Source: Blastocatellia bacterium | Lineage (GTDB): Bacteria; Acidobacteriota; Blastocatellia; Chloracidobacteriales; Chloracidobacteriaceae | Reading direction: 5' to 3' | DNA: 64,000 nucleotides | NCBI GenBank assembly: GCA_019695185.1 | Contig: JAIBAN010000004.1 | Span: forward strand, 1-64,000 | In this document: positions 1 to 64,000 of the stretch, one piece after another | How positions within the stretch are numbered: position 1 is the first letter of the stretch | Layout of the letters: each line of letters opens with the position of its first letter | Program-made: the position numbers and the translations under genes | Notes under the pieces: generated by a model | Database searches by the model: none | What the model was told of the DNA's origin: nothing | What the model saw: only the letters and a program-made list of their open reading frames with translations

Positions 1-1
1 T

Positions 2-100
2 GGGTCCCAGGCACTGGCGGCGCTCGCCACGCTCAAATTAAACCAACAGGTTCAATCCTGGTTCAAAACCGGCCAGATTCAATTCAAGCTCACCCCTTGA
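2..100 (+). CDS. C-terminal fragment of an unidentified protein
   Basis: The window opens inside a reading frame that gives 32 residues (ending FKTGQIQFKLTP) before a TGA at 98-100. The composition looks protein-like and it converges on the PEGA gene. Too little is present to name a family, and another frame is also open here, so the call is tentative. Confidence 0.4.
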   Translation, partial: GSQALAALATLKLNQQVQSWFKTGQIQFKLTP

Positions 101-139
101 GTGCTTCCAGCCGCACAGGTCGAAAAAATTTCTGACTGC

Positions 140-1585
140 TTACTCACCTTTTTTGGGTGGGACAACTGTTTTCGGTTCCGGAGCCTTGATTTCCGGACGG
201 CAGCCGTCAATTTCAGGGCACACGGTAAAGCTGCCGGCGACGAAGAAATCTTCATTGCCCAACGTGGCAAAGCCGATGGTGCCAAACTCGAAGAGGTTTT
301 TTGAATCTTCGTAGAGGCCGATGGAAATGAAGTCCGTGGCATCGCTGGGCGTCAGGAAGTGGCTGATTTTATTGCCTTCGACCTTTACCCGCATGTGGTT
401 CCACTTGTTTTTCTCAATCGGATTGTAAATGCGCAATTCCTTTTCCATTTTCAGTACGCCGTCTTTGCAGACATACGCCTGAAGTGATGCTGTGGTCGGT
501 GTCGGCGCATTGAGGGAAAACAGATAGTAGTTTTTCTTGTCTTCGTCCGAACGAATCACCCACGAAGCGCGTCCCGCCGCTCCCAGTTTGAAATCAAACG
601 AGACATCCGCCGTCCGGTACCCGATGGTTTTCACCAGCCCCAGCGTCTTGTCACCGGTCACATGCAGCATCTGGCTGCCGGTTTTCCAGGCAGGCGGTGC
701 GTCCCATTTTTCCAGGTTTTCGAATGGGTCAAAGTATTCGATGATTTTTTCCAGGACTGCCTGCAACGTGGTGTCTTTTTCAGTTGTGACCGGTACCACA
801 TAATCATAAGGCTTGTATTTGGCATCCTCGATTTGAATCCGGTGTGAATCCGGCGACAGGTCAGCCAGTCTCAGCACGCCTTTTTCATTCGTATTGTTAA
901 TGTAAACACCGTCAACAAAAACCTTAGCCCCTGCAAGTGGCGGGTCGGACTGCACAATCAGGGTTGCCGTTTCGGGTTCCGGCACGTCAACTTTCGGAGA
1001 CTCCGGTTTGACCGTGAACTTTTTGTTGTAAATGGCCCGCACGCCCTTCAAAATCCGCACCGTATGGTCACCCGGAGGTGAAATTTTTACATAGAGTTCC
1101 GTGCCTTTGAATTGCAGGTTCTTCGCTGGGTCAGTCAGAGGCTTTCCGTCCACCTCGACCTTGAGCGTGGCGTCCTGTTTGACATTCGGCAAAACCAGAT
1201 AGCCGAAATTTGGCTGCATGAGCGCATTCACCAAAGCCAATTTCCCAGGAGTTACCGCCACCGATTGTGAGAAGTCCGAATAGTCAGGATGGCGGGCTTC
1301 GATTTTGTAGGTGCCTTTTTCAATCGAAGGAATCGTCAGCTTGCCATCCTTGGTCGTGCCTTTGAGGTTGTTATTGATGAAAATCTGCGCATCGGGAATA
1401 TTCGAAACCAGGGAGAGGGAGCCTTTGGTCGGTGGGCTGAAGGTAACATCTTTTTTGGACTTTCCTCGAACAATTTCTTCGTCTTTTTGGGCATAAAGAA
1501 GTGTTGTACAAAATGTCAAAATAAGTGAAAACCTCAAAAAAAAGTTCAATGCTGGTATAAAAGCTTGTTTACTAAATTTGTCCAT
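140..1585 (-). CDS. Secreted PEGA-domain protein
   Basis: 481 aa. A hydrophobic segment at about residues 14-32 ending in LLYAQ looks like a signal peptide, so the product is probably exported. There are two PEGA-type beta-sandwich repeats, at about 54-126 (IPDAQIFINN, GTYKIEARHP) and about 205-285 (PLAGAKVFVDG). A C-terminal region (about 290-465, YFDPFENLEKW, ASWVIRSD) resembles lectin/LamG-like or DUF1080-like folds. It starts 25 bp after the stop of the upstream kinase gene and has a GAGGTG ribosome site 8 nt before ATG, so the two form an operon; PEGA proteins often accompany such kinases in Acidobacteriota and Myxococcota. The signal-peptide end of the gene is noticeably AT-rich. Function is inferred only as surface or periplasmic binding. 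Confidence 0.8.
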   Translation of the reverse strand: MDKFSKQAFIPALNFFLRFSLILTFCTTLLYAQKDEEIVRGKSKKDVTFSPPTKGSLSLVSNIPDAQIFINNNLKGTTKDGKLTIPSIEKGTYKIEARHPDYSDFSQSVAVTPGKLALVNALMQPNFGYLVLPNVKQDATLKVEVDGKPLTDPAKNLQFKGTELYVKISPPGDHTVRILKGVRAIYNKKFTVKPESPKVDVPEPETATLIVQSDPPLAGAKVFVDGVYINNTNEKGVLRLADLSPDSHRIQIEDAKYKPYDYVVPVTTEKDTTLQAVLEKIIEYFDPFENLEKWDAPPAWKTGSQMLHVTGDKTLGLVKTIGYRTADVSFDFKLGAAGRASWVIRSDEDKKNYYLFSLNAPTPTTASLQAYVCKDGVLKMEKELRIYNPIEKNKWNHMRVKVEGNKISHFLTPSDATDFISIGLYEDSKNLFEFGTIGFATLGNEDFFVAGSFTVCPEIDGCRPEIKAPEPKTVVPPKKGE

Positions 1586-1610
1586 TCTTACAACACCTCA
1601 GTTATTTTTT

Positions 1611-3968
1611 TTAAGATTTTGGGGGATTTGCCGCAAGTCTGAATCCAACTCTTTCATTAACGAAGTTAGCCAGGTTCCATTTTCGGGCTGTAGTTCTTGT
1701 TTCAAATTTTACAGCCTTAAAACTTCCTCCTCGGAAAACCTTGCATTTAAGATCATCTGGTGTAGCTTTGTATTTACTCTTTGGATAGGTCTCAAAGGTT
1801 GAACTTGTCCATTCACAAACATTACCAGCCATAGCAAATATACCAAATGGACTCAAATCTTGAGTTATTCTTGGTGAATTAGAATCAACCTCAATTGGAC
1901 TGCTTTTACCCTCCTCTCTGTTTGAATTTGTTCGATCTTCATTCCAACTCATACCCCAAGGGAAAAGCCGTCGCTTTTCACCTCGTGCTGCAAATTCCCA
2001 TTCGTTTTCTGTTGGCAGACGAAATTCTAAATTTTCTTTTTGAGAAAGCCATTTGCAATACGCTGTAGCGTCTTCCCAAGAAACGTTTGTTACAGGAATT
2101 TTATCCTCCCCTGGAGGAAAATCACCAGCAACCCAGGTTTTAGGTGATGTTCGATTTGTTGCTTTGACGAATTCTTTATACTGTGCGTTGGTTACCTCAT
2201 ATTTAGACAAATAAAATTTGCCAACCTCAACTTCGTGAACAGAGGTTTCATCATCTGCAATTTTATTATCGGCTGAAGCGTCTTTCACTGGGTCCGACCC
2301 CATCAAAAACTTCCCCCCCGGAATCAACACAAAATCCTTGAGCGGCCCTTCGGCCAATGGGTCTTTCGGAATAGGTTTGGTATCGGTGTTGGTGCCCGGT
2401 CCCTGCTGGACGTTCGGTCCGAAAAATCCGGCGTACTTCCCAACCCCAAACAGGGCTCCGACGATGACAACCGTCAGCGCAGCGGATTTCCAAATCGGAA
2501 AACTCTCGATTTGCAGGATTTTGGTCTTGTTGGTGCTGCTTTCCGTGCCGAGCGGGAGCGTATCGCCGCCCATTTTTCCAATCGGAAGCGTGCCTCCGGC
2601 AGTGTCGGCGTTGATGCGGTTGGCGTTCGTTTTTTGAAATTCCTCCCAATTGACTGCCGAGGAACCCGCCAGCATGTCCATCTGGACGGTGGATTGCGCA
2701 GCCGCAGCTTTCAAAAAGGCGGCGGAGAAATCCTTGGCCGACTGGTAACGGTCTTTGGGGTCTTTCTCCAGGACTTTGTGAATCACATCACAGACCGGCT
2801 GCGGGATGTCCGGAGCGTAGTTGTTGAGCGGCGGAAGCGGCGAATTGATGTGCTTGAGCGCAATTGAAAACGGGTTGTCGGCGTCAAACGGGACGGTTCC
2901 CGACAGCATTTCATACATCACCACGCCCAGGCTGTAGAGGTCAGACCGCCCGTCCACAATCGGCAATCCCTGACACTGTTCGGGTGACATGTAGCGCGGT
3001 GTGCCAATCATCATGCCTTCGCGCGTGAGGTCGCTTCCGGCATGGGTTTCGGTCTTGTTGACTTTGGCAATGCCGAAGTCAAGCACCTTAATCATCTCCA
3101 TGCCTTCCTGAACCTGATAGAAAATGTTGTCCGGTTTGAGGTCGCGGTGAGTGATGGCTTTGCGGTGCATGAATTCGAGCACGTAACAGACCTGTTCGGC
3201 GAAATGGGCCACTTCCTGGAGCGGAATCCGGCGGCGGTGGAAAATCCGTTCGCGCAGGGATTCCCCCTCAAGGAACTCCATCACGATAAAACAGAGGCCG
3301 TCCACCACACCGTAGTCGAGCACCTGCACGGCATTTGGATGTTTGATTTTGGCATTGGCCTGAGCTTCGCGTTTGAAACGCTCAATCGCATCGCGGTCAG
3401 CGCTCATGTTGGCGTTGAGCAGTTTGATGGCTACCATCGTGTCCAAATCCACGTGCAGCGCCTTGTAGACGCGTCCCATCCCCCCCACACCCAACAGTTT
3501 GACAATCTGGTACTTGCCCTGGAACGTTTCGCCAATGGCCAAATCACCATCGGAACCTTTGACCGCCTGTGTCTGCCGGCCCACCGGAGCGGTTGCCGGC
3601 CCCGAAGCACCGGCCACGGCGATGGTTTCATTGATGCCGCCTTGTTGTCCCTGCAAAACTCCCGAACCGGTCACAATGGTTTCAGCATAACCGGTTCCGA
3701 GCACCCCCGAACCTGTGATGAGCGTGCTTTCCGGCATGTGCGGCATTGGCCCGCTGGCCGAACCGGTAATCAAGGTTCCATCCACTGGCTGTGGGGCATT
3801 GCGGGCATCAAGCGCCGCAGTTTCAATTTCCGCCTGGGTGCGGCTGGAGGACGCAATCAGAGTACTGTCGCTGGTGGCACTGAATTCGGCCTTGCCAATA
3901 TTGGCGGAACTCAGGCTGACGGTTTGTTCATTGGTCTGTGCGGGGTCAAATTCAGACGGTTTGGACAT
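1611..3968 (-). CDS. Ser/Thr protein kinase with C-terminal FGE-sulfatase (SUMF1-like) domain
   Basis: 785 aa. Residues 1-150 are a low-complexity Thr/Ser tail with repeated TLITGS / TIVTGSGVL motifs. The kinase domain spans about 153-420: glycine loop GVGGMG, VAIK lysine at 182, HRDLKPDN with catalytic Asp 276, DFG at 297-299, GTPRYMSPEQ activation segment. A linker with GGTLPIG / GDTLPLG repeats leads to one membrane helix (about 494-513) and an FGE-sulfatase domain (about 545-785; IPGGKFLMGS, YEVTNAQYKEF, FRGGSF, RVGFRLA). The topology implies an outside FGE domain coupled to a cytoplasmic kinase. The start is the ATG with GGAG 5 nt upstream. The last ~220 codons are much more AT-rich than the kinase part (38% GC counted over 1741-1920 against 59% over 2521-2640), suggesting a mosaic gene. 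It heads a two-gene operon with the PEGA protein. Confidence 0.93.
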   Translation of the reverse strand: MSKPSEFDPAQTNEQTVSLSSANIGKAEFSATSDSTLIASSSRTQAEIETAALDARNAPQPVDGTLITGSASGPMPHMPESTLITGSGVLGTGYAETIVTGSGVLQGQQGGINETIAVAGASGPATAPVGRQTQAVKGSDGDLAIGETFQGKYQIVKLLGVGGMGRVYKALHVDLDTMVAIKLLNANMSADRDAIERFKREAQANAKIKHPNAVQVLDYGVVDGLCFIVMEFLEGESLRERIFHRRRIPLQEVAHFAEQVCYVLEFMHRKAITHRDLKPDNIFYQVQEGMEMIKVLDFGIAKVNKTETHAGSDLTREGMMIGTPRYMSPEQCQGLPIVDGRSDLYSLGVVMYEMLSGTVPFDADNPFSIALKHINSPLPPLNNYAPDIPQPVCDVIHKVLEKDPKDRYQSAKDFSAAFLKAAAAQSTVQMDMLAGSSAVNWEEFQKTNANRINADTAGGTLPIGKMGGDTLPLGTESSTNKTKILQIESFPIWKSAALTVVIVGALFGVGKYAGFFGPNVQQGPGTNTDTKPIPKDPLAEGPLKDFVLIPGGKFLMGSDPVKDASADNKIADDETSVHEVEVGKFYLSKYEVTNAQYKEFVKATNRTSPKTWVAGDFPPGEDKIPVTNVSWEDATAYCKWLSQKENLEFRLPTENEWEFAARGEKRRLFPWGMSWNEDRTNSNREEGKSSPIEVDSNSPRITQDLSPFGIFAMAGNVCEWTSSTFETYPKSKYKATPDDLKCKVFRGGSFKAVKFETRTTARKWNLANFVNERVGFRLAANPPKS

Positions 3969-3987
3969 AGGTGCTCCGAAAGGATTC

Positions 3988-4013
3988 CAGGGTTCAGGGT
4001 TCAGGGTTCAGGG
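3988..4013. repeat. GGGTTCA heptamer array (single arm)
   Basis: Three-plus tandem copies of GGGTTCA lie 20 bp upstream of the kinase start, followed by a T-run. No matching inverted arm is seen nearby; the adjoining CCGATGG/T-run resembles a shortened version of the core found in the 10.8, 32.5 and 47.1 kb elements. Probably a half element. Confidence 0.85.
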
Positions 4014-4098
4014 TTTTTTTGGATGTCCGATGGTTGAGAAGCTGCCAGTATAGTGCAGCGACTGTGGAAAAACCAAGACAGGCAGGTTTTGAGAGGCG

Positions 4099-4240
4099 AG
4101 TTTTGAATTTTGAGTGGTGCGTTTTGAGTTGTTTTTTTCTTTGTCATAGCGCACAAAACATCACGAAACTGTTATTGCCCGGTCGTTGCTTATTTTGTGC
4201 TTTCGCAAAACTCAAAACTCACCGCTCAAAATTCAAAACC
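4099..4240. repeat. GTTTTGA-type inverted-repeat element
   Basis: Left arm 4099-4134 and right arm 4204-4240 are imperfect inverted repeats about 36 nt long, built on GTTTTGA/ATTTTGA units and both containing the same interruption (GTGGTGCG on the left, the equivalent of GCGGTGAG on the right). The loop is about 69 nt. The right arm lies inside the 5' end of the following glycosyltransferase reading frame. Confidence 0.8.
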
Positions 4241-5468
4241 CAGACTGCTGGTTTTGACCACTTCCTATCCAGCCAGTGAAACCGACCTTTCCGGTCGTTT
4301 TGTGGCGGAATGGGCCGAAAGCCTGACTGCTTATGCCGACGTGACAGTTTTGGCTCCACCGACGAACTTCACCCATGTGCATCCCCAGACCCCAGACCCC
4401 AGACCCCAGACCCTGGTGCTGCATCGTTTTTCCTTTCCCGCTTTGGGTCACCCCAGACTGACTTCGGAAGCCGATTTGCGGCGCACCCTCCAAACTGATG
4501 TGGCGGCCTGGCTTGAACTCGTTCCGTTTCACCTGGCTTTTCTGAAAAAAGCCTTGGAGTTGGCTTCACAGGCGGATGCCATCTGTTCGCATTGGCTTTT
4601 TCCGGCTGGCTTGGTTGGCCATCTGGTTGCGCGTCGCAAAAAGATTCCACATTTCATGGTGGAGCATTCGGGCGGGTTGCGCCTGCTGGAGCGATTGCCG
4701 GGCGGAACCGCGTTGCTTCGCAAACTGGTCCGGGACAGCGCCGGATGTGCCGTGGTCAGCGCTGAGTTACAGGCGCTCATGATTGCCCAAAGCCCCACAC
4801 TGGCAGCCAAAATAAAGGTTTTGCCGATGGGCGTCTTACTGGCTGCGGCTGCACCTTGGCGGACTGTTCCCAAATCACAGGTGAAGGCTGAATTGGGGCT
4901 GGCACCTCAAAAACCGGTCGCCCTTTTTTTGGGCCGTCATGTGGAAATCAAAGGGTTGCCGACGGTTTTGCAGGCTCTGGCCGGAATGGATGCACTGCAA
5001 TTGGTGGTTGCAGGCGATGGCCCCTGTCGGGCGGAATGGGAGCGGCTGGCTGTCAGCTTTCGGGTTCCGGCCCAATTTATCGGTGCCATTTACGGAAAGG
5101 AAAAATGGAAGTGGCTGCGGGCGGCGGATGTGTTGGTGCTTCCTTCACGAAGGTTTCCCAATGGCCAGACCGAAGGAACACCTGTCGTCTGCCTGGAAGC
5201 CTTTGCCACAGGCACACCGGTTATTGCTTCGGCGGTCGGAGGTCTGCCGGAACTCATCCGCGACGGCGTAAATGGAAGGCTGCTCCCACCGGACAAGGTT
5301 TTCGCGTGGCGCATCGCTTTGCAACAGGTGACGGAACATCATGAAGTGCTTGCTGTTTGGGAACCAGCGGCCCTGACTGCCGCAGCCGCCCATGACTGGA
5401 AAAACCGGGGAAGGGAATATGCTGAATGGATGATGCGGACTGAGGACCAATCCAGGACTGAGGACTGA
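4197..5468 (+). CDS. GT4-family glycosyltransferase
   Basis: 423 aa from a GTG. The Rossmann-like N-terminal domain begins at LLVLTTSYPASE; the C-terminal domain has FLGRHVEIKGL and the sugar-nucleotide binding segment EGTPVVCLEAFATGTPV. This is the standard GT-B layout of family 4 enzymes that move sugars onto lipid or polysaccharide acceptors in the cytoplasm. Three oddities come from repeats. The first ~14 residues (NSKLTAQNSK) are translated from a repeat arm. An in-frame run of four CCCCAGA heptamers (4383-4410) encodes PQTPDPRPQT. The last residues (RTEDQSRTED) and stop lie in a GGACTGA array. No clear ribosome site precedes the GTG, so the true start could lie a few codons downstream. 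Acceptor unknown. Confidence 0.88.
   Translation: MLSQNSKLTAQNSKPRLLVLTTSYPASETDLSGRFVAEWAESLTAYADVTVLAPPTNFTHVHPQTPDPRPQTLVLHRFSFPALGHPRLTSEADLRRTLQTDVAAWLELVPFHLAFLKKALELASQADAICSHWLFPAGLVGHLVARRKKIPHFMVEHSGGLRLLERLPGGTALLRKLVRDSAGCAVVSAELQALMIAQSPTLAAKIKVLPMGVLLAAAAPWRTVPKSQVKAELGLAPQKPVALFLGRHVEIKGLPTVLQALAGMDALQLVVAGDGPCRAEWERLAVSFRVPAQFIGAIYGKEKWKWLRAADVLVLPSRRFPNGQTEGTPVVCLEAFATGTPVIASAVGGLPELIRDGVNGRLLPPDKVFAWRIALQQVTEHHEVLAVWEPAALTAAAAHDWKNRGREYAEWMMRTEDQSRTED
4383..4410. repeat. CCCCAGA heptamer array inside the glycosyltransferase gene
   Basis: Four perfect copies of CCCCAGA in frame with the gene, encoding a Pro/Gln/Asp-rich stretch between two conserved parts of the N-terminal domain. 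It is the only heptamer array wholly internal to a coding region that I found. Confidence 0.9.
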
Positions 5469-5626
5469 GGACTGAGGACTGAGTTTTCAATCAAAATCCG
5501 AAGAAAGGATGAAGTTTTTCCACCAAGTCACTTGCCGGTAAAGTAACTTTTGGTTACTTCGGATCCAGGGCTGGTTTTTGCTCAGTCTCAGTCCTCAGTC
5601 CTCAGTCCTGGGTTGGTCCTCAGTCC
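5437..5626. repeat. GGACTGA inverted-repeat element between convergent genes
   Basis: Left arm 5437-5483, right arm 5581-5626, core about 97 nt. Both arms carry the same non-heptamer interruption (ACCAATCC on the left; its complement with one change on the right), giving about 33 nearly perfectly paired bases. The left arm supplies the glycosyltransferase stop codon; the right arm ends 9 bp before the orthocaspase stop. The core is homologous, in inverted orientation, to the core of the 6.9-7.1 kb element (shared AAAGTAACTTTTGG, CCGAAGAAA, GGTTTTTGCTCAG). Confidence 0.92.
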
Positions 5627-5634
5627 CGGATTGG

Positions 5635-6798
5635 TTATTGTCGGCGCACCCGCCAACTTCCGGCCCGTTCGGAGGCAGCGGCAGTGGCCCGGATACGTTT
5701 GGCGGGCACCCATTCGTCCCAGCTTTCGTCATAATCCGTGTAGTGGATGTAATGCACGTTGTCTTCGATTTTGAGGATTTTGGCGGCGTACCAATCGCCT
5801 TTCCATTTGACCTCGACTTTCTGGCCGACGCGAAAGGTGCCGATGGTTTGGGTTTGCCGGGATTTTTGGGAATCAAGCCAAGCATCGTCCGTCATTTCAT
5901 AGCCGTAGTAATGCACTTTCAGTCGGCCCCGGTCAGCGGCAATAATCTGCGCTTTGAACCAGTCGCCATCGGTGAAAACCTCCAGCCGTTCGCCCAATCG
6001 GTTATTGGTGACCGGTTCGGCCTGGGCGAGCACATAGGAAGCCGGAAAACTCCCGGTCACGGCAAAGGTGGCTTTCTGGCCTTCGGCAAAAGCCATATCG
6101 GCTTTGATGTTGGCCCCCAACTCGTCAAGCGTGATGCGTCCGTCACGGTTGCTATCGGCGTAGGCTTTCCCTTGCAATCCGGCCAGCAGCCCTTCGGTAA
6201 AGGTCCAGTTTCCGGTTGATTCCTCATTGGCCAGCGAGGAAGTCAGACAGGCATAGGAAACCCGGTGTTTCCCGCGCCGGGCGGCGCTGGTCAACGTGCC
6301 TGAAACGCAGCAGTCAGCCGTCAGCATGGCCCGCTCGCCTTGGAATTTTTCTTCAATGGTTTCAACAATCGAGTCAACCGCCCAGCCGGGTATTTCATCG
6401 CCATCGGCTTCGTAGGTGGCAAAATAGGGTTTCCCACCCTCCAGCTTGTATCCATGACCGGCAAAATAAAGAAACAACGTGTCGCCCGGACGGGTTTGCG
6501 CCAGCAATTGGGCAAACCGATTACGGACGGCTCTGATGGTGGCTGCCTGGTCTTTCAAATAAACCAGATGGTCGGCTGGAACGCCCTGGTCTCGGAAAAA
6601 TTTGGCAAGCTGGGCATCCCGGCGGTTGGTTTGCGGAAACGAGCCAAACACATCCGAATGCTTCCATTCAAGTAATCCAACAATAAAAACCCAGGTTCGC
6701 GCCGGTTGCCAGTCACGCGATTGTCCTGAAATTGGCGAAACCAACAGAAAAACCGCCATCATGACGGCACCGACTGCCAGTCCAATACGAGATTTCAT
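5635..6798 (-). CDS. Secreted or anchored caspase-like (C14) protein with Tudor-like C-terminal repeats
   Basis: 387 aa from ATG 6798; an upstream in-frame ATG at 6831 is possible. A hydrophobic signal segment (about 4-22) precedes a caspase/metacaspase domain at about 33-245 with catalytic His 115 (FAGHGY) and the Cys pair in ADCCVSG (163/164), a form of the orthocaspase DCCxSG signature. An EF-hand-like loop (DSNRDGRITLDEL) follows at about 214. The C-terminus holds two small beta-barrel repeats (about 275-310 and 325-375; HYYGYEMTDDAW, HYTDYDESWDEWV) resembling Tudor-knot/agenet modules. Such peptidases cleave after basic residues; the target here is unknown. It is a single gene, flanked on both sides by GGACTGA elements. 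Confidence 0.85.
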   Translation of the reverse strand: MKSRIGLAVGAVMMAVFLLVSPISGQSRDWQPARTWVFIVGLLEWKHSDVFGSFPQTNRRDAQLAKFFRDQGVPADHLVYLKDQAATIRAVRNRFAQLLAQTRPGDTLFLYFAGHGYKLEGGKPYFATYEADGDEIPGWAVDSIVETIEEKFQGERAMLTADCCVSGTLTSAARRGKHRVSYACLTSSLANEESTGNWTFTEGLLAGLQGKAYADSNRDGRITLDELGANIKADMAFAEGQKATFAVTGSFPASYVLAQAEPVTNNRLGERLEVFTDGDWFKAQIIAADRGRLKVHYYGYEMTDDAWLDSQKSRQTQTIGTFRVGQKVEVKWKGDWYAAKILKIEDNVHYIHYTDYDESWDEWVPAKRIRATAAASERAGSWRVRRQ

Positions 6799-6921
6799 AG
6801 GTGCGCTGCTCCCCAAGGGGTTCTTTTTCATCCCTGGCGGATGTCCGGTACATGCATGCCAAATGGGATGTGAATTCACTTGCAGGATGGAAAAAACGGG
6901 CTTTCATGTCGGTGCAATTCA

Positions 6922-7080
6922 GGGCTGAGGACTGAGGACTGAGGACTGAGCAAAAACCTATTCTGGGTCCCAGGTGACCAAAAGTTACTTTCATGGCAAG
7001 TGTCCTGGCGGAAAACCCCGCCTTTTCTTCGGACCTTGATTGGAAACTCAGTCCTCAGTCCTCAGTCCTCAGTCCTCAGA
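6922..7080. repeat. GGACTGA inverted-repeat element
   Basis: Left arm 6922-6950, right arm 7046-7080. The core (about 95 nt) matches the 5.5 kb element in reverse orientation over most of its length. The right arm contains the stop codon and last five codons of the Rsm22-like gene. It fills the gap between two same-strand genes. Confidence 0.92.
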
Positions 7081-8294
7081 AAAGGACCGAAGTCGGTCAA
7101 GTCCGTCTCTGATTGGACCTTGGCAAGCGGCGGATGACCGGTGGCGGCCAGCGAACTGGAAAAGAACAATGCTCCCCGTTCGGCATGGTTGAGAGCGTAA
7201 TTGGCGGCGCTCCGGTCACGTTTCAGGCGGACCAGCGTGGCGGCGGATTCCGGCCCGCAGGCGGCGATTTTTTCCTTTCCTTTTTCTTTGAGGAGGTCAC
7301 CCACGATGCGCCATGCCTGCATTCGGGGCGGTGCGACCTCGTGTTGTAATCGGAGGCCGTCCCGGCGCAGGGCAAGATAGGAAAATTTGAGAGATTTTTT
7401 CCAAAGTCCGGTCAATTCGTCGAGTTGTGTCACAAGGGCAGGCCGCGTCCAGGTTACATCGCTGTGGCACCAGTCCCGTTCTTTGCCGTCGCGCAGCATC
7501 CGGCAGGGGCCGTCAGCCGTGCAGGGGGCAAAGACATTCAGTTCCGGATGGCGTTCCAGCAGGTCGTCCCGGACCTGCATCAGGTTGCGCGAAGTCTCGC
7601 GCAAGGCGGGTTCAAACAAAACCGCAGTTCCATGTTCTGCCAACTGCCCGGTCAGCAGGTCGTCCAGCCAGGCAATGCCTTGCCCATGCTGCACGGTTTC
7701 ATTGAGCACATTTCCCACCCAGATGAGCGAAGTCGAGACTGTCTTTTCAGTGAATTGGGCGGTGGCCACATTTCCGCTCCGGGTTTCAAGCGAAAGACGC
7801 ACGACTTCGCGCTCCTGATTCAGGACTTCCGCCGCCCGGCGGAGCAACGTTCGGGCATCCTGCACGGCAGCGGCGGAGGCATCCAGCAGGGTGAAGGAAA
7901 CCGAAACCGGTGTTGGCAAATTGTGCGCTGCCAAAAAAAACAGGGTGGCAAGCGAAGCCGTTCCGGGACCGCAACCGACATCCATCACATGCAGCCCGGA
8001 ATCGGAAGGCTGCAAACCGTCTCCAGCCTTGATTTCATTCAGAATGGCCCAGGCTTTGGCGAAATTGACCGGTAAATAATACAGCAGATAGGCTGCCCGT
8101 CCGGCTCCCTGCCAATAATTGGCCGGAAGGGTTTCACGGGCATTGGTGAATTGTTCCGACATCCGGACAAGCGCCTGTGCCGCCGGTTCCAGGTGTTTTT
8201 TCCCGATTTTGCCCTGTTCGTGCTGGGCCAGGGCTTCGGGTCCCAAAACCAGGGAAATGAGAATGTCTTCGAGTTTGGAAAGTGATTGATTCAT
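7062..8294 (-). CDS. Rsm22/METTL17-family small-subunit assembly methyltransferase-like protein
   Basis: 410 aa from ATG 8294 (MNQSLSKLEDIL); an upstream extension would only translate repeat sequence. It has a SAM-binding motif (VMDVGCGPGTAS) and the Rsm22 signature near the C-terminus: PCTADGPC, DWCH and LKFSYLALRR, with a later Cys (AACGPESA). In METTL17/Rsm22 these cysteines hold an Fe-S cluster and the protein acts in ribosomal small-subunit maturation; transfer to this bacterium is inferred. The last five residues (LRTED) and the stop come from a GGACTGA array. No ribosome site is evident because a repeat arm begins 5 bp before the ATG. Confidence 0.85.
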   Translation of the reverse strand: MNQSLSKLEDILISLVLGPEALAQHEQGKIGKKHLEPAAQALVRMSEQFTNARETLPANYWQGAGRAAYLLYYLPVNFAKAWAILNEIKAGDGLQPSDSGLHVMDVGCGPGTASLATLFFLAAHNLPTPVSVSFTLLDASAAAVQDARTLLRRAAEVLNQEREVVRLSLETRSGNVATAQFTEKTVSTSLIWVGNVLNETVQHGQGIAWLDDLLTGQLAEHGTAVLFEPALRETSRNLMQVRDDLLERHPELNVFAPCTADGPCRMLRDGKERDWCHSDVTWTRPALVTQLDELTGLWKKSLKFSYLALRRDGLRLQHEVAPPRMQAWRIVGDLLKEKGKEKIAACGPESAATLVRLKRDRSAANYALNHAERGALFFSSSLAATGHPPLAKVQSETDLTDFGPFLRTED

Positions 8295-8299
8295 ACAAA

Positions 8300-8473
8300 G
8301 GACTGAGGACCACTCTGAGGACTGAGGACTGAGGACTGAGGACTGAGGACTGAGACCAATCCAGGGGTTGAGGGGCACCTTCAAGACAGAAGGTTGAGTT
8401 ATATTGTAACTCGATTTCCGGCTGACGGGTTTTCTTTTCTTTTACCTCAGTCCTCAGAGTGGTCCTCAGTCCT
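8300..8473. repeat. GGACTGA inverted-repeat element with private ACCACTCT interruption
   Basis: Left arm 8300-8354 (about seven units) and right arm 8445-8473. Both arms share the insertion ACCACTCT, not seen in other loci. It occupies nearly the whole gap between the membrane-protein stop (8480) and the Rsm22-like start (8294). The core differs from the 5.5/7.0 kb core. Confidence 0.92.
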
Positions 8474-8479
8474 GGTTGT

Positions 8480-10756
8480 TCAACCAAACACCCATTCCAG
8501 TAATGCCGTGCCGCTCAAATAAACCAGCCACAAGCCAAACGGCACCAAGGCTGCCATGCGGATTTTATTCACGACAGCCAGTCCATAGCCGGCCAGCACC
8601 ACAAAGAGGAAACTGAACAGATTGAATTCCTGGAGGATACTCAAAATCCAATATGGGGTTTGGACCGGGGCAAAAAAAGCCAGACTGGTGGCGGTAAAAG
8701 TATTCAGCGCCATTTCACGCAGTTCCGGTTTTTTCAGGAGCAGCACCAGAATCTGCGCCAGATATTCAATCCCCGAAACGGCCAGAAATGTATGGCCGAC
8801 GACACTGACATACACTGAAAACCGGCTCAACCCCTCAAAAACCAGACAGGGAACAAAGAAAAAACCGGCAATCAGAAAGAGCTGAAACGGTAGCACAAAG
8901 AGCGGTTTCAGATAGCGGATTTCCCGATGGAGCGCGATTTCGATAGACACCTCTATTTCAACCTGTTTTTTGTCGGCAGGGGCGAAATTCCTGCTGTTCA
9001 ATCCTTTGTTGAGCAACCGTTGTTCAACTCGTTCGCGGGCAATTTCGGGAAACGTGTAGGGCGTCAGTTTCTCCACCAGGAGATTTCCGCCAAAGGAAAG
9101 ACAAATGGCACAAACCAGGGTGGCAATCACATTGGGGGCGCGAACCACATCGGCGAAGGTTTCACGCGGGTCCATCACCATCAACCCCCAGCGTTTGAGC
9201 GGATTCAGCCGGGCCAAATCAAATTGGACATGGCTGGCCATGTCCAAAAAGTAGCGCACGTGCTGGTCAGCCGCGAGCCACCAGCCCAATGTGAAAAAGC
9301 CGAAGGTCGCCAAATATCCGGCCTTGAACCAGTCTGGGCAAAAATAGGCACCGGGCAGCATGAGACAGCAGACGATTCCAAAGGCAATCACACCAGGCTT
9401 CAGTTGGGGAGGCTTTTCCGAACTTCCCGGCCAGGTCCCAAGGATAGCGGCACAGGTACAAATCACGGTTGCCATTGGCAGCCCAAAACCAATGAGAGCC
9501 AGGGCCAAACCGTCTTCACTGGTAAAAGCCCGCCGTTTGATGAGGCCAAATCCTTCAAGCCCCAGTGAAAGCAGGATAATCAGTCCTGCCAGGACTCCTG
9601 CCTGCCGGAACAGCACGCCCTGCACGGACCGGGGATAGGTGTACATGCGCCAAAAGGCCATGCCTTCATAGATAACCAGCCGGGGAATGCTGGTCACAAT
9701 GGCAACCAAACCCAGGAAAAACGTGAAAAACCCCCAGGCTCCCGCGCTTTTGAGCGCCAGGGTAAATAAGTCACCCACCAGCAAAAACGAGAAAATGCCC
9801 ACTGTCGGAAAGAAAATCTGGAGCAGAATCTGGGGTTTGCGCAGAAACAGCTTCAAAATCGAGGGCAGATACAAAGCACTTCGAATATGGGCAATATCGG
9901 TTCCGGAATCCAGAAACGCCGCGACATGGCCCGGTTTCAGCGAAATCCGGAGCAAAAGCCCGCTCGCCACTGTCACCACCATTAACCCGGCCCCCAAAAC
10001 CAGGGCGGGAAAGGCTGTCAGTTGAACCACCAGTTTGAAACCCGCTCCGCCCGGACCCCAGGCAACCGCTCCGGAATTCAACAGGAACCGGAGCAGGCCG
10101 GTCGGCTTTTCTCCCTGCATGAGCGGTACCAGGAGCAAAATCAGGGCCAGTCCGCCAGCCGTAAAGAGTGTATTGAGAAAAGGAAGCAGCGACGGCAGCA
10201 TCCACCGGTGCATGACAAACTGAGTCCAGAATTGCACATGAGCCGAAACGTAATTGAGCAAAATTGGCAGAACCAGGGCTGGAATCCAACTGTACCAGCC
10301 CCATCCGGTAATGCGGGCGATGGCAAAAAGGACCGGCGTAAACACCAGCATGAGCGGTGACAGCACGGCTGTTTCCAGAATGGATTGCCAGGCAATTGCC
10401 CGCAACGGGACTGGAAACGTGCGTGCGTGCAGCAGGTTCTGTTTGAAGCGAAACCCGTTGATGCCTTCAAAACCGATGGACATCAAAGTTAAAGCTGCAT
10501 GAATGAGCGTTGTGGCGGCGGCGGCCAGCGGGGTCTTGAACGGACTTGCTTTCCCTTCGAAACTTTCCCGAAAGGTTGCATAGGTGAAGGAATAAATAAT
10601 CAGCATGATGAGGCCGGCCACCAGCACTCCTAAAACCATCTGCGGATTGATTTGAATGCGCCGGGTTTCAGTGCTGCGTCCGGTCAGCACCCGCAACCCC
10701 TGATTCCAGCGGCGGCGGGCATTAAAGGCCAGTAAAATACCGAGTGAATGAAGCAT
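8480..10756 (-). CDS. Large polytopic membrane protein, probable ABC-exporter permease
   Basis: 758 aa with many hydrophobic segments spread over the whole length (for example VLGVLVAGLIMLIIYSF, LALILLLVPLM, YLATFGFFTLGWWLAA, LFVLPFQLFLIAGFFFV) and short charged loops. I do not recognise a precise family. It ends the run of two same-strand genes started by an ABC ATPase, which suggests that it is the permease of that system, like the large ABC-2-type permeases. The N-terminus (LAFNARRRWNQGLRV) is basic, as expected for a cytoplasmic end. There is no ribosome site: a GGGTTCA/GGGTCCA array begins 8 bp before ATG. Substrate unknown. Confidence 0.7.
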   Translation of the reverse strand: MLHSLGILLAFNARRRWNQGLRVLTGRSTETRRIQINPQMVLGVLVAGLIMLIIYSFTYATFRESFEGKASPFKTPLAAAATTLIHAALTLMSIGFEGINGFRFKQNLLHARTFPVPLRAIAWQSILETAVLSPLMLVFTPVLFAIARITGWGWYSWIPALVLPILLNYVSAHVQFWTQFVMHRWMLPSLLPFLNTLFTAGGLALILLLVPLMQGEKPTGLLRFLLNSGAVAWGPGGAGFKLVVQLTAFPALVLGAGLMVVTVASGLLLRISLKPGHVAAFLDSGTDIAHIRSALYLPSILKLFLRKPQILLQIFFPTVGIFSFLLVGDLFTLALKSAGAWGFFTFFLGLVAIVTSIPRLVIYEGMAFWRMYTYPRSVQGVLFRQAGVLAGLIILLSLGLEGFGLIKRRAFTSEDGLALALIGFGLPMATVICTCAAILGTWPGSSEKPPQLKPGVIAFGIVCCLMLPGAYFCPDWFKAGYLATFGFFTLGWWLAADQHVRYFLDMASHVQFDLARLNPLKRWGLMVMDPRETFADVVRAPNVIATLVCAICLSFGGNLLVEKLTPYTFPEIARERVEQRLLNKGLNSRNFAPADKKQVEIEVSIEIALHREIRYLKPLFVLPFQLFLIAGFFFVPCLVFEGLSRFSVYVSVVGHTFLAVSGIEYLAQILVLLLKKPELREMALNTFTATSLAFFAPVQTPYWILSILQEFNLFSFLFVVLAGYGLAVVNKIRMAALVPFGLWLVYLSGTALLEWVFG

Positions 10757-10763
10757 AGCCAGT

Positions 10764-10926
10764 CAGGGTTCAGGGTCCAGGGTCCAGGGTCCAGGGTCCA
10801 GGGTCCAGGGTCTTTTGAATGGACACTGGACCCTGGACAATTGATGATAATTAAAACCCATTCAGAGCTTCAAATTTCCTGGCATTTGAAAACCCTGAAC
10901 CCTAGACCCTGAACCCTGGACCCTGG
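10764..10926. repeat. GGGTCCA/GGGTTCA inverted-repeat element
   Basis: Left arm 10764-10812 (one GGGTTCA, then GGGTCCA units), right arm 10891-10926 (mixed AACCCTG, ACCCTAG, ACCCTGG). An inner GGACACTGGACCCTGGAC stretch adds pairing. The core segment TTAAAACCCATT...CAAATTTCCTGG...GAAAACCC is shared with the 32.5 kb and 47.1 kb elements. The right arm ends 2 bp before the ABC ATPase stop. Confidence 0.9.
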
Positions 10927-10928
10927 AT

Positions 10929-11684
10929 TTATTCTTCCGCACCTTCCGTGATTTTGAAAAAGACTTCTTCAAGGGATTCTTTTTGGAGCGTCTGCTTTAA
11001 GTCTGCGGGGGCCGAAACCGTTTGGAGTGTGCCTTTGGCAATCACGCCCACCCGCCCGCAATAGCGTTCGGCCATGTCCAACAAATGGGTGCTGAGAAAA
11101 ATGGTTTTTCCGGCAGCGGCAGTCCGCACCATCCACTGTTTGATGTCACGGGCGGCATTCGGGTCCAGACCGTTGGTTGGTTCGTCGAGAATAAACACTT
11201 CCGGGTTGTGAATCTGGGCATGGGCCAGGGCCAGCTTGCGACGCATGCCCAGCGAATAGTTGGCCGGATACTGGTCGGCAGCAGCAGTCAAGTCATGTTC
11301 CTGCAAAAGACCAAAAATCCTTTCCCGCAAGTTGTGTCGGGAGAGGCCGTGCAGGTGTCCGGCCTGTTCCAGCAGTTCATAGCCGGTCAGGAAGTCGGGA
11401 AATGTCACCACATCGGGGACAAATCCGACTTTGCGCCGGATGCCCAGCACTTCGTTTTCATCGTCGGCGTGGCAATTGAGGCCGCAAATCCGGCACGTGC
11501 CGCCGGTTGGTCGGATAAACCCCATCAACATGTGGATAGTGGTGGTCTTTCCGGCTCCATTGGGCCCCAGAAACCCGAAAATTTCACCTTGGTTGATTTC
11601 GAGCGAGAGGTTGTTGACCGCCACATGCGGGCCAAAGGATTTGGTCAAATTACGAACGAAAATCGGAGGAACAGGCTGATTCAT
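10929..11684 (-). CDS. ABC transporter ATP-binding protein
   Basis: 251 aa from ATG 11684. Complete nucleotide-binding domain: Walker A GPNGAGKTT, ABC signature YSLGMRRKLALAHA, Walker B VFILDEPTNGLDP, H-loop FLSTHLLD. It belongs to the single-domain ATPases of ABC-2/drug- or antibiotic-export type. It is followed on the same strand by the 758-aa membrane protein, presumably its partner. A longer start at a TTG (11780) is possible but has no support. Confidence 0.93.
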   Translation of the reverse strand: MNQPVPPIFVRNLTKSFGPHVAVNNLSLEINQGEIFGFLGPNGAGKTTTIHMLMGFIRPTGGTCRICGLNCHADDENEVLGIRRKVGFVPDVVTFPDFLTGYELLEQAGHLHGLSRHNLRERIFGLLQEHDLTAAADQYPANYSLGMRRKLALAHAQIHNPEVFILDEPTNGLDPNAARDIKQWMVRTAAAGKTIFLSTHLLDMAERYCGRVGVIAKGTLQTVSAPADLKQTLQKESLEEVFFKITEGAEE

Positions 11685-11758
11685 GGGGTTTCGGGACTGA
11701 ATGGAGACCGGTCGGGATGGAAATTTCTGCGACTGAGTACGAGCTTGGAACGATGATT

Positions 11759-11777
11759 GGTTCTGGCCACCAGAACC
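11759..11777 (-). terminator. Small perfect hairpin after the AAA ATPase gene
   Basis: An 8-bp perfect stem (GGTTCTGG / CCAGAACC) with a 3-nt loop 23 bp past the AAA stop codon. No T-run follows, so termination is only a guess. Confidence 0.35.
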
Positions 11778-11800
11778 CAACCACCTGAAATTATTCCAAT

Positions 11801-13201
11801 TTATTGGGTGACACCCAAAAGACTTTTGGTCAACGGTCCACCGTCCACCAGCAGTTCGTGCATGGCTTCGTCCAAATGGCGGTCGGTGACCAGAATCGGG
11901 TCTGTTTCATCGGCGGCAAACAAAGCTGCTTTGCGCATCAGTTCCCTCATGAAAGCAGCACTGGCACCTTGGGTCCGGTCAATCAGACGGTCCACTTCCC
12001 GAACTTCCAAAGCCAGTCCTTGGCCATACAGCTCAAACAATCGGCGGCGGCAGGCAGCATCGGGCAGGGGAATTTCGATTGCCTGGTCAATTCGTCCCGG
12101 ACGCGCCGCCAATGCGGGTTCCAGGATGTCAGGACGATTGGTGGTCAACAGAAAAAGCGCATCCACATCTTCGGCCAGACCATCCATCTGATTGAGCAAT
12201 TCAAAGAGAACGGTGTTGCAGGCCGCATTCTGATGGGTTCGTTCTTCGGCGATTAAATCCACATCTTCCAGAATCAGAATCGCCGGTTGGAGTGCGCGTG
12301 CCAGAGCGCAGGATTTTTCAACCAGACCAAGCCCGCGTCCGGTCAACAAAATAATGGTCCGGTCTTTCAATTGACCAGCCAGATACATTGCCGTCAGCGT
12401 TTTTCCGGTACCGGGCGGTCCATAGAGCAGCAATCCCCGTTTCAGATGCCGTCCGGCTGCCCGGAGGCGGTTGCTGTGGCGGGCAAATCCAATCGTTTGC
12501 CGTTCAATGCGGCGGAGCAATCCTGCGGGCAGAATAATTCCGTCAGATTCAATTCGAGGCAAACGGTGAAATTTAACTTTGATGTCATGATTTTCGACTT
12601 CGAGTGAAATCACCCGTCCGCGATAGACGTTGCGCTTGCGCATGGCAGTGCGCAGATGTCGAAGAAAGCGTTCAGCGTCTTCGCGTTCCGGGGCCATGAC
12701 TTCCACCGTGACTTTTCGGTGAATACCCATTTCGTTGGGGCCACGCATCAAAACCGCCAGTTTTTGCGTCCCGTCCTCGATCAGGAAAAGTCCATTTTGG
12801 ACACAAGGCAAAACCGAATCCCCCTCCAGACTGATATTGACATATTGAACCGGACCGGAAGTCGGTCCTTTGCCACCCCACAAGCCCCCTCCAGCCGATG
12901 CGACCAGTTGAGCCATCGTCACCCCCATGTACAACGAATGGGCGTCACCCGTGATGCCCAAGAGCGTGGCGGAACGATGTTTTCCTTTCACATAGGCATC
13001 AACCGCAGTCTGCACATTGGCATGGTCAGACTGTGGAAAGTCTTCTGAGACAACCGGGAATTGTTGCGGGTCCGCTGCGAAATGGCGGCGCAAATGTTCC
13101 AGGAAAACCGGTGTTTCGGTTGGCGCACTGGCCGCCATCTGGTCCATGAATCCTTTGAATGAGGAGCCGAAATCTTCGAGTGAAAATGAATTTTGTGCCA
13201 T
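11801..13201 (-). CDS. AAA-family ATPase
   Basis: 466 aa. The N-terminal half (1-225) is an unassigned substrate or adaptor region. The C-terminal AAA module has Walker A LLYGPPGTGKT (about 257), Walker B LILEDVD (about 312), sensor 1 and the second region of homology TTNRPDILEPALAARPGRID (about 355), then the helical lid. This is the FtsH/Cdc48/Bcs1-like class; no protease domain or membrane helix is present. GGAGG lies 8 nt before ATG. Likely a soluble remodelling ATPase; client unknown. It is divergent from the M48 protease gene. Confidence 0.88.
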   Translation of the reverse strand: MAQNSFSLEDFGSSFKGFMDQMAASAPTETPVFLEHLRRHFAADPQQFPVVSEDFPQSDHANVQTAVDAYVKGKHRSATLLGITGDAHSLYMGVTMAQLVASAGGGLWGGKGPTSGPVQYVNISLEGDSVLPCVQNGLFLIEDGTQKLAVLMRGPNEMGIHRKVTVEVMAPEREDAERFLRHLRTAMRKRNVYRGRVISLEVENHDIKVKFHRLPRIESDGIILPAGLLRRIERQTIGFARHSNRLRAAGRHLKRGLLLYGPPGTGKTLTAMYLAGQLKDRTIILLTGRGLGLVEKSCALARALQPAILILEDVDLIAEERTHQNAACNTVLFELLNQMDGLAEDVDALFLLTTNRPDILEPALAARPGRIDQAIEIPLPDAACRRRLFELYGQGLALEVREVDRLIDRTQGASAAFMRELMRKAALFAADETDPILVTDRHLDEAMHELLVDGGPLTKSLLGVTQ

Positions 13202-13456
13202 TGCTGAATGCCTCCAAAACAGAGATTGGGAATGCTTTTCCCTATACGCGAAAACATGTCGTTGGTTTGTTCAAAGGCAGTCACCACAAGAGTTTCAGGC
13301 AGGATTTTTCCACTTGCGCAAAAAATTTGGAAAAACAAGTTGGTAAGTGCGTATTGGGTAAGGATAATCACTCCATGCGCCTGGTCCTGACGGAAGTGAC
13401 TGTCAGAATTGTTGCGCCAGACCCTCACAGACACACAGCAAAGGAATCAAACCAGT

Positions 13457-14620
13457 ATGCCGGATGAAATTGACAACAACCAACCCGGACCGGACGGGAA
13501 CCCTCCCGAATCAAATGACCCGGCGGGAAAAGACGAACCGACCCCTGCCAATCATGATGCGGACGCTGCGCCGCAAGGCCCCGAAGCTGGCCGGCCCTTA
13601 TCTTCCGAATCGTCCGGCAGTCCCGATGGAACCCGGTTGCGCTGCCGGTATTGCAATCAGCTCAACCAGATTCGGGCCGGGGTGGTGACCGCCGGTTCAA
13701 ACATCCGCTGTGGCCGTTGCCGCCTGCCACTGAGCGAAGAACCTCACAAAAAATTTACCGGCCTGGATCCGCACAGTTACATTCACCCGCTTGATTCGCA
13801 GGCCCTCAAGACCCTGCAAATGATTCCGGGGATTGACCCGATTTTGAAAAAACTGCTGGAAGTGACGGGCGAAAGCATTTTACGCATCATGTTTATGGCC
13901 AACGGCGTCCGGGTGACGGAAAAACAATGCCCGGACCTCAATGCCAAGCTCGAAGTCGTTTGCTCAACGCTCGGAGTTGAAAAGCCGGAATTGTACTTGA
14001 GCGTCACCAATCCGCTGGCTGGCGGCGGCGGTCTGGGGTTCAACGCCTTCACCAGCGGGGTGGAGCGTCCCTTCATCGTGGTCTTTTCACCACTGATTGA
14101 ACGGCTGGATGATGATGAGGTGCTGGCGGTGCTGGCCCACGAAGTGGGGCATATTCATTCGCAGCATCTGTTGTACAAAGTGGCGGCGCAACTGCTCTTT
14201 CTCCTGACCGAACGGGCCGTCGAGCTTTCGCCGATTCCGCCCGGCATTGCTGGGTTGATTACCTATCCCATTCGGGCCGCGCTCTTTACCTGGTACCAGA
14301 AGGCCGAACTGAGTTGCGACCGGGCCGCCCAACTGGTGGTGCAGGATGTCAATGTCATTACCAGAGTCATGCTGAAACTGGGTGGCGGGCTGATGAATTC
14401 AAAGGTTGACCACGAGGAGTTTATCAAACAGGCCCGCGAGTTTGACCGGATGGTATCAGCCAGCTTTATTGACAATTTCTGGACCTCTCTGCTGGCTGCC
14501 GAACGAACCCATCCATTTCCGGTCTGGCGGGTTTCGGAAATCCTGAAATGGACCGAAGACCCCGCAGGGTATGCCAAAGTCATGGAAGCCGACCAAAAGG
14601 CAGCTTCGGCAACATCGTAA
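13457..14620 (+). CDS. M48-family zinc metallopeptidase with N-terminal zinc ribbon
   Basis: 387 aa from ATG 13457 (AAAGGAA upstream). Residues 1-60 are acidic, Pro-rich and probably disordered. A C4 zinc ribbon (CRYCNQ ... CGRCRLPL) follows at about 62-93. The M48 protease core has LAHEVGHIHSQH (zinc-binding HEVGH at about 228) and the downstream ligand motif ELSCDRAAQLV. Two moderately hydrophobic stretches flank the active site, so weak membrane association is possible. M48 enzymes degrade damaged membrane or periplasmic proteins. A strong hairpin terminator follows. Confidence 0.9.
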   Translation: MPDEIDNNQPGPDGNPPESNDPAGKDEPTPANHDADAAPQGPEAGRPLSSESSGSPDGTRLRCRYCNQLNQIRAGVVTAGSNIRCGRCRLPLSEEPHKKFTGLDPHSYIHPLDSQALKTLQMIPGIDPILKKLLEVTGESILRIMFMANGVRVTEKQCPDLNAKLEVVCSTLGVEKPELYLSVTNPLAGGGGLGFNAFTSGVERPFIVVFSPLIERLDDDEVLAVLAHEVGHIHSQHLLYKVAAQLLFLLTERAVELSPIPPGIAGLITYPIRAALFTWYQKAELSCDRAAQLVVQDVNVITRVMLKLGGGLMNSKVDHEEFIKQAREFDRMVSASFIDNFWTSLLAAERTHPFPVWRVSEILKWTEDPAGYAKVMEADQKAASATS

Positions 14621-14637
14621 CCTGCGCGACAGAATGG

Positions 14638-14664
14638 TCGGGGTCCTGCCCTTGAGGACCCCGA
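14638..14664 (+). terminator. Intrinsic-type hairpin after the M48 gene
   Basis: Perfect 10-bp stem TCGGGGTCCT / AGGACCCCGA with a 7-nt loop, 17 bp after the M48 stop codon. The following T content is modest. Confidence 0.65.
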
Positions 14665-14831
14665 TTGACTTTCAGAGCATCCGATTCAGAAAAAACACAT
14701 TCGTTTTTCGACTGGAATTATAAAAATTAGACAGACTTTTTCGTACTTAACCGGCTCTAACCGCGATAACACACCAGTTCGGTCTGGTTTCTTTTGAAAT
14801 TCAGGTCGAGGGTATTGAGGAGTTCCCCACA

Positions 14832-15419
14832 ATGAAAACATCAAATAAAAGAGCAAACCGACGATGGTTCGTGGTTTGTTTCGTGGGGCTGGTCTTTTTT
14901 GGAGTGTGGAACGGGCCTACCGCATGGGCACAACAACCGACTGCACTCCAAAACACCCGTCCGGCTCAGGAACAACCCGACCGACCGGAGACGCCTCCGG
15001 CTGAACCCAAACAAAAACCATTGTTTGAAGCCTTTCGCCCGCAAAATTCCTACGAAGCCCGGTTGCTGGTGGCTGCACTTGGATTGTCACCTGACCAAAT
15101 GGCACGCATCCAGAACGTGTACCGGCAATATGGCCAAACCATGGTGATTGCCGCACGGGACATGCGACTCAAACGCATTGAACTGGACGAAGCCCTTTTT
15201 AGCGACGATTTTAGCGAAGCGACCGTGACCCAACGGGCCAAGGAGTTTGCCGAAGCGCAAAATCAGGTGGTGATGCTGCAAACCAAAATCCAGTCGCAAA
15301 TCCGGCAGATTCTGACCACCGAACAAGTCCACCGTTTTCTTGACTTGCGCCAGGACGGCGGCCCCCGGCAATTGGCCAAACCATTCAAGAAAGAAATGGC
15401 TCCCAATCGGAAGTTTTGA
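14832..15419 (+). CDS. Exported Spy/CpxP-like protein
   Basis: 195 aa. Signal peptide (FVVCFVGLVFFGVW ... AWAQQ), then a Pro-rich linker and an all-helical charged domain from about residue 72 (LGLSPDQMARIQNVYRQYG, QILTTEQVHRFLDLR). The LSPDQ and LTTEQ pairs mirror the LTxxQ motifs of the periplasmic Spy/CpxP/heavy-metal-sensor family. GAGGAG lies 10 nt before ATG. Probable periplasmic chaperone or stress protein; function inferred from motif only. Confidence 0.75.
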   Translation: MKTSNKRANRRWFVVCFVGLVFFGVWNGPTAWAQQPTALQNTRPAQEQPDRPETPPAEPKQKPLFEAFRPQNSYEARLLVAALGLSPDQMARIQNVYRQYGQTMVIAARDMRLKRIELDEALFSDDFSEATVTQRAKEFAEAQNQVVMLQTKIQSQIRQILTTEQVHRFLDLRQDGGPRQLAKPFKKEMAPNRKF

Positions 15420-15543
15420 GTTCCGCCTTCAGGCGGCAGTTCTGAGTTCCGCCTTCAGGCGGCAGTTTGCGGGCGGCCTTGAGGCCGCGTTGTATAAAGA
15501 GAAACCACAGCCACGTCGAAGCGGAACTCAAAACTCGAAACTC
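15418..15543. repeat. 26-bp palindrome repeat element (CCGCC-TTCA-GGCGG type)
   Basis: Palindromes at 15423-15436 and 15449-15462 (exactly 26 bp apart) and a third variant at 15473-15488 whose stem changes to GCGGCC/GGCCGC with loop TTGA. A short inverted arm (GCGGAACTCAAAACTCGAAACTC) closes the element at 15519-15543, ending at the YbjQ stop codon. Confidence 0.88.
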
Positions 15544-16000
15544 ATGGTGCATTCCCGCCAAAAAGCGACCCGCCGGTCTGTTCATCCCGGATGGGTTCGA
15601 CCACGACTGCCGTTCCATAAGCCAACACTTCTGTCACGCCCTGCATAATTTCCGTCGCGTCATAACGCATCCCAATCACGGCATTGGCACCAATTTCGGC
15701 TGCATGCAGAACCATGATTTCAAACGCCTCGGTGCGGGCCTGTTCGCACAGATTCGTTAAAATCGTGATATTGCCGCCCACCAGGGTTTGTAATCCGGCC
15801 CCGATGGTTCCAAACAGGGAACGGGAACGAACCGTGATGCCTCGGACCACGCCCAAAGTGCGCACGACACGGAATCCTTCCAGGACGAATGTTGTGGTGA
15901 CCATATGATGGGGCACCGTATAGCGTTGGGCGACTTCATACGGAACACCGCCTGAGACAGCGTTTTTGGTTGATTCAAGCCGATCAAGTTCTTTTTTCAT
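15542..16000 (-). CDS. YbjQ/UPF0145 family protein
   Basis: 152 aa from ATG 16000. After a short N-terminal extension, the whole UPF0145 domain is present ([44 protein letters not shown]). The family forms a small oligomeric beta-rich fold, sometimes called a heavy-metal-binding domain; its biochemical role is not established. Monocistronic, convergent with the Spy-like gene. Confidence 0.9.
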
Positions 16001-16334
16001 AGGATTTTCCAGGGAAGGTTGACAGACTTTCAGCAATTTTCGGTTTGGGTGGAGTCAGCGTTACGCCTTCAGGCGTGGGGTCTGGTAAATTCTTGAAAGA
16101 TAAAGAAAAAACTCACGCCTGAAGACGTAACTCTGGCATTAACACGATCAGGTACGGGCAGTCAGCACAAGGCCGGAGCCGAGCGGAAATGCCGGAAACA
16201 AGTTATGAGGCGGGAACAGACTGGCGTCAATGGGCAGTATGCTTGGTTGGGGTTTGAAAACGAAACCTCGGAAGATGATGGGTTCCTGTTTCAAGGGGTG
16301 ACCGGCCCCTGCATAAACCTGTTATGATTCCGGT
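16001..16334. other. Gap with a short inverted-repeat element
   Basis: At 16058-16080 and 16107-16129 two inverted arms (GTTACGCCTTCAGGCGTG and CACGCCTGAAGACGTAAC) surround a ~27 nt AT-rich core; each arm is itself close to a palindrome with a TTCA/TGAA loop, so it belongs with the other palindromic elements. The rest up to the ATG at 16335 holds no gene that I can support and no clear promoter. Confidence 0.7.
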
Positions 16335-18509
16335 ATGCGCGACATTACCGTTTTCATCTGGGTGACGGTGGTCACAACGGGATTGGTTTGGGGCGTTGCC
16401 TTTACCTGTACTCCCCGCAACCGTTTAACCGCCGAAGAATCACTGATTGACCGGTTGGTGGGTCAGACCCTGCGGGGAGGGGCTTTACTCGCCGCTTTGG
16501 GAGTCTGCCTCGCCTTAATCCATTTCTTCAGTTTGGTGGTGTTGGCTGTCGGCCTCTTTTTGATTGCATTTTTGGTCAGATTTCGCCAGTCCCAACCATT
16601 TTTTGGTGAAATCGCATCGTTTTTTGCCCTTTGGGAAGTAGCCCGCCGTCCAGGAGTCTGGCACCGGCTGGGGCACCGGTTACAAACCTGGCTGGCGCAG
16701 CAGGTACGGCATCCGCAGGTGTGGCTGACCGGGTTGCCCTGGGCAACGTTGCTGCCGGTTTGCTTTCTGGTGGTGATTTTTTTCCTGCTCCGGAGCGGCA
16801 TTGTATTTGAAAACACGCGCTTGCTGCGTCCCGAATCCTATGATTTGGCTTTGCAGGCCAAATACATCAGGTTCAACACGACAGCCCCGGACCGGACCAA
16901 TAGCGGCTTGTCCGTATTGGTTGCGCTGGTCAGCACGCTGGCCGCCACGGATGCGGTTCAGGTGGTCCGTTTCGGAGGAATTCTGCAAGGACTGGCATTG
17001 ATTGGCGTGGTTACCCTGGCGGGAAGCCGCGCCACAAGGCAGCCGGTTGCCGGACTGGTGGCCGGCGGATGTGTGGCAGCGGGAGTCTGGACGGCCCCTC
17101 TGCCGGAACAGTGGCGGCATTTGAGCTGGCCGCCGGACCCCGTTTTGACCTGTGGGGCCAATCTGTTGCATGCCTTGAATCAAACTTTGGGGCGGCAGGT
17201 GACGCTGTTGCCGTTGGAGGTTGCTGCGCTTTGCGCGCTGGCGACCTTGCCGGCATTTTGGACCGGCTGCGACCGCTCGGACCGGCGGCTCGATGCCCTG
17301 GCCGGAGTATTTCTGACAACCCTTATTCACCCTGCCAGCGGCCTGTTTTTGACCCTGGCCGGCAGCGTTTGCCTGTGGCTGAACCTGCTGCGCCGCAGAC
17401 TGCCTCAACCCCGATCTGCCGTTCTGCTGGCGGCGGGAAGTGTGATGGTGCTCCTGCTTGCTCATGGACTGGTCTGGCTGGGAGCGCGTTCCGTGCCGGG
17501 CTTGGCGCGGCAGATTTTTTCCTGGCTGGATTTCACACCGGTTCTGCCACCCGGTACCCTGGCTGCGCTTCCCTGGTCCCAAGCCAGTCTGCGGGAAGCC
17601 TTGCGGGTTGCTCCAATGCTTCAGGCCCTGGCGCTGCTTGGGTTGGGCGGGGCGGCGGTCTCCTTGTTTCAATTGCTCCGCCGGTCCTCCAAGGAGGCCA
17701 CGGAATACACATCTCTCAACCTGATGCTGGTTGGCTGGACGCTTTGCGCCTTTGCCACTGCCGCTGATACCCGGCTGCAAGCTCCCATCTGGAGTTTGGA
17801 GGCGCGGGCTCTGTGGCCACTGGCACTCTACCTCTGGTTGGGAGCCAGCTTGGCCGGGTTCTGGGGAGTGCTGGAACGAGCCTTTCCGCGCCTGCCCCAC
17901 CGACCGGCGCTGACTTGTGTTTTGACCCTGCTCTTTTTGACCGGGATTCCCGTGTTGCTATGGGTGCGGGGCGGAATTCCCCTGTTCAGAAACACCAACC
18001 ACATCGGCACCGTCTGGTGTGGCCGGGCGGCGGCTGACGGAGGTGTGCAATTTTTGGAATATGACCAGGCTGCCCGGTTGACCCGGCAACTGACGGGCCG
18101 GTTCAAACGGGGAACCTGGCGCATCATCGCCCCCGGCGAACAATTTGTTGAATCCTATGGCGAAGGCTGGCACACCGATTTGAGCACCTGGATGCACGAC
18201 CTGTCGCCTGACCGGGTCCGACCGGCAACTTTTCGGTTTGAACTCGATGTGCCCCACACTTTTGTCCTGGTTGAAAAACGTCCGTGGCAGACGTTTGCCC
18301 CCGATTCTCTTGCCACCATCGGGTTTGCCGAGCAGACCGACATAACCTTTCGGGCCTATCGGTCAATTGCAGGACGGAGCAGTCTCATGTTTGAAACCTT
18401 GCAGATGTTGCGTGCCTACGGCGAACAGCATCACAACCTCAGTATTTACTTTGAAGACGCAGACCTGATAATTTTCCAGCTTTCACAGGAGCAATTTGAC
18501 TCCAAATAA
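16335..18509 (+). CDS. Large polytopic membrane protein of unknown function
   Basis: 724 aa with about a dozen hydrophobic segments in the first ~560 residues (FFSLVVLAVGLFLIAFLVRF, LLPVCFLVVIFFLL, VLTLLFLTGIPVLLWV), then a ~150-residue soluble C-terminal domain (GTWRIIAPGEQFVESYGE, TFVLVEKRPWQTF). The layout resembles membrane glycosyltransferases or polysaccharide-assembly proteins, but no diagnostic motif was recognised. It is followed 31 bp later by a GH114 enzyme, which hints at a shared role in surface polysaccharide. Confidence 0.6.
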   Translation: MRDITVFIWVTVVTTGLVWGVAFTCTPRNRLTAEESLIDRLVGQTLRGGALLAALGVCLALIHFFSLVVLAVGLFLIAFLVRFRQSQPFFGEIASFFALWEVARRPGVWHRLGHRLQTWLAQQVRHPQVWLTGLPWATLLPVCFLVVIFFLLRSGIVFENTRLLRPESYDLALQAKYIRFNTTAPDRTNSGLSVLVALVSTLAATDAVQVVRFGGILQGLALIGVVTLAGSRATRQPVAGLVAGGCVAAGVWTAPLPEQWRHLSWPPDPVLTCGANLLHALNQTLGRQVTLLPLEVAALCALATLPAFWTGCDRSDRRLDALAGVFLTTLIHPASGLFLTLAGSVCLWLNLLRRRLPQPRSAVLLAAGSVMVLLLAHGLVWLGARSVPGLARQIFSWLDFTPVLPPGTLAALPWSQASLREALRVAPMLQALALLGLGGAAVSLFQLLRRSSKEATEYTSLNLMLVGWTLCAFATAADTRLQAPIWSLEARALWPLALYLWLGASLAGFWGVLERAFPRLPHRPALTCVLTLLFLTGIPVLLWVRGGIPLFRNTNHIGTVWCGRAAADGGVQFLEYDQAARLTRQLTGRFKRGTWRIIAPGEQFVESYGEGWHTDLSTWMHDLSPDRVRPATFRFELDVPHTFVLVEKRPWQTFAPDSLATIGFAEQTDITFRAYRSIAGRSSLMFETLQMLRAYGEQHHNLSIYFEDADLIIFQLSQEQFDSK

Positions 18510-18540
18510 CCTTCACATCCTGTTTTTGCAAAAGGAACCA

Positions 18541-19527
18541 ATGAAACGAGCCTTTTTTTTCTGTCCCATTTTTGTGTGTTTTTTGATTTTGCAACACTCA
18601 TTTTGCAGTCCGACCAATGGGAGCAAAACTCCCGCCCTGCCGCTTCCCATGAACCCCACTCAACCGCTTGCCACCATTCCGCAACAAAGTGAACCGCTAA
18701 GTTTTATTCGCAGCCGAATCCGCAACGGGGTTCGCAACTATGCGGTGTTTTATGGGCATGGCCATATCAATGAACTGCGCCAGTTTGATGTCATGGTGGT
18801 GGACCCACGAGCCTATAGCGCTGCCGAACGCGCCCAACTCAAAGCTCGCATCAAGGGGGGCGAAGCCGGGCAGCGCCCGATATTGATTGGATATCTGACC
18901 TGTTCCGAAGTGCTTCCCAACGACCCGATTTTACAGCAGGTCGAGGAGGCCGATTATTATCGGGTCAATGGGGTTCCGTTGCGGGTACCGGGTTCCAACG
19001 CCTATGTCATGGACCTGCGCCAGACCCATTGGCGGCAATTGCTGCTCAATCAGGTCCAACAGATGTTGTTTGACGGATTCGATGGGGTTTTTCTTGACAC
19101 CCTGGCAATCGGCGAGGACCCCCAGTTCCCGCCTGCTGTCGGACAGGGATTTTTGGAATCAGCCGGATTGTTTGTCAGCGGAATCCGAGGCAACTGGCCC
19201 AACAACATCATTGTCCAAAACTGGGGCATTCACCAGCTTAAAAACTACACGCTTTCCAACCTGGATGTGATTTGCTGGGAAAACTTTCAGGTCCAGTTCG
19301 TCGAAACCGACCAGTGGTCCAAAAACCGGCTGGCCGAACTGATTCAGATTCGCAACACCGGTTTCCCAATCTGGACCCTGTACAATATGACCGAGGCCCA
19401 GGCCGATGATGCCGCCTACCAGGCCCAGATGTACAAATATTCACGCAGCTACCGGTTTATCCCTTATTGCGCCCTGCCCAACTATACGGCCGGGGTGAAC
19501 GTGGGGCCGCTTCAGGCCGGATTGTAA
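18541..19527 (+). CDS. GH114-like secreted glycoside hydrolase (endo-alpha-1,4-polygalactosaminidase family)
   Basis: 328 aa from ATG 18541 (AAAGGAACC upstream). Signal peptide, then a TIM-barrel-like domain: NYAVFYGHGHINELRQFDVMVVDP, PILIGYLTCSEV, MDLRQTHWRQLLLNQVQQ, DGFDGVFLDTL. The FDGVFLDT segment is typical of the GH114/TM1410 family, related to the hydrolase half of PelA. The family cuts alpha-1,4-galactosamine polymers. The preceding membrane gene may be its partner. An earlier in-frame start at 18496 would overlap the upstream gene by 14 bp and lacks a signal peptide at its end. Confidence 0.82.
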   Translation: MKRAFFFCPIFVCFLILQHSFCSPTNGSKTPALPLPMNPTQPLATIPQQSEPLSFIRSRIRNGVRNYAVFYGHGHINELRQFDVMVVDPRAYSAAERAQLKARIKGGEAGQRPILIGYLTCSEVLPNDPILQQVEEADYYRVNGVPLRVPGSNAYVMDLRQTHWRQLLLNQVQQMLFDGFDGVFLDTLAIGEDPQFPPAVGQGFLESAGLFVSGIRGNWPNNIIVQNWGIHQLKNYTLSNLDVICWENFQVQFVETDQWSKNRLAELIQIRNTGFPIWTLYNMTEAQADDAAYQAQMYKYSRSYRFIPYCALPNYTAGVNVGPLQAGL

Positions 19528-19536
19528 AAAAGAATC

Positions 19537-19613
19537 GGTGAGAGCTCCCTCTAGTTCCTCTCACCATTCACAGTTTGAACCTTAACGGGCCGGAACGGTT
19601 GCCGCTCCGGCCC
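19537..19613. terminator. Two hairpins between convergent genes
   Basis: Stem GGTGAGAG / CTCTCACC at 19537-19565 and stem GGGCCGGA / TCCGGCCC at 19587-19613. They sit between the GH114 stop and the histidine kinase stop and could end transcription from both sides. Confidence 0.6.
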
Positions 19614-19641
19614 TTAATCTGTTCAGCCTCAACCTTTATTG

Positions 19642-22600
19642 TCAGCCAGGCTTTAAGTGGTTTGACCCGGTTTGCAAAACCTCAGCCAGCACGGATTGCA
19701 GTTCATCAAAAATAAAGGGCTTGGTGAGCTGCCCCTGAAACCCGAATGCGGCGTAATCAGTCAGGACCGCATCGGTTGAATATCCGCTACAGACAATCGC
19801 TTTCACCTTGGGGTCAAGTTGTTTGAGGGCAGCCAGCGTATCAAGCCCGCCCATTCCGCCCGGTATCATCAAATCCAAGATCACTACATGAAAGGGACGG
19901 CCAAACTCCTGAGCCATTTTGTAGCACAAAACCGCTTCATTGCCGTCGCGGGCGGGTTCAACCTCGAACCCCAATTGTTTCAGCAGTTCCGCCATCAGAG
20001 AGCGAATCATTTCCTCATCATCCATGATCAACACTTTGTGGTGCATCACCGGAAGCTGGTACTGACCGGAGGACGACGAAGGAGGCAGGGTAGCCGGGGC
20101 TTCCACCGCTGGAATATATAAATCAAACTGGGTTCCGCGATTGACTTCGGAAGAAACCGTCACATAACCGCCATGTTTTTTGACGATTGAATAGACAACC
20201 GCCAGCCCCAGACCATTTCCAGTGGTTTTGGTGGTGAAATAAGGATCAAAAATCTTGGCCAGATTTTCCGGGGCAATGCCCGTGCCTGTATCGGCCACCA
20301 GGATTTTGACGTATTTCCCCGGTGCGACGGGAATGACTGGAGTTGGCAGATCAATATTTTCAGCGCGGATGGTAATGGTGCCGCCACTTGGCATGGCATC
20401 CCTGGCATTGAGGACCAGGTTCTGGATCGCCTGCCCGATTTGGCCCGTGTCAATATTGACCGGCCAGATGTCGAGCGGCAATTGACAGTCGCAATTGACA
20501 TTGGAACCGGCCAGGACAAAACCAACGGCTTCCGGAACGAAAGATTGTAAGGAAGTTACCCCTCGAATCGGGTCGCCGCCTTTGGCAAAGGTCAATAACT
20601 GCCCGGCCAGGCTTTTTGCCCGGTCACAGGCCCGTTCCACCGTTTCGAGTTTGGCAATGGCCCGTGCGTTGGTTTCGGCATACATCCGGGCCAGCGAAAC
20701 ATTTCCCCAAATTGCCATCAGCAGATTATTGAAATCATGCGCAATCCCGCCGGCCAACAGCGCCAGTGATTCAAGCTTGCTTGATTTCAGCCGCTCCTCT
20801 TCGAGCAGGCGTTGTTCCGTCACATCACGGGAATTAAGCACCACTGCCTGGACACTGGGATTATCCAGCAGGTTATTGGCAATCAGTTCAATCCAACGCC
20901 AACTGCCGTCGACGTGCTGCATGCGGAAATGGCTGGCAATGGGACGATTGGGCGAAGCCAGCAACCGCTCGTAATCAGCCTGGGCACGGGGCAGGTCATC
21001 CGGGTGGACAAAATCGAACCCGCTCCGACCTACCGTTTCCCGCACGGAACGTCCCAGCACCCGGATATTGTTGGGGCTGCCGTAAATCACCGTGCCACGG
21101 CTGTCAAGAAGGGAAATCCCCCCTGAAGCATGTTCAATCAAAGCCCGGAACCGTTCTTCACTCCGCTGCCGCGCCTCCTCGCTTTGTTTTTGCTCGGTTA
21201 CGTCCAGTAAGGTCACCAACTGGGAAACCTGTCCGTTCCAGTGAATTTGCGAAACCATGCATTGGAACCAGGCAAGCGCCCCATTGTGCCGCATGACTTC
21301 GACTTCATAGCGGGAAGGGGCTGATTCATTGCGTTTCCGGGCAGCGGCAAATTGTTCAACTTTATCCCGGCTGGCTGGCAGCAGCCATGACCGGCAATCC
21401 TGCCCAAGCAAATCCGCAACTGCCTGATACCCAAGCATGTGCGCCACGGCGTCAGTCGCAAACCGGACAACCCACTCCTGAGTGATGACGATACCTTGTT
21501 GGGAGCCTTCGATGATACTGCGGTATTTGGCCTCACTTTCGCGTAATGCGGCTTCCATCTGCTTGCGCTCGGTGATGTCGTAATTGATCCCAATGGCTTT
21601 TCCTGGAAGCCCCTGGGCATCAAAAACCACTCCCGCACATCCGCTTACCCACCGCACTTCTCCATCCGGGTGGACCACCCGGAATTCAATCCGATAGACG
21701 CCTTCCCCACCGTATAATTCAGTTTCAATTTGTCGTTGCATGAGGGAACGGTCATCCGGCTGGATACAATTCAAAAACCGGTCCGGCGGCACGGTCACAG
21801 GTTCCGTCCCCAATCCGAACAGGCGGGCATTCAGTTCATCAAACGTGCAGATGCCCGTAGCCAAATCCACTTCCCAGGTTCCCATCTGAGCCCCGGCCAA
21901 TGCCAGACGAAGCCGCTCCCGACTTTCCTGCAAGGCAGCCTCAATTTGCTTCTGCTCCGTAATGTCAATATCTATGCCATCAATGACACATTCACCCTGC
22001 TCATTCAGCCAGTAACGACCGATATCACGGATCCAACGGATACCTCCGGAAGGCTGTACAATCCGGTATTCAATGGCCGAAGCGGTGCATAGTTCCCTGG
22101 CTTTGATTTTGGCTTCCAGAAAGGCTTCCCGGTCTTCAGGGTGAACCATGGCCCGAATGTTTTCTATCGTGCGCAGTTCTTCCAGTGAAGCAACTCCGTA
22201 CAAGTCCTGACACCCTTCGCTCAAATAAGGAACCGTGACATGCCCATCAGCATGATAAATGACCCGATACACGCCGCCCGGCACATTGTCGGCAACCCGG
22301 AAAAACTGTTCGTCGCGCTCCCGCAAGAGGCTTTCGGTTTGATGTCGTTTGGTAATATTGCGGGAGATGACCAACACCCCATTTGCCCACGGCAAAACCT
22401 GATAGCGAAACCACAGGGTGACGCCGGTCTGGGTTTTGCCTTGACACTCGGCTTCCACAGGGGTCCGGGTTTCAAATACCTGGACATATTGCCCGAAATG
22501 GACGCTATTGCGATTCAACGGATAGGTTTCACAAAGGCGGGTTCCAACAACCTGTTCCCGTGTGGTTTTGAGCCGGTTGAGTGCCCGTTGATTGAGGTCG

Positions 22601-22833
22601 GCAATGATAAAATCAATGATGTGACCTTGTTCGTCCCGCACGCACTGCAACCAGAAATATGCTTCAAAACTCTGCTCGATTGCCTTCCGCAAGGGGGAAC
22701 CCCAATCCTCAGCCCCGGCGGCGGTTGACCGGGAAGCAACTGTTTGCCGCAGCATCGAGCATTCTTCCTGTAAGCGCAGGTTTTCTGCCCGTAGTGCGAT
22801 GAGTTCCTGTTCAAGCTGTTCCCGGTCACTCAT
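19642..22833 (-). CDS. Multi-PAS hybrid histidine kinase
   Basis: 1063 aa. A short coiled coil (about 1-35) is followed by five PAS domains, several with PAC tails (GINYDITERKQMEAALRES, LLDVTEQKQSEEA, VLNSRDVTEQRLLEEER). The HisKA domain has SLALLAGGIAHDFNNLL with the phospho-accepting His, and the ATPase domain has VLNARDAMPSGG, VADTGTGIAPENLAKIFDPY, TGNGLGLAVVYSIV. A C-terminal receiver carries MDDEE and LDLMIPGGMGG (phospho-acceptor Asp). There are no membrane helices, so it senses a cytoplasmic signal. No partner response regulator is adjacent. GTTTTGA repeats begin 3 bp upstream of the ATG. Confidence 0.95.
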   Translation of the reverse strand: MSDREQLEQELIALRAENLRLQEECSMLRQTVASRSTAAGAEDWGSPLRKAIEQSFEAYFWLQCVRDEQGHIIDFIIADLNQRALNRLKTTREQVVGTRLCETYPLNRNSVHFGQYVQVFETRTPVEAECQGKTQTGVTLWFRYQVLPWANGVLVISRNITKRHQTESLLRERDEQFFRVADNVPGGVYRVIYHADGHVTVPYLSEGCQDLYGVASLEELRTIENIRAMVHPEDREAFLEAKIKARELCTASAIEYRIVQPSGGIRWIRDIGRYWLNEQGECVIDGIDIDITEQKQIEAALQESRERLRLALAGAQMGTWEVDLATGICTFDELNARLFGLGTEPVTVPPDRFLNCIQPDDRSLMQRQIETELYGGEGVYRIEFRVVHPDGEVRWVSGCAGVVFDAQGLPGKAIGINYDITERKQMEAALRESEAKYRSIIEGSQQGIVITQEWVVRFATDAVAHMLGYQAVADLLGQDCRSWLLPASRDKVEQFAAARKRNESAPSRYEVEVMRHNGALAWFQCMVSQIHWNGQVSQLVTLLDVTEQKQSEEARQRSEERFRALIEHASGGISLLDSRGTVIYGSPNNIRVLGRSVRETVGRSGFDFVHPDDLPRAQADYERLLASPNRPIASHFRMQHVDGSWRWIELIANNLLDNPSVQAVVLNSRDVTEQRLLEEERLKSSKLESLALLAGGIAHDFNNLLMAIWGNVSLARMYAETNARAIAKLETVERACDRAKSLAGQLLTFAKGGDPIRGVTSLQSFVPEAVGFVLAGSNVNCDCQLPLDIWPVNIDTGQIGQAIQNLVLNARDAMPSGGTITIRAENIDLPTPVIPVAPGKYVKILVADTGTGIAPENLAKIFDPYFTTKTTGNGLGLAVVYSIVKKHGGYVTVSSEVNRGTQFDLYIPAVEAPATLPPSSSSGQYQLPVMHHKVLIMDDEEMIRSLMAELLKQLGFEVEPARDGNEAVLCYKMAQEFGRPFHVVILDLMIPGGMGGLDTLAALKQLDPKVKAIVCSGYSTDAVLTDYAAFGFQGQLTKPFIFDELQSVLAEVLQTGSNHLKPG

Positions 22834-22835
22834 AG

Positions 22836-22973
22836 GTTTTGAGTTTTGAGTTTTGAGTTTTGAAAGAGAGAAGGGCTGAGAGCTGAGGACCGAGTTTTTC
22901 CTGCTTGGGTAAGGTTGCTACCCTTACACCAACCAATGGTTTTCTCGGCTCTCAGTCCTCAGTCCTCAGTCCT
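22836..22973. repeat. GTTTTGA array plus GGACTGA inverted-repeat element
   Basis: GTTTTGA units at 22836-22864 are followed by a degenerate GGACTGA left arm (22874-22895) and a right arm at 22945-22973. A small inner hairpin (GGTAAGGTTGC / ACCCTTACACC region) is in the core. The right arm touches the stop codon (TAG) of the BNR protein. Two unit families meet in one gap. Confidence 0.85.
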
Positions 22974-25900
22974 ACTTTTCGTTCCATTCCGGAATCCGGC
23001 CCGGCGTCCAGGGGGCACCGGCGGCATCCAGAGCTTTTTCGAGGTTTTTCACGTCAACTTCAACCAATTGCCGTAAGGCGGAAAGTTGGGTCGTCAATTC
23101 CTCCGAGGCAATGGCAAATTGCTGGCGATGGGTTTGAGTTGGCCGAGCCGTGGAGAGCCGTTCTTCCTCCAGGATTTGACCAACCCGGTCAGCGATTGAT
23201 TTGGGGGCATTTTCATTCCGTCCGGCAATCACTTCGTCTCCTCGCAGCGCACGCTGAATGGCGGTCAGGCGTTTTTCCAAGGCCAATGCCTGGTCAAGCA
23301 GTTTGTAATCCACCGCTGGTGCATCGTGAATGGCTTTCTTGATGGCATCCAACCGGCGTTTGGTTTGATTGGCGGTTTCGAGCGTTCCGGTAAACGCTCC
23401 GTACAGCCGGGCCACTTTTTGCTGGAACTCAACCAATGCCGCCCGGTCCGCCGCCGCCATGGATTCCACGCCAAGTGCCTTGACCGTGAAGGTCTGGGGG
23501 CCGGCCAACTGTGACCAGACACCGCTCACCCGTTTGGCCAGGGAGACTTTGTAGGTTCCCGGCAGCACCAGCGGTCCGTCCGGTCCGCCGTCGTCATCGT
23601 CACCTTCTTCCGGGGCCGCCGGGCTTAAAACTGTTCCGGGGCTGCGTAAATTCCAGGTCACCCGGTTCATTCCGGCACTGTTGGCACCGTTCAACCGGCG
23701 CACCACCCGGCCCGATTCATCCTGAATGGTCAGCATAATCGCCGGAGCCGGTTCGTCGGTTTCCTCGCGCAGTTGGTCAAACGTCGGATAGGGGGCCTGG
23801 GTTTTTTTCTTTTCGGCTTCTTTTTCAGCTTCCTGGCGCAGTTTCTTTTTGGTTTTCAACTCTTCTTTCAAATAGTAGGTGAAGGTTGCTCCAAACGGCG
23901 CATTTTCAGCCAGATAGAGCGCTTCGCCCTGTGAAGCCTTACCGCCGCCGCCGAGCGGACGGCCCTGGATGTAGAGCAAGGCATCCTTGACGGCAAACAG
24001 AGCGCTTTCCTGTTGCAGGGTTTCGGGTTTCACGGTGCGCAAGGGCGTGTAGTCGTCCAGGATGTAAAATCCACGCCCAAACGTCGCCACCACCAAATCG
24101 TTCTCCCGTTTTTGAATCGCCAAATCCCGCACCGCGATGGTGGGGAAATTGCCCTTCAGTTGAATCCATTTCTGGCCGCCGTTCAGGGTAAAATAGAGGC
24201 CAAATTCGGTTCCCACAAAAAGCAGGTTCGGGTTGACGTGGTCCTCGGCAATCGCCAGGGCGGGGCCGTTGGCCGGCAGGTCGGCCTTGAGTGAAGTCCA
24301 GCTTTTGCCCAGGTCCGTGCTCTTGAGTACATAGGGCGTAAAATCACTGTTTTTGTGATTGTCAAAGGTGGCGTAAATCGTATTGGCGTCATGTTGCGAC
24401 GGCAGCAACCGGCTGACATAGGTCATGTCCGGCACACCGGCGAATTTCTCGATTTTGCGCCAGCTTTCGCCGCCGTTTTCACTGATTTGAAGCAGGCCGT
24501 CGTCGGTCCCGACAAACAGCAGCCCTTCTTTTTTCGGTGATTCCGCCAGGGCTGTGATATTGCCAAAAAGCGAGGTCGAGCCATGTTTGAACACGGCATC
24601 CACGCCCCAGACTTTCCCCATCACCGGCAAGGTATTGCGGTCAAGCTGCCGGGTCAGGTCCGGGCTGACGGGTTTCCAGGAATCCCCCCGGTCATCGCTG
24701 CGAAACAGCTTGTTGGCCGCAAAATAGAGCCGGGTATGGGAATGCGGGCTGATAATCAGCGGTGAATCCCAGTTCCATTTGAGCGAGGGTTCGCCCTTGC
24801 CTTCCATCGGTTTGATGCCGGTCCGTTCTCCGGTGCGCCGGTCGTAGCGGGTCAAACCGCCATACTGGTATTCCGAGTAAACGATGTTGGGGTCTTCGGG
24901 GTCCACCTGCTGGTGGAACCCATCGCCGCCCTGGGTCACAAACCAGTCGGCATTGCGGATTCCGTTAGCCGTGGTCGTTCGGGACGGACCACCGAGGCTT
25001 TCGTTATCCTGAGTGCCGCCATAGACATAGTAAAACGGCTGCGAATTATCCACCGCGACATCGTAAAACTGGGTAATCGGCAGGTTGCTTTTGTATGACC
25101 AATTGACACCCCGGTCAAAACTCTCATAAATGCCGCCGTCGCAACCCACCAGATAATAGTTGGTATTGTTGGGGTCCACCCATATCACGTGGTTGTCCAC
25201 GTGCTTCCATTTTTCGCCCAACACCCGCAGCGTCTTGCCGCCGTCGTCCGACACCCGAATGAGCACGTTCATGACATAAATCCGGTCATGGTTTTTGGGG
25301 TCTACAAACAGATGTGAATAATACTGAGCCTGCTGGTCAAACTCGTTGCGGCGCTCCCAAGTGGCTCCGGAATCGGTCGTGCGGAAAATCCCGCCTTTTT
25401 TGTCAATGGATTCAATGATGGCGTAAACCATTTTCGAATCCTGTTGTGACATTGCCAGCCCAATCCGGCCCATCGGCGTGGTGGGCAGTCCCGATTTGAG
25501 TTTGTTCCAGGTTTCGCCGCCATCGGTTGATTTGTAAAGCGCGCTTTCCGGGCCGCCATGAATAATCGTATAGACATGCCGTCGCCGCTGGTGTGCCGCT
25601 GCATACAACACATCCGGATTTTGCCAGTCCTGCACCACATCACAAACCCCGGTGTTTTCGCTGATGGTCAGCGTGGCTTTCCAGGTTTTGCCGCCGTCGG
25701 TCGTTTTATACAAACCCCGGTCCCCGCCCGGCCCCCACAGCGGGCCTTCCGCCGCCACATAAACCGTGTTGGAGTTGCGCGGGTCAATCACAATTTTCCC
25801 GATATGTTCAGACTTCTTGAGTCCCATGTTTTTCCAGGACTTCCCTCCGTCATCAGACCGGTAAATGCCATCGCCATACCCAACGCTCCGCTGGTTGTTG

Positions 25901-26298
25901 TCTTCACCGGTTCCGACCCACACGGTGGCCGGATTTTTCGGGTCCAGTACAACAGTACCAATTGAATGGGAGCCTTCATTTTCAAAAACGGGCATCCAGG
26001 TGTTGCCGGAATTGGTGGTTTTCCAGACGCCTCCGGCAGCAGCGGCGACGTAATACTGCGAGCGGTCATTGGGATGTACGGCAAAATCAACCACCCGTCC
26101 CGATGTCAGGGCCGGGCCAATGGAACGGAGCTTGAGTCCGGCAAACGTTCCGGAAGACATAGGGTCAGCCGGTTTTTTTTCCTTCTCGTCGGTTTTTTCT
26201 TTGTTTTCCGGCGTCTCTTGCGGGTGAGCCTGAAGCAACCCGACATAAGGCGACGTGACAAACAGGAACAGCAGTACAAAATTGAGCAGTTTCAACAA
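22972..26298 (-). CDS. Secreted VPS10/BNR-repeat (sortilin-like) giant protein
   Basis: 1108 aa with a signal peptide (FVLLFLFVTSPYVGLLQA). Residues from about 55 to 760 hold many BNR/Asp-box repeats (SDDGGKSWKNM, TTDGGKTWKAT, STDGGETWNKL, SENGGESWRKI) forming one or two ten-bladed propellers of the VPS10/sortilin type. A helical and Lys/Glu-rich C-terminal third follows. Homologues are called WD40/YVTN/BNR glycosyl hydrolases, but catalysis is unproven. The start is a TTG with AAGGAGG 7 nt upstream; an ATG nearby is out of frame. Probably periplasmic or surface protein binding. Confidence 0.9.
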   Translation of the reverse strand: MLKLLNFVLLFLFVTSPYVGLLQAHPQETPENKEKTDEKEKKPADPMSSGTFAGLKLRSIGPALTSGRVVDFAVHPNDRSQYYVAAAAGGVWKTTNSGNTWMPVFENEGSHSIGTVVLDPKNPATVWVGTGEDNNQRSVGYGDGIYRSDDGGKSWKNMGLKKSEHIGKIVIDPRNSNTVYVAAEGPLWGPGGDRGLYKTTDGGKTWKATLTISENTGVCDVVQDWQNPDVLYAAAHQRRRHVYTIIHGGPESALYKSTDGGETWNKLKSGLPTTPMGRIGLAMSQQDSKMVYAIIESIDKKGGIFRTTDSGATWERRNEFDQQAQYYSHLFVDPKNHDRIYVMNVLIRVSDDGGKTLRVLGEKWKHVDNHVIWVDPNNTNYYLVGCDGGIYESFDRGVNWSYKSNLPITQFYDVAVDNSQPFYYVYGGTQDNESLGGPSRTTTANGIRNADWFVTQGGDGFHQQVDPEDPNIVYSEYQYGGLTRYDRRTGERTGIKPMEGKGEPSLKWNWDSPLIISPHSHTRLYFAANKLFRSDDRGDSWKPVSPDLTRQLDRNTLPVMGKVWGVDAVFKHGSTSLFGNITALAESPKKEGLLFVGTDDGLLQISENGGESWRKIEKFAGVPDMTYVSRLLPSQHDANTIYATFDNHKNSDFTPYVLKSTDLGKSWTSLKADLPANGPALAIAEDHVNPNLLFVGTEFGLYFTLNGGQKWIQLKGNFPTIAVRDLAIQKRENDLVVATFGRGFYILDDYTPLRTVKPETLQQESALFAVKDALLYIQGRPLGGGGKASQGEALYLAENAPFGATFTYYLKEELKTKKKLRQEAEKEAEKKKTQAPYPTFDQLREETDEPAPAIMLTIQDESGRVVRRLNGANSAGMNRVTWNLRSPGTVLSPAAPEEGDDDDGGPDGPLVLPGTYKVSLAKRVSGVWSQLAGPQTFTVKALGVESMAAADRAALVEFQQKVARLYGAFTGTLETANQTKRRLDAIKKAIHDAPAVDYKLLDQALALEKRLTAIQRALRGDEVIAGRNENAPKSIADRVGQILEEERLSTARPTQTHRQQFAIASEELTTQLSALRQLVEVDVKNLEKALDAAGAPWTPGRIPEWNEK

Positions 26299-26619
26299 GG
26301 GCCATCCTCCTTAAACTGATGAACATAAAGCCGGTTTGCGGGTTCCGGCAGGACTGTTTCAAAAATGGTCTGTGACGAGGTGGTTTATTCAGGGAAAGAA
26401 ATTCGTGGAAAGGCAAGCTTAGGCGAAACCGGACGCGCTGGCAATCCGTCTTTCGGGTTTCCACCGTAAGACTGCAACAACTTGACTTTGCCTTTCCGCA
26501 ACGTCACAAAATAGGCAGATCAACCCCGTTTTTTACAACTTTTGACCACTTTGACTGGACGTTGTGCGTTATAACCATCCAATCATTGAAACCGATTTGA
26601 CTGAGGCTTCCCAATCTTT
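26299..26619. other. Divergent promoter gap
   Basis: 321 bp between the BNR gene and the DsbD gene, which point away from each other. It must contain promoters for both, and several TTGAC boxes occur (26540-26560), but none has a properly spaced -10 partner that I would commit to. No repeat element is present, unlike most gaps here. Confidence 0.4.
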
Positions 26620-28779
26620 ATGAAACACGTTCTTTTCCGTCTCCTTCTGATGCTCCTCTGCTGGAGCGCCGTTCTCAGCACTTCCGTCCAGGCTGAAGCC
26701 GTCAAAGCCGAACATGTTGACGCCGAACTGGTTTCCGAAGTCGAAACCATCCAACCGGGCAAGCCGTTTACGGTTGCCCTGCGGCTCAAACACGAGGAGC
26801 ACTGGCACACCTACTGGCGCAACGCCGGCGATTCCGGGCTGGCCACCAAGATTGAATGGCAATTGCCCGCCGGATTCACTGCCGGGCCGATTCAGTGGCC
26901 GTTTCCCAAAACCATCACGCTGGCTGACCTGGTGAGCTACGGTTACGAAGGCGAGACGTTCCTGATGGTGCAAATCACGCCGCCGGCTTCGCTCAAGCCG
27001 GGAGCCTCGGTTGATTTGGCTGCCACCGCCAAATGGCTGATTTGTAAGGAAATCTGCCTTCCCGGACAGGCTGACGTGAAACTCAAACTGACCGTGGCCG
27101 ATGGCGCGCCAAAACTTTCAAGCCAATGGGCGCAGGCTTTTTCCGATACGCGGGCCAAACTTCCGATTGCCAATGCCGACTGGAAACTGCAAGCCGCCAT
27201 TCAAGGCGATAAAATGTTTCTGCGGGCAAACAAACCGGAGTGGTTCAAGGATGATTTGAAAAACGTCTACTTTTTTGCCGACAAAGGCATGGTCATCGAA
27301 TCAGCCCCGCCGCAAACTCTAAAGAAAATCAGTGGCGGCTATGTGCTTGAAATGAAACGCTCGACAATTTCGCCGGACCTGCCAACCAGTCTGCAAGGTG
27401 TGCTGGTTTCGGATGAAGGCTGGCGCGGGCAGGGCACGGAACGGGCGCTGCAAGTGGATATACAGATTGAACCACTGGCCAAACTCGGCAATCTGGCTTC
27501 CACCACCGGAGCCGATACGGCAGCCCCCACGGCCCCTGCGGGCGAAGTCCAAAGTCTGTGGTTGGCCTTTGTCTTTGCCTTTATCGGTGGCCTGATTCTG
27601 AACCTCATGCCCTGTGTGCTGCCCGTAATTTCACTCAAGATTTTCGGTTTTGTGAAACAGGCTGAGGAAGGCCACGACAAAGCCTGGAAACACGGTTTAG
27701 CCTTTACCTTTGGAGTGCTGGCCTCATTTTGGGCACTGGCCGGGGCTTTGCTCATCCTGCGGGCAGGCGGGCAACAACTGGGCTGGGGCTTCCAGTTGCA
27801 ATCACCCTATGTGCTGATTTTTCTTTCTTCCTTGCTCTTTATGCTGGGACTCAACCTGTTTGGCGTGTTTGAACTGACGGTGAGCGTTGGTGGCTCACAA
27901 AAAGGCGGCCTGACGGGTTCGTTTTTTGATGGAACGATTGCCACCCTGGTCGCCACGCCTTGTTCGGCCCCGTTTATGGGTTCGGCGCTTGGTTTTGCGA
28001 TTGCCCAACCGGCTCTGATTTCCCTGACGGTCTTTACCATGCTGGCGCTGGGCATGGCTGCGCCGTACCTGATTCTGTCGGCTTCGCCGGGCCTCCTGAA
28101 ATACGTTCCCAAACCCGGCACCTGGATGGAAGCCTTCAAACAGTCCATGGGGTTTCTCATGATGGGAACCGTCATCTGGTTGGTGTGGGTGTTTGGGCAG
28201 CAGAAAGGCGGCGCTGATGGAATTGCCGCGTTGCTGATGTCGTTTATTTTTCTGGGAATTGGCGGCTGGGCCTATGGACGTTGGGGTAATTTCATGATGC
28301 CGGCCCGGACCCGGTTGATTGCCAACATCGTGGCGGCCATTTTTGTGTTGGGCGGGGCCACCTTTGCAGTGGCCATGACCAAAGACCTGACACCGCCCAG
28401 TGCTTCCGGCACCAGCAAGGCCGGCGAAGGCATTGCCTGGGAACCCTTCTCACCCGAACGGCTGGCGGAGCTTCAGTCGCAAGGGAAACCGGTTTTTATT
28501 GATTTCACCGCCGCCTGGTGTTTGAGTTGTAAAGCCAATGAAAAAGTGGCGTTCACCTCAAAAGAAGTGCAGGACGAATTCAAAAAGCGCGGCATCGTGA
28601 CACTCAAAGCCGACTGGACCAATCGTGATGAAGTCATTGCCAAAAAACTGGCTGAATTTGGCCGGACGAGCGTGCCGCTCTATGTGCTTTATGGCAAACA
28701 GGCCGGACAACCGCCGAAAATTCTGCCCGAAGTGATTACGCCCAGCATCGTGCTGGAGCAATTGCGGACAATCAATTGA
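26620..28779 (+). CDS. DsbD-family thiol:disulfide interchange protein
   Basis: 719 aa. Signal peptide (LLLMLLCWSAVLSTSVQA), an N-terminal DsbD-type beta domain (HWHTYWRNAGDSG, ATAKWLICKEICLPGQ), eight or so membrane helices from about residue 315 (LILNLMPCVLPVISLKI with its Cys-Pro; ATPCSAPFMG) and a C-terminal thioredoxin domain with WCLSCK (about 632). DsbD moves electrons from cytoplasmic thioredoxin to periplasmic proteins; this longer form with the KEICLPGQ domain resembles ScsB-type variants. The redox cysteines of all three modules are present. Confidence 0.93.
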   Translation: MKHVLFRLLLMLLCWSAVLSTSVQAEAVKAEHVDAELVSEVETIQPGKPFTVALRLKHEEHWHTYWRNAGDSGLATKIEWQLPAGFTAGPIQWPFPKTITLADLVSYGYEGETFLMVQITPPASLKPGASVDLAATAKWLICKEICLPGQADVKLKLTVADGAPKLSSQWAQAFSDTRAKLPIANADWKLQAAIQGDKMFLRANKPEWFKDDLKNVYFFADKGMVIESAPPQTLKKISGGYVLEMKRSTISPDLPTSLQGVLVSDEGWRGQGTERALQVDIQIEPLAKLGNLASTTGADTAAPTAPAGEVQSLWLAFVFAFIGGLILNLMPCVLPVISLKIFGFVKQAEEGHDKAWKHGLAFTFGVLASFWALAGALLILRAGGQQLGWGFQLQSPYVLIFLSSLLFMLGLNLFGVFELTVSVGGSQKGGLTGSFFDGTIATLVATPCSAPFMGSALGFAIAQPALISLTVFTMLALGMAAPYLILSASPGLLKYVPKPGTWMEAFKQSMGFLMMGTVIWLVWVFGQQKGGADGIAALLMSFIFLGIGGWAYGRWGNFMMPARTRLIANIVAAIFVLGGATFAVAMTKDLTPPSASGTSKAGEGIAWEPFSPERLAELQSQGKPVFIDFTAAWCLSCKANEKVAFTSKEVQDEFKKRGIVTLKADWTNRDEVIAKKLAEFGRTSVPLYVLYGKQAGQPPKILPEVITPSIVLEQLRTIN

Positions 28780-28782
28780 ACG

Positions 28783-28932
28783 TTCTGAGTTCCGCCTTCA
28801 GGCGGCTGTTTTGAGTCCAGCCTTGAGGTTGCCGGCTTGGTTTTTCCAAGATTTGGATGTGTTTGGATTGATAAAAGACAGCCGCCTGAAGGCGGAACTC
28901 AAAACAGCCGCCTGAAGGCGGAACTCAGAACT
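28783..28932. repeat. Palindromic inverted-repeat element (CCGCC-TTCA-GGCGG type)
   Basis: Left arm 28783-28835 with one perfect palindrome and one decayed copy (CCAGCCTTGAGGTTGCC); right arm 28877-28932 with two copies read as CCGCCTGAAGGCGG, 26 bp apart. Both arms share the GTTTTGAGT linker between palindromes. The right arm ends 1 bp before the ATG of the next gene. Confidence 0.92.
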
Positions 28933-28933
28933 T

Positions 28934-29620
28934 ATGCGCCTCCATTCCCTGCAACACGTTCCCTTTGAAGATTTAGCCGCCATTTCCGCTTGGACCGCCC
29001 GGCAGCACCACTCCGTTTCCGTGACCCACCTGTTTCACCACGAACCGCTTCCCCAGGTGACCGACTTTGATCTGCTGGTCGTCCTGGGCGGGCCGATGAA
29101 CGTTTCCGACGAAGCCGAATTCCCGTGGCTCCGGGAGGAAAAACGCTTTATCGAAGAAGCCATTCAAGCTGAAAAGAAAATCCTGGGCATCTGCCTTGGT
29201 TCCCAATTGCTGGCGGATGTGCTGGGGGCACGGGTCTTCCGCAACGAACACAAGGAAATCGGCTGGTTTCCGGTCGAACTGACTCAAGCCGCGCAAACCG
29301 CTCCGCTCTTTGCTGATTTTCCGCCGGTCTTCACGCCGTTTCATTGGCATGGCGACACTTTTGACCTGCCTTCCGGTGCCACCCATATCGGACAAAGCCC
29401 AGCCTGTCGGCATCAGGCTTTTACCTATGGAAACAACGTGGTGGGGCTGCAATTTCATCTTGAATCCACACCCGTTGCCGTGGCCCGCATGATTGACCAC
29501 GAGCGGGACGACATGACCCCCGGACCTTACGTCCAATCCGAAACTGAAATCCTGAACGCCGCCGAACACTTCGCACAGAGTCAAAATCTGTTATTTTCCT
29601 TGCTTGACCGTTTCTGTTGA
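28934..29620 (+). CDS. Class I glutamine amidotransferase
   Basis: 228 aa. Triad-type GATase: nucleophile Cys in ILGICLGSQLLA (about 86), and His followed by Glu in LQFHLESTP (about 173). GGPMNVSDE near the start is typical of the stand-alone GMP-synthase-like amidotransferases. It would release ammonia from glutamine or hydrolyse a gamma-glutamyl compound; no synthetase partner is nearby, so the substrate is unknown. No ribosome site is visible because a repeat arm occupies the leader. Confidence 0.88.
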   Translation: MRLHSLQHVPFEDLAAISAWTARQHHSVSVTHLFHHEPLPQVTDFDLLVVLGGPMNVSDEAEFPWLREEKRFIEEAIQAEKKILGICLGSQLLADVLGARVFRNEHKEIGWFPVELTQAAQTAPLFADFPPVFTPFHWHGDTFDLPSGATHIGQSPACRHQAFTYGNNVVGLQFHLESTPVAVARMIDHERDDMTPGPYVQSETEILNAAEHFAQSQNLLFSLLDRFC

Positions 29621-29641
29621 GATTCAAAAGGAAAGAGATGA

Positions 29642-30448
29642 ATGGAACGACGTACTTTTTTGCAATTTCTCACCGCGCTTGCCGTCAATGAGGGCATTGG
29701 GGTTGGCCCTGCGGTTATGGCTCAACCATTTGCAGGGCGGGAAGCCGACCATCCGGCGGTGCATGGCATGGTGGTGCTGGGAACCCACAAAATTTATCTT
29801 TCACACCTGCCGCTTTTTTCCTCGCCGGACCATGCTTCGCCGCACAATTATCAGGTGCTGCTGGAAGTTGAATTGAGTCAAAAAGGCGAAAACATCCTCA
29901 AAAACTACGTCAAGGACCGCTCCAAAACCCGCGCCACTCTCTATACTTTTGAGCCTGAAAAGTTTGTGCTTCCGTCCGTGCAGTTCGGTGGTCAAAGCGG
30001 CCCCCCGGTGCGGACGTTTCGCGGGAAGCTCTATCGCGGCCATTTCGAACGACAGGGAACTCCGATTGCCGACGAAGTCACCGTCAACGTGACGAAAGTC
30101 ATTCACTTCCACCCTTTCGCCTCCAACGCAACGCGCCCGGAATCGTTGCAATACATTCTCTTCGGCAACGAGAAAGAGTGTTTTGCGGCGCACTACATTA
30201 CCCGCCCGCCGGATTTTGACCACTTGGTTCCCGTCATGCTGCAAGGGGAAGACCTGACTTCCCAACAGCTTGCATCCGGCTTGCTGGCAACCTTCCCCAA
30301 ATTGAAGGATACAGCTTCGGACCGGTTGCGCTACCGACAAACCCTGCCGGCCACCTGCGCTCCGCTCACCGCTCCGACCAACGTGTTTCCTGTCTCCTGC
30401 CAGGTTGGGGCGGATATTTACCTGGAAGAAAACGAGTTGGCGTCCTAA
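29642..30448 (+). CDS. Conserved hypothetical exported protein
   Basis: 268 aa starting MERRTFLQFL, a possible Tat-like signal. The body (HGMVVLGTHKIYLSHLPLF, NYQVLLEVELS, TVNVTKVIHFHPF, YILFGNEKECFAAHYI) appears beta-rich and looks like a conserved family whose function I do not know. It starts 21 bp after the amidotransferase with AAAGGAAAGAG upstream, so the two may be co-transcribed. Confidence 0.7.
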   Translation: MERRTFLQFLTALAVNEGIGVGPAVMAQPFAGREADHPAVHGMVVLGTHKIYLSHLPLFSSPDHASPHNYQVLLEVELSQKGENILKNYVKDRSKTRATLYTFEPEKFVLPSVQFGGQSGPPVRTFRGKLYRGHFERQGTPIADEVTVNVTKVIHFHPFASNATRPESLQYILFGNEKECFAAHYITRPPDFDHLVPVMLQGEDLTSQQLASGLLATFPKLKDTASDRLRYRQTLPATCAPLTAPTNVFPVSCQVGADIYLEENELAS

Positions 30449-30453
30449 ATCAC

Positions 30454-30621
30454 AGTCTGGGAGTCTTGGGAGTCTTGGGAGTCTTGGGAAGTCTTGGGAG
30501 TCTTGGGAGTCTTGGGAGTCTGAAGAAGTAAACAGTGACACAATTTTTTCTTGTCACCTGTCACACCGGTCACTTGGTTTTGACTCCCAAGACTCCCAAG
30601 ACTCCCAAGACTCCCAAGACT
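30454..30621. repeat. GGGAGTCTT nonamer inverted-repeat element
   Basis: Left arm 30454-30521 (seven units, one with an extra A), right arm 30581-30621 (four units), core about 59 nt with its own TGTCACCTGTCACACCGGTCAC motif. The unit is 9 bp, unlike the 7-bp families. The right arm ends exactly at the stop codon of the methyltransferase. Confidence 0.93.
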
Positions 30622-31647
30622 TTAATTTTGACCTTTGTAGGAAACAACAGCACTCTGCATCGGAGGCACCGGCTTCAGTTCGTTACGGGAAAACCCGGCG
30701 GCTTCGGCCATGTGGCGAAGCTCGGCAAACGTGTAAGCATCACCCGCCGGAGTCGAACCGAGCATGGTCAAACTGAAAGCCGCCGGTCCCGGAGGCGAAA
30801 TGCGGTCGTCGTTGGGGACGAATTCAAGGGTGATGGCGCAGCCTCCCGGCTTGAGTGCAGTATGAACCTTCCGCAGCAGGGCTTCGCAAGTCGGAATATC
30901 AAAATGGTGCAGGAAATTGGTGAGCAGAATCACATCATAATCCGCACCAAAATCAGTCTCGAAGGCGCTGCCCGGCAAGGCCTGCCAGCGGTCGGTCACA
31001 CCGCGCTGGGTGGCATTTTCACGGGCGACTTCCAGCACATTGGACCAATCGAGGGCAACCACTGCGGCCTGCGGAAAGGCTTGGGCAAAAGCGATTCCAT
31101 ACAAGCCATGTCCGGCGGCAATGTCCAGAACCTTCATGTGGTTCGGAACCGTGGCCGGGTCAAGCAACGTGGGCAGGACCTTGGAAGGCATTTCCATCAT
31201 TGGCATCATGCCACGGGCGAACCGGACCCAAACCGGATTTTCCGGTGCAATTGCGCCTTCATCCGGTAAGGTGGTTCCACCCCGACGTACGTTTTCGGCC
31301 AAATCGTTGAAACCGGCGGTCAGCATCGGAGCCAGCATAAATTCAATTGCACCGCCCACATAAGCCGGTGAGTGACGGTTGAGAAAAATGGCGGAGTCCT
31401 GCGTCAATCCATAGACTCCGTCGGTTTTGGTCAAAAACCCAAGAATGGTCAGGTAATCGCATAAAATTCGAATCCCCCGTTCAGAGGCAGCGCACCGCTC
31501 GGTTATCAGTGCCGATGTGGTTTTACCTTCGGCGATGGCGGTAAAAACTTCCAGTTCCACTGCCGCCTTCAGTGCGGCAGTCCGCTGATAGGCGTTGATG
31601 GTTTCAAAAAAAAGCTGGGGGGAGGGGGATGGTGGTTGGTTTTGCAT
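30622..31647 (-). CDS. SAM-dependent O-methyltransferase, acetylserotonin/plant-type fold
   Basis: 341 aa from ATG 31647 (GGAG 6 nt upstream). The N-terminal dimerisation/winged-helix domain (FFETINAYQRTAALKAAVELEVF, GIRILCDYLTILGFL) and C-terminal Rossmann domain (KVLDIAAGHGLYGIAFAQ, VVALDWSNVLEVA, DVILLTNFLHHF) match the methyltransferase_2 family that acts on small phenolic or polyketide-like hydroxyls. Substrate unknown. It is divergent from the rhomboid gene. Confidence 0.88.
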   Translation of the reverse strand: MQNQPPSPSPQLFFETINAYQRTAALKAAVELEVFTAIAEGKTTSALITERCAASERGIRILCDYLTILGFLTKTDGVYGLTQDSAIFLNRHSPAYVGGAIEFMLAPMLTAGFNDLAENVRRGGTTLPDEGAIAPENPVWVRFARGMMPMMEMPSKVLPTLLDPATVPNHMKVLDIAAGHGLYGIAFAQAFPQAAVVALDWSNVLEVARENATQRGVTDRWQALPGSAFETDFGADYDVILLTNFLHHFDIPTCEALLRKVHTALKPGGCAITLEFVPNDDRISPPGPAAFSLTMLGSTPAGDAYTFAELRHMAEAAGFSRNELKPVPPMQSAVVSYKGQN

Positions 31648-31723
31648 AAAGGCTCCAAGTTTGGTATAGGTTCCGGGGTGCAGGGCTTGGAATGGTTCCA
31701 AATCCTTTCTGCCGGAGGCTGTT

Positions 31724-32461
31724 ATGATTCCGCTCCGAGACAATATCCCGTCACGAACGTTTCCTTTTGTTACCGTCACATTGATTGTCATCAACGTGTT
31801 GGCATTTATTTTCGAGCTCATGCTGGGTCCCAAGCTGAACGGCTTCCTGCGGGAGTTCGCGGTGGTGCCCAGGCATTTTTTCAGTGATTACTACATTACT
31901 GCCTCAGGTGGATTGCGTCACATCGGGTTGGCGGATTTAATTTTGCCACTTTTTACCTCGATGTTTTTGCATGGCGGCTGGGCGCATGTGATTGGGAACA
32001 TGCTCTATCTGTGGATTTTCGGCGATAATGTCGAAGACCGCATGGGCCACGTCAAATACCTCTTTTTCTATCTTTTGTGTGGAATGGCTGCCTCCGGAGC
32101 CCATATTCTGACCAATCAGGAGTCGCGGGTACCGTCCCTTGGGGCAAGCGGTGCGATTGCCGGCGTGCTGGGAGCCTACTTGATTTTGTACCCCAAGGCA
32201 CGCGTCCTGGTTGTGCTGCCACTCTTCATTTTTTGGCAGATTATCGAGGTTCCGGCCTTCTTTTTCCTGGGATTCTGGATTGTGCAACAGTTCATTTACG
32301 GGGTTGGCAGCCTTTCGGAGTCGGCCCAAACCGGCGGGGTCGCTTGGTGGGCGCATATCGGCGGATTTGCGGCTGGACTGTTGATGGTCAAATTGCTGGC
32401 CCGCCCGGAACGCCGGGTCCTGCCCGAAGTCTGGGACCCGGATGAATACCGCTACCGCTGA
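31724..32461 (+). CDS. Rhomboid-family intramembrane serine protease
   Basis: 245 aa with six or more membrane helices. Catalytic Ser in LGASGAIAG (about 141) and catalytic His in WWAHIGGFAAG (about 210); the HGGWAHVIGNMLYLWIFGDNVED segment is the conserved loop-helix region. GGAGG lies 5 nt before ATG. It cleaves single-pass membrane proteins within the bilayer; the substrate is unknown. Confidence 0.92.
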   Translation: MIPLRDNIPSRTFPFVTVTLIVINVLAFIFELMLGPKLNGFLREFAVVPRHFFSDYYITASGGLRHIGLADLILPLFTSMFLHGGWAHVIGNMLYLWIFGDNVEDRMGHVKYLFFYLLCGMAASGAHILTNQESRVPSLGASGAIAGVLGAYLILYPKARVLVVLPLFIFWQIIEVPAFFFLGFWIVQQFIYGVGSLSESAQTGGVAWWAHIGGFAAGLLMVKLLARPERRVLPEVWDPDEYRYR

Positions 32462-32467
32462 AAAATC

Positions 32468-32637
32468 GGGTTCAGGGTTCAGGGTCTTTTTAATTGAGAA
32501 TTGAGAATTGAGAATTGACAATTAAAACCCATCCGGAATATCAAATTTTCTGGTATTCGAAAACCCCGAACCCTGAACCCTGAACCCTGAACCCTAGACC
32601 CTAGACCCTAGACCCTAGACCCTCAACCCTGAACCCT
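32468..32637. repeat. Compound GGGTTCA element with an inner GAATTGA array
   Basis: Left arm GGGTTCA (32468-32486), then GAATTGA units (32492-32519), then a core shared with the 10.8 and 47.1 kb elements (AATTAAAACCCAT, CAAATTTTCTGG), then a long right arm (32560-32637) that switches from GAACCCT to five ACCCTAG units and back. The right arm ends 1 bp before the next ATG. Two unit families are nested in one element. Confidence 0.92.
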
Positions 32638-32638
32638 C

Positions 32639-33319
32639 ATGTCTTCCATTCGCCTTTTTCTTTTTGACCTGGACGGAACCCTGATTGATTCCCGCCACGA
32701 TATTATGACCGGTCTCAACTCCATGCTGGTCGAACTTGACCTGGAGCCGTTTCCCATCGCGGATGTAACCCGCTTTATTGGTGATGGAGCCCGCAAACTG
32801 GTCGAACGGGGCCTGCGGGCGCGATTGGCCGAGCCTCCCACCGAATCCGAAATTGACCAAGGGCTGGAAATTTTCAAAAAGCATTACGGACGACACCTGC
32901 TGGATACAACGGTGCCCTACCCAAATGTAGTGCGGACACTGGAACATTTCTCCCATCTGCAACTGGGAGTTGTCACCAACAAACCCTACGGTTTTTCCAA
33001 AACCATTCTGGATGGGCTGAATCTGACCCGGTTTTTTTCCGCCATTATTGGCGGCGATTCGGCTCCGGAACGAAAACCCCATCCGGCACCGGTGCTGGCG
33101 GCCCTTTCACACTGCGAGGTTGCAGCATCTGAGGCCGTCATGGTGGGGGACAGTTCCCACGACGTTCGGGCTGGGAAGGCTGCCGGAACTCTGACCTGTG
33201 GGGTGACTTACGGATTGCGTTCACGGCAGGAACTGGTTGAAATCGGCGCGGACCTGATTGTGGATGATATGGCCGAACTGATTGACTTATTCAAAACAGG
33301 ACTGAGGACTGAGGACTGA
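32639..33319 (+). CDS. gph: HAD-family phosphoglycolate phosphatase-like hydrolase
   Basis: 226 aa. HAD motif I FLFDLDGTLIDS, motif II LGVVTNKP, motif III Lys in APERKPHPAP, motif IV VGDSSHDVRAGKAAG; the cap domain lies in between. It fits the Gph subgroup, which dephosphorylates 2-phosphoglycolate, but related HAD enzymes have other substrates. The start codon directly follows a repeat arm with no ribosome site, and the C-terminal tail LRTED plus stop is encoded by a GGACTGA array. Confidence 0.85.
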   Translation: MSSIRLFLFDLDGTLIDSRHDIMTGLNSMLVELDLEPFPIADVTRFIGDGARKLVERGLRARLAEPPTESEIDQGLEIFKKHYGRHLLDTTVPYPNVVRTLEHFSHLQLGVVTNKPYGFSKTILDGLNLTRFFSAIIGGDSAPERKPHPAPVLAALSHCEVAASEAVMVGDSSHDVRAGKAAGTLTCGVTYGLRSRQELVEIGADLIVDDMAELIDLFKTGLRTED

Positions 33320-33435
33320 GGACTGAGGACTGAGTGTTGCGTTGAAGATGAACAACAGAAAAGAGACATTGGCCCAGCCTTGGGCTTGAGTACAACACTC
33401 AGTCCTCAGTCCTCAGTCCTCAGTCCTCAGTCCTG
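33299..33435. repeat. GGACTGA inverted-repeat element between convergent genes
   Basis: Left arm 33299-33334 and right arm 33398-33435, about five units each, core about 63 nt. Pairing extends outward through AAAACA. The left arm contains the HAD stop codon; the right arm ends 2 bp before the stop of the small membrane protein. Confidence 0.93.
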
Positions 33436-33437
33436 TT

Positions 33438-33800
33438 TTAAGAAGGGTTTTCTTTGGAAATCCGCACCACCACAAAAACCGCCAGCAAAATTCCCAGAAC
33501 CCCTCCCAGAATCAAGCCGGTCACCAAACCGACCAGCGCGCCGCAAAAAGCCACAAAAAAGGCTACGAAAACAGCCAGGCCGGGGTCGCTTCGGTTGGTT
33601 GCCACAAAGTAAGCAAAATGAATGACGTAGCCGAGCACGGTGCCTGCCACCGTGCCGCCCGCCAGACCGCCTCCGCCAAAACAGACAAGGATGCTCACCC
33701 GCGAAAGGGCATAGACCCAGTTTTCAAAGCGTTCCCGGCGGGTGGACACTCTTCCTGGCGGAAACGGCTGGGGAGGATTCTGAAAGGGTGGTGTGGACAT
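33438..33800 (-). CDS. Small membrane protein of unknown function
   Basis: 120 aa: a Pro-rich, basic N-terminus (1-30) and three Gly/Ala/Val-rich hydrophobic segments (VSILVCFGGGGLAGGTVAG, LAVFVAFFVAFCGALVGLV, LGGVLGILLAVFVVV) with repeated small-residue motifs that suggest tight helix packing. No family recognised. It ends 6 bp from the stop region of the propeller kinase on the same strand, so it is probably co-transcribed downstream of it. Confidence 0.65.
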   Translation of the reverse strand: MSTPPFQNPPQPFPPGRVSTRRERFENWVYALSRVSILVCFGGGGLAGGTVAGTVLGYVIHFAYFVATNRSDPGLAVFVAFFVAFCGALVGLVTGLILGGVLGILLAVFVVVRISKENPS

Positions 33801-33806
33801 GGCAGG

Positions 33807-36800
33807 TTATTCGGGTTCAGCACGTTGAGGATTGACCGAAAGATTTGCATGGAACAATTCAACTGTTTCTTCCGGAGTTGTTGAAATGATGGTCTGCGTT
33901 TCCGCATTTTGCTCGCAGGTATCTCCGACATAGAGCTTGGAAAGCCTGGTTATCAGGGTTTGGGAATGAATTTCAGCCGTCGGGGTATCGTCCGAATTTA
34001 ACCGAACTGATTCCTTCTGCAATATTTCCGGAGGCAGTTCAGTTTGAATCCGACGTAAGAATTCAGCGACCTCCTTGGCCGAAGGACGGGTTAGCGGTTT
34101 TTTCCCAAGCATGGACAGAATCAGCTCTTCAACCAATGCGGGGGCTTCAGCCTGAAACGCACGAATGGGCGGCGGTGCCTGATTGAGGTGCATCAAAATC
34201 ACCTCAACCACATTGTTTTGCGGAGAATGAAAGGGTAACCGGCCACAGACCATTTCATAAAACATGATTCCCAGGCTGTAGACATCCGAGCGGTCCCCGT
34301 AATCTTTCCCGCTCAACCGTTCCGGGGCAATGTAGGAAGGCGTTCCGACAATCGTTCCGGTGCGGGTCAGGTTCTCATCAAAGTTGCCCGAATCGCCGCT
34401 GACCAGCTTGGCCAGTCCGAAATCAACCACTTTGACAATTTCGCCTTCATCCGATTGGTGGAGAAAAATATTATCCGGTTTAATGTCGCGGTGAATGATA
34501 CTCAAGGCATGGGCCGCAGCCAGGGCGTCACAGACCGGCAACAAAATCTCAATCATCCGTTGCAGTGAAAACCCTCTGCCCAGGCGCATTTCATCCGCCA
34601 GCGTATACCCTTCCAGCAACTCCATGACCAGATAGGCAATGCCCTCCTGTGAAATACCCGAATCAAGAATCGCAATGGCATTCGGGTGCCGCAGCCGGGC
34701 GGCGGAAATTCCTTCGCGGCGGAATCGTTCGACGGCATCGGCGGAATCATTTCCTTGTGCCGGACGAAAGACTTTGACGGCAATCGGGCGCTCCAAAACA
34801 AGTTGGGTACCCCGGAAAACCACTCCGAACCCGCCCGACCCGATTTTTTCCTCCAACCGGTACTTGCCGTCCAGCACGGTGCCGGGCAAGGCTTCGGCGA
34901 GGGCTGAAAAAATCCGGTCCGCTTGTTTTTGCGAGGCTTCAAGCTGGCTGATTTTTTGGTCCAGTTCCTTGTTTTTGCGCTCGACCTCGCTTTTACGGGC
35001 CTCGGTTTCGCGTTGTGCTTCCTGGAGTCGGTCCACGGCCTGGACCAGTTCCTTGGTGCGTTTGGCGACTTTGGCTTCCAGCTTTCGGGTTTGCATCTTC
35101 CAACGGTACAATCGCCACTGCATGCTTCCCACCAGACTGCCCAGTCCGACCAGAATCAACCCTGCGTAAGCCCAACCGGTGCGCCACCAGGGCGGAACAA
35201 TCGTCAGATGGAAATTCAACCTGGCCACGTCCCAGGCTCCATCAGCCAGCCCGGTGCGAACCTGCAAGACATATTCCCCCGGAGGCAACTGATTAAAGGT
35301 CACCTGATGGGCAGCCGCTCCAATCCAGGCGGTATTGAGACCTTCCATCCGGTATTGGTACAGGGTTCTTTCCGGGGCCGTAAAATCAAGGGCGGCAAAT
35401 TCAAAGGTGACGGTGTTGTCAAAATAGGGGAGGTGCAACGCCGTCACGCCTGGGAGCGGGGTTTTCAGTCGTACCGGACGGTCATGCACCCGCAGGTCCG
35501 TCAGCACCACTGGCGGCAGGGAAATGTCACTCTTCATCTGTTCCGGAAAAAAGATATTAAAACCGTTGACTCCGCCAAAGAACATCTCACCGGAACGGCT
35601 CTGATAGCCGGACCCCCGGTTGAATTCCTGGCTCTGCAACCCGTCTCTGGTCGAATAGAGTTTGATGGTGCGCGGGTTTTCCGTATAGCGCATGAGCCCG
35701 TTGTCGCTGCTGAACCAGAGTGCTCCGTCGGCAGCCTCCAGCACACAGTACACATTGTGATGGGGCACCAGTTCATTGTTTTCCCGGATTTGCTCAAAGA
35801 CAGTGGACTTCCGGTTGCGCAGCACATGAATTCCGCCGCCTTTGGTCGTCACCCAGAATTGGCCTTTCCGGTCTTCGTAAATACAGGTCACAAAATTGTC
35901 CCGCAACCCGTTCGGATTGTCGGCTGTCACATGATGCCAGGTGAGAAATTCTCCCTGTTGCGGGTCAAAGACCAGTACGCCGCTTTCAGCCAGTCCAATC
36001 CAGAGCAACCCGGCAGAATCCTCCATCAGTGTCTGGATGGTCAGGTCAAGGTTTTGGGCCCCCTCTCTGACTTCAGCCGGCAGCGGGAAAAAGGTGGTTT
36101 TTCCGGTTTCCGGGTCCAGCCGCCAAAGCTGATTTCCCCAACCACTCCATATGTTTCCCGCCCGGTCCTCCAACAAACGCCAGACCCAGAAAAACCGGTT
36201 TTTCAATTCCTGCGTGTCGGATGAGAATGGATGTTGTTCGATAAAACGCTCATGTTGCGCGTCAAACCGCCATAATCCTTCGGCTCCGCCCACCCACAGC
36301 CGGCCTTTTCGGTCTTCGAGCACTGAAAGCATGTGCGTATCGTTCAAATGATGTGGGTCATTCTGACGGTGGCCATAGGCTTGCCATTGATTGGTGCGCC
36401 GGTTCCAGCGGTTCAGACCGCCGAATTGCGTGGCCACCCAGAGGTCGCCGGTTATGCTTTCGCACATGCCCCGGACCAGATTGTGGTTGAGTTGATTGGT
36501 TTTTCCCGGTTCACTGCGAATGTGGGCAAACTTCCGTTTCTTGGGGGCATATTTGAAAAGACCCTCGGTCGACGTGCCAATCCACAAAACCCCCGTGCGG
36601 TCCTGGAACAGGGTTTGGACCAGCCAGTAAGCCGACCGTTCAACCTGAAGGCCGCCAAAGACCCATCGGAATGCCCCGGTTTGGGGATGATAAAAAATCA
36701 GCCCGTTGGGCGGTTTCATCTGACACCACAGAACCCCCTCCGGGTCAATTGCCATTTTGGCAATAGCCAGTTTGGGCCACGATACCTGTCCATCAAACCG

Positions 36801-37616
36801 GATGGGTGTCCAGCTTGTGGTTGACGGGGCAAAAGTGAAAAGGCCGACGGAGGTTGCCACCCACAGGTTTCCGGCAGGGTCCGGTTGAATCTGGTGGACC
36901 ATTGTGGTTGGGCCGGATTCGATGGGAATTGGGTAACGGGTTGGGTGCTGGCGCTGCGGGTCGAGGCTGTAGAGGCAGTCAAACAGCCCAAACCATAATC
37001 CTCCCCGACGGTCTTCGCAGAGCGTGGCATTGGTGTGCTTCAGCCGTTCCAGGTTACCAGTGGGTTGGAACACCGTGCTGAAAGTTCGGGTGGTCGCATC
37101 AAACCGGCAGAGCCCCAGACTGGTTCCCACCCACAACACACCGCGTTGGTCAACCAGCAACCCGGAAACTTCATTCGAAACCAGACTGTCGGAACGCCCT
37201 GGAACATTTTGATAGACCGTGATGTGTTCCGTCACCCGGTCCAGACAGCCGAGTCCTTTGTAGGTGCCAAACCAGATATTGCCGTCCCGGTCCTCGCACA
37301 GTGCCAGAATCCTTTGGTTCAGCAGGGTATGCGGGCTGCTCTGCTTATAAACAAATTTCTTAAAGGTAAACCCGTCGTAGCAGTTGATGCCGTCTTCGGT
37401 TCCAATCCAGAGGAACCCGAAATGGTCCTGAAAAATCGTGGTGATGGAGTTGTTGGAAAGGCCCTGTTCGTTGGTAAACCGGTCAAAGGAAAGCCGGGTC
37501 ACCAGCCGGTCCAAAATAGGGTCCGGTGCAGTGGTGGTGGCACTTTGAGCCTCAATCGGTCTTGTCATCCAGAGGAGGGCCATTATCCCCAGGATGGTTC
37601 TTGTAACCCAGTGCAT
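33807..37616 (-). CDS. Beta-propeller sensor Ser/Thr protein kinase
   Basis: 1269 aa. Signal peptide, then two-component-regulator propeller repeats (about 30-690; GFLWIGTEDGINCYDG, GNIWFGTYKGLGCLD, GVLWIGTSTEGLFKY) and a Y_Y_Y domain (about 720-800; YQYRMEGLNTAWIGA). One membrane helix (about 808-828), a long coiled coil (about 840-905) and a Ser/Thr kinase (from about 915: GSGGFGVVFRG, AVKVFRP, HRDIKPDNIF, DFGLAK, GTPSYIAPE). The usual output for this sensor architecture is a histidine kinase (HTCS), so coupling to a Hanks-type kinase is uncommon. The C-terminal tail holds TLITRL and TIISTTPEE motifs like those of the other kinase in this window. Ligand unknown, perhaps polysaccharide-derived. 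Confidence 0.93.
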   Translation of the reverse strand: MHWVTRTILGIMALLWMTRPIEAQSATTTAPDPILDRLVTRLSFDRFTNEQGLSNNSITTIFQDHFGFLWIGTEDGINCYDGFTFKKFVYKQSSPHTLLNQRILALCEDRDGNIWFGTYKGLGCLDRVTEHITVYQNVPGRSDSLVSNEVSGLLVDQRGVLWVGTSLGLCRFDATTRTFSTVFQPTGNLERLKHTNATLCEDRRGGLWFGLFDCLYSLDPQRQHPTRYPIPIESGPTTMVHQIQPDPAGNLWVATSVGLFTFAPSTTSWTPIRFDGQVSWPKLAIAKMAIDPEGVLWCQMKPPNGLIFYHPQTGAFRWVFGGLQVERSAYWLVQTLFQDRTGVLWIGTSTEGLFKYAPKKRKFAHIRSEPGKTNQLNHNLVRGMCESITGDLWVATQFGGLNRWNRRTNQWQAYGHRQNDPHHLNDTHMLSVLEDRKGRLWVGGAEGLWRFDAQHERFIEQHPFSSDTQELKNRFFWVWRLLEDRAGNIWSGWGNQLWRLDPETGKTTFFPLPAEVREGAQNLDLTIQTLMEDSAGLLWIGLAESGVLVFDPQQGEFLTWHHVTADNPNGLRDNFVTCIYEDRKGQFWVTTKGGGIHVLRNRKSTVFEQIRENNELVPHHNVYCVLEAADGALWFSSDNGLMRYTENPRTIKLYSTRDGLQSQEFNRGSGYQSRSGEMFFGGVNGFNIFFPEQMKSDISLPPVVLTDLRVHDRPVRLKTPLPGVTALHLPYFDNTVTFEFAALDFTAPERTLYQYRMEGLNTAWIGAAAHQVTFNQLPPGEYVLQVRTGLADGAWDVARLNFHLTIVPPWWRTGWAYAGLILVGLGSLVGSMQWRLYRWKMQTRKLEAKVAKRTKELVQAVDRLQEAQRETEARKSEVERKNKELDQKISQLEASQKQADRIFSALAEALPGTVLDGKYRLEEKIGSGGFGVVFRGTQLVLERPIAVKVFRPAQGNDSADAVERFRREGISAARLRHPNAIAILDSGISQEGIAYLVMELLEGYTLADEMRLGRGFSLQRMIEILLPVCDALAAAHALSIIHRDIKPDNIFLHQSDEGEIVKVVDFGLAKLVSGDSGNFDENLTRTGTIVGTPSYIAPERLSGKDYGDRSDVYSLGIMFYEMVCGRLPFHSPQNNVVEVILMHLNQAPPPIRAFQAEAPALVEELILSMLGKKPLTRPSAKEVAEFLRRIQTELPPEILQKESVRLNSDDTPTAEIHSQTLITRLSKLYVGDTCEQNAETQTIISTTPEETVELFHANLSVNPQRAEPE

Positions 37617-37736
37617 GAGCCGGCCTCTGCTTGTGTGAAAATGAAAGAAAGGAAATCAGATGCCCTATTCTAAATCATTTCACAAAAGATTGACTCGCCA
37701 TGAGTGGTCTTTTTTGGCTGCGCGGTGAAAAAAGCG

Positions 37737-38204
37737 TCACTGCCGGGTGGTCCCCACCGCCGGGGCAGGTTGCTGGAACCAGACTTCGTGATGCACCACA
37801 AACGGTTCCAGTTTGAGCAGATATTCGGGGTCTTTCGGCAAGTGATGCGTTTTCTCGTAGTCTTCGCCGGCAAACCGCTTGATGGCATCAATGGATCCCC
37901 AAAAGGAAATCACTGTGAATTCAGTGGTTTGCCCTTCATCCCGGCGAAACGACTGCACGCCAAGATTGCCCGGAATGGCCAGGATTTTTTTGATGCCCGC
38001 TTCATATAAATATTTTTCGTACTCGTCGGCTTTCGTTTTGAGCGTGGAACCATGCCAGACACGGGCAATGACTTTGGTGGCCGATGCCTGTCCGGCAGGC
38101 TTTGCCGCCGAAGTTGCCGGTTTTTCCTGGGCCAGAATTGCGGGTACGCTTCCAGAGCAAAGCCATACCAGGCTGATGACGGCTGTCAGTAACACTTTGA
38201 CCAT
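37737..38204 (-). CDS. Exported antibiotic-biosynthesis-monooxygenase-like protein
   Basis: 155 aa from ATG 38204, which has AGGTG 5 nt upstream; a GTG at 38213 is also in frame. Signal peptide (VKVLLTAVISLVWLCSGSVPAILAQ), then a single ferredoxin-like ABM fold (VIARVWHGSTLKTKADEYEKYL, GVQSFRRDEGQTTEFTVISFW, HHLPKDPEYLLKLEPFVVHHEVW). ABM domains often handle haem or quinone-like small molecules; an exported form is less usual. Function not assigned. Confidence 0.75.
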   Translation of the reverse strand: MVKVLLTAVISLVWLCSGSVPAILAQEKPATSAAKPAGQASATKVIARVWHGSTLKTKADEYEKYLYEAGIKKILAIPGNLGVQSFRRDEGQTTEFTVISFWGSIDAIKRFAGEDYEKTHHLPKDPEYLLKLEPFVVHHEVWFQQPAPAVGTTRQ

Positions 38205-38352
38205 AAGCTTCACCTGTGCAGAACAGAAAGGGCAGGAGGTTCGGATGGTTCAACACTTTGGGCAATTTCCGGCGTGTCCGTCAACTGAAATTCCCTTCGC
38301 CAGCCAAGTTGGGTGGCATGAGACCGGGAAACAGTGATAAAGAACCGCCAAA

Positions 38353-38494
38353 GAATTGAGAATTGAGAATTGAGAATTGAGAATTGAGAATTTGTAATCC
38401 ATTAGATGAAAAACCACCTCAGAAGAGAGCCAATCCACTCTTGTTTTCTGTTTATTCTCAATTCTCAATTCTCAATTCTCAATTCTCAATTCTC
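38353..38494. repeat. GAATTGA inverted-repeat element upstream of carB
   Basis: Left arm 38353-38392 and right arm 38455-38494, each about 5.5 perfect units, core about 62 nt. The right arm ends 20 bp before the carB ATG. The 38205-38352 remainder of the gap holds nothing that I can name. Confidence 0.95.
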
Positions 38495-38514
38495 TTCGCG
38501 GAACTCACAACATC

Positions 38515-41727
<3,213 letters not shown>

Positions 41728-41787
41728 ACCTCGACGACGGTTTGATTAAAACCGCGAAACACGCGAACGACGCGAAAAAAATAAAAA

Positions 41788-41822
41788 GACTGGAGCACGA
41801 GCGGGACGCTTGCGCTCCAGTC
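41788..41822 (+). terminator. Hairpin after carB
   Basis: Stem GACTGGAGC / GCTCCAGTC with a further inner AGCG/CGCT pairing, 60 bp past the carB stop. The flanking A-run on the left would be a T-run on the minus strand, so it may act in both directions. Confidence 0.5.
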
Positions 41823-41829
41823 CTTGAAC

Positions 41830-41865
41830 CAGTCCTCAGTCCTCAGACCTCAGTCCTCAGTCCTG
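41830..41865. repeat. GGACTGA-family array, single right arm
   Basis: Five units read as CAGTCCT, one changed to CAGACCT, ending 3 bp before the stop codon of the AlbA_2 gene. No left arm is present; the carB hairpin sits where it would be. Confidence 0.85.
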
Positions 41866-41868
41866 CTT

Positions 41869-43161
41869 TCATGCTCCCGGCAGTTCAATCCGGAATTCGG
41901 TGGGTGAAATCGTCAGTTTTGGCTCCCGCCCGGTAAAGCGGAGGATTTCCCGGCGAATCAGCGGCAGAGCGCCCCGCACGGTTTTCAGTCCATAGGCGTC
42001 GTTGAGGAAGAAACTTTTCAGGCGCGGATTGTTGGGAATGCTCACCCCGTAGCTTTCCACGGTCGGGCGCTGCCAGCCTTTGGTAATGGCCGGGTTGGCG
42101 ATTTCAATCCGCCGGTCAAAAACCAGCACCCGCACCCAGTCTTCGCGGGCACCGTAGTCGCGGTGAACCAGAGCATTGGTCAGGGCTTCCCAGATGGCTT
42201 TGCGCGGATAGAGCGCCCGCCGTTCAGCCACGCCCCGATTGGCGACAATCCGTTGCGGAAGTGTTTCACACAAATCCACATACCGGTTGACAAAGCTTTC
42301 CGTCCGCTCATAGAGGTTTCCCAGATTGCCGACAAAAATGGTCTGTTCCACCAACGGAGCCGTCACGCTGTCACCTGAAAACCTTGAAGCCACCACCCGG
42401 CTGCGCGGCAGCGTCTGTTCGAGTGCTTTGCTCTTTCCAAACAGCAGCAACCCGCTCATGGTCGGTGTGTAATCTTTCCCCTGATACACGGCCAACTGCA
42501 TATCCTGCATGACACGGGCCGTAGGGAACCCATCGGGCAGCTTGACCATGCCGTCATAGAGTGCCCGCACGTACCCCCACACCAATCCTTCATCAATATC
42601 GTCAAAAGCAGCATCAAACCAGGGAATCTGCTCAAATCCGGCAGGTTTATAACGGTGAAAGAGTTCGGCCACTTCATCCGGTTCGGCTTCGCGCTTGATG
42701 GAACCGACCCGGATGTAAAATCGCTGGTCCCGCATCCGGTGCGGTGCGCGCCGGTCATCACATTCCAGCACCAGAATCCGGCGTCCGTTGTCAAACGCCA
42801 CTTTGTTCATGAACGGATGAACCGGTGGCAGGATTTCGTGGGCGCAGATTTCACGCAGTTCCTCTTCCACTCGGTCGGCATTATCAAGCCCTTCCACCCG
42901 GCAGGTATCGCTCACGCCAAAAAAGATGGCACCGCCGCCGGAATTGGCCATGGCGCAAATTTCCATGGCGATTTTGTCAGGGTTGCTCAACCGGATTTTG
43001 AATTCAACTTCGCTGTCCTCCCCGCCGCGAATCAAATCCAGCACCTCGCGCCGGTCCAGCGTGTGGTAATTGTCGCGCGTCACCATATGTTCATACAGTG
43101 CGCGTTCCGTCTGCGGCTCAAAGCGGGAGGAGGGCAACCAACGGACCTTTTTCTTTCCCAT
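41869..43161 (-). CDS. AlbA_2 (Schlafen-like) domain regulator with C-terminal HATPase_c_4 region
   Basis: 430 aa. The N-terminal AlbA_2 domain (about 30-150) shows ESEVEFK-type motif SEVEFKIRLSN, ANSGGGAIFFGVSD and FYIRVGSIKREA. The C-terminal GHKL-like part has IWEALTNALVHRDYGAREDW. Proteins with this layout are annotated as putative transcriptional regulators or helicase-like; some related ones act in anti-phage defence. There is no adjacent defence gene. No clear ribosome site. Confidence 0.85.
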   Translation of the reverse strand: MGKKKVRWLPSSRFEPQTERALYEHMVTRDNYHTLDRREVLDLIRGGEDSEVEFKIRLSNPDKIAMEICAMANSGGGAIFFGVSDTCRVEGLDNADRVEEELREICAHEILPPVHPFMNKVAFDNGRRILVLECDDRRAPHRMRDQRFYIRVGSIKREAEPDEVAELFHRYKPAGFEQIPWFDAAFDDIDEGLVWGYVRALYDGMVKLPDGFPTARVMQDMQLAVYQGKDYTPTMSGLLLFGKSKALEQTLPRSRVVASRFSGDSVTAPLVEQTIFVGNLGNLYERTESFVNRYVDLCETLPQRIVANRGVAERRALYPRKAIWEALTNALVHRDYGAREDWVRVLVFDRRIEIANPAITKGWQRPTVESYGVSIPNNPRLKSFFLNDAYGLKTVRGALPLIRREILRFTGREPKLTISPTEFRIELPGA

Positions 43162-43180
43162 ATAAACTTTTGTTTGGTCG

Positions 43181-43269
43181 GTCGTGGGTTATGGATTGTG
43201 GGTTGTCAAATTTCCTGAAGTGAAGCACGTTCATTACAACTCACAGCCCACAACTCACGACCCACAACT
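43181..43269. repeat. TTGTGGG/TCGTGAG inverted-repeat element
   Basis: Left arm 43181-43206 (GTCGTGGGTTATGGATTGTG), right arm 43235-43269 (CTCACAGCCCACAACTCACG), degenerate heptamer periodicity, core about 28 nt. The same design with another unit family; the right arm ends 8 bp before the next stop codon. Confidence 0.8.
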
Positions 43270-43277
43270 TTGCACCA

Positions 43278-43907
43278 TCAAGGAAATTCGATTTTGGGCA
43301 AAGTGATGCGGGGCAAGGTGATTTTGGGCATCACTGCCGTCAGGGGCACGTCGCCCGTCAGTTTTTTCTTGATATGACGCTTAAAAATAAAAACCGAAAC
43401 ATCAAATTCGGTGTCAACCTGATATTTCAATTCAATGCCGTCCAAAACTCCCTGGACGCCAACTTCGGGTAAAACCGTTAAATCAACCGTCACCGGAAAC
43501 ACCAGCAGGGCTGCTCCGTTTGCCGGCAGCTTGATTTGTGGTTTGTATTTGCCGTTACCGCTCGGCACATCGTTCAGCTTGATTCGGTAGGTCAGGTTCG
43601 AAACCGTCAAATCGGAAAACGGGTTTTTCAATTCCACGGTCACAGCCAAATCAGCCGTCGTCAAATGGATTTTTTCAAGCTGGATGCTTTTGACATGCAG
43701 TTCCGGTTCCGGTGTTTCGGATTTGTTTTTTTCCGCCTTGGGCTCAGATTTGGCCGGTGCCTGCGGGCGGAAAATAGTCCGCAGCCCTGCCAACGGGCGG
43801 GGCCGCCTGGGTGGTTCTTCGGTTTGTGCCGATACCGGAGCACTTCCCCAACCCCACAGGAAGCTTACTCCAACCAGAAGGAAAGCGCGCATCATTGGTT
43901 GAATCAT
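43278..43907 (-). CDS. WHy/LEA14-type lipoprotein-like exported protein
   Basis: 209 aa from ATG 43907; a GTG at 43928 is also possible. Signal peptide (MRAFLLVGVSFLWGWGSAPVSAQ), a Pro/Lys/Glu-rich linker, and a WHy/LEA_2 beta-sandwich (about 95-205; VKSIQLEKIHLTTADLAVTV, LKNPFSDLTVSNLTYRIKLN, KLTGDVPL). LEA_2 domains protect against desiccation in plants; in bacteria the role is open. Monocistronic. Confidence 0.8.
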   Translation of the reverse strand: MIQPMMRAFLLVGVSFLWGWGSAPVSAQTEEPPRRPRPLAGLRTIFRPQAPAKSEPKAEKNKSETPEPELHVKSIQLEKIHLTTADLAVTVELKNPFSDLTVSNLTYRIKLNDVPSGNGKYKPQIKLPANGAALLVFPVTVDLTVLPEVGVQGVLDGIELKYQVDTEFDVSVFIFKRHIKKKLTGDVPLTAVMPKITLPRITLPKIEFP

Positions 43908-44117
43908 ACTGCTCAAGCCGCCTTTCACAACCGCTGTTGCCCATTTATACCACGCAGGCTGTGTTCTTGCGTTGCTGATGTCCGGGTGACCGTCACGAAT
44001 TTTGGAAAATAATACCGAAAAAAGAAAACAGACCGCACTGGCTGTTTCCGTGATGCTGAACCCAAGGGGCAGCCTGGAAAAGCAGGGCGGTCAGTTTTGG
44101 TTCCGGATTCGGGTGCG

Positions 44118-44414
44118 TTATTTGTCTTTACCCAGAAAGTTATTGGAGACCTGCTGGGCAATCGAGTTTTTCAGGTCTTCGGCAGCGCGGGCAAGCAACT
44201 TGGCTGCCACGGCTGAGGTTGAAGTAGCCTGCCCCAACGTGACGCAGGTTTCCAGAATGGACAGGGTTTGCCGATTGACAGGCACGGTCAAAACCTGAGA
44301 CGGGCGACCCCGACGGCTGACTTTGACGGCTTTTTCTTCGACCGGTTCCGGAGCCGGGGCCGGGGTGACTTCGGGAGCGGCAGCGCTGGCAGCTTTACGA
44401 CCACGTGGTGGCAT
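44118..44414 (-). CDS. Small basic protein with AT-hook-like motif
   Basis: 98 aa. AGGAGGA lies 7 nt before ATG, a strong start signal. The first 45 residues are Pro/Ala-rich with RRGRPSQ, the core of an AT-hook; the rest is one predicted helical module (QTLSILETCVTLGQATSTSAVAAKLLARAAEDLKNS). A DNA-binding or nucleoid-associated role is possible but inferred from the motif alone. Confidence 0.7.
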   Translation of the reverse strand: MPPRGRKAASAAAPEVTPAPAPEPVEEKAVKVSRRGRPSQVLTVPVNRQTLSILETCVTLGQATSTSAVAAKLLARAAEDLKNSIAQQVSNNFLGKDK

Positions 44415-44919
44415 GTGACTTCCTCCTCAAGGAAAAAATTGATTGATTTTGAAGCAATGAATTGATTTCAGCCAACGGTATTGCCGCTGGCATTTGCTTG
44501 AAATACTGATTCCCGGAAATTCATTCCTCAAAGAATTTGCAGAAATGAAATATAGACACCAGCCGGAGAATCAAAAAAAAACGCTTGGAAAAAGAAATTT
44601 GGGCAAATACCTGTGGTTTTTGCCGCTGGATTGATGGCGCGGGAAGTCTAAACGGTGGCCACTATACTGACGAATCAATGAAAAGGCAATTGGAAATTCA
44701 AATTTTTGGAGGCAGGTATATTCTCAAACAAGGAAAAGAAAATCACCTTGTGAATGAGGCTTTTGGCAGGTCAAATGTTAGGCAAAAGTCGCATGAAATC
44801 AGGCTTTTTTGATGCTACCGGAGCAAGCTGGTCAAGCCATGAAAAACAATCTGAAAAGTAAATTCAAAGGGCTTTTCAACCCTTTGCCCAAACATAAAAA
44901 GACGGGGGTTTCAGGCTCT
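44415..44919. other. AT-rich gap
   Basis: 505 bp, clearly richer in A/T than the surrounding genes. One 75-codon frame (TTG start at 44585) is open but shows no recognisable domain or ribosome site, so it is not called. No heptamer array is present in the AT-rich part. Confidence 0.5.
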
Positions 44920-45183
44920 TTATTTGATGACCGGAAACTGTGGCGGAACCACTTGGGCACCGGGACCGGCCTTCAAATGGCGTTCCACTTTCCCTTTGTA
45001 GACAGCCAGACAGCGACGACACCGGTACAGGGCTTCTCCTGGGCCAAGCTGGGCCATGGTTTCCACCGGAGCGGTCAACCATTCCTTGATTTGGCCGTTG
45101 CAGACCTGTTCTTTGCCTTTTTCATCCGTCCGTTTGACGGTGCAATTAAAATGCAGTGAGTTTTTGAATTCGTGAAAGGACAT
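44920..45183 (-). CDS. Small Cys-containing hypothetical protein
   Basis: 87 aa. Four cysteines (FNCTVKR, QVCNGQ, YRCRRC) could form a zinc site of the ribbon type; the rest (QIKEWLTAPVETMAQLGPGE) is polar. Family not recognised. The ATG has no ribosome site because a GGGTTCA array begins 4 bp upstream. Confidence 0.55.
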   Translation of the reverse strand: MSFHEFKNSLHFNCTVKRTDEKGKEQVCNGQIKEWLTAPVETMAQLGPGEALYRCRRCLAVYKGKVERHLKAGPGAQVVPPQFPVIK

Positions 45184-45187
45184 ATTT

Positions 45188-45358
45188 AGGGTTCAAGGTT
45201 CGGGGTTCAGGGTTCAGGGTTCAGGGTTCAGGGTTCAGGGAATTGAACCTGAGAAAACGAAGGCTTTCAAGCTCCGGTCTTGTTCTCATTCGATTTTTAA
45301 TGATACTTGCATCGGCTGGCAACAAACAGACTTGAAAGAATTCTCAATTCTCAATTCG
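45188..45358. repeat. Mismatched repeat locus: GGGTTCA left arm, GAATTGA right arm
   Basis: Left arm of about seven GGGTTCA units (45188-45240) and a right arm of AATTCTC units (45338-45358). The two arms belong to different families, and the core in between matches no other core here. This is the only locus in the window where two facing arms do not correspond, and it sits directly before a helicase missing its first domain. Confidence 0.85.
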
Positions 45359-45368
45359 AACTTCAATT

Positions 45369-47012
45369 ATGCGTATTCCAACTGACCCGCCCCGCTTCAC
45401 TGACCTGATTTCCACCTTGCAGCGCCATACACTGGCCCCGGCAATTGTTTTTTTGACCAGCCGGCGGGCCTGCGATGAAGCAGTGGAATCCTTTCGGGGG
45501 GCCCACACCGCCGACATTGGGCGGGAGCGGCAACAACAAATCGAGGCCATCATTGACCGGTTTGACGATGAAGCCCCGTTTATCCGGCAGCATCGCCACT
45601 ATCCCATGTTGGTCCGCAAAGGCGTCGGAGCCCATCACGCGGGCCATCTGCCGGCCTGGAAGCATGTGGTGGAGAAAACCATGGCGGCAGGACTGCTCAA
45701 TGCCGTATTTGCCACCTCGACCCTGGCTGCCGGAATTGATATGCCGGCCCGGTCAGTGGTGATTACGGCCTCAAGCCTGCGCTCGGACGAAGGCCACCGG
45801 GACATCAAATCATTTGAACTCTCGCAAATGACCGGGCGGGCAGGTCGGCGCGGCAAGGACAAAGTCGGTTTTGCCGTCTTTATTCCAGGACCTTTCCAGG
45901 ACATGGATGTGATTCGGGAAAAACTCCTGCTGCCGCCCGAACCGATTGAAAGCAGCTTTCAGGCCAACTATACGATGGTCCTCAACTTGCTCCAGGTCCA
46001 GACACCGGAGGCAGCCCGCGAATTGGTCGAACGAAGCTTTCGCCATTTTCAAAACCTGAAATCCGCCGACCGGTCACGTGCCCGCCTCGAACGAGTCAAA
46101 AAACTGGTTGCAGACGACGCCCAAAGCTGCCCCGCCGGCAACCGGGCGCTGACTTTCCCTAAATACACGGAGCTTTCGCGCAGTGCAGTGCGCATTCAAA
46201 AGAGCCTGAGGTCGCTCCAAAAACGGAAGGCCAAAGATTCATTGGTGCCTGACCCGGAATGGGAAACCGTCATGGCCGAAGGCATCGCCACGACCCAAAC
46301 CGAACTGACAGCCGTGCAAACCAAGCTTGCTACCTTGCCGTGCGAAACCTGTTCCCAGGTGAAACAGTGCGGGGCAGCGGCGACTGAAAACAGCAAGCTT
46401 CAGGGCGAATTGCGCAGCCTCGAAGGCCGCATGCATGAATTGGAAAACGGGCTCTGGTCGCGGTTTGAAGACTGCGTGGCGATTTTGCAGCATTTCGACT
46501 ATCTGACCGAAAGCTGGCAACCAACCCTGCAAGGTACCTGGGCGGCACGGCTCCGGGTTGAAAATACGCTGTTTATTGCGGAACTGCTGCGCGAAGGTTT
46601 GTTTGATGTGCCGACCGGTCGCACGCTGGCCGCCATTTGCGGAGCCCTGGCTGCTGAAGAACGGGAATTTCCGACTGTTCCCGGCAAAAACGAGGATTTC
46701 GTCAAGCCCTTAAAGCAGGCGATGAAAATTGCCCGCCATATTGCTGCCATTCAGGAACAGCATTATGTCTTTTGTCCAATGTTTATTGACCCGGATGCCG
46801 GACGGTTGCTGTGGGCCTGGGCTGACGGAAAACTTGAATGGCCGGGCCTGCTGGACCGAACCGATGCGAGTGAAGGCGATATTGTCCGCCTGATATTGCG
46901 CACGGCGGATTTACTCAGCCAACTGACCGGACTTTCCGATACCCATCCGGAGGTTGCTGCTCGTGCCCGCGAAGCCATGCGCCTGATTCGGCGGGCTCCA
47001 GTTGAAGATTAA
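45369..47012 (+). CDS. Ski2-like helicase lacking the N-terminal RecA domain
   Basis: 547 aa. The first residues (PAIVFLTSRRACDEAVESF) are already the start of the second RecA domain. Motif V (AVFATSTLAAGIDMPARSV) and motif VI (QMTGRAGRRGKDKVGF) are intact, followed by the Ski2/DSHCT-type helical C-terminal region with a Cys pair (CETCSQVKQC). Walker A (motif I), motif II (DExH) and the Q-motif are absent and I see no remnant upstream. Full-length relatives are roughly 300 residues longer. As it stands it cannot bind ATP in the usual way, so it is either a broken gene still open over 1.6 kb or a partner subunit. The junction is a mismatched repeat locus. Confidence 0.8.
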   Translation: MRIPTDPPRFTDLISTLQRHTLAPAIVFLTSRRACDEAVESFRGAHTADIGRERQQQIEAIIDRFDDEAPFIRQHRHYPMLVRKGVGAHHAGHLPAWKHVVEKTMAAGLLNAVFATSTLAAGIDMPARSVVITASSLRSDEGHRDIKSFELSQMTGRAGRRGKDKVGFAVFIPGPFQDMDVIREKLLLPPEPIESSFQANYTMVLNLLQVQTPEAARELVERSFRHFQNLKSADRSRARLERVKKLVADDAQSCPAGNRALTFPKYTELSRSAVRIQKSLRSLQKRKAKDSLVPDPEWETVMAEGIATTQTELTAVQTKLATLPCETCSQVKQCGAAATENSKLQGELRSLEGRMHELENGLWSRFEDCVAILQHFDYLTESWQPTLQGTWAARLRVENTLFIAELLREGLFDVPTGRTLAAICGALAAEEREFPTVPGKNEDFVKPLKQAMKIARHIAAIQEQHYVFCPMFIDPDAGRLLWAWADGKLEWPGLLDRTDASEGDIVRLILRTADLLSQLTGLSDTHPEVAARAREAMRLIRRAPVED

Positions 47013-47014
47013 TC

Positions 47015-47149
47015 GGGTTTGGGGTTCAGGGTTCAGGGTTCAGGGTTCAGGGTCTTCAAAGATGTGAATGTTGAGGTGAAATATTTCAAACCATGTTCAA
47101 ATTCCCAGGATTTTCAGACCCTGAACCCTGAACCCTGAACCCCGAACCG
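47015..47149. repeat. GGGTTCA inverted-repeat element
   Basis: Left arm 47015-47054, right arm 47117-47149, core about 62 nt. The core end (TTCAAATTCCCAGGATTTTC) aligns with those of the 10.8 and 32.5 kb elements (TTCAAATTTCCTGGCATTTG). It lies between the convergent helicase and propeller histidine kinase. Confidence 0.92.
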
Positions 47150-47165
47150 TTTTCCTGCCGCATGC

Positions 47166-50100
47166 TCAATGTTTGACAGACTGGGAACTGAGCGCGCTGC
47201 TTTCCATTCCGACCACGGCAGTTGTTTTAGGCAGCACGATATGAAAACAGCTTCCTTTTCCCAGCCCTTCAGACTCGGCCCAAATCCGCCCGCCATGAGT
47301 TTCCACATAATGTTTGACCAGGGCGAGCCCCAATCCGGTTCCACGGGCGGAAAACTCAAACCGTCCGGAGGTATGAGTGGAAGCATCGGGGGTGGTGTAA
47401 AACAGTTCGAAAATCTGGTTCAGTTCGGTGGCTTCAATGCCGATTCCGGAATCCTGCACCGTGATGTGAACGGTTTCCTCCTCCGGGATGACGGCAATGG
47501 CAATGGTTCCCCCGTCATAAGTGAATTTGATGGCGTTTTGAATCAGGTTGAGCAAAACCAGATGAATTTTTTCCCGGTCCACCGTGACGAGCAGCGTCTC
47601 CGGTCCGGTCACGGTGATGGTTTGCCCGCGCTGTCGGCTAAAGGTGGACATTTCCTCCAGCACCTCCTGAATCACCTGAGGGAAATCGGTGGCCGTCGGA
47701 CGCAACTGCATTTTCCCTTCGTTGATTTTGAGCATTTCCAGAATATCGTTGAAGGTGGTGACCATGCGTTCAACCATCCGCCGGACCGAACCCAGTGACT
47801 GCTGCTGGACCGGGTTGAGGTCGCCCAAAAAACCGGCAGTCAGAGCCTCGGTATACCCTTTGATGACAGTCAAGGGCGTGCGCATCTCGTGCGAGGTCAC
47901 GAGCAGAAAATTGGTTTTCATCTGATTGAGTCGCTGAAGAGTGCTGCTGACTTCCTGTTCCTGCTGGTAAAGCCGTTCCAGTTCCCGGAGCGATTCGGTA
48001 ATCATCAGGTTTTTTTCTTCCAACTCATCGTTTTTGCGCCCGACTTCACCATACAGATGGGCATTTTCAATGGCTACTGCCGCCTGGTTGGCCAGCGATT
48101 CAATTAACTGACAGTCAAATTCCGTAAAAGGCTTGCGTCCGGCTCGCCGCCGCACGTCAAGCACCCCGACCACTTTACCGGTCCGGGTGACAATCGGAAC
48201 ATCCATTACGCCGTGAATTTTGTAGGTTTCCAACAAATGATGAAAGGCAATGTCCGGTGAATTCCGGGTGTCATTGACAATCATTGAAGCGGCCTGGGCG
48301 GCAACTTTCCCTGCCACGCCGGTTCCCAAAGGAAACTCCAAACACACATTTTCCCAGGCTCCGCTGTTCCAAATGCGCCGGAAAACAACTTTGCCGTCTT
48401 CAACCAGTCCGATGCCGCCGGGCTCACCTTTCACGAGCAAGGCACTTTCCGCCGCGATGTTTTGCAACACGGTTGCCAAATCAAGCTGGGAATTGATGAC
48501 CTGGACGCTGCCCAGCAACTGCCGTAAAACAGTCATCCGGCGGCGGTGCAGGGCTTCGATGGTGCGAATCCGCCATAGATAGAGCCCGGCCCCCAGCGTG
48601 ATGACTCCGCCGGTTGCCATCAACCGAAACCACCAGGTCTGCCAAAAGGGAGGCCGAATGATGAGTTCAACCACTTCGGGCCGGCTCCAGGTCCCATCCG
48701 CCGAGCAGGCTTTGACCGAAAAGACATAGTGTCCAGGTGCCAGATTGGTGTAGCGCACCGAGCGCAGCCCCGTCACCGGCGACCAGTCACGGTCAAAATT
48801 TTGCAGGAAGGAACGGTATTTGACTCCTTCCTCATTGGTGAAGGAAAGCCCTACATATTCAAAGGTGAGGTTGTTTTCATGAGAGGCCAGGGAAGGCAAA
48901 GGGACTTTGAGATTGGATTGACCAGGCAGAGCCGTGGTTGCTCCCTCGACCCGAATTGCAGTCACATGAACCGGGGGCGGGACCCCCTGGGAAAGCTCTT
49001 CCGGCAACCGACATCGGACTGCCCCTTCGGTGGTGCCCAGCCAGATGGTTCCATCGGTGCTACTGACACCACCACGGGAAATATCCTGACTGAGCAGTCC
49101 ATCCTGTACCGTGTAATTGTGAAACTGCTTCCCGTCGAAGAGTGAAATCCCCTGCGGGGTGCCAATCCAGAGTTTTCCCTGAAACCCTTTGATGGTCCGA
49201 ACTAAATTGAAAATCAGCCCGTCGGCGGTGGAATAGGTCCGTACCCCTTCGCCCTCAAAACAACAAAGACCGTTATAGGTTCCAATCCACATCCGTCCCT
49301 GTTCGTCTTCAAATCCACACAGCGCGCTTTGGTTGGGCAGGTGAGTGCTGCAATCGGTGAAACGTTCGCCGTCGTAGCGGGTCAGCCCCTGGTCGGTGCA
49401 AATCCAGAGCCGTCCGGCATGGTCAAGCACAAACCCATTAACCTGATTGTGCGCCAGCCCCTGGGCCGTCGAAAATGTGGTGCAGGTCTTTCCGTCAAAC
49501 CGGATAATTCCGGTACTTGAGGCCGCGTCACCGCCAAACCAGAGATTGCCCTGCCTGTCCTCAATGATGGCTACAATCCGGGAACGGGTTCCCAACCGGG
49601 TCAGTGGGAACTGCTCAAAGCGGCCTGCATCATAACAGGAAACACCTCTTTGGCCGCCGGTCCAGACCCGTCCTCGTTGGTCCACAAAAACGGTCCAGAG
49701 CGAATCCTCCAGCAAGCCGTCCGCTACGCCCCAGTGTTTGACCGTGCCGTTGGGAGCCAGCCGGGAAAGTCCGTTGTTGACTGAGGAAAACCAAATCCCC
49801 CCTTCCGGGTCACGACTGATGCCAGTGATGACACCATCACCAATACCGGTGCTGGCTGGGTAGTTGGCAAACATTTCACCGCGCAACCGACAGGCTCCGC
49901 CCCACCGGGAACCACACCAGATGTTCCCCTCGCGGTCCTCAAACAAAGCTGTGACAAAATTGTCCGGCAACCCGTTGGCCCGATTGAAGGTGGTAAAGAT
50001 TTCGTCTTTGAGCCGGTTGAGGCCGCCGCCAAAGGTACCGCACCAGACCCGGCCATGCCGGTCCACCAGCACGCTGCTCACGCTTTCATAACTCATTCCT

Positions 50101-50861
50101 TCAGCCACGCCGTAGTTATGAAACGTCTGCCCGTCAAACCGGCTCACACCACTTCCGGTGGCAATCCACAAGCCGCCCGCCGGGTTAATCGCCAGATGAA
50201 AAATTTCTTCGCTCGGCAGCCCGGCAGCCCGGCCATAGACCGTAAACCGCGAACCGTCAAATCGGGCCAGGCCGCCGCCGCGCAATCCGGCCCACAACGT
50301 TCCTTGAGCATCTTCCAACAGCGTCCAAACCGGCCAGGGGGGGAGGCCCTGGGCTTCGCCGTAATTGACAAAGTGTTTCCCGTCAAAACGGCTGAGGCCG
50401 CTATTCATGCCAAACCACAGGCTGCCATCGCGGGCACAGAGCCCTGAACGCCCTTCCAGGTGAGGCAACCCCTGGGCCGGGCCGTAATTGGTAAAATGCG
50501 CCCCGTCAAAGCAACTGACTCCGCCCCGTGTCACAATCCACAGATTTCCATTACGGTCAGCCGTGATGGCCCGCACCGGACCTCCCGCCAAGCCCTCAGC
50601 CAAGCTATAGTTCTGAAAATTAACCCCGTCGTACCGACAAATTCCCTGGTCCGTTCCAAACCAGAGATAGCCTTCCCGGTCCTGAAAAATGACATAGACG
50701 GAATTGTTGGGCAGTCCGGTGCTGGTTGTATAGCTTTTGAACCGATAAACCTGGGCCTGAACCGACAATCCCAGCCCCAGACACACCACCAATATCCCGG
50801 CAATGATTGCCGGAGCAGCCCGTTTCAGGAAGGAGCGCAAGCCGGGGGAGAGAAATGGCAC
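47166..50861 (-). CDS. Beta-propeller sensor histidine kinase with GAF domain
   Basis: 1231 aa from a GTG. Signal/anchor segment, then two-component-regulator propeller repeats over about 40-640 (GYLWFGTDQGICRYDG, GNIWCGSRWGGACRL, GRLWICTDQGLTRYDG), a Y_Y_Y domain (YRSFLQNFDRDWSPV), a membrane helix (about 740-760), a GAF domain (about 780-925), coiled coil, HisKA (VTSHEMRTPLTVIKGY, His at about 989) and HATPase (NLIQNAIKFTYDGG, DSGIGIEATELNQIFELFY, GTGLGLALVKHYVE). No receiver or DNA-binding domain is fused, so a separate response regulator is needed and none is adjacent. Ligand unknown. Confidence 0.94.
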   Translation of the reverse strand: MPFLSPGLRSFLKRAAPAIIAGILVVCLGLGLSVQAQVYRFKSYTTSTGLPNNSVYVIFQDREGYLWFGTDQGICRYDGVNFQNYSLAEGLAGGPVRAITADRNGNLWIVTRGGVSCFDGAHFTNYGPAQGLPHLEGRSGLCARDGSLWFGMNSGLSRFDGKHFVNYGEAQGLPPWPVWTLLEDAQGTLWAGLRGGGLARFDGSRFTVYGRAAGLPSEEIFHLAINPAGGLWIATGSGVSRFDGQTFHNYGVAEGMSYESVSSVLVDRHGRVWCGTFGGGLNRLKDEIFTTFNRANGLPDNFVTALFEDREGNIWCGSRWGGACRLRGEMFANYPASTGIGDGVITGISRDPEGGIWFSSVNNGLSRLAPNGTVKHWGVADGLLEDSLWTVFVDQRGRVWTGGQRGVSCYDAGRFEQFPLTRLGTRSRIVAIIEDRQGNLWFGGDAASSTGIIRFDGKTCTTFSTAQGLAHNQVNGFVLDHAGRLWICTDQGLTRYDGERFTDCSTHLPNQSALCGFEDEQGRMWIGTYNGLCCFEGEGVRTYSTADGLIFNLVRTIKGFQGKLWIGTPQGISLFDGKQFHNYTVQDGLLSQDISRGGVSSTDGTIWLGTTEGAVRCRLPEELSQGVPPPVHVTAIRVEGATTALPGQSNLKVPLPSLASHENNLTFEYVGLSFTNEEGVKYRSFLQNFDRDWSPVTGLRSVRYTNLAPGHYVFSVKACSADGTWSRPEVVELIIRPPFWQTWWFRLMATGGVITLGAGLYLWRIRTIEALHRRRMTVLRQLLGSVQVINSQLDLATVLQNIAAESALLVKGEPGGIGLVEDGKVVFRRIWNSGAWENVCLEFPLGTGVAGKVAAQAASMIVNDTRNSPDIAFHHLLETYKIHGVMDVPIVTRTGKVVGVLDVRRRAGRKPFTEFDCQLIESLANQAAVAIENAHLYGEVGRKNDELEEKNLMITESLRELERLYQQEQEVSSTLQRLNQMKTNFLLVTSHEMRTPLTVIKGYTEALTAGFLGDLNPVQQQSLGSVRRMVERMVTTFNDILEMLKINEGKMQLRPTATDFPQVIQEVLEEMSTFSRQRGQTITVTGPETLLVTVDREKIHLVLLNLIQNAIKFTYDGGTIAIAVIPEEETVHITVQDSGIGIEATELNQIFELFYTTPDASTHTSGRFEFSARGTGLGLALVKHYVETHGGRIWAESEGLGKGSCFHIVLPKTTAVVGMESSALSSQSVKH

Positions 50862-50887
50862 AACGCCTCTTGTGCGAAAAACCTCGT

Positions 50888-51063
50888 TTAGAGTTCCGCC
50901 TTCAGGCGGCAGTTCAGAGTTCCGCGTTTACGCGGCAGTTTGGAGTTCCGCCTTCAGGCGGCAGTTTGGAGTTCCGCGTTTACGCGGCAGCTTTTGGATT
51001 TCCAAATCCGGCAGACATCGAATTCATTCCGCAAGCAGCCGCCTGAAGGCGGAACTCTGAACC
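50888..51063. repeat. Alternating 26-bp palindrome repeat element
   Basis: Four palindromes at exact 26-bp spacing: 50896-50909 (CCGCC-TTCA-GGCGG), 50922-50935 (CCGCG-TTTA-CGCGG), 50948-50961 and 50974-50987, in order A-B-A-B. The A-to-B differences keep every stem pair. A single inverted copy (CCGCCTGAAGGCGG) closes the element near 51038-51063. It lies between two same-strand genes. Confidence 0.95.
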
Positions 51064-51075
51064 CCTGCCATCGGA

Positions 51076-52281
51076 CTACTTCAAGAGATTTTTTGCCATT
51101 TCGAGGTCACGGTCCAGATTGCGGCGGACATCCGCCAGGGAAAGGGCCACTGGCTCGTCAGGCTGGACACCGTGGCCTTCGAGCCGGTTTTTTCCGGCTG
51201 TCGCATAGTCCCGGATACTTAACTGGAGTCTGCCACCGTCGGGCAGTTCTTCTTCGATACTGGCCAGGACCGCACCGGCGGAACGGCGTCCGACAATTTT
51301 GCCCCGGCCTGATTCCTGTATCGCCGAAGCCAGCATTTCAGCGGCACTGGCGCTTTCGCCATCAATTAAAACCGCCACATTTCCCTGGTATGCCCGGCTG
51401 CCACGTCCTGGCACCCGTAACCGGACCTGTTTTCCGCTCCGTTGGGCGAATTCCCCAAAGACCGTGTCTTTCTGATAAAAACACGACAGGCATTCCACCA
51501 GCACATCCAATAAACCGCCGCTGTTGCCCCGTAGGTCAATAATGATGGCAGGAGCCTGGCGATGCTGGTCCACCCGTTCGGTAAACCATTTGCCGGTTTC
51601 CGGGCCAAATTCACCAAATCGGATATAGGCAATCCCGCCCTCCAGAGAAAGTGTTTTCTGCTCCGGGGTGAGGGCATAGGGGCGGCAAATGACCTGAATT
51701 TTTTTCACTTGGTCCTGCACGTCCAGAAATTTAAGTCGCACGGATTGTCCATCCTGGGCCAGAAAAGGCTTGTTCAGGTCCACCGGCTCGTCATCCCGTT
51801 CAGTCAGAATCCAGCCCGGTTTGATACCGGCATCCATGGCCGCCGACCCGCCTATGACTCTGGTCACCACCAATTGATTTTCAATCGGGCGAAAGGAAAA
51901 ACCGATGCCAACCCGCGCCCGGCGCTTTTCGTCACGGACCAGTTCGGGTGACTGCGCGAAGGTATGCCGGTCATCCAGGTCACCCAGCATGCGATTGATG
52001 ATGCGATAGAGCTCAGTCTCATCAACTGCAGCGGCAGCCTGGGGGCGGAACTGCGCCCGGTGTTCCGGCCATTGCACCCGGTTGAATTTCGGGTCGTAAT
52101 ATTTTTCATTCACCAAACGCCAGACCGTATCAAAAACCTTGAGGTTGTGCTGGGTGCGCACCGAGGCACCTGCCAAACCGCGTTGCGTTTTTTGGGCAAA
52201 AACAGTCGAATAGGTTGTCAGGGCCATCTGCCCGGACAACAGGCAGAAGGTCAGAAAGATGGGAAACCAGTTTTTTCGCAT
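51076..52281 (-). CDS. S41-family C-terminal processing peptidase with PDZ domain
   Basis: 401 aa from ATG 52281. Signal peptide (FLTFCLLSGQMALTTYSTVFAQ), an N-terminal helical region (LGDLDDRHTFA), a PDZ domain (about 130-185; VTRVIGGSAAMDAGIKPGWI) and the S41 core: IIIDLRGNSGGLLDVL, the nucleophile Ser in DGESASAAEM and Lys in GRGKIVGRRSAG. These proteases trim or degrade periplasmic proteins from tail residues. It is divergent from the MFS gene, 74 bp apart. Confidence 0.93.
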   Translation of the reverse strand: MRKNWFPIFLTFCLLSGQMALTTYSTVFAQKTQRGLAGASVRTQHNLKVFDTVWRLVNEKYYDPKFNRVQWPEHRAQFRPQAAAAVDETELYRIINRMLGDLDDRHTFAQSPELVRDEKRRARVGIGFSFRPIENQLVVTRVIGGSAAMDAGIKPGWILTERDDEPVDLNKPFLAQDGQSVRLKFLDVQDQVKKIQVICRPYALTPEQKTLSLEGGIAYIRFGEFGPETGKWFTERVDQHRQAPAIIIDLRGNSGGLLDVLVECLSCFYQKDTVFGEFAQRSGKQVRLRVPGRGSRAYQGNVAVLIDGESASAAEMLASAIQESGRGKIVGRRSAGAVLASIEEELPDGGRLQLSIRDYATAGKNRLEGHGVQPDEPVALSLADVRRNLDRDLEMAKNLLK

Positions 52282-52355
52282 AGCTTTTTCGAAATGTTTG
52301 ACGGTCTCAAACCGGATTAAGCGAGGTTTGGGAGATTTTTCTATGTGCTTGAAAT

Positions 52356-53630
52356 ATGTCAAAAAGTCAAAACAAAAACGAAGTTGAGCCAGAGTCCGTA
52401 CCTGACATGCCCCCAACTTTTCCGCACGACCCCTATGGGGCGTTGCGGTCCCGCAATTTCCGGTTCTATCTGATTGGAAATATCATTGCCTCGATGGGAA
52501 CCCAGATGCAAAGTGTTGCCATTGGCTGGGAACTCTATGAACGCACCGGCAAGGCCATGGCGCTGGGGTTGGTTGGATTGGTGCAAATCCTGCCGATTCT
52601 GGCCTTTACCTTGATTGCCGGACATGTTGCCGACCGCTATGACCGGCGGCGGGTGATTGTTGCCGGTCAATTGCTGGTGGCAGCGGCTTCGGTGGGGTTG
52701 GCCCTGCTTTCCTCCCGCCAGGGCGACATCCGCCTGATGTATGGCTGTCTCTTTCTGATTGGAACCGCACGGGCGTTTGTCTTTCCAGCCAAATCGTCGT
52801 TGCTGCCGACCATTCTGTCAAAGGAACATTTTTCCAACGCTGTTACCTGGAACAGCACCGGGTTTGAACTGGCTTCGATTGGGGGACCGGCTGTGGGCGG
52901 GGTGTTGATTGCCCTGATTGCCAACCCGGCGGTGATTTATGCCCTCAATGCCTGCGCTGCCACGCTGTTTGCAGCCTTGACCGCCGCCATTTTGGTGGAG
53001 CGGGTGGTGGTTTCCAGGAAAGGAGTGGACGTTTCGACGCTGGTGGCCGGGTTCCGTTATGTGTGGAACACGAAGCCGATACTGGCTTCGATTACGCTCG
53101 ACATGTTTGCGGTCTTGTTTGGCGGAGCAACGGCATTATTGCCCATTTTCGCCAAGGACATTTTGCGGGTTGGCCCGGCTGGTTTGGGGTGGATGCTGGC
53201 GGCTCCTTCCATCGGGGCCTTTACCATGGCTTTTATCCAGGCTCACCTGCCACCCAAGCAGAACGCTGGCCGAAGCCTGCTGCTGACAGTGGCCGGATTT
53301 GGTGCGGCCACGATTGTGTTTGGCTTATCCAGTTCCTATTGGCTTTCACTGGCCATGCTTTTTTTGACGGGCGTGTTTGACAATGTGAGCGTGGTAATTC
53401 GGATGACCCTGGTGCAAACGCTCACGCCGGACGACATGCGCGGACGGGTTTCCGCCGTCAACAGCCTCTTTATCGGGACTTCCAACGAACTGGGCGGGTT
53501 TGAGTCCGGTACCGTGGCGGCCCTCCTTGGACCTGTTTTCTCAGTTGTCAGCGGTGGAATCGGCACGCTGGTTGTTGTGGCTGCTGTGGCTGCAATCTGG
53601 CCACAAATCCGGACGCTCAAAAAGCTGTAA
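52356..53630 (+). CDS. MFS exporter of the EntS-like (MFS_3) group
   Basis: 424 aa with 12 membrane segments. The A motif between helices 2 and 3 is GHVADRYDRRRVIV, typical of the family, and LRSRNFRFYLIGNIIASMGTQMQSVAIGWELYERT matches the EntS-like N-terminus. Such proteins export siderophores or other small molecules; the cargo here is unknown. The stop TAA is followed at once by a GGACTGA array. Confidence 0.9.
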   Translation: MSKSQNKNEVEPESVPDMPPTFPHDPYGALRSRNFRFYLIGNIIASMGTQMQSVAIGWELYERTGKAMALGLVGLVQILPILAFTLIAGHVADRYDRRRVIVAGQLLVAAASVGLALLSSRQGDIRLMYGCLFLIGTARAFVFPAKSSLLPTILSKEHFSNAVTWNSTGFELASIGGPAVGGVLIALIANPAVIYALNACAATLFAALTAAILVERVVVSRKGVDVSTLVAGFRYVWNTKPILASITLDMFAVLFGGATALLPIFAKDILRVGPAGLGWMLAAPSIGAFTMAFIQAHLPPKQNAGRSLLLTVAGFGAATIVFGLSSSYWLSLAMLFLTGVFDNVSVVIRMTLVQTLTPDDMRGRVSAVNSLFIGTSNELGGFESGTVAALLGPVFSVVSGGIGTLVVVAAVAAIWPQIRTLKKL

Positions 53631-53634
53631 AACA

Positions 53635-53774
53635 GGACTGAGGACTGAGGACTGAGGACTGAGCCTTTCTCAGGTTCCGAGGTTTCCCTTGCTGTCCATT
53701 GAAACCAAATGTCTTGCAGGATTCGATGTTCGGTTTGGATTCAACTCAGTCCTCAGTCCTCAGTCCTCAGTCCT
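53635..53774. repeat. GGACTGA inverted-repeat element between convergent genes
   Basis: Left arm 53635-53663 and right arm 53744-53774, four units each, core about 80 nt with an inner CCGAGG...GATTCG region. The AAAACAGGACTGAGG boundary is the same as at the 33.3 kb element. Confidence 0.93.
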
Positions 53775-53783
53775 TACAAAATC

Positions 53784-54191
53784 CTACCAGCCCAGCCCCA
53801 GGTGCAACCCCCAACGCACCAAAAATACGGTAAGCACCGCCACCACAAAAGGACGCCGGGTAACCGGCCAAGCCAGTTTGTCGGCCCATTCGTTGCGCCC
53901 GGACACTTTCAGAAGCGACCAACTCCACCAGACCCAAAACAAACCAAACATCAACGGGCTGAGCGGATGAAATGTAATTGCCTGGAACCATTCGCCTTTG
54001 GCAAGCGCGCAAAAGGCGCGGGTCAACCCGCAACCGGGGCAGTCGTAACCGGTCATGTGTTTGAAAGGACAGAGGATAAAGGTTGGGGTGGCCGAAGGAT
54101 GCCAGAGGTAGCTCAGGACAAACACTCCTGTCGTTACCAAGAGTCCCAATCCGGCTTGAGTGCCCAGTCTTTTCCAAAGTCGCGTCATCAT
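53784..54191 (-). CDS. DUF2752 membrane protein
   Basis: 135 aa. Three or four hydrophobic segments and the family hallmark CPFKHMTGYDCPGCGLTRAFCAL, whose cysteines may bind metal or form disulfides. Function of the family is unknown. It is divergent from mtgA. The exact start (54191 or 54188) is uncertain. Confidence 0.88.
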   Translation of the reverse strand: MMTRLWKRLGTQAGLGLLVTTGVFVLSYLWHPSATPTFILCPFKHMTGYDCPGCGLTRAFCALAKGEWFQAITFHPLSPLMFGLFWVWWSWSLLKVSGRNEWADKLAWPVTRRPFVVAVLTVFLVRWGLHLGLGW

Positions 54192-54250
54192 CAATTTTCT
54201 GTTATTGTGCCCGGTTTCATAATTTCGACTATGAAACGACAACTCACATT

Positions 54251-55039
54251 ATGAACCGGCTTCCTTCAATGAAAAAAACAGCCCGGTCACAAGCCGCGCA
54301 GGCGGGCACAATAGCACAAAGTCCGGCCAGGCCGAAAACCGGCGGATGGTTGCGCAAATCGCTCAAAATTTTGGGACTCCTGCTTGTGGCAGGAATTGTC
54401 TGGCAGGCGGTCACCTGGCCGAGTGTCAGCCGCTTGGCGACGGAAAACCCTTCGACCACCGCCATGATTGAAGCCCGGTTGGCCCAGGCTGCCAGTGCCG
54501 GCCAACCACCCCGGCGGGAACAGACCTGGGTGCCCTACAATCGGATTTCACCCAACCTCAAACGGGCCGTCCTGGCCGGAGAAGACGCCAAATTTTTTGG
54601 ACATGATGGCTTTGACCGGGAAGCGCTTGAAAAAGCCATGCAGGAAAACTGGGCCAAAAAACAGTTTGTGCGCGGTGCCAGCACCATTTCCCAACAACTG
54701 ATTAAAAACCTGTACCTGTCCGAATCAAAAAACCCATTGCGCAAACTCAAGGAAGCTGCCCTCACGTGGCAGATGGAAAAGGCGCTGACCAAGGAACGGA
54801 TTCTGGAAATCTATCTGAATGTCATCGAATGGGGTGACGGCATTTATGGAGCTGAAGCCGCCTCCCAGTTTCATTTGCACAAATCGGCTGCGAATCTCTC
54901 GCCTGATGAGGCGGCGTTTCTGGCGGCGATGATTCCCAATCCCCGCACCGTTTTTAATCCGCAAAAAAACATGAAGCGCGTCCAGCGCCGGAAACGGCAT
55001 ATTTTGCGATTGATGACGGCAGTCCGCTTGCCCCGGTAG
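54251..55039 (+). CDS. mtgA: Monofunctional biosynthetic peptidoglycan transglycosylase
   Basis: 262 aa from ATG 54251. One N-terminal membrane anchor (about 38-53), then the GT51 domain with the catalytic Glu in VLAGEDAKFFGHDGFD (Glu 111), the RGASTISQQLIKNLYLS motif, and KERILEIYLNVIEWGDGIYGAEAAS. It polymerises lipid II into glycan strands outside the inner membrane; no transpeptidase domain is present. Confidence 0.95.
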   Translation: MNRLPSMKKTARSQAAQAGTIAQSPARPKTGGWLRKSLKILGLLLVAGIVWQAVTWPSVSRLATENPSTTAMIEARLAQAASAGQPPRREQTWVPYNRISPNLKRAVLAGEDAKFFGHDGFDREALEKAMQENWAKKQFVRGASTISQQLIKNLYLSESKNPLRKLKEAALTWQMEKALTKERILEIYLNVIEWGDGIYGAEAASQFHLHKSAANLSPDEAAFLAAMIPNPRTVFNPQKNMKRVQRRKRHILRLMTAVRLPR

Positions 55040-55169
55040 TCTTTTCGTGGAACCTTTCCCCGGTTTTGCACGACAACAGCAGCACAACACCCAAATCAAG
55101 ATTGATTTGACGAAAGCTGAACCGTCTGCTCAAAGCAGGACGTGAAGCATTCGTTTTGAGGAGGAACTT

Positions 55170-55652
55170 ATGTCACGAGTGATGCTGCGGTGGACGTTGT
55201 GTATCGGACTCTGGGCAGGATTGGCTGGTTACAGTTCGTTGGTTTCAATCTCAGCTCAGGCACCTCAGGCGGTAAGTGGAAAGGAATATTCCTCCGCCAC
55301 CATCCGGCACGACTGTGCGCCCTGGGACGGGGCGGCGGTCACGGTTGTTCTTTCCGGGAAACCGCAAAAATGCGAGGCGATGCCATACCCCAATCTCACG
55401 TTTCGAATCTGGAAAAGTGCGAGTGAAGCTTCCGGTCAAACATTCAAGTTTCCAGATGACCATGTGGGTGGGGTTTCCCTGATGAAACAGCCTCGGAGTT
55501 TTGTTCAAATCAAAAGTGGCTGGGTCCGGTTTCAAACCGTAACCGAAGGCAGTCCGGTCAAAGGTGACTATGACCTCACCTTTGAAGATGGTGTGACGCT
55601 GCGGGGGGCTTTTCAGGCCGATTGGTGCAAACAGGTCATGCCGTGCGGGTAA
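55170..55652 (+). CDS. Exported hypothetical protein
   Basis: 160 aa with a signal peptide (LCIGLWAGLAGYSSLVSISAQ) and GAGGAGG before ATG. The mature part is beta-rich with Cys pairs (HDCAPWDG, PQKCEAM, DWCKQVMPC) that could form disulfides. No family recognised. Probably its own transcript downstream of mtgA. Confidence 0.75.
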   Translation: MSRVMLRWTLCIGLWAGLAGYSSLVSISAQAPQAVSGKEYSSATIRHDCAPWDGAAVTVVLSGKPQKCEAMPYPNLTFRIWKSASEASGQTFKFPDDHVGGVSLMKQPRSFVQIKSGWVRFQTVTEGSPVKGDYDLTFEDGVTLRGAFQADWCKQVMPCG

Positions 55653-55682
55653 ATCGCACCACCACTTTCAAGTTCGTGATTT

Positions 55683-56468
55683 TTAAGAACTTCCCAAAAA
55701 ATCAAGCAGCCTCTGATTGAACTCCTGCGGGATTTCAAGCGGAAACACATGGCCTGCATTTTCAAACACATGGAGTTCCGAACCCATGATGTGGGATTCC
55801 AAATGTTCGCCAAAGGTCGGAGGTGTCTGACGGTCGTTGGCGGCATAACACAGCAGGGTTTTGGCGGAAATCCGGTGCAGCAGCGGCGTGACATCGGCTT
55901 CGGCCAGCATTTCGGCAGTGGCCGCGAAACTGGCACGGTCCTGGGTGAGAAAAGCAGCAGCCAGTGCCTGATAGGATGTGTCCTCCAATGTGACCTCGTG
56001 CCCAAAGAGCCGGATGGCAAAGGATTCGGCTACGGCTTGCATGCCTTGCTCCCGCGCCACTGTGGCCAAGGCGTGCAGGGCCGCTTTGCCTTTGCGGGGA
56101 AAGCTGGAGGTGGTGCTGGCCAGGACCAGCCTGCGTACCAGAACCTGAAACTGACCGGCAAACGCCTGGGCAATGATGCCTCCCAGGGAAAGCCCGACGA
56201 GATGGGCTTTGGGGATGGCCAACGTCTTGAGCAATGCCCGCAAATCCTTGACATGGGTGAAGAGTGCCTGATTGGTCGAAGGTGACGAGCCTCCGTGGCC
56301 GCGCAAATCATAACGGACGACGGTGAAATGCTGGGAAAGCGCGCGGGCCTGTCCAGCCCAAAAGGAAAGATTCCCGCCCAGCCCATGAATGAAAACCACC
56401 GGTTCACCGGAACCGGAGACAGAAACCTGGAGGATGGTTTCGGCATCAACCTGAATTCGTTGCAACAT
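55683..56468 (-). CDS. Alpha/beta hydrolase
   Basis: 261 aa. Oxyanion motif VVFIHGLGGN, nucleophile elbow GLSLGG (about Ser 93), acid in CYAANDRQTP and His in NAGHVFPLE. The layout is like 3-oxoadipate enol-lactonase (PcaD) and related esterases, but no beta-ketoadipate neighbours are present, so the substrate is unknown. Divergent from the SAM hydrolase gene. Confidence 0.88.
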   Translation of the reverse strand: MLQRIQVDAETILQVSVSGSGEPVVFIHGLGGNLSFWAGQARALSQHFTVVRYDLRGHGGSSPSTNQALFTHVKDLRALLKTLAIPKAHLVGLSLGGIIAQAFAGQFQVLVRRLVLASTTSSFPRKGKAALHALATVAREQGMQAVAESFAIRLFGHEVTLEDTSYQALAAAFLTQDRASFAATAEMLAEADVTPLLHRISAKTLLCYAANDRQTPPTFGEHLESHIMGSELHVFENAGHVFPLEIPQEFNQRLLDFLGSS

Positions 56469-56656
56469 GGATTTTTGGTTTTGTACCTGAAAAAAGATTT
56501 GTCAACCGCCATATTGTACGCCGAAGCCGCACCTGTGCTACAGTGTGCGCCGCACTTCCGGCTTTCTTTTCCGCATTTTACAACACACACAAGCTTTCAA
56601 CCCTGCGGACGCGCTGTGATGGCGTCCGGCCAGATTCTGTTCCGGGAGAAATCTGC

Positions 56657-57454
56657 ATGGCCAAACGTCCAATTGTCACCCTGATGACCGATTTCGGTAC
56701 CTCCGACCATTTTGTCGCTGCGACCAAAGCCTCCATTCTCAACATTCACCAGGAAGTGGACATCGTTGACCTGACCCATGAAATTCCGGCGCATGACGTT
56801 TTCGCCGGTGCCTTTACGTTGCGCAATGCCATCAGCCTGTTTCCCCGCTTTACCCTGCATGTGGCAGTGGTGGACCCGACGGTCGGCTCAGCCCGGCGTC
56901 CGATTCTGGTCATGACGGACAACTTCAACTTTTTGGGGCCGGATAACGGCCTGTTCAGCTATATCTATCAGGACGAAACCGTCAACCGGGTGCTGCATGT
57001 CACAGCCCAGCATTATTTTCGCCATCCGGTCTGCCCGACGTTTCATGCCCGCGACATTTTTGCTCCGATTGCCGGTTATATCTGCAAGGGCGTGGACCCA
57101 CGCAAAGTCGGCGATGAAATCAGCGATTACGTCCGATTCGACACACCCAAGCCGAATGCCAGCGACCCGAAAATGATTCGCGGGGCAATCTTGCATGTGG
57201 ACCGTTTTGGCAATTGCTTTACCAATTTCACCAAAAATGAAGTGACCTTGGAAGGTATTCGGGCCGGTGGCCGCCTGATTGTCAACAACCGCGAAATTAC
57301 GAAGTTTGGCACTCACTATGCCGAAGCCCAGCCGAATGAACTGATGGCGCTTTTCTCCAGTACCGGTTTGCTGGAAATCGCGGCGGCCAAGGTTCCGGCA
57401 GCCAACCTGCTCCAAGTGCGGCGCGGAGTGGAAGTGGTGTTTGCGATTCCGTAA
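56657..57454 (+). CDS. SAM hydrolase/SAM hydroxide adenosyltransferase (DUF62)
   Basis: 265 aa from ATG 56657 with GGGAG about 8 nt upstream. Family motifs are clear: TLMTDFGTSDHFVAATKASI, DLTHEIPAHDVFAGAFTL, HVAVVDPTVGS, NFLGPDNGLFSYI, ILHVDRFGNCFTN. The fold is that of fluorinase/chlorinase relatives, which here hydrolyse S-adenosylmethionine to adenosine and methionine. DUF3291 follows 27 bp later, probably co-transcribed. Confidence 0.92.
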   Translation: MAKRPIVTLMTDFGTSDHFVAATKASILNIHQEVDIVDLTHEIPAHDVFAGAFTLRNAISLFPRFTLHVAVVDPTVGSARRPILVMTDNFNFLGPDNGLFSYIYQDETVNRVLHVTAQHYFRHPVCPTFHARDIFAPIAGYICKGVDPRKVGDEISDYVRFDTPKPNASDPKMIRGAILHVDRFGNCFTNFTKNEVTLEGIRAGGRLIVNNREITKFGTHYAEAQPNELMALFSSTGLLEIAAAKVPAANLLQVRRGVEVVFAIP

Positions 57455-57481
57455 GGCCAAACAGAAGTAAGGAAAAGGCTT

Positions 57482-57943
57482 GTGTCTGCGTATCACCTTG
57501 CCCAGCTCAATATCGCCGTCATGAAGGAACCACTGGATTCGCCCGTCATGGCTGATTTTGTGGCCAATCTGGACCGAATCAACGCCCTGGCCGAAACCGC
57601 GCCTGGTTTTGTCTGGCGGCTCCAGACTGATGAAGGCGATGCCACCGCCCTGCGTCCGATGGGCGACCAGATTCTGGTCAATATGTCAGTTTGGGAAGAT
57701 ATGGCCTCACTCAGCCAATATGTCTACAAATCCGACCATGCCGACATCATGCGACGGCGACGGGAATGGTTTGAAGCCATGACCGAGGCATTTCTGGTGT
57801 TGTGGTGGGTTCCCAAAGGTCATCGGCCCACTATCAACGAGGCACTGGACCGGTTGGGAGACCTGCGTCAGTTGGGGCCGACAGCCAAGGCATTCACCTT
57901 TCGGCAGATGTTCCCCCCACCGGATGAAAGCGAACTGACCTAA
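57482..57943 (+). CDS. DUF3291 ABM-like protein
   Basis: 153 aa from GTG 57482. The whole DUF3291 fold is present (YHLAQLNIAVMKEPLDSPVM, GFVWRLQTDEGDATALRP, NMSVWEDMASLSQYVYKSDH, RREWFE, LWWVPKGHRPT). It is a ferredoxin-like fold related to antibiotic biosynthesis monooxygenases; its role is unknown. Confidence 0.9.
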   Translation: MSAYHLAQLNIAVMKEPLDSPVMADFVANLDRINALAETAPGFVWRLQTDEGDATALRPMGDQILVNMSVWEDMASLSQYVYKSDHADIMRRRREWFEAMTEAFLVLWWVPKGHRPTINEALDRLGDLRQLGPTAKAFTFRQMFPPPDESELT

Positions 57944-57956
57944 ATCACCCGGAATC

Positions 57957-57981
57957 GGCCAAGCCTCTTGGAGGCTTGGCC
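57957..57981 (+). terminator. Strong hairpin after the DUF3291 gene
   Basis: Perfect 11-bp stem GGCCAAGCCTC / GAGGCTTGGCC with a 3-nt TTG loop, 14 bp past the stop codon; only a weak T content follows. Confidence 0.7.
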
Positions 57982-58076
57982 TTATGAGTCAGAGCCCCCC
58001 TCTCTGCAAGGCTTCAGGCCGTAAATTCTCCCGGAGAATATTTGCCCCCTTGTCACCTTTCCCCGGTCTCTGCTAG

Positions 58077-59582
<1,506 letters not shown>

Positions 59583-59640
59583 GCAATCAGGGCTGTGGAC
59601 TGAGTTGGAATCAATTCGGTTATCATTCAGGCAACACCTG

Positions 59641-59683
59641 CAGAGCGTCTTTGGGACTTCCAAAGGCGCTCTGTTTTCATTTT
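59641..59683 (+). terminator. Intrinsic terminator of atpD
   Basis: Stem CAGAGCGTCTTTGG / CCAAAGGCGCTCTG (59641-59654 and 59660-59673, one mispair) with a 5-nt loop and a TTTTCATTTT tail. Confidence 0.85.
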
Positions 59684-59689
59684 AGGGGA

Positions 59690-59728
59690 AACAAAAAAAG
59701 CCTCCTGACCAAATCTGGTCAGGAGGCT
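59690..59728 (-). terminator. Intrinsic terminator of recA
   Basis: Perfect 12-bp stem AGCCTCCTGACC / GGTCAGGAGGCT with a 6-nt loop; on the minus strand it is followed by a run of seven T. It lies 22 bp past the recA stop. Confidence 0.92.
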
Positions 59729-59750
59729 GCAAAAGGCACAGAAGGAGAGA

Positions 59751-60848
59751 TTACTTTTTCTCAGCGGAAGCCCGGCTGATGACCCGTTCTTCCAACGAAC
59801 GCGGCGGGGCCGGGGCTTCGGCTCCGGCATCTTTCCCAGCATCCTTGTTCTGGGAAGGGAAGAGCAGGGGACGCAGGTCAGTTTCAATCCGGTTCACCAG
59901 TTCGCGGTTGTTGATGAGCTGGTTGCGCAGATTTTCCCGGCCCTGTCCCAACCGTTCGCCTTTGTAGGAAAACCACGAACCGCTCTTTTCAATCAGTTTG
60001 TATTCAATGCCAAGGTCAATCAGGTCGCCTTCGCGGGAAATGCCATGGCCGTACAAAATATCCACTTCAACTTCCCGGAACGGGGCAGCCAATTTATTTT
60101 TGACGATTTTGATTTTCGTGCGGGTGCCGGTCATTTCATCCCCGTCTTTGAGCTTTGAAATCGTGCGAATGTCCATCCGAACTGAGGCATAGAATTTCAG
60201 TGCCCGTCCACCCGTGGTGGTTTCCGGCGAACCAAACATGACCCCGATTTTTTCCCGAATCTGGTTGATGAAAATCAAACAGGTGTTGGTCCGCGAGGCC
60301 ACGGCGGTCAGTTTCCGCAGGGCCTGCGACATCAGCCGTGCCTGTAACCCCGGCAGGGAATCGCCCATATCGCCGTCAAGCTCGGCTTTCGGCACCAGGG
60401 CGGCCACCGAGTCCACCACAATCAAATCAATTGCCCCCGAACGGACCAAAGCTTCGGCAATTTCCAGAGCCTGTTCTCCGGAATCAGGCTGTGAAACAAA
60501 CAGGTTGGCCGTGTCGACGCCCAGTTTCTGGGCATAATTGGGGTCCAGCGCATGTTCAGCATCAATGAATGCCACGGTCCCACCCTGCCGTTGAACTTCG
60601 GCTACGACATGGAGGGACAGCGTGGTTTTCCCGCCTGATTCAGGTCCATAGATTTCGATAATCCGCCCTCGTGGCAGGCCACCGATGCCAAGCGCCGAGT
60701 CAAGACTTAAACAGGTCGTGGAAATGACCGGGGTTTCAACTATTTTTTTGTCACCCAGGCGCATAATCACGCCTTTGCCGAATTGTTTCTCAAGCCCCAT
60801 AATGGCGGCATCAATCGCCTTATTTCGTTCAACTTTTTCGTCTGCCAT
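59751..60848 (-). CDS. recA: Recombinase A
   Basis: 365 aa. Walker [10 protein letters not shown] (68-76; most RecA proteins have GPESSGKTT), catalytic Glu in [12 protein letters not shown], Walker [13 protein letters not shown], loop L1/L2 regions ([41 protein letters not shown]). It forms filaments on single-stranded DNA for recombination and SOS induction. AGGA lies 7 nt before ATG. The C-terminal tail is basic/Ala-rich rather than strongly acidic. Confidence 0.98.
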
Positions 60849-61027
60849 AGCCGTTCCTACTGTGTTTTTGGAATAATGTGATTTTGAGTTTTTACCCCAG
60901 GAATGCTAGTTTTTGAAAGTCCAGTTTTCCAACAACTCAGACGTGCTCTCCATCGTCTGGAACTTCCAAAAAAGAGTATTCCTGGGGAGCTTGCTGCGAT
61001 TCATTACGTTGTAAGCCTCGCATCAGT

Positions 61028-61053
61028 TTCGAATATTTTCGAATATTTTCGAA
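61028..61053. promoter_or_regulatory. Triple TTCGAA motif, candidate operator upstream of recA
   Basis: Three TTCGAA hexamers repeat at an exact 10-bp period (61028, 61038, 61048), giving overlapping CGAA-N4-TTCG palindromes. The 10-bp spacing places them on the same face of the helix. It lies about 180 bp before the recA ATG. A LexA-type or other SOS operator is possible; this is not a consensus that I can match with certainty. Confidence 0.4.
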
Positions 61054-61165
61054 AAATTTTCAAGTATTTTTTTATAAAGGCTCAGAGGTCGGAAATTTTT
61101 GATTTTTGACTTGAACGGTTCTCAAGCTGCTCCGTGAACAAGATATTTCAGATTTCTTTGTCCGC

Positions 61166-61190
61166 CCCCTGAACCCTGAACCCTGAACCC
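61166..61190. repeat. GAACCCT heptamer array (single arm)
   Basis: Three-plus units of CCCTGAA, 23 bp before the NHL gene ATG, with no left arm. Confidence 0.8.
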
Positions 61191-61212
61191 TTGCGCGTTC
61201 GTCGAGGACTCC

Positions 61213-64000
61213 ATGCTTGAATATGTGCGATTTGAGGCCGGTGGTTTTAGTTTTGAACATCCCGGCGCATGGCAATCGGAAACTCTTCCAGGATTTAACA
61301 CTGTTGTGTGCGGTCCCGGCATGATGCGGGTCTATTTTCAGGTCGTGGCCTTTCCCGACCGGGCCCAGGAGCCGGCTGACTGGATGGCTCCCATGAAACT
61401 GGTTGAATTGGTTCAACCGGAAGCGCTGGACGGCATTGTCGGAAAAAAAACCCAACTGGGCGAAATCACCGGAATTACAATTGAAGCCTCCATGCTTCAA
61501 GAGGGCGACCCGTTTGAACTGTACCTCCTGGCCGTGCGCTGTTTGCAGGGAAAGGGAGTGGCCCGGGTCGTACTGGCCATCGTGGCTCCGGGGGCGATAC
61601 TGGATGCTGCCGGACCGGTCATTCAACAAATTCTGGACAGTCTGAAACTGGAACAATCCCAGTGGAGCACCATGAGAAAGCTCCCGGCGGCGGTAACCAG
61701 CGAGCTTGATTTTGCCAGTGACGCCCGCATTTCACCGACGCGTGAGCTTCCGATTCCCGAAGAAGTCAAGCCCTCCACCCCAAGTCCGCTGCCACCGGTG
61801 TATATGCCGACCGCCATTCTGGCTGAATCCATGCTTTCCGATTTGGACAAATATTCCGAATCAGGCGAACAGGCCGGATTGGCCACAGCAGGACAGGCGG
61901 CTTCCATTGACCCGTCCAACTTTGTCGTTTCAACCGTTACTGGCGGTGGGGCCGGGTTTCGGGATGGTCCTTCGGCACTGGCCTCATTCCAGCGCCCCAA
62001 CGGAATTACCTCTGACACGCAAGGCAACCTCTATGTAGCGGATTTTGGCAACCATCGAATCCGCCGGATTTCACCCGAAGGCATCACCACCACTCTTGCC
62101 GGAAGCATGGCCGGATTACGGGATGAACCGGGCTCGCTGGCGATGTTCAACGGTCCCCGTGGCATTGTCTATGCCAATGGCTATTTATATGTGGCTGATT
62201 TGAATAATGCCGTGATTCGCCGGGTTGCCCTCAACGGAACGGTCAAAACCTTTTCCGGCAATGGAACCAGAGGCATGAACGACGGCATGCCCCACCAGGC
62301 CCAATTTGACGCTCCACGGGCGGTTACCGCCGATGCCATGGGCAATCTTTTTGTGGCGGACGGGGTGCGGGTGCGCCGGATTTCCGGGGATGGAAAAGTC
62401 CAGACCATTGCGGGCAGCACCCAGGGAGTACGGGACGGCCTCATTGGGCAGGCGTTGTTTGACACGCTGGGAAGCATTTCGCTTGACGGGGCCGGCAACA
62501 TTTACGTGGCGGATGTCGGCAACCGCGCCATTCGCAAAATCACGCGGGCAGGCGAAGTGGTGACCTTGCCGCAAGGCCCCATGGCCAATCGGAGTGGTGC
62601 CCGGATTGAAGAACCGGTGGCGGTGGTGGCTTCTCCGGAGGGACTTCTCTATGTTGCCGATGCGGCTGATTTTTCCATCAAATGTATGTTTCCGGATGGC
62701 AGCGTGGTGACCATTGCCGGAACCGGCGAGCAAGGCAACCGGGATGGAAAAGGCGGCTATGGGGATGGCTGTGCCGAATTCTGGTCCCCCACAGGGCTGA
62801 CCCTGGTCAAAAACATGCTCTATGTGACCGACCGCGACACCCACCTGATTCGTGCCATTCGCATTCCGCGCCCGTTTGAGGCGGCCAAAACGGAAACCGC
62901 GATTGAAGCAACTCCGGCTCCGCTGGCACCCCCGCCCTCACCCCGGCCTGTGCCGGACGTCACCCAGGCTTTGCTGGGAACCGTTCCTTTTGGTTCAGCG
63001 CCAAGCGCTTCAGCCCCCGCTTTTGCCCCACAGGTACCACCCCAATCGGTCCAACAACCCCGAGTCAGGGTGCCTGTCAGCCGGAATGCCCCGGATTTCC
63101 TGGCCACGACCCTGGCCGGAAGCGACGTTGGGTTTCGGGATGGCAACGGCGAGGCAGTCCGTTTCAATTGCCCCATGGGGCTCTGTGTGGATTCAGCCGG
63201 AACGATTTATGTGGCTGACCACTTTAATCATTGCATTCGGGGCGTCACCAACGATGGCATGGTTTTGACATTGGCCGGCAGCCTGGAAAGCGGTTTCAAG
63301 GACGATGTGGGCACCCGTGCCTGTTTCAAAGGCCCTTTGGGAATTGCAGTTGGCCCGGAAGGAAACCTGTATGTGTCAGACCATCTCAACGGGTGCGTCC
63401 GGCTTGTGACAATTAAAGGCGAGGTGCGTACCCTGGCCGGCTCCGGAACCCCCGGTTTCCGCGACGGCACAGGTCGCAATGCCCAGTTTGAAGGTCCGAA
63501 AGGGGTTGCGGTGGATCCTGCCGGGCGCATTTGGGTGGCTGATGGCGCGACCATTCGGTGTATTGAAGAGGATGGCAAGGTAACGACTATTGCCGGTGGT
63601 TCGCGCGGGTTTGCTGACGGACGGGGCAGTGCCGCTGCTTTCGGCTGGCCTTATGCTTTGGCACTTGACATTGAGGGAACCTGTTATGTGGCGGATGCCG
63701 CCAATCATGCCATTCGGCGGGTGACTTATGATGGTGAGGTGACCACCGTTTATGGAGCGCCTCATCTGAAGGAACTCAATTTCCCAAGTGGGATTGCCGT
63801 GGACTTGGCAGGCACCATCTATGTCGCTGACACCAACAACCATCGGATTCTCCGGCTTGATGCGGAAGAACACGGTGGAGTGAAAGCCAGCCTGATTTGT
63901 GGTTCACGCCAGGGAACCCGGAATGGTCGCGGGGCGGATGCCGAACTGAACGGTCCCCGTGGATTGGGTCTGGGACCGGGTGGGGAATTGTTTGTGGCTG
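61213..64000 (+). CDS. NHL-repeat beta-propeller protein, C-terminus outside the window
   Basis: At least 929 codons from ATG 61213 (GAGG 5 nt upstream), still open at the window end. Residues 1-160 look like a PsbP/DUF1795-type small domain (FSFEHPGAWQSETLPGF). A Pro-rich linker precedes NHL repeats of the form NGITSDTQGNLYVADFGNHR, repeated about every 50 residues; a second Pro-rich linker (about 560-615) separates two propellers. Each blade ends in a VTTLAG/GFRDG segment. There is no signal peptide, which is unusual for NHL proteins of this type, so it may be cytoplasmic. Ligand-binding or scaffold role; no enzyme motif seen. Confidence 0.88.
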   Translation, partial: MLEYVRFEAGGFSFEHPGAWQSETLPGFNTVVCGPGMMRVYFQVVAFPDRAQEPADWMAPMKLVELVQPEALDGIVGKKTQLGEITGITIEASMLQEGDPFELYLLAVRCLQGKGVARVVLAIVAPGAILDAAGPVIQQILDSLKLEQSQWSTMRKLPAAVTSELDFASDARISPTRELPIPEEVKPSTPSPLPPVYMPTAILAESMLSDLDKYSESGEQAGLATAGQAASIDPSNFVVSTVTGGGAGFRDGPSALASFQRPNGITSDTQGNLYVADFGNHRIRRISPEGITTTLAGSMAGLRDEPGSLAMFNGPRGIVYANGYLYVADLNNAVIRRVALNGTVKTFSGNGTRGMNDGMPHQAQFDAPRAVTADAMGNLFVADGVRVRRISGDGKVQTIAGSTQGVRDGLIGQALFDTLGSISLDGAGNIYVADVGNRAIRKITRAGEVVTLPQGPMANRSGARIEEPVAVVASPEGLLYVADAADFSIKCMFPDGSVVTIAGTGEQGNRDGKGGYGDGCAEFWSPTGLTLVKNMLYVTDRDTHLIRAIRIPRPFEAAKTETAIEATPAPLAPPPSPRPVPDVTQALLGTVPFGSAPSASAPAFAPQVPPQSVQQPRVRVPVSRNAPDFLATTLAGSDVGFRDGNGEAVRFNCPMGLCVDSAGTIYVADHFNHCIRGVTNDGMVLTLAGSLESGFKDDVGTRACFKGPLGIAVGPEGNLYVSDHLNGCVRLVTIKGEVRTLAGSGTPGFRDGTGRNAQFEGPKGVAVDPAGRIWVADGATIRCIEEDGKVTTIAGGSRGFADGRGSAAAFGWPYALALDIEGTCYVADAANHAIRRVTYDGEVTTVYGAPHLKELNFPSGIAVDLAGTIYVADTNNHRILRLDAEEHGGVKASLICGSRQGTRNGRGADAELNGPRGLGLGPGGELFVA

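Follow-up and report, generated by a model that had tools for sequence, protein, structure and literature searches.

The small hairpins described here have their closest described counterparts in REP elements and the nucleases that act on them. In REPtron Mb of Marinomonas sp. MWYL1 (group 3 TnpA_REP / REP_Mb), the substrate of TnpA_Mb consists of the tag GTAG, two bases and a 5-bp perfect stem with a TTTA loop (PMC8266576). Within this loop T12, T13 and A15 (positions 1, 2 and 4) are required, while position 14 (loop position 3) can vary freely; cleavage is severely impaired by mismatches in the stem and little affected by stem swaps; and the CT cleavage site is chosen by the final two bases of the tag (PMC8266576). 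GTAG families are known in PVC bacteria, and a REP with a 5-bp stem has been described in Thauera (PMC3733652).

The locus studied here lies in a 64-kb stretch of a Blastocatellia bacterium genome (contig JAIBAN010000004.1, positions 1 to 64,000), the whole of which is called the window below. The locus and its neighbours are as follows.

47166..50861, minus strand: Reg_prop/GAF histidine kinase gene, downstream; the REP locus lies 5' of the gene
50891..50909, plus strand: REP unit 1, type A; tag GAGTT and hairpin CCGCC-TTCA-GGCGG (hairpin 50896-50909)
50917..50935, plus strand: REP unit 2, type B; GAGTT and CCGCG-TTTA-CGCGG (hairpin 50922-50935)
50943..50961, plus strand: REP unit 3, type A; GAGTT and CCGCC-TTCA-GGCGG (hairpin 50948-50961)
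50969..50987, plus strand: REP unit 4, type B; GAGTT and CCGCG-TTTA-CGCGG (hairpin 50974-50987)
50988..51038, no strand: spacer separating both arms; its sequence is not common to other loci
51039..51057, minus strand: inverted REP unit, type A, the right arm of the REPIN-like locus (hairpin 51039-51052)
51076..52416, minus strand: S41/tricorn-type peptidase gene, upstream; stop codon ~20 bp from the right arm

An earlier sequence-only reading had reported four palindromes of alternating type at an exact 26-bp period at 50896-50987; this is borne out, the order being ABAB. A fifth copy of the hairpin, at 51039-51052, was absent from that reading, and since it is inverted, the locus forms an inverted pair of REPIN-like layout in which the left arm is tandem. 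The TTNA loop is also readable as a 2-nt loop closed by a T.A pair (CCGCCT-TC-AGGCGG). The 22-mer unit has nine matches (at most three mismatches) within the window and none in shuffled sequence. Elsewhere in the window we recorded:

15418..15462, plus strand: two type A units, 26-bp period
16058..16133, no single strand: decayed REPIN of the ACGCC stem type; left tag GCGTT, right ACGTC-TTCA-GGCGT
28787..28926, no single strand: second inverted locus; one plus-strand unit (28787-28805) and two minus-strand units (28882-28900, 28908-28926)
28813-28831: degenerate CAGCC-TTGA-GGTTG unit inside the preceding locus

Two further hairpins had been offered as variants of the same design. That at 16.06 kb (ACGCC-TTCA-GGCGT) is one arm of the decayed REPIN, with its tag GCGTT at 16058, while in its partner, at 16115-16133, one position of the stem is unpaired (ACGTC/GGCGT). 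The hairpin at 15.48 kb (GCGGCC-TTGA-GGCCGC) carries no GAGT tag and does not clearly qualify as a unit.

The source genome (8.33 Mb, 222 contigs) holds 385 exact type A hairpins, CCGCCTTCAGGCGG, as compared with none for the reversed control, and the units share the multicopy, extragenic and palindromic character of REP elements. Their arrangement was assessed in a 1.23-Mb sample, in the choice of which contigs with REP or Y1 matches were partly favoured. In this sample two-armed loci always run plus array, spacer, minus array, with the tags outermost as in REPINs, and never in the reverse order; arms hold 1–7 units, and certain loci are one-armed. Twenty-nine of 30 loci are intergenic, and on the stop-codon side the arms start a few bp past the stop codon (median ~2 bp in 18 cases, with genes called by our own heuristic). 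Matches to GAGTT-N5-TTNA-N5 are distributed bimodally, with 92 fully paired, eight carrying one mismatch and the remainder background. Variation within this genome is almost wholly type A versus type B, and distinct mismatched types are at least as many as distinct paired types; covariation inside the source genome alone is weaker evidence and not decisive. A mobile element with common internal sequence was rejected as an explanation of the loci, the spacers of REP and heptamer loci (the latter described below) being non-homologous (five weak matches among 88).

A gene for a RAYT, the type of HUH nuclease that the sequence-only reading had proposed might be found elsewhere in the genome, lies between arrays of exactly these units. 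It came to light with the RAYT-like protein of an Acidobacteria MAG (locus L114), whose gene lies between such units, as query. The RAYT gene L185 (C213:46585-47139), on another contig than the window, is placed between three plus-strand and five minus-strand units of type A, among which CCGCC-TTTA also occurs. A second, L186 (on C35), 59% identical to L185, is flanked by two units on either side of the form GAGTT-CAAGC-TTYA-GCTTG, in which tag and loop are those of the L185 units and the stem is different; the CAAGC unit is present in seven exact copies only. The genome thus has two diverged paralogues, one of each, and at each its own stem type, as expected of low-copy genes flanked by their own REPs. 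A third RAYT-like gene, L019 (C86:160868-161095), has its own REP, GGCGGCGAC-AA-GTCGCCGCC, of which a paired stem variant, GCGGTGAC-AA-GTCACCGC, is also present. L019 is the sole clear RAYT among the PF01797 matches, and was rejected as the cognate enzyme since its REP differs; the same difference had led us to suspect that the cognate RAYT was lost, an idea dropped once L185 and L186 were found.

Both proteins lie below current family thresholds. A PF01797 search of the genome returned 11 IS200/RAYT-like matches, L185 and L186 not among them, and their Pfam Y1_Tnp scores are 19.6 and 14.2 against a cut-off of 23 bits. NCBIfam REP_Tyr_transpos is the best family match for both, at 66.0 and 73.9 bits against a cut-off of 80, which is set by the database and does not itself define the class biologically. 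Current family models therefore miss or under-score this clade, and Pfam Y1_Tnp-based surveys will undercount it. Nevertheless, across 22 sequences H87, H89 and Y147 are invariant, as in a single-tyrosine (Y1) HUH enzyme; the proteins carry NHYH and Y-x-x-x-N, and Y147 and N151 of the Y---NP class 2 signature are likewise invariant; L185 and L186 also have P152, a position at which some relatives carry A, R or S. A profile search against the PDB gave E. coli TnpAREP (4er8) as top match (E=4e-7), and the same structure was the top fold match of the AlphaFold model (mean pLDDT 84; E=2.5e-8).

The exact 20-mer of the unit is present in many phyla. In 25 of 40 genomes carrying it, no such RAYT was found at the thresholds used, and none of the L185/L186 type was found in plasmids or viral contigs. 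One member of the family (G009) has 45 type A hairpin copies, and a search at E<=1e-30 gave no RAYT of this clade there; loss of the RAYT after spread of the hairpin is possible. The RAYT tree has few well supported branches; stems follow clades in part, and CCGCC recurs. Three genomes among the fetched loci have two RAYTs, and in each of these genomes the tag or stem differs from one RAYT to the other.

That the two sides of the stem change together around a fixed TTNA loop had been claimed from about four examples, and we assessed it on two larger sets. The first comprised units near 26 RAYT loci, collected on tag and loop alone before their pairing was scored; 113 of 131 were fully paired, 12 had one unpaired position and six were background. 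Among the 46 distinct units with at least three of five positions paired, 97.4% of cells were paired, as compared with 58.8% after shuffling, two-sided changes occurred at all five base pairs, and the covariation score was 0.874 against 0.190 for shuffles; the rows are related, so that shuffles overstate significance, and a slid-partner control (score <=0.18) agrees. Given tag and stem, the loop was TTYA in 109/115; given loop and stem, the tag was GAGT in 111/127. The second set, from Verrucomicrobiota, had no part in building the hypothesis; the RAYT was present in 36 of 388 genomes. Here 98 of 114 TAGT-tagged units were fully paired, a count to which the Acidobacteriota locus L193 contributes four units, and 14 had one unpaired position; the score was 0.653 versus 0.132 shuffled (45 distinct units with at least four of five positions paired). 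About 14–18 different stems occur among the perfect units of each set. Paired change around a constant loop is thus upheld on 46 and 45 distinct units, and mismatches are far from being as common as paired changes. Stem covariation with tag and loop fixed extends over three or more phyla.

The anatomy of the unit is a tag NGAGTN, a 5-bp perfect stem and a TTYA loop. The tag in the source genome, NGAG, falls outside the GT[AG]G super-family. Of 29 Verrucomicrobiota loci, 16 have the canonical GTAG, as does L193; since the Verrucomicrobiota tag is mostly GTAG-T-N, the NGAG-T-N of the source genome is a shifted form of the canonical tag.

We consider it very probable that the hairpins are REP elements, REPIN-like in arrangement, which are not autonomous and serve as substrate for a RAYT whose gene lies on another contig; RAYTs (TnpA_REP) are single-strand endonucleases of the Y1 HUH type. 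The rules established for TnpA_Mb predict a fixed TTNA, a covarying stem, and a tag in which AG is fixed and the first bases vary, all of which is observed, and the units are therefore taken as substrates of the local RAYTs. By analogy with the biochemistry of TnpA_Mb and TnpA_Ec, the unit would fold on single-stranded (lagging-strand) DNA; the RAYT would read loop T1, T2 and A4, with tag A3G4 as guide, and is predicted to cleave at CT. Any perfect stem would then serve structurally, letting stems drift in pairs, and units would spread by cutting and rejoining, while the 26-bp tandem arms may grow via the RAYT or by replication slippage, either of which may apply. On this basis we infer cleavage and mobility of the units in the source organism.

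The view that the small hairpin itself matters, recognised by a REP-type nuclease, is strengthened by the RAYT between unit arrays and by the strong covariation in the large set. Whether it acts as RNA or DNA had been left undecided; the RAYT link shifts the balance toward DNA, although effects on mRNA are possible as well. An RNA role, in which selection acts on the hairpins as transcript-end or mRNA-stability structures between genes and the RAYT link is incidental, we regard as very unlikely. The intergenic position of 29 of the 30 loci, the few bp between arms and stop codons, and the strong folding of the whole locus as RNA (z = -8) would all suit such a role. It does not account for a unit that brackets the RAYT gene and changes stem with the RAYT paralogue, nor would an RNA hairpin need a conserved one-strand tag 5' of the stem; a terminator scan showed no terminator-like tract at the hairpins, an Rfam scan of the window gave no match, and G.U cells (8) are hardly commoner than plain mismatches (6) among 230.

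Paired changes might instead stem from mutation, without selection on the hairpin, through quasipalindrome correction by template switching, which likewise alters both arms together. Most of the variation within the source genome is indeed a single inherited A/B change, as such an origin would allow; nevertheless, this mechanism would not preserve a TTYA loop, 1-nt gap and tag while stems changed dozens of times across several phyla, nor would it tie stems to RAYT paralogues. We find it scarcely plausible. The idea that the units are the ends of IS200/IS605 elements draws on the several IS200-type TnpA genes in the genome, yet those genes carry other hairpins and lack these units, which are found only beside the RAYT recovered with the L114 query. 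Unlike an IS200/IS605 TnpA gene, which has its own LE/RE and is mobile in several near-identical copies, the RAYT paralogues are ~59% identical and present once each, and we consider this origin practically untenable.

Arrays of a different kind share the inverted layout. Exact heptamer arrays (GGACTGA, GAGAATT, CAGGGTT, GAGTTTT) form inverted pairs around unrelated 34–141 bp spacers directly at stop codons, with examples in the window at 33298-33434, 38352-38494 and 53634-53774. Arrays of at least three units number 291 in 1.23 Mb, with 70 inverted pairs, and among periods between 4 and 15 that of 7 far exceeds every other. The source genome has 660 matches to the GGACTGA array pattern; 57 further genomes of this class have next to none. 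The inverted-array design also occurs in a 9-bp version, at 30454-30621, a AGTCTTGGG array standing opposite a GACTCCCAA array. The heptamer arrays resemble the TAACTGA arrays of Beggiatoaceae (PMC4679880), except that the latter are direct and those of the source genome inverted. As a speculation that we think improbable, the RAYT lineage may have changed its guide from GTAG to NGAG and let stems diversify freely, each paralogue addressing its own REPs by stem and tag, and in the source genome the heptamer arrays, paired in inverted fashion around intergenic spacers, may have arisen through the same process.

In conclusion, the system is a RAYT/REP pair and hence not a new kind. No description of these units or of this RAYT clade was found in the open literature searched, subscription literature lying outside the search, nor did the text of PMC3733652 yield an NGAG tag. 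As far as could be seen, the apparently new features are the clade itself, which scores below family cut-offs, the tag NGAG, tandem arms in which stem types alternate, and the wide natural covariation. The units amount to a natural mutagenesis of a REP hairpin, with dozens of stems, one loop and one tag position in several phyla. Their position-by-position match to SELEX and cleavage data of one marine enzyme suggests that the TTNA rule is general, and the shift from GTAG to NGAG within one RAYT clade makes guide-directed choice of the cleavage site directly testable.

Compared with known systems, the units are like REPtron Mb in their 5-bp perfect stem, the 2 nt between tag and stem, and the TTNA loop (PMC8266576); the tag there is GTAG, which most Verrucomicrobiota relatives share, whereas the source genome has NGAG, and the proteins here have NHYH and W[HY] where group 3/subclass 2.5 has DH[LF]H and WQ. 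Judged by the published motif table, the proteins resemble TnpA_REP subclass 2.8 (PMC6006769) in several features: ~199 aa, NHYH, W[YH], a Y-x-H-x-NP-type motif and a proline-rich N-terminus. Subclass 2.8, however, has been reported from Cyanobacteria with long GT[AG]G REPs, while the present clade, whose REPs are of the short, 5-bp kind, occurs in Acidobacteriota, Verrucomicrobiota and Planctomycetota. Tag, palindrome and clustering are shared with the GTAG-tagged REP families (PMC3733652). E. coli TnpA_REP (4er8) is the nearest solved protein structure, and in the E. coli REP/BIME system REP types are likewise mixed per locus, but E. coli REPs are long and bulged with a GTAG tag, unlike the units here. 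Finally, the loci resemble the REPINs of Pseudomonas fluorescens SBW25 (PMC3116915) in being intergenic inverted REP doublets around a less conserved spacer, with one REPIN type per RAYT; they differ in that the arms are often tandem arrays, with a period of 25–33 bp depending on the genome, and in that two stem types alternate in the source genome.
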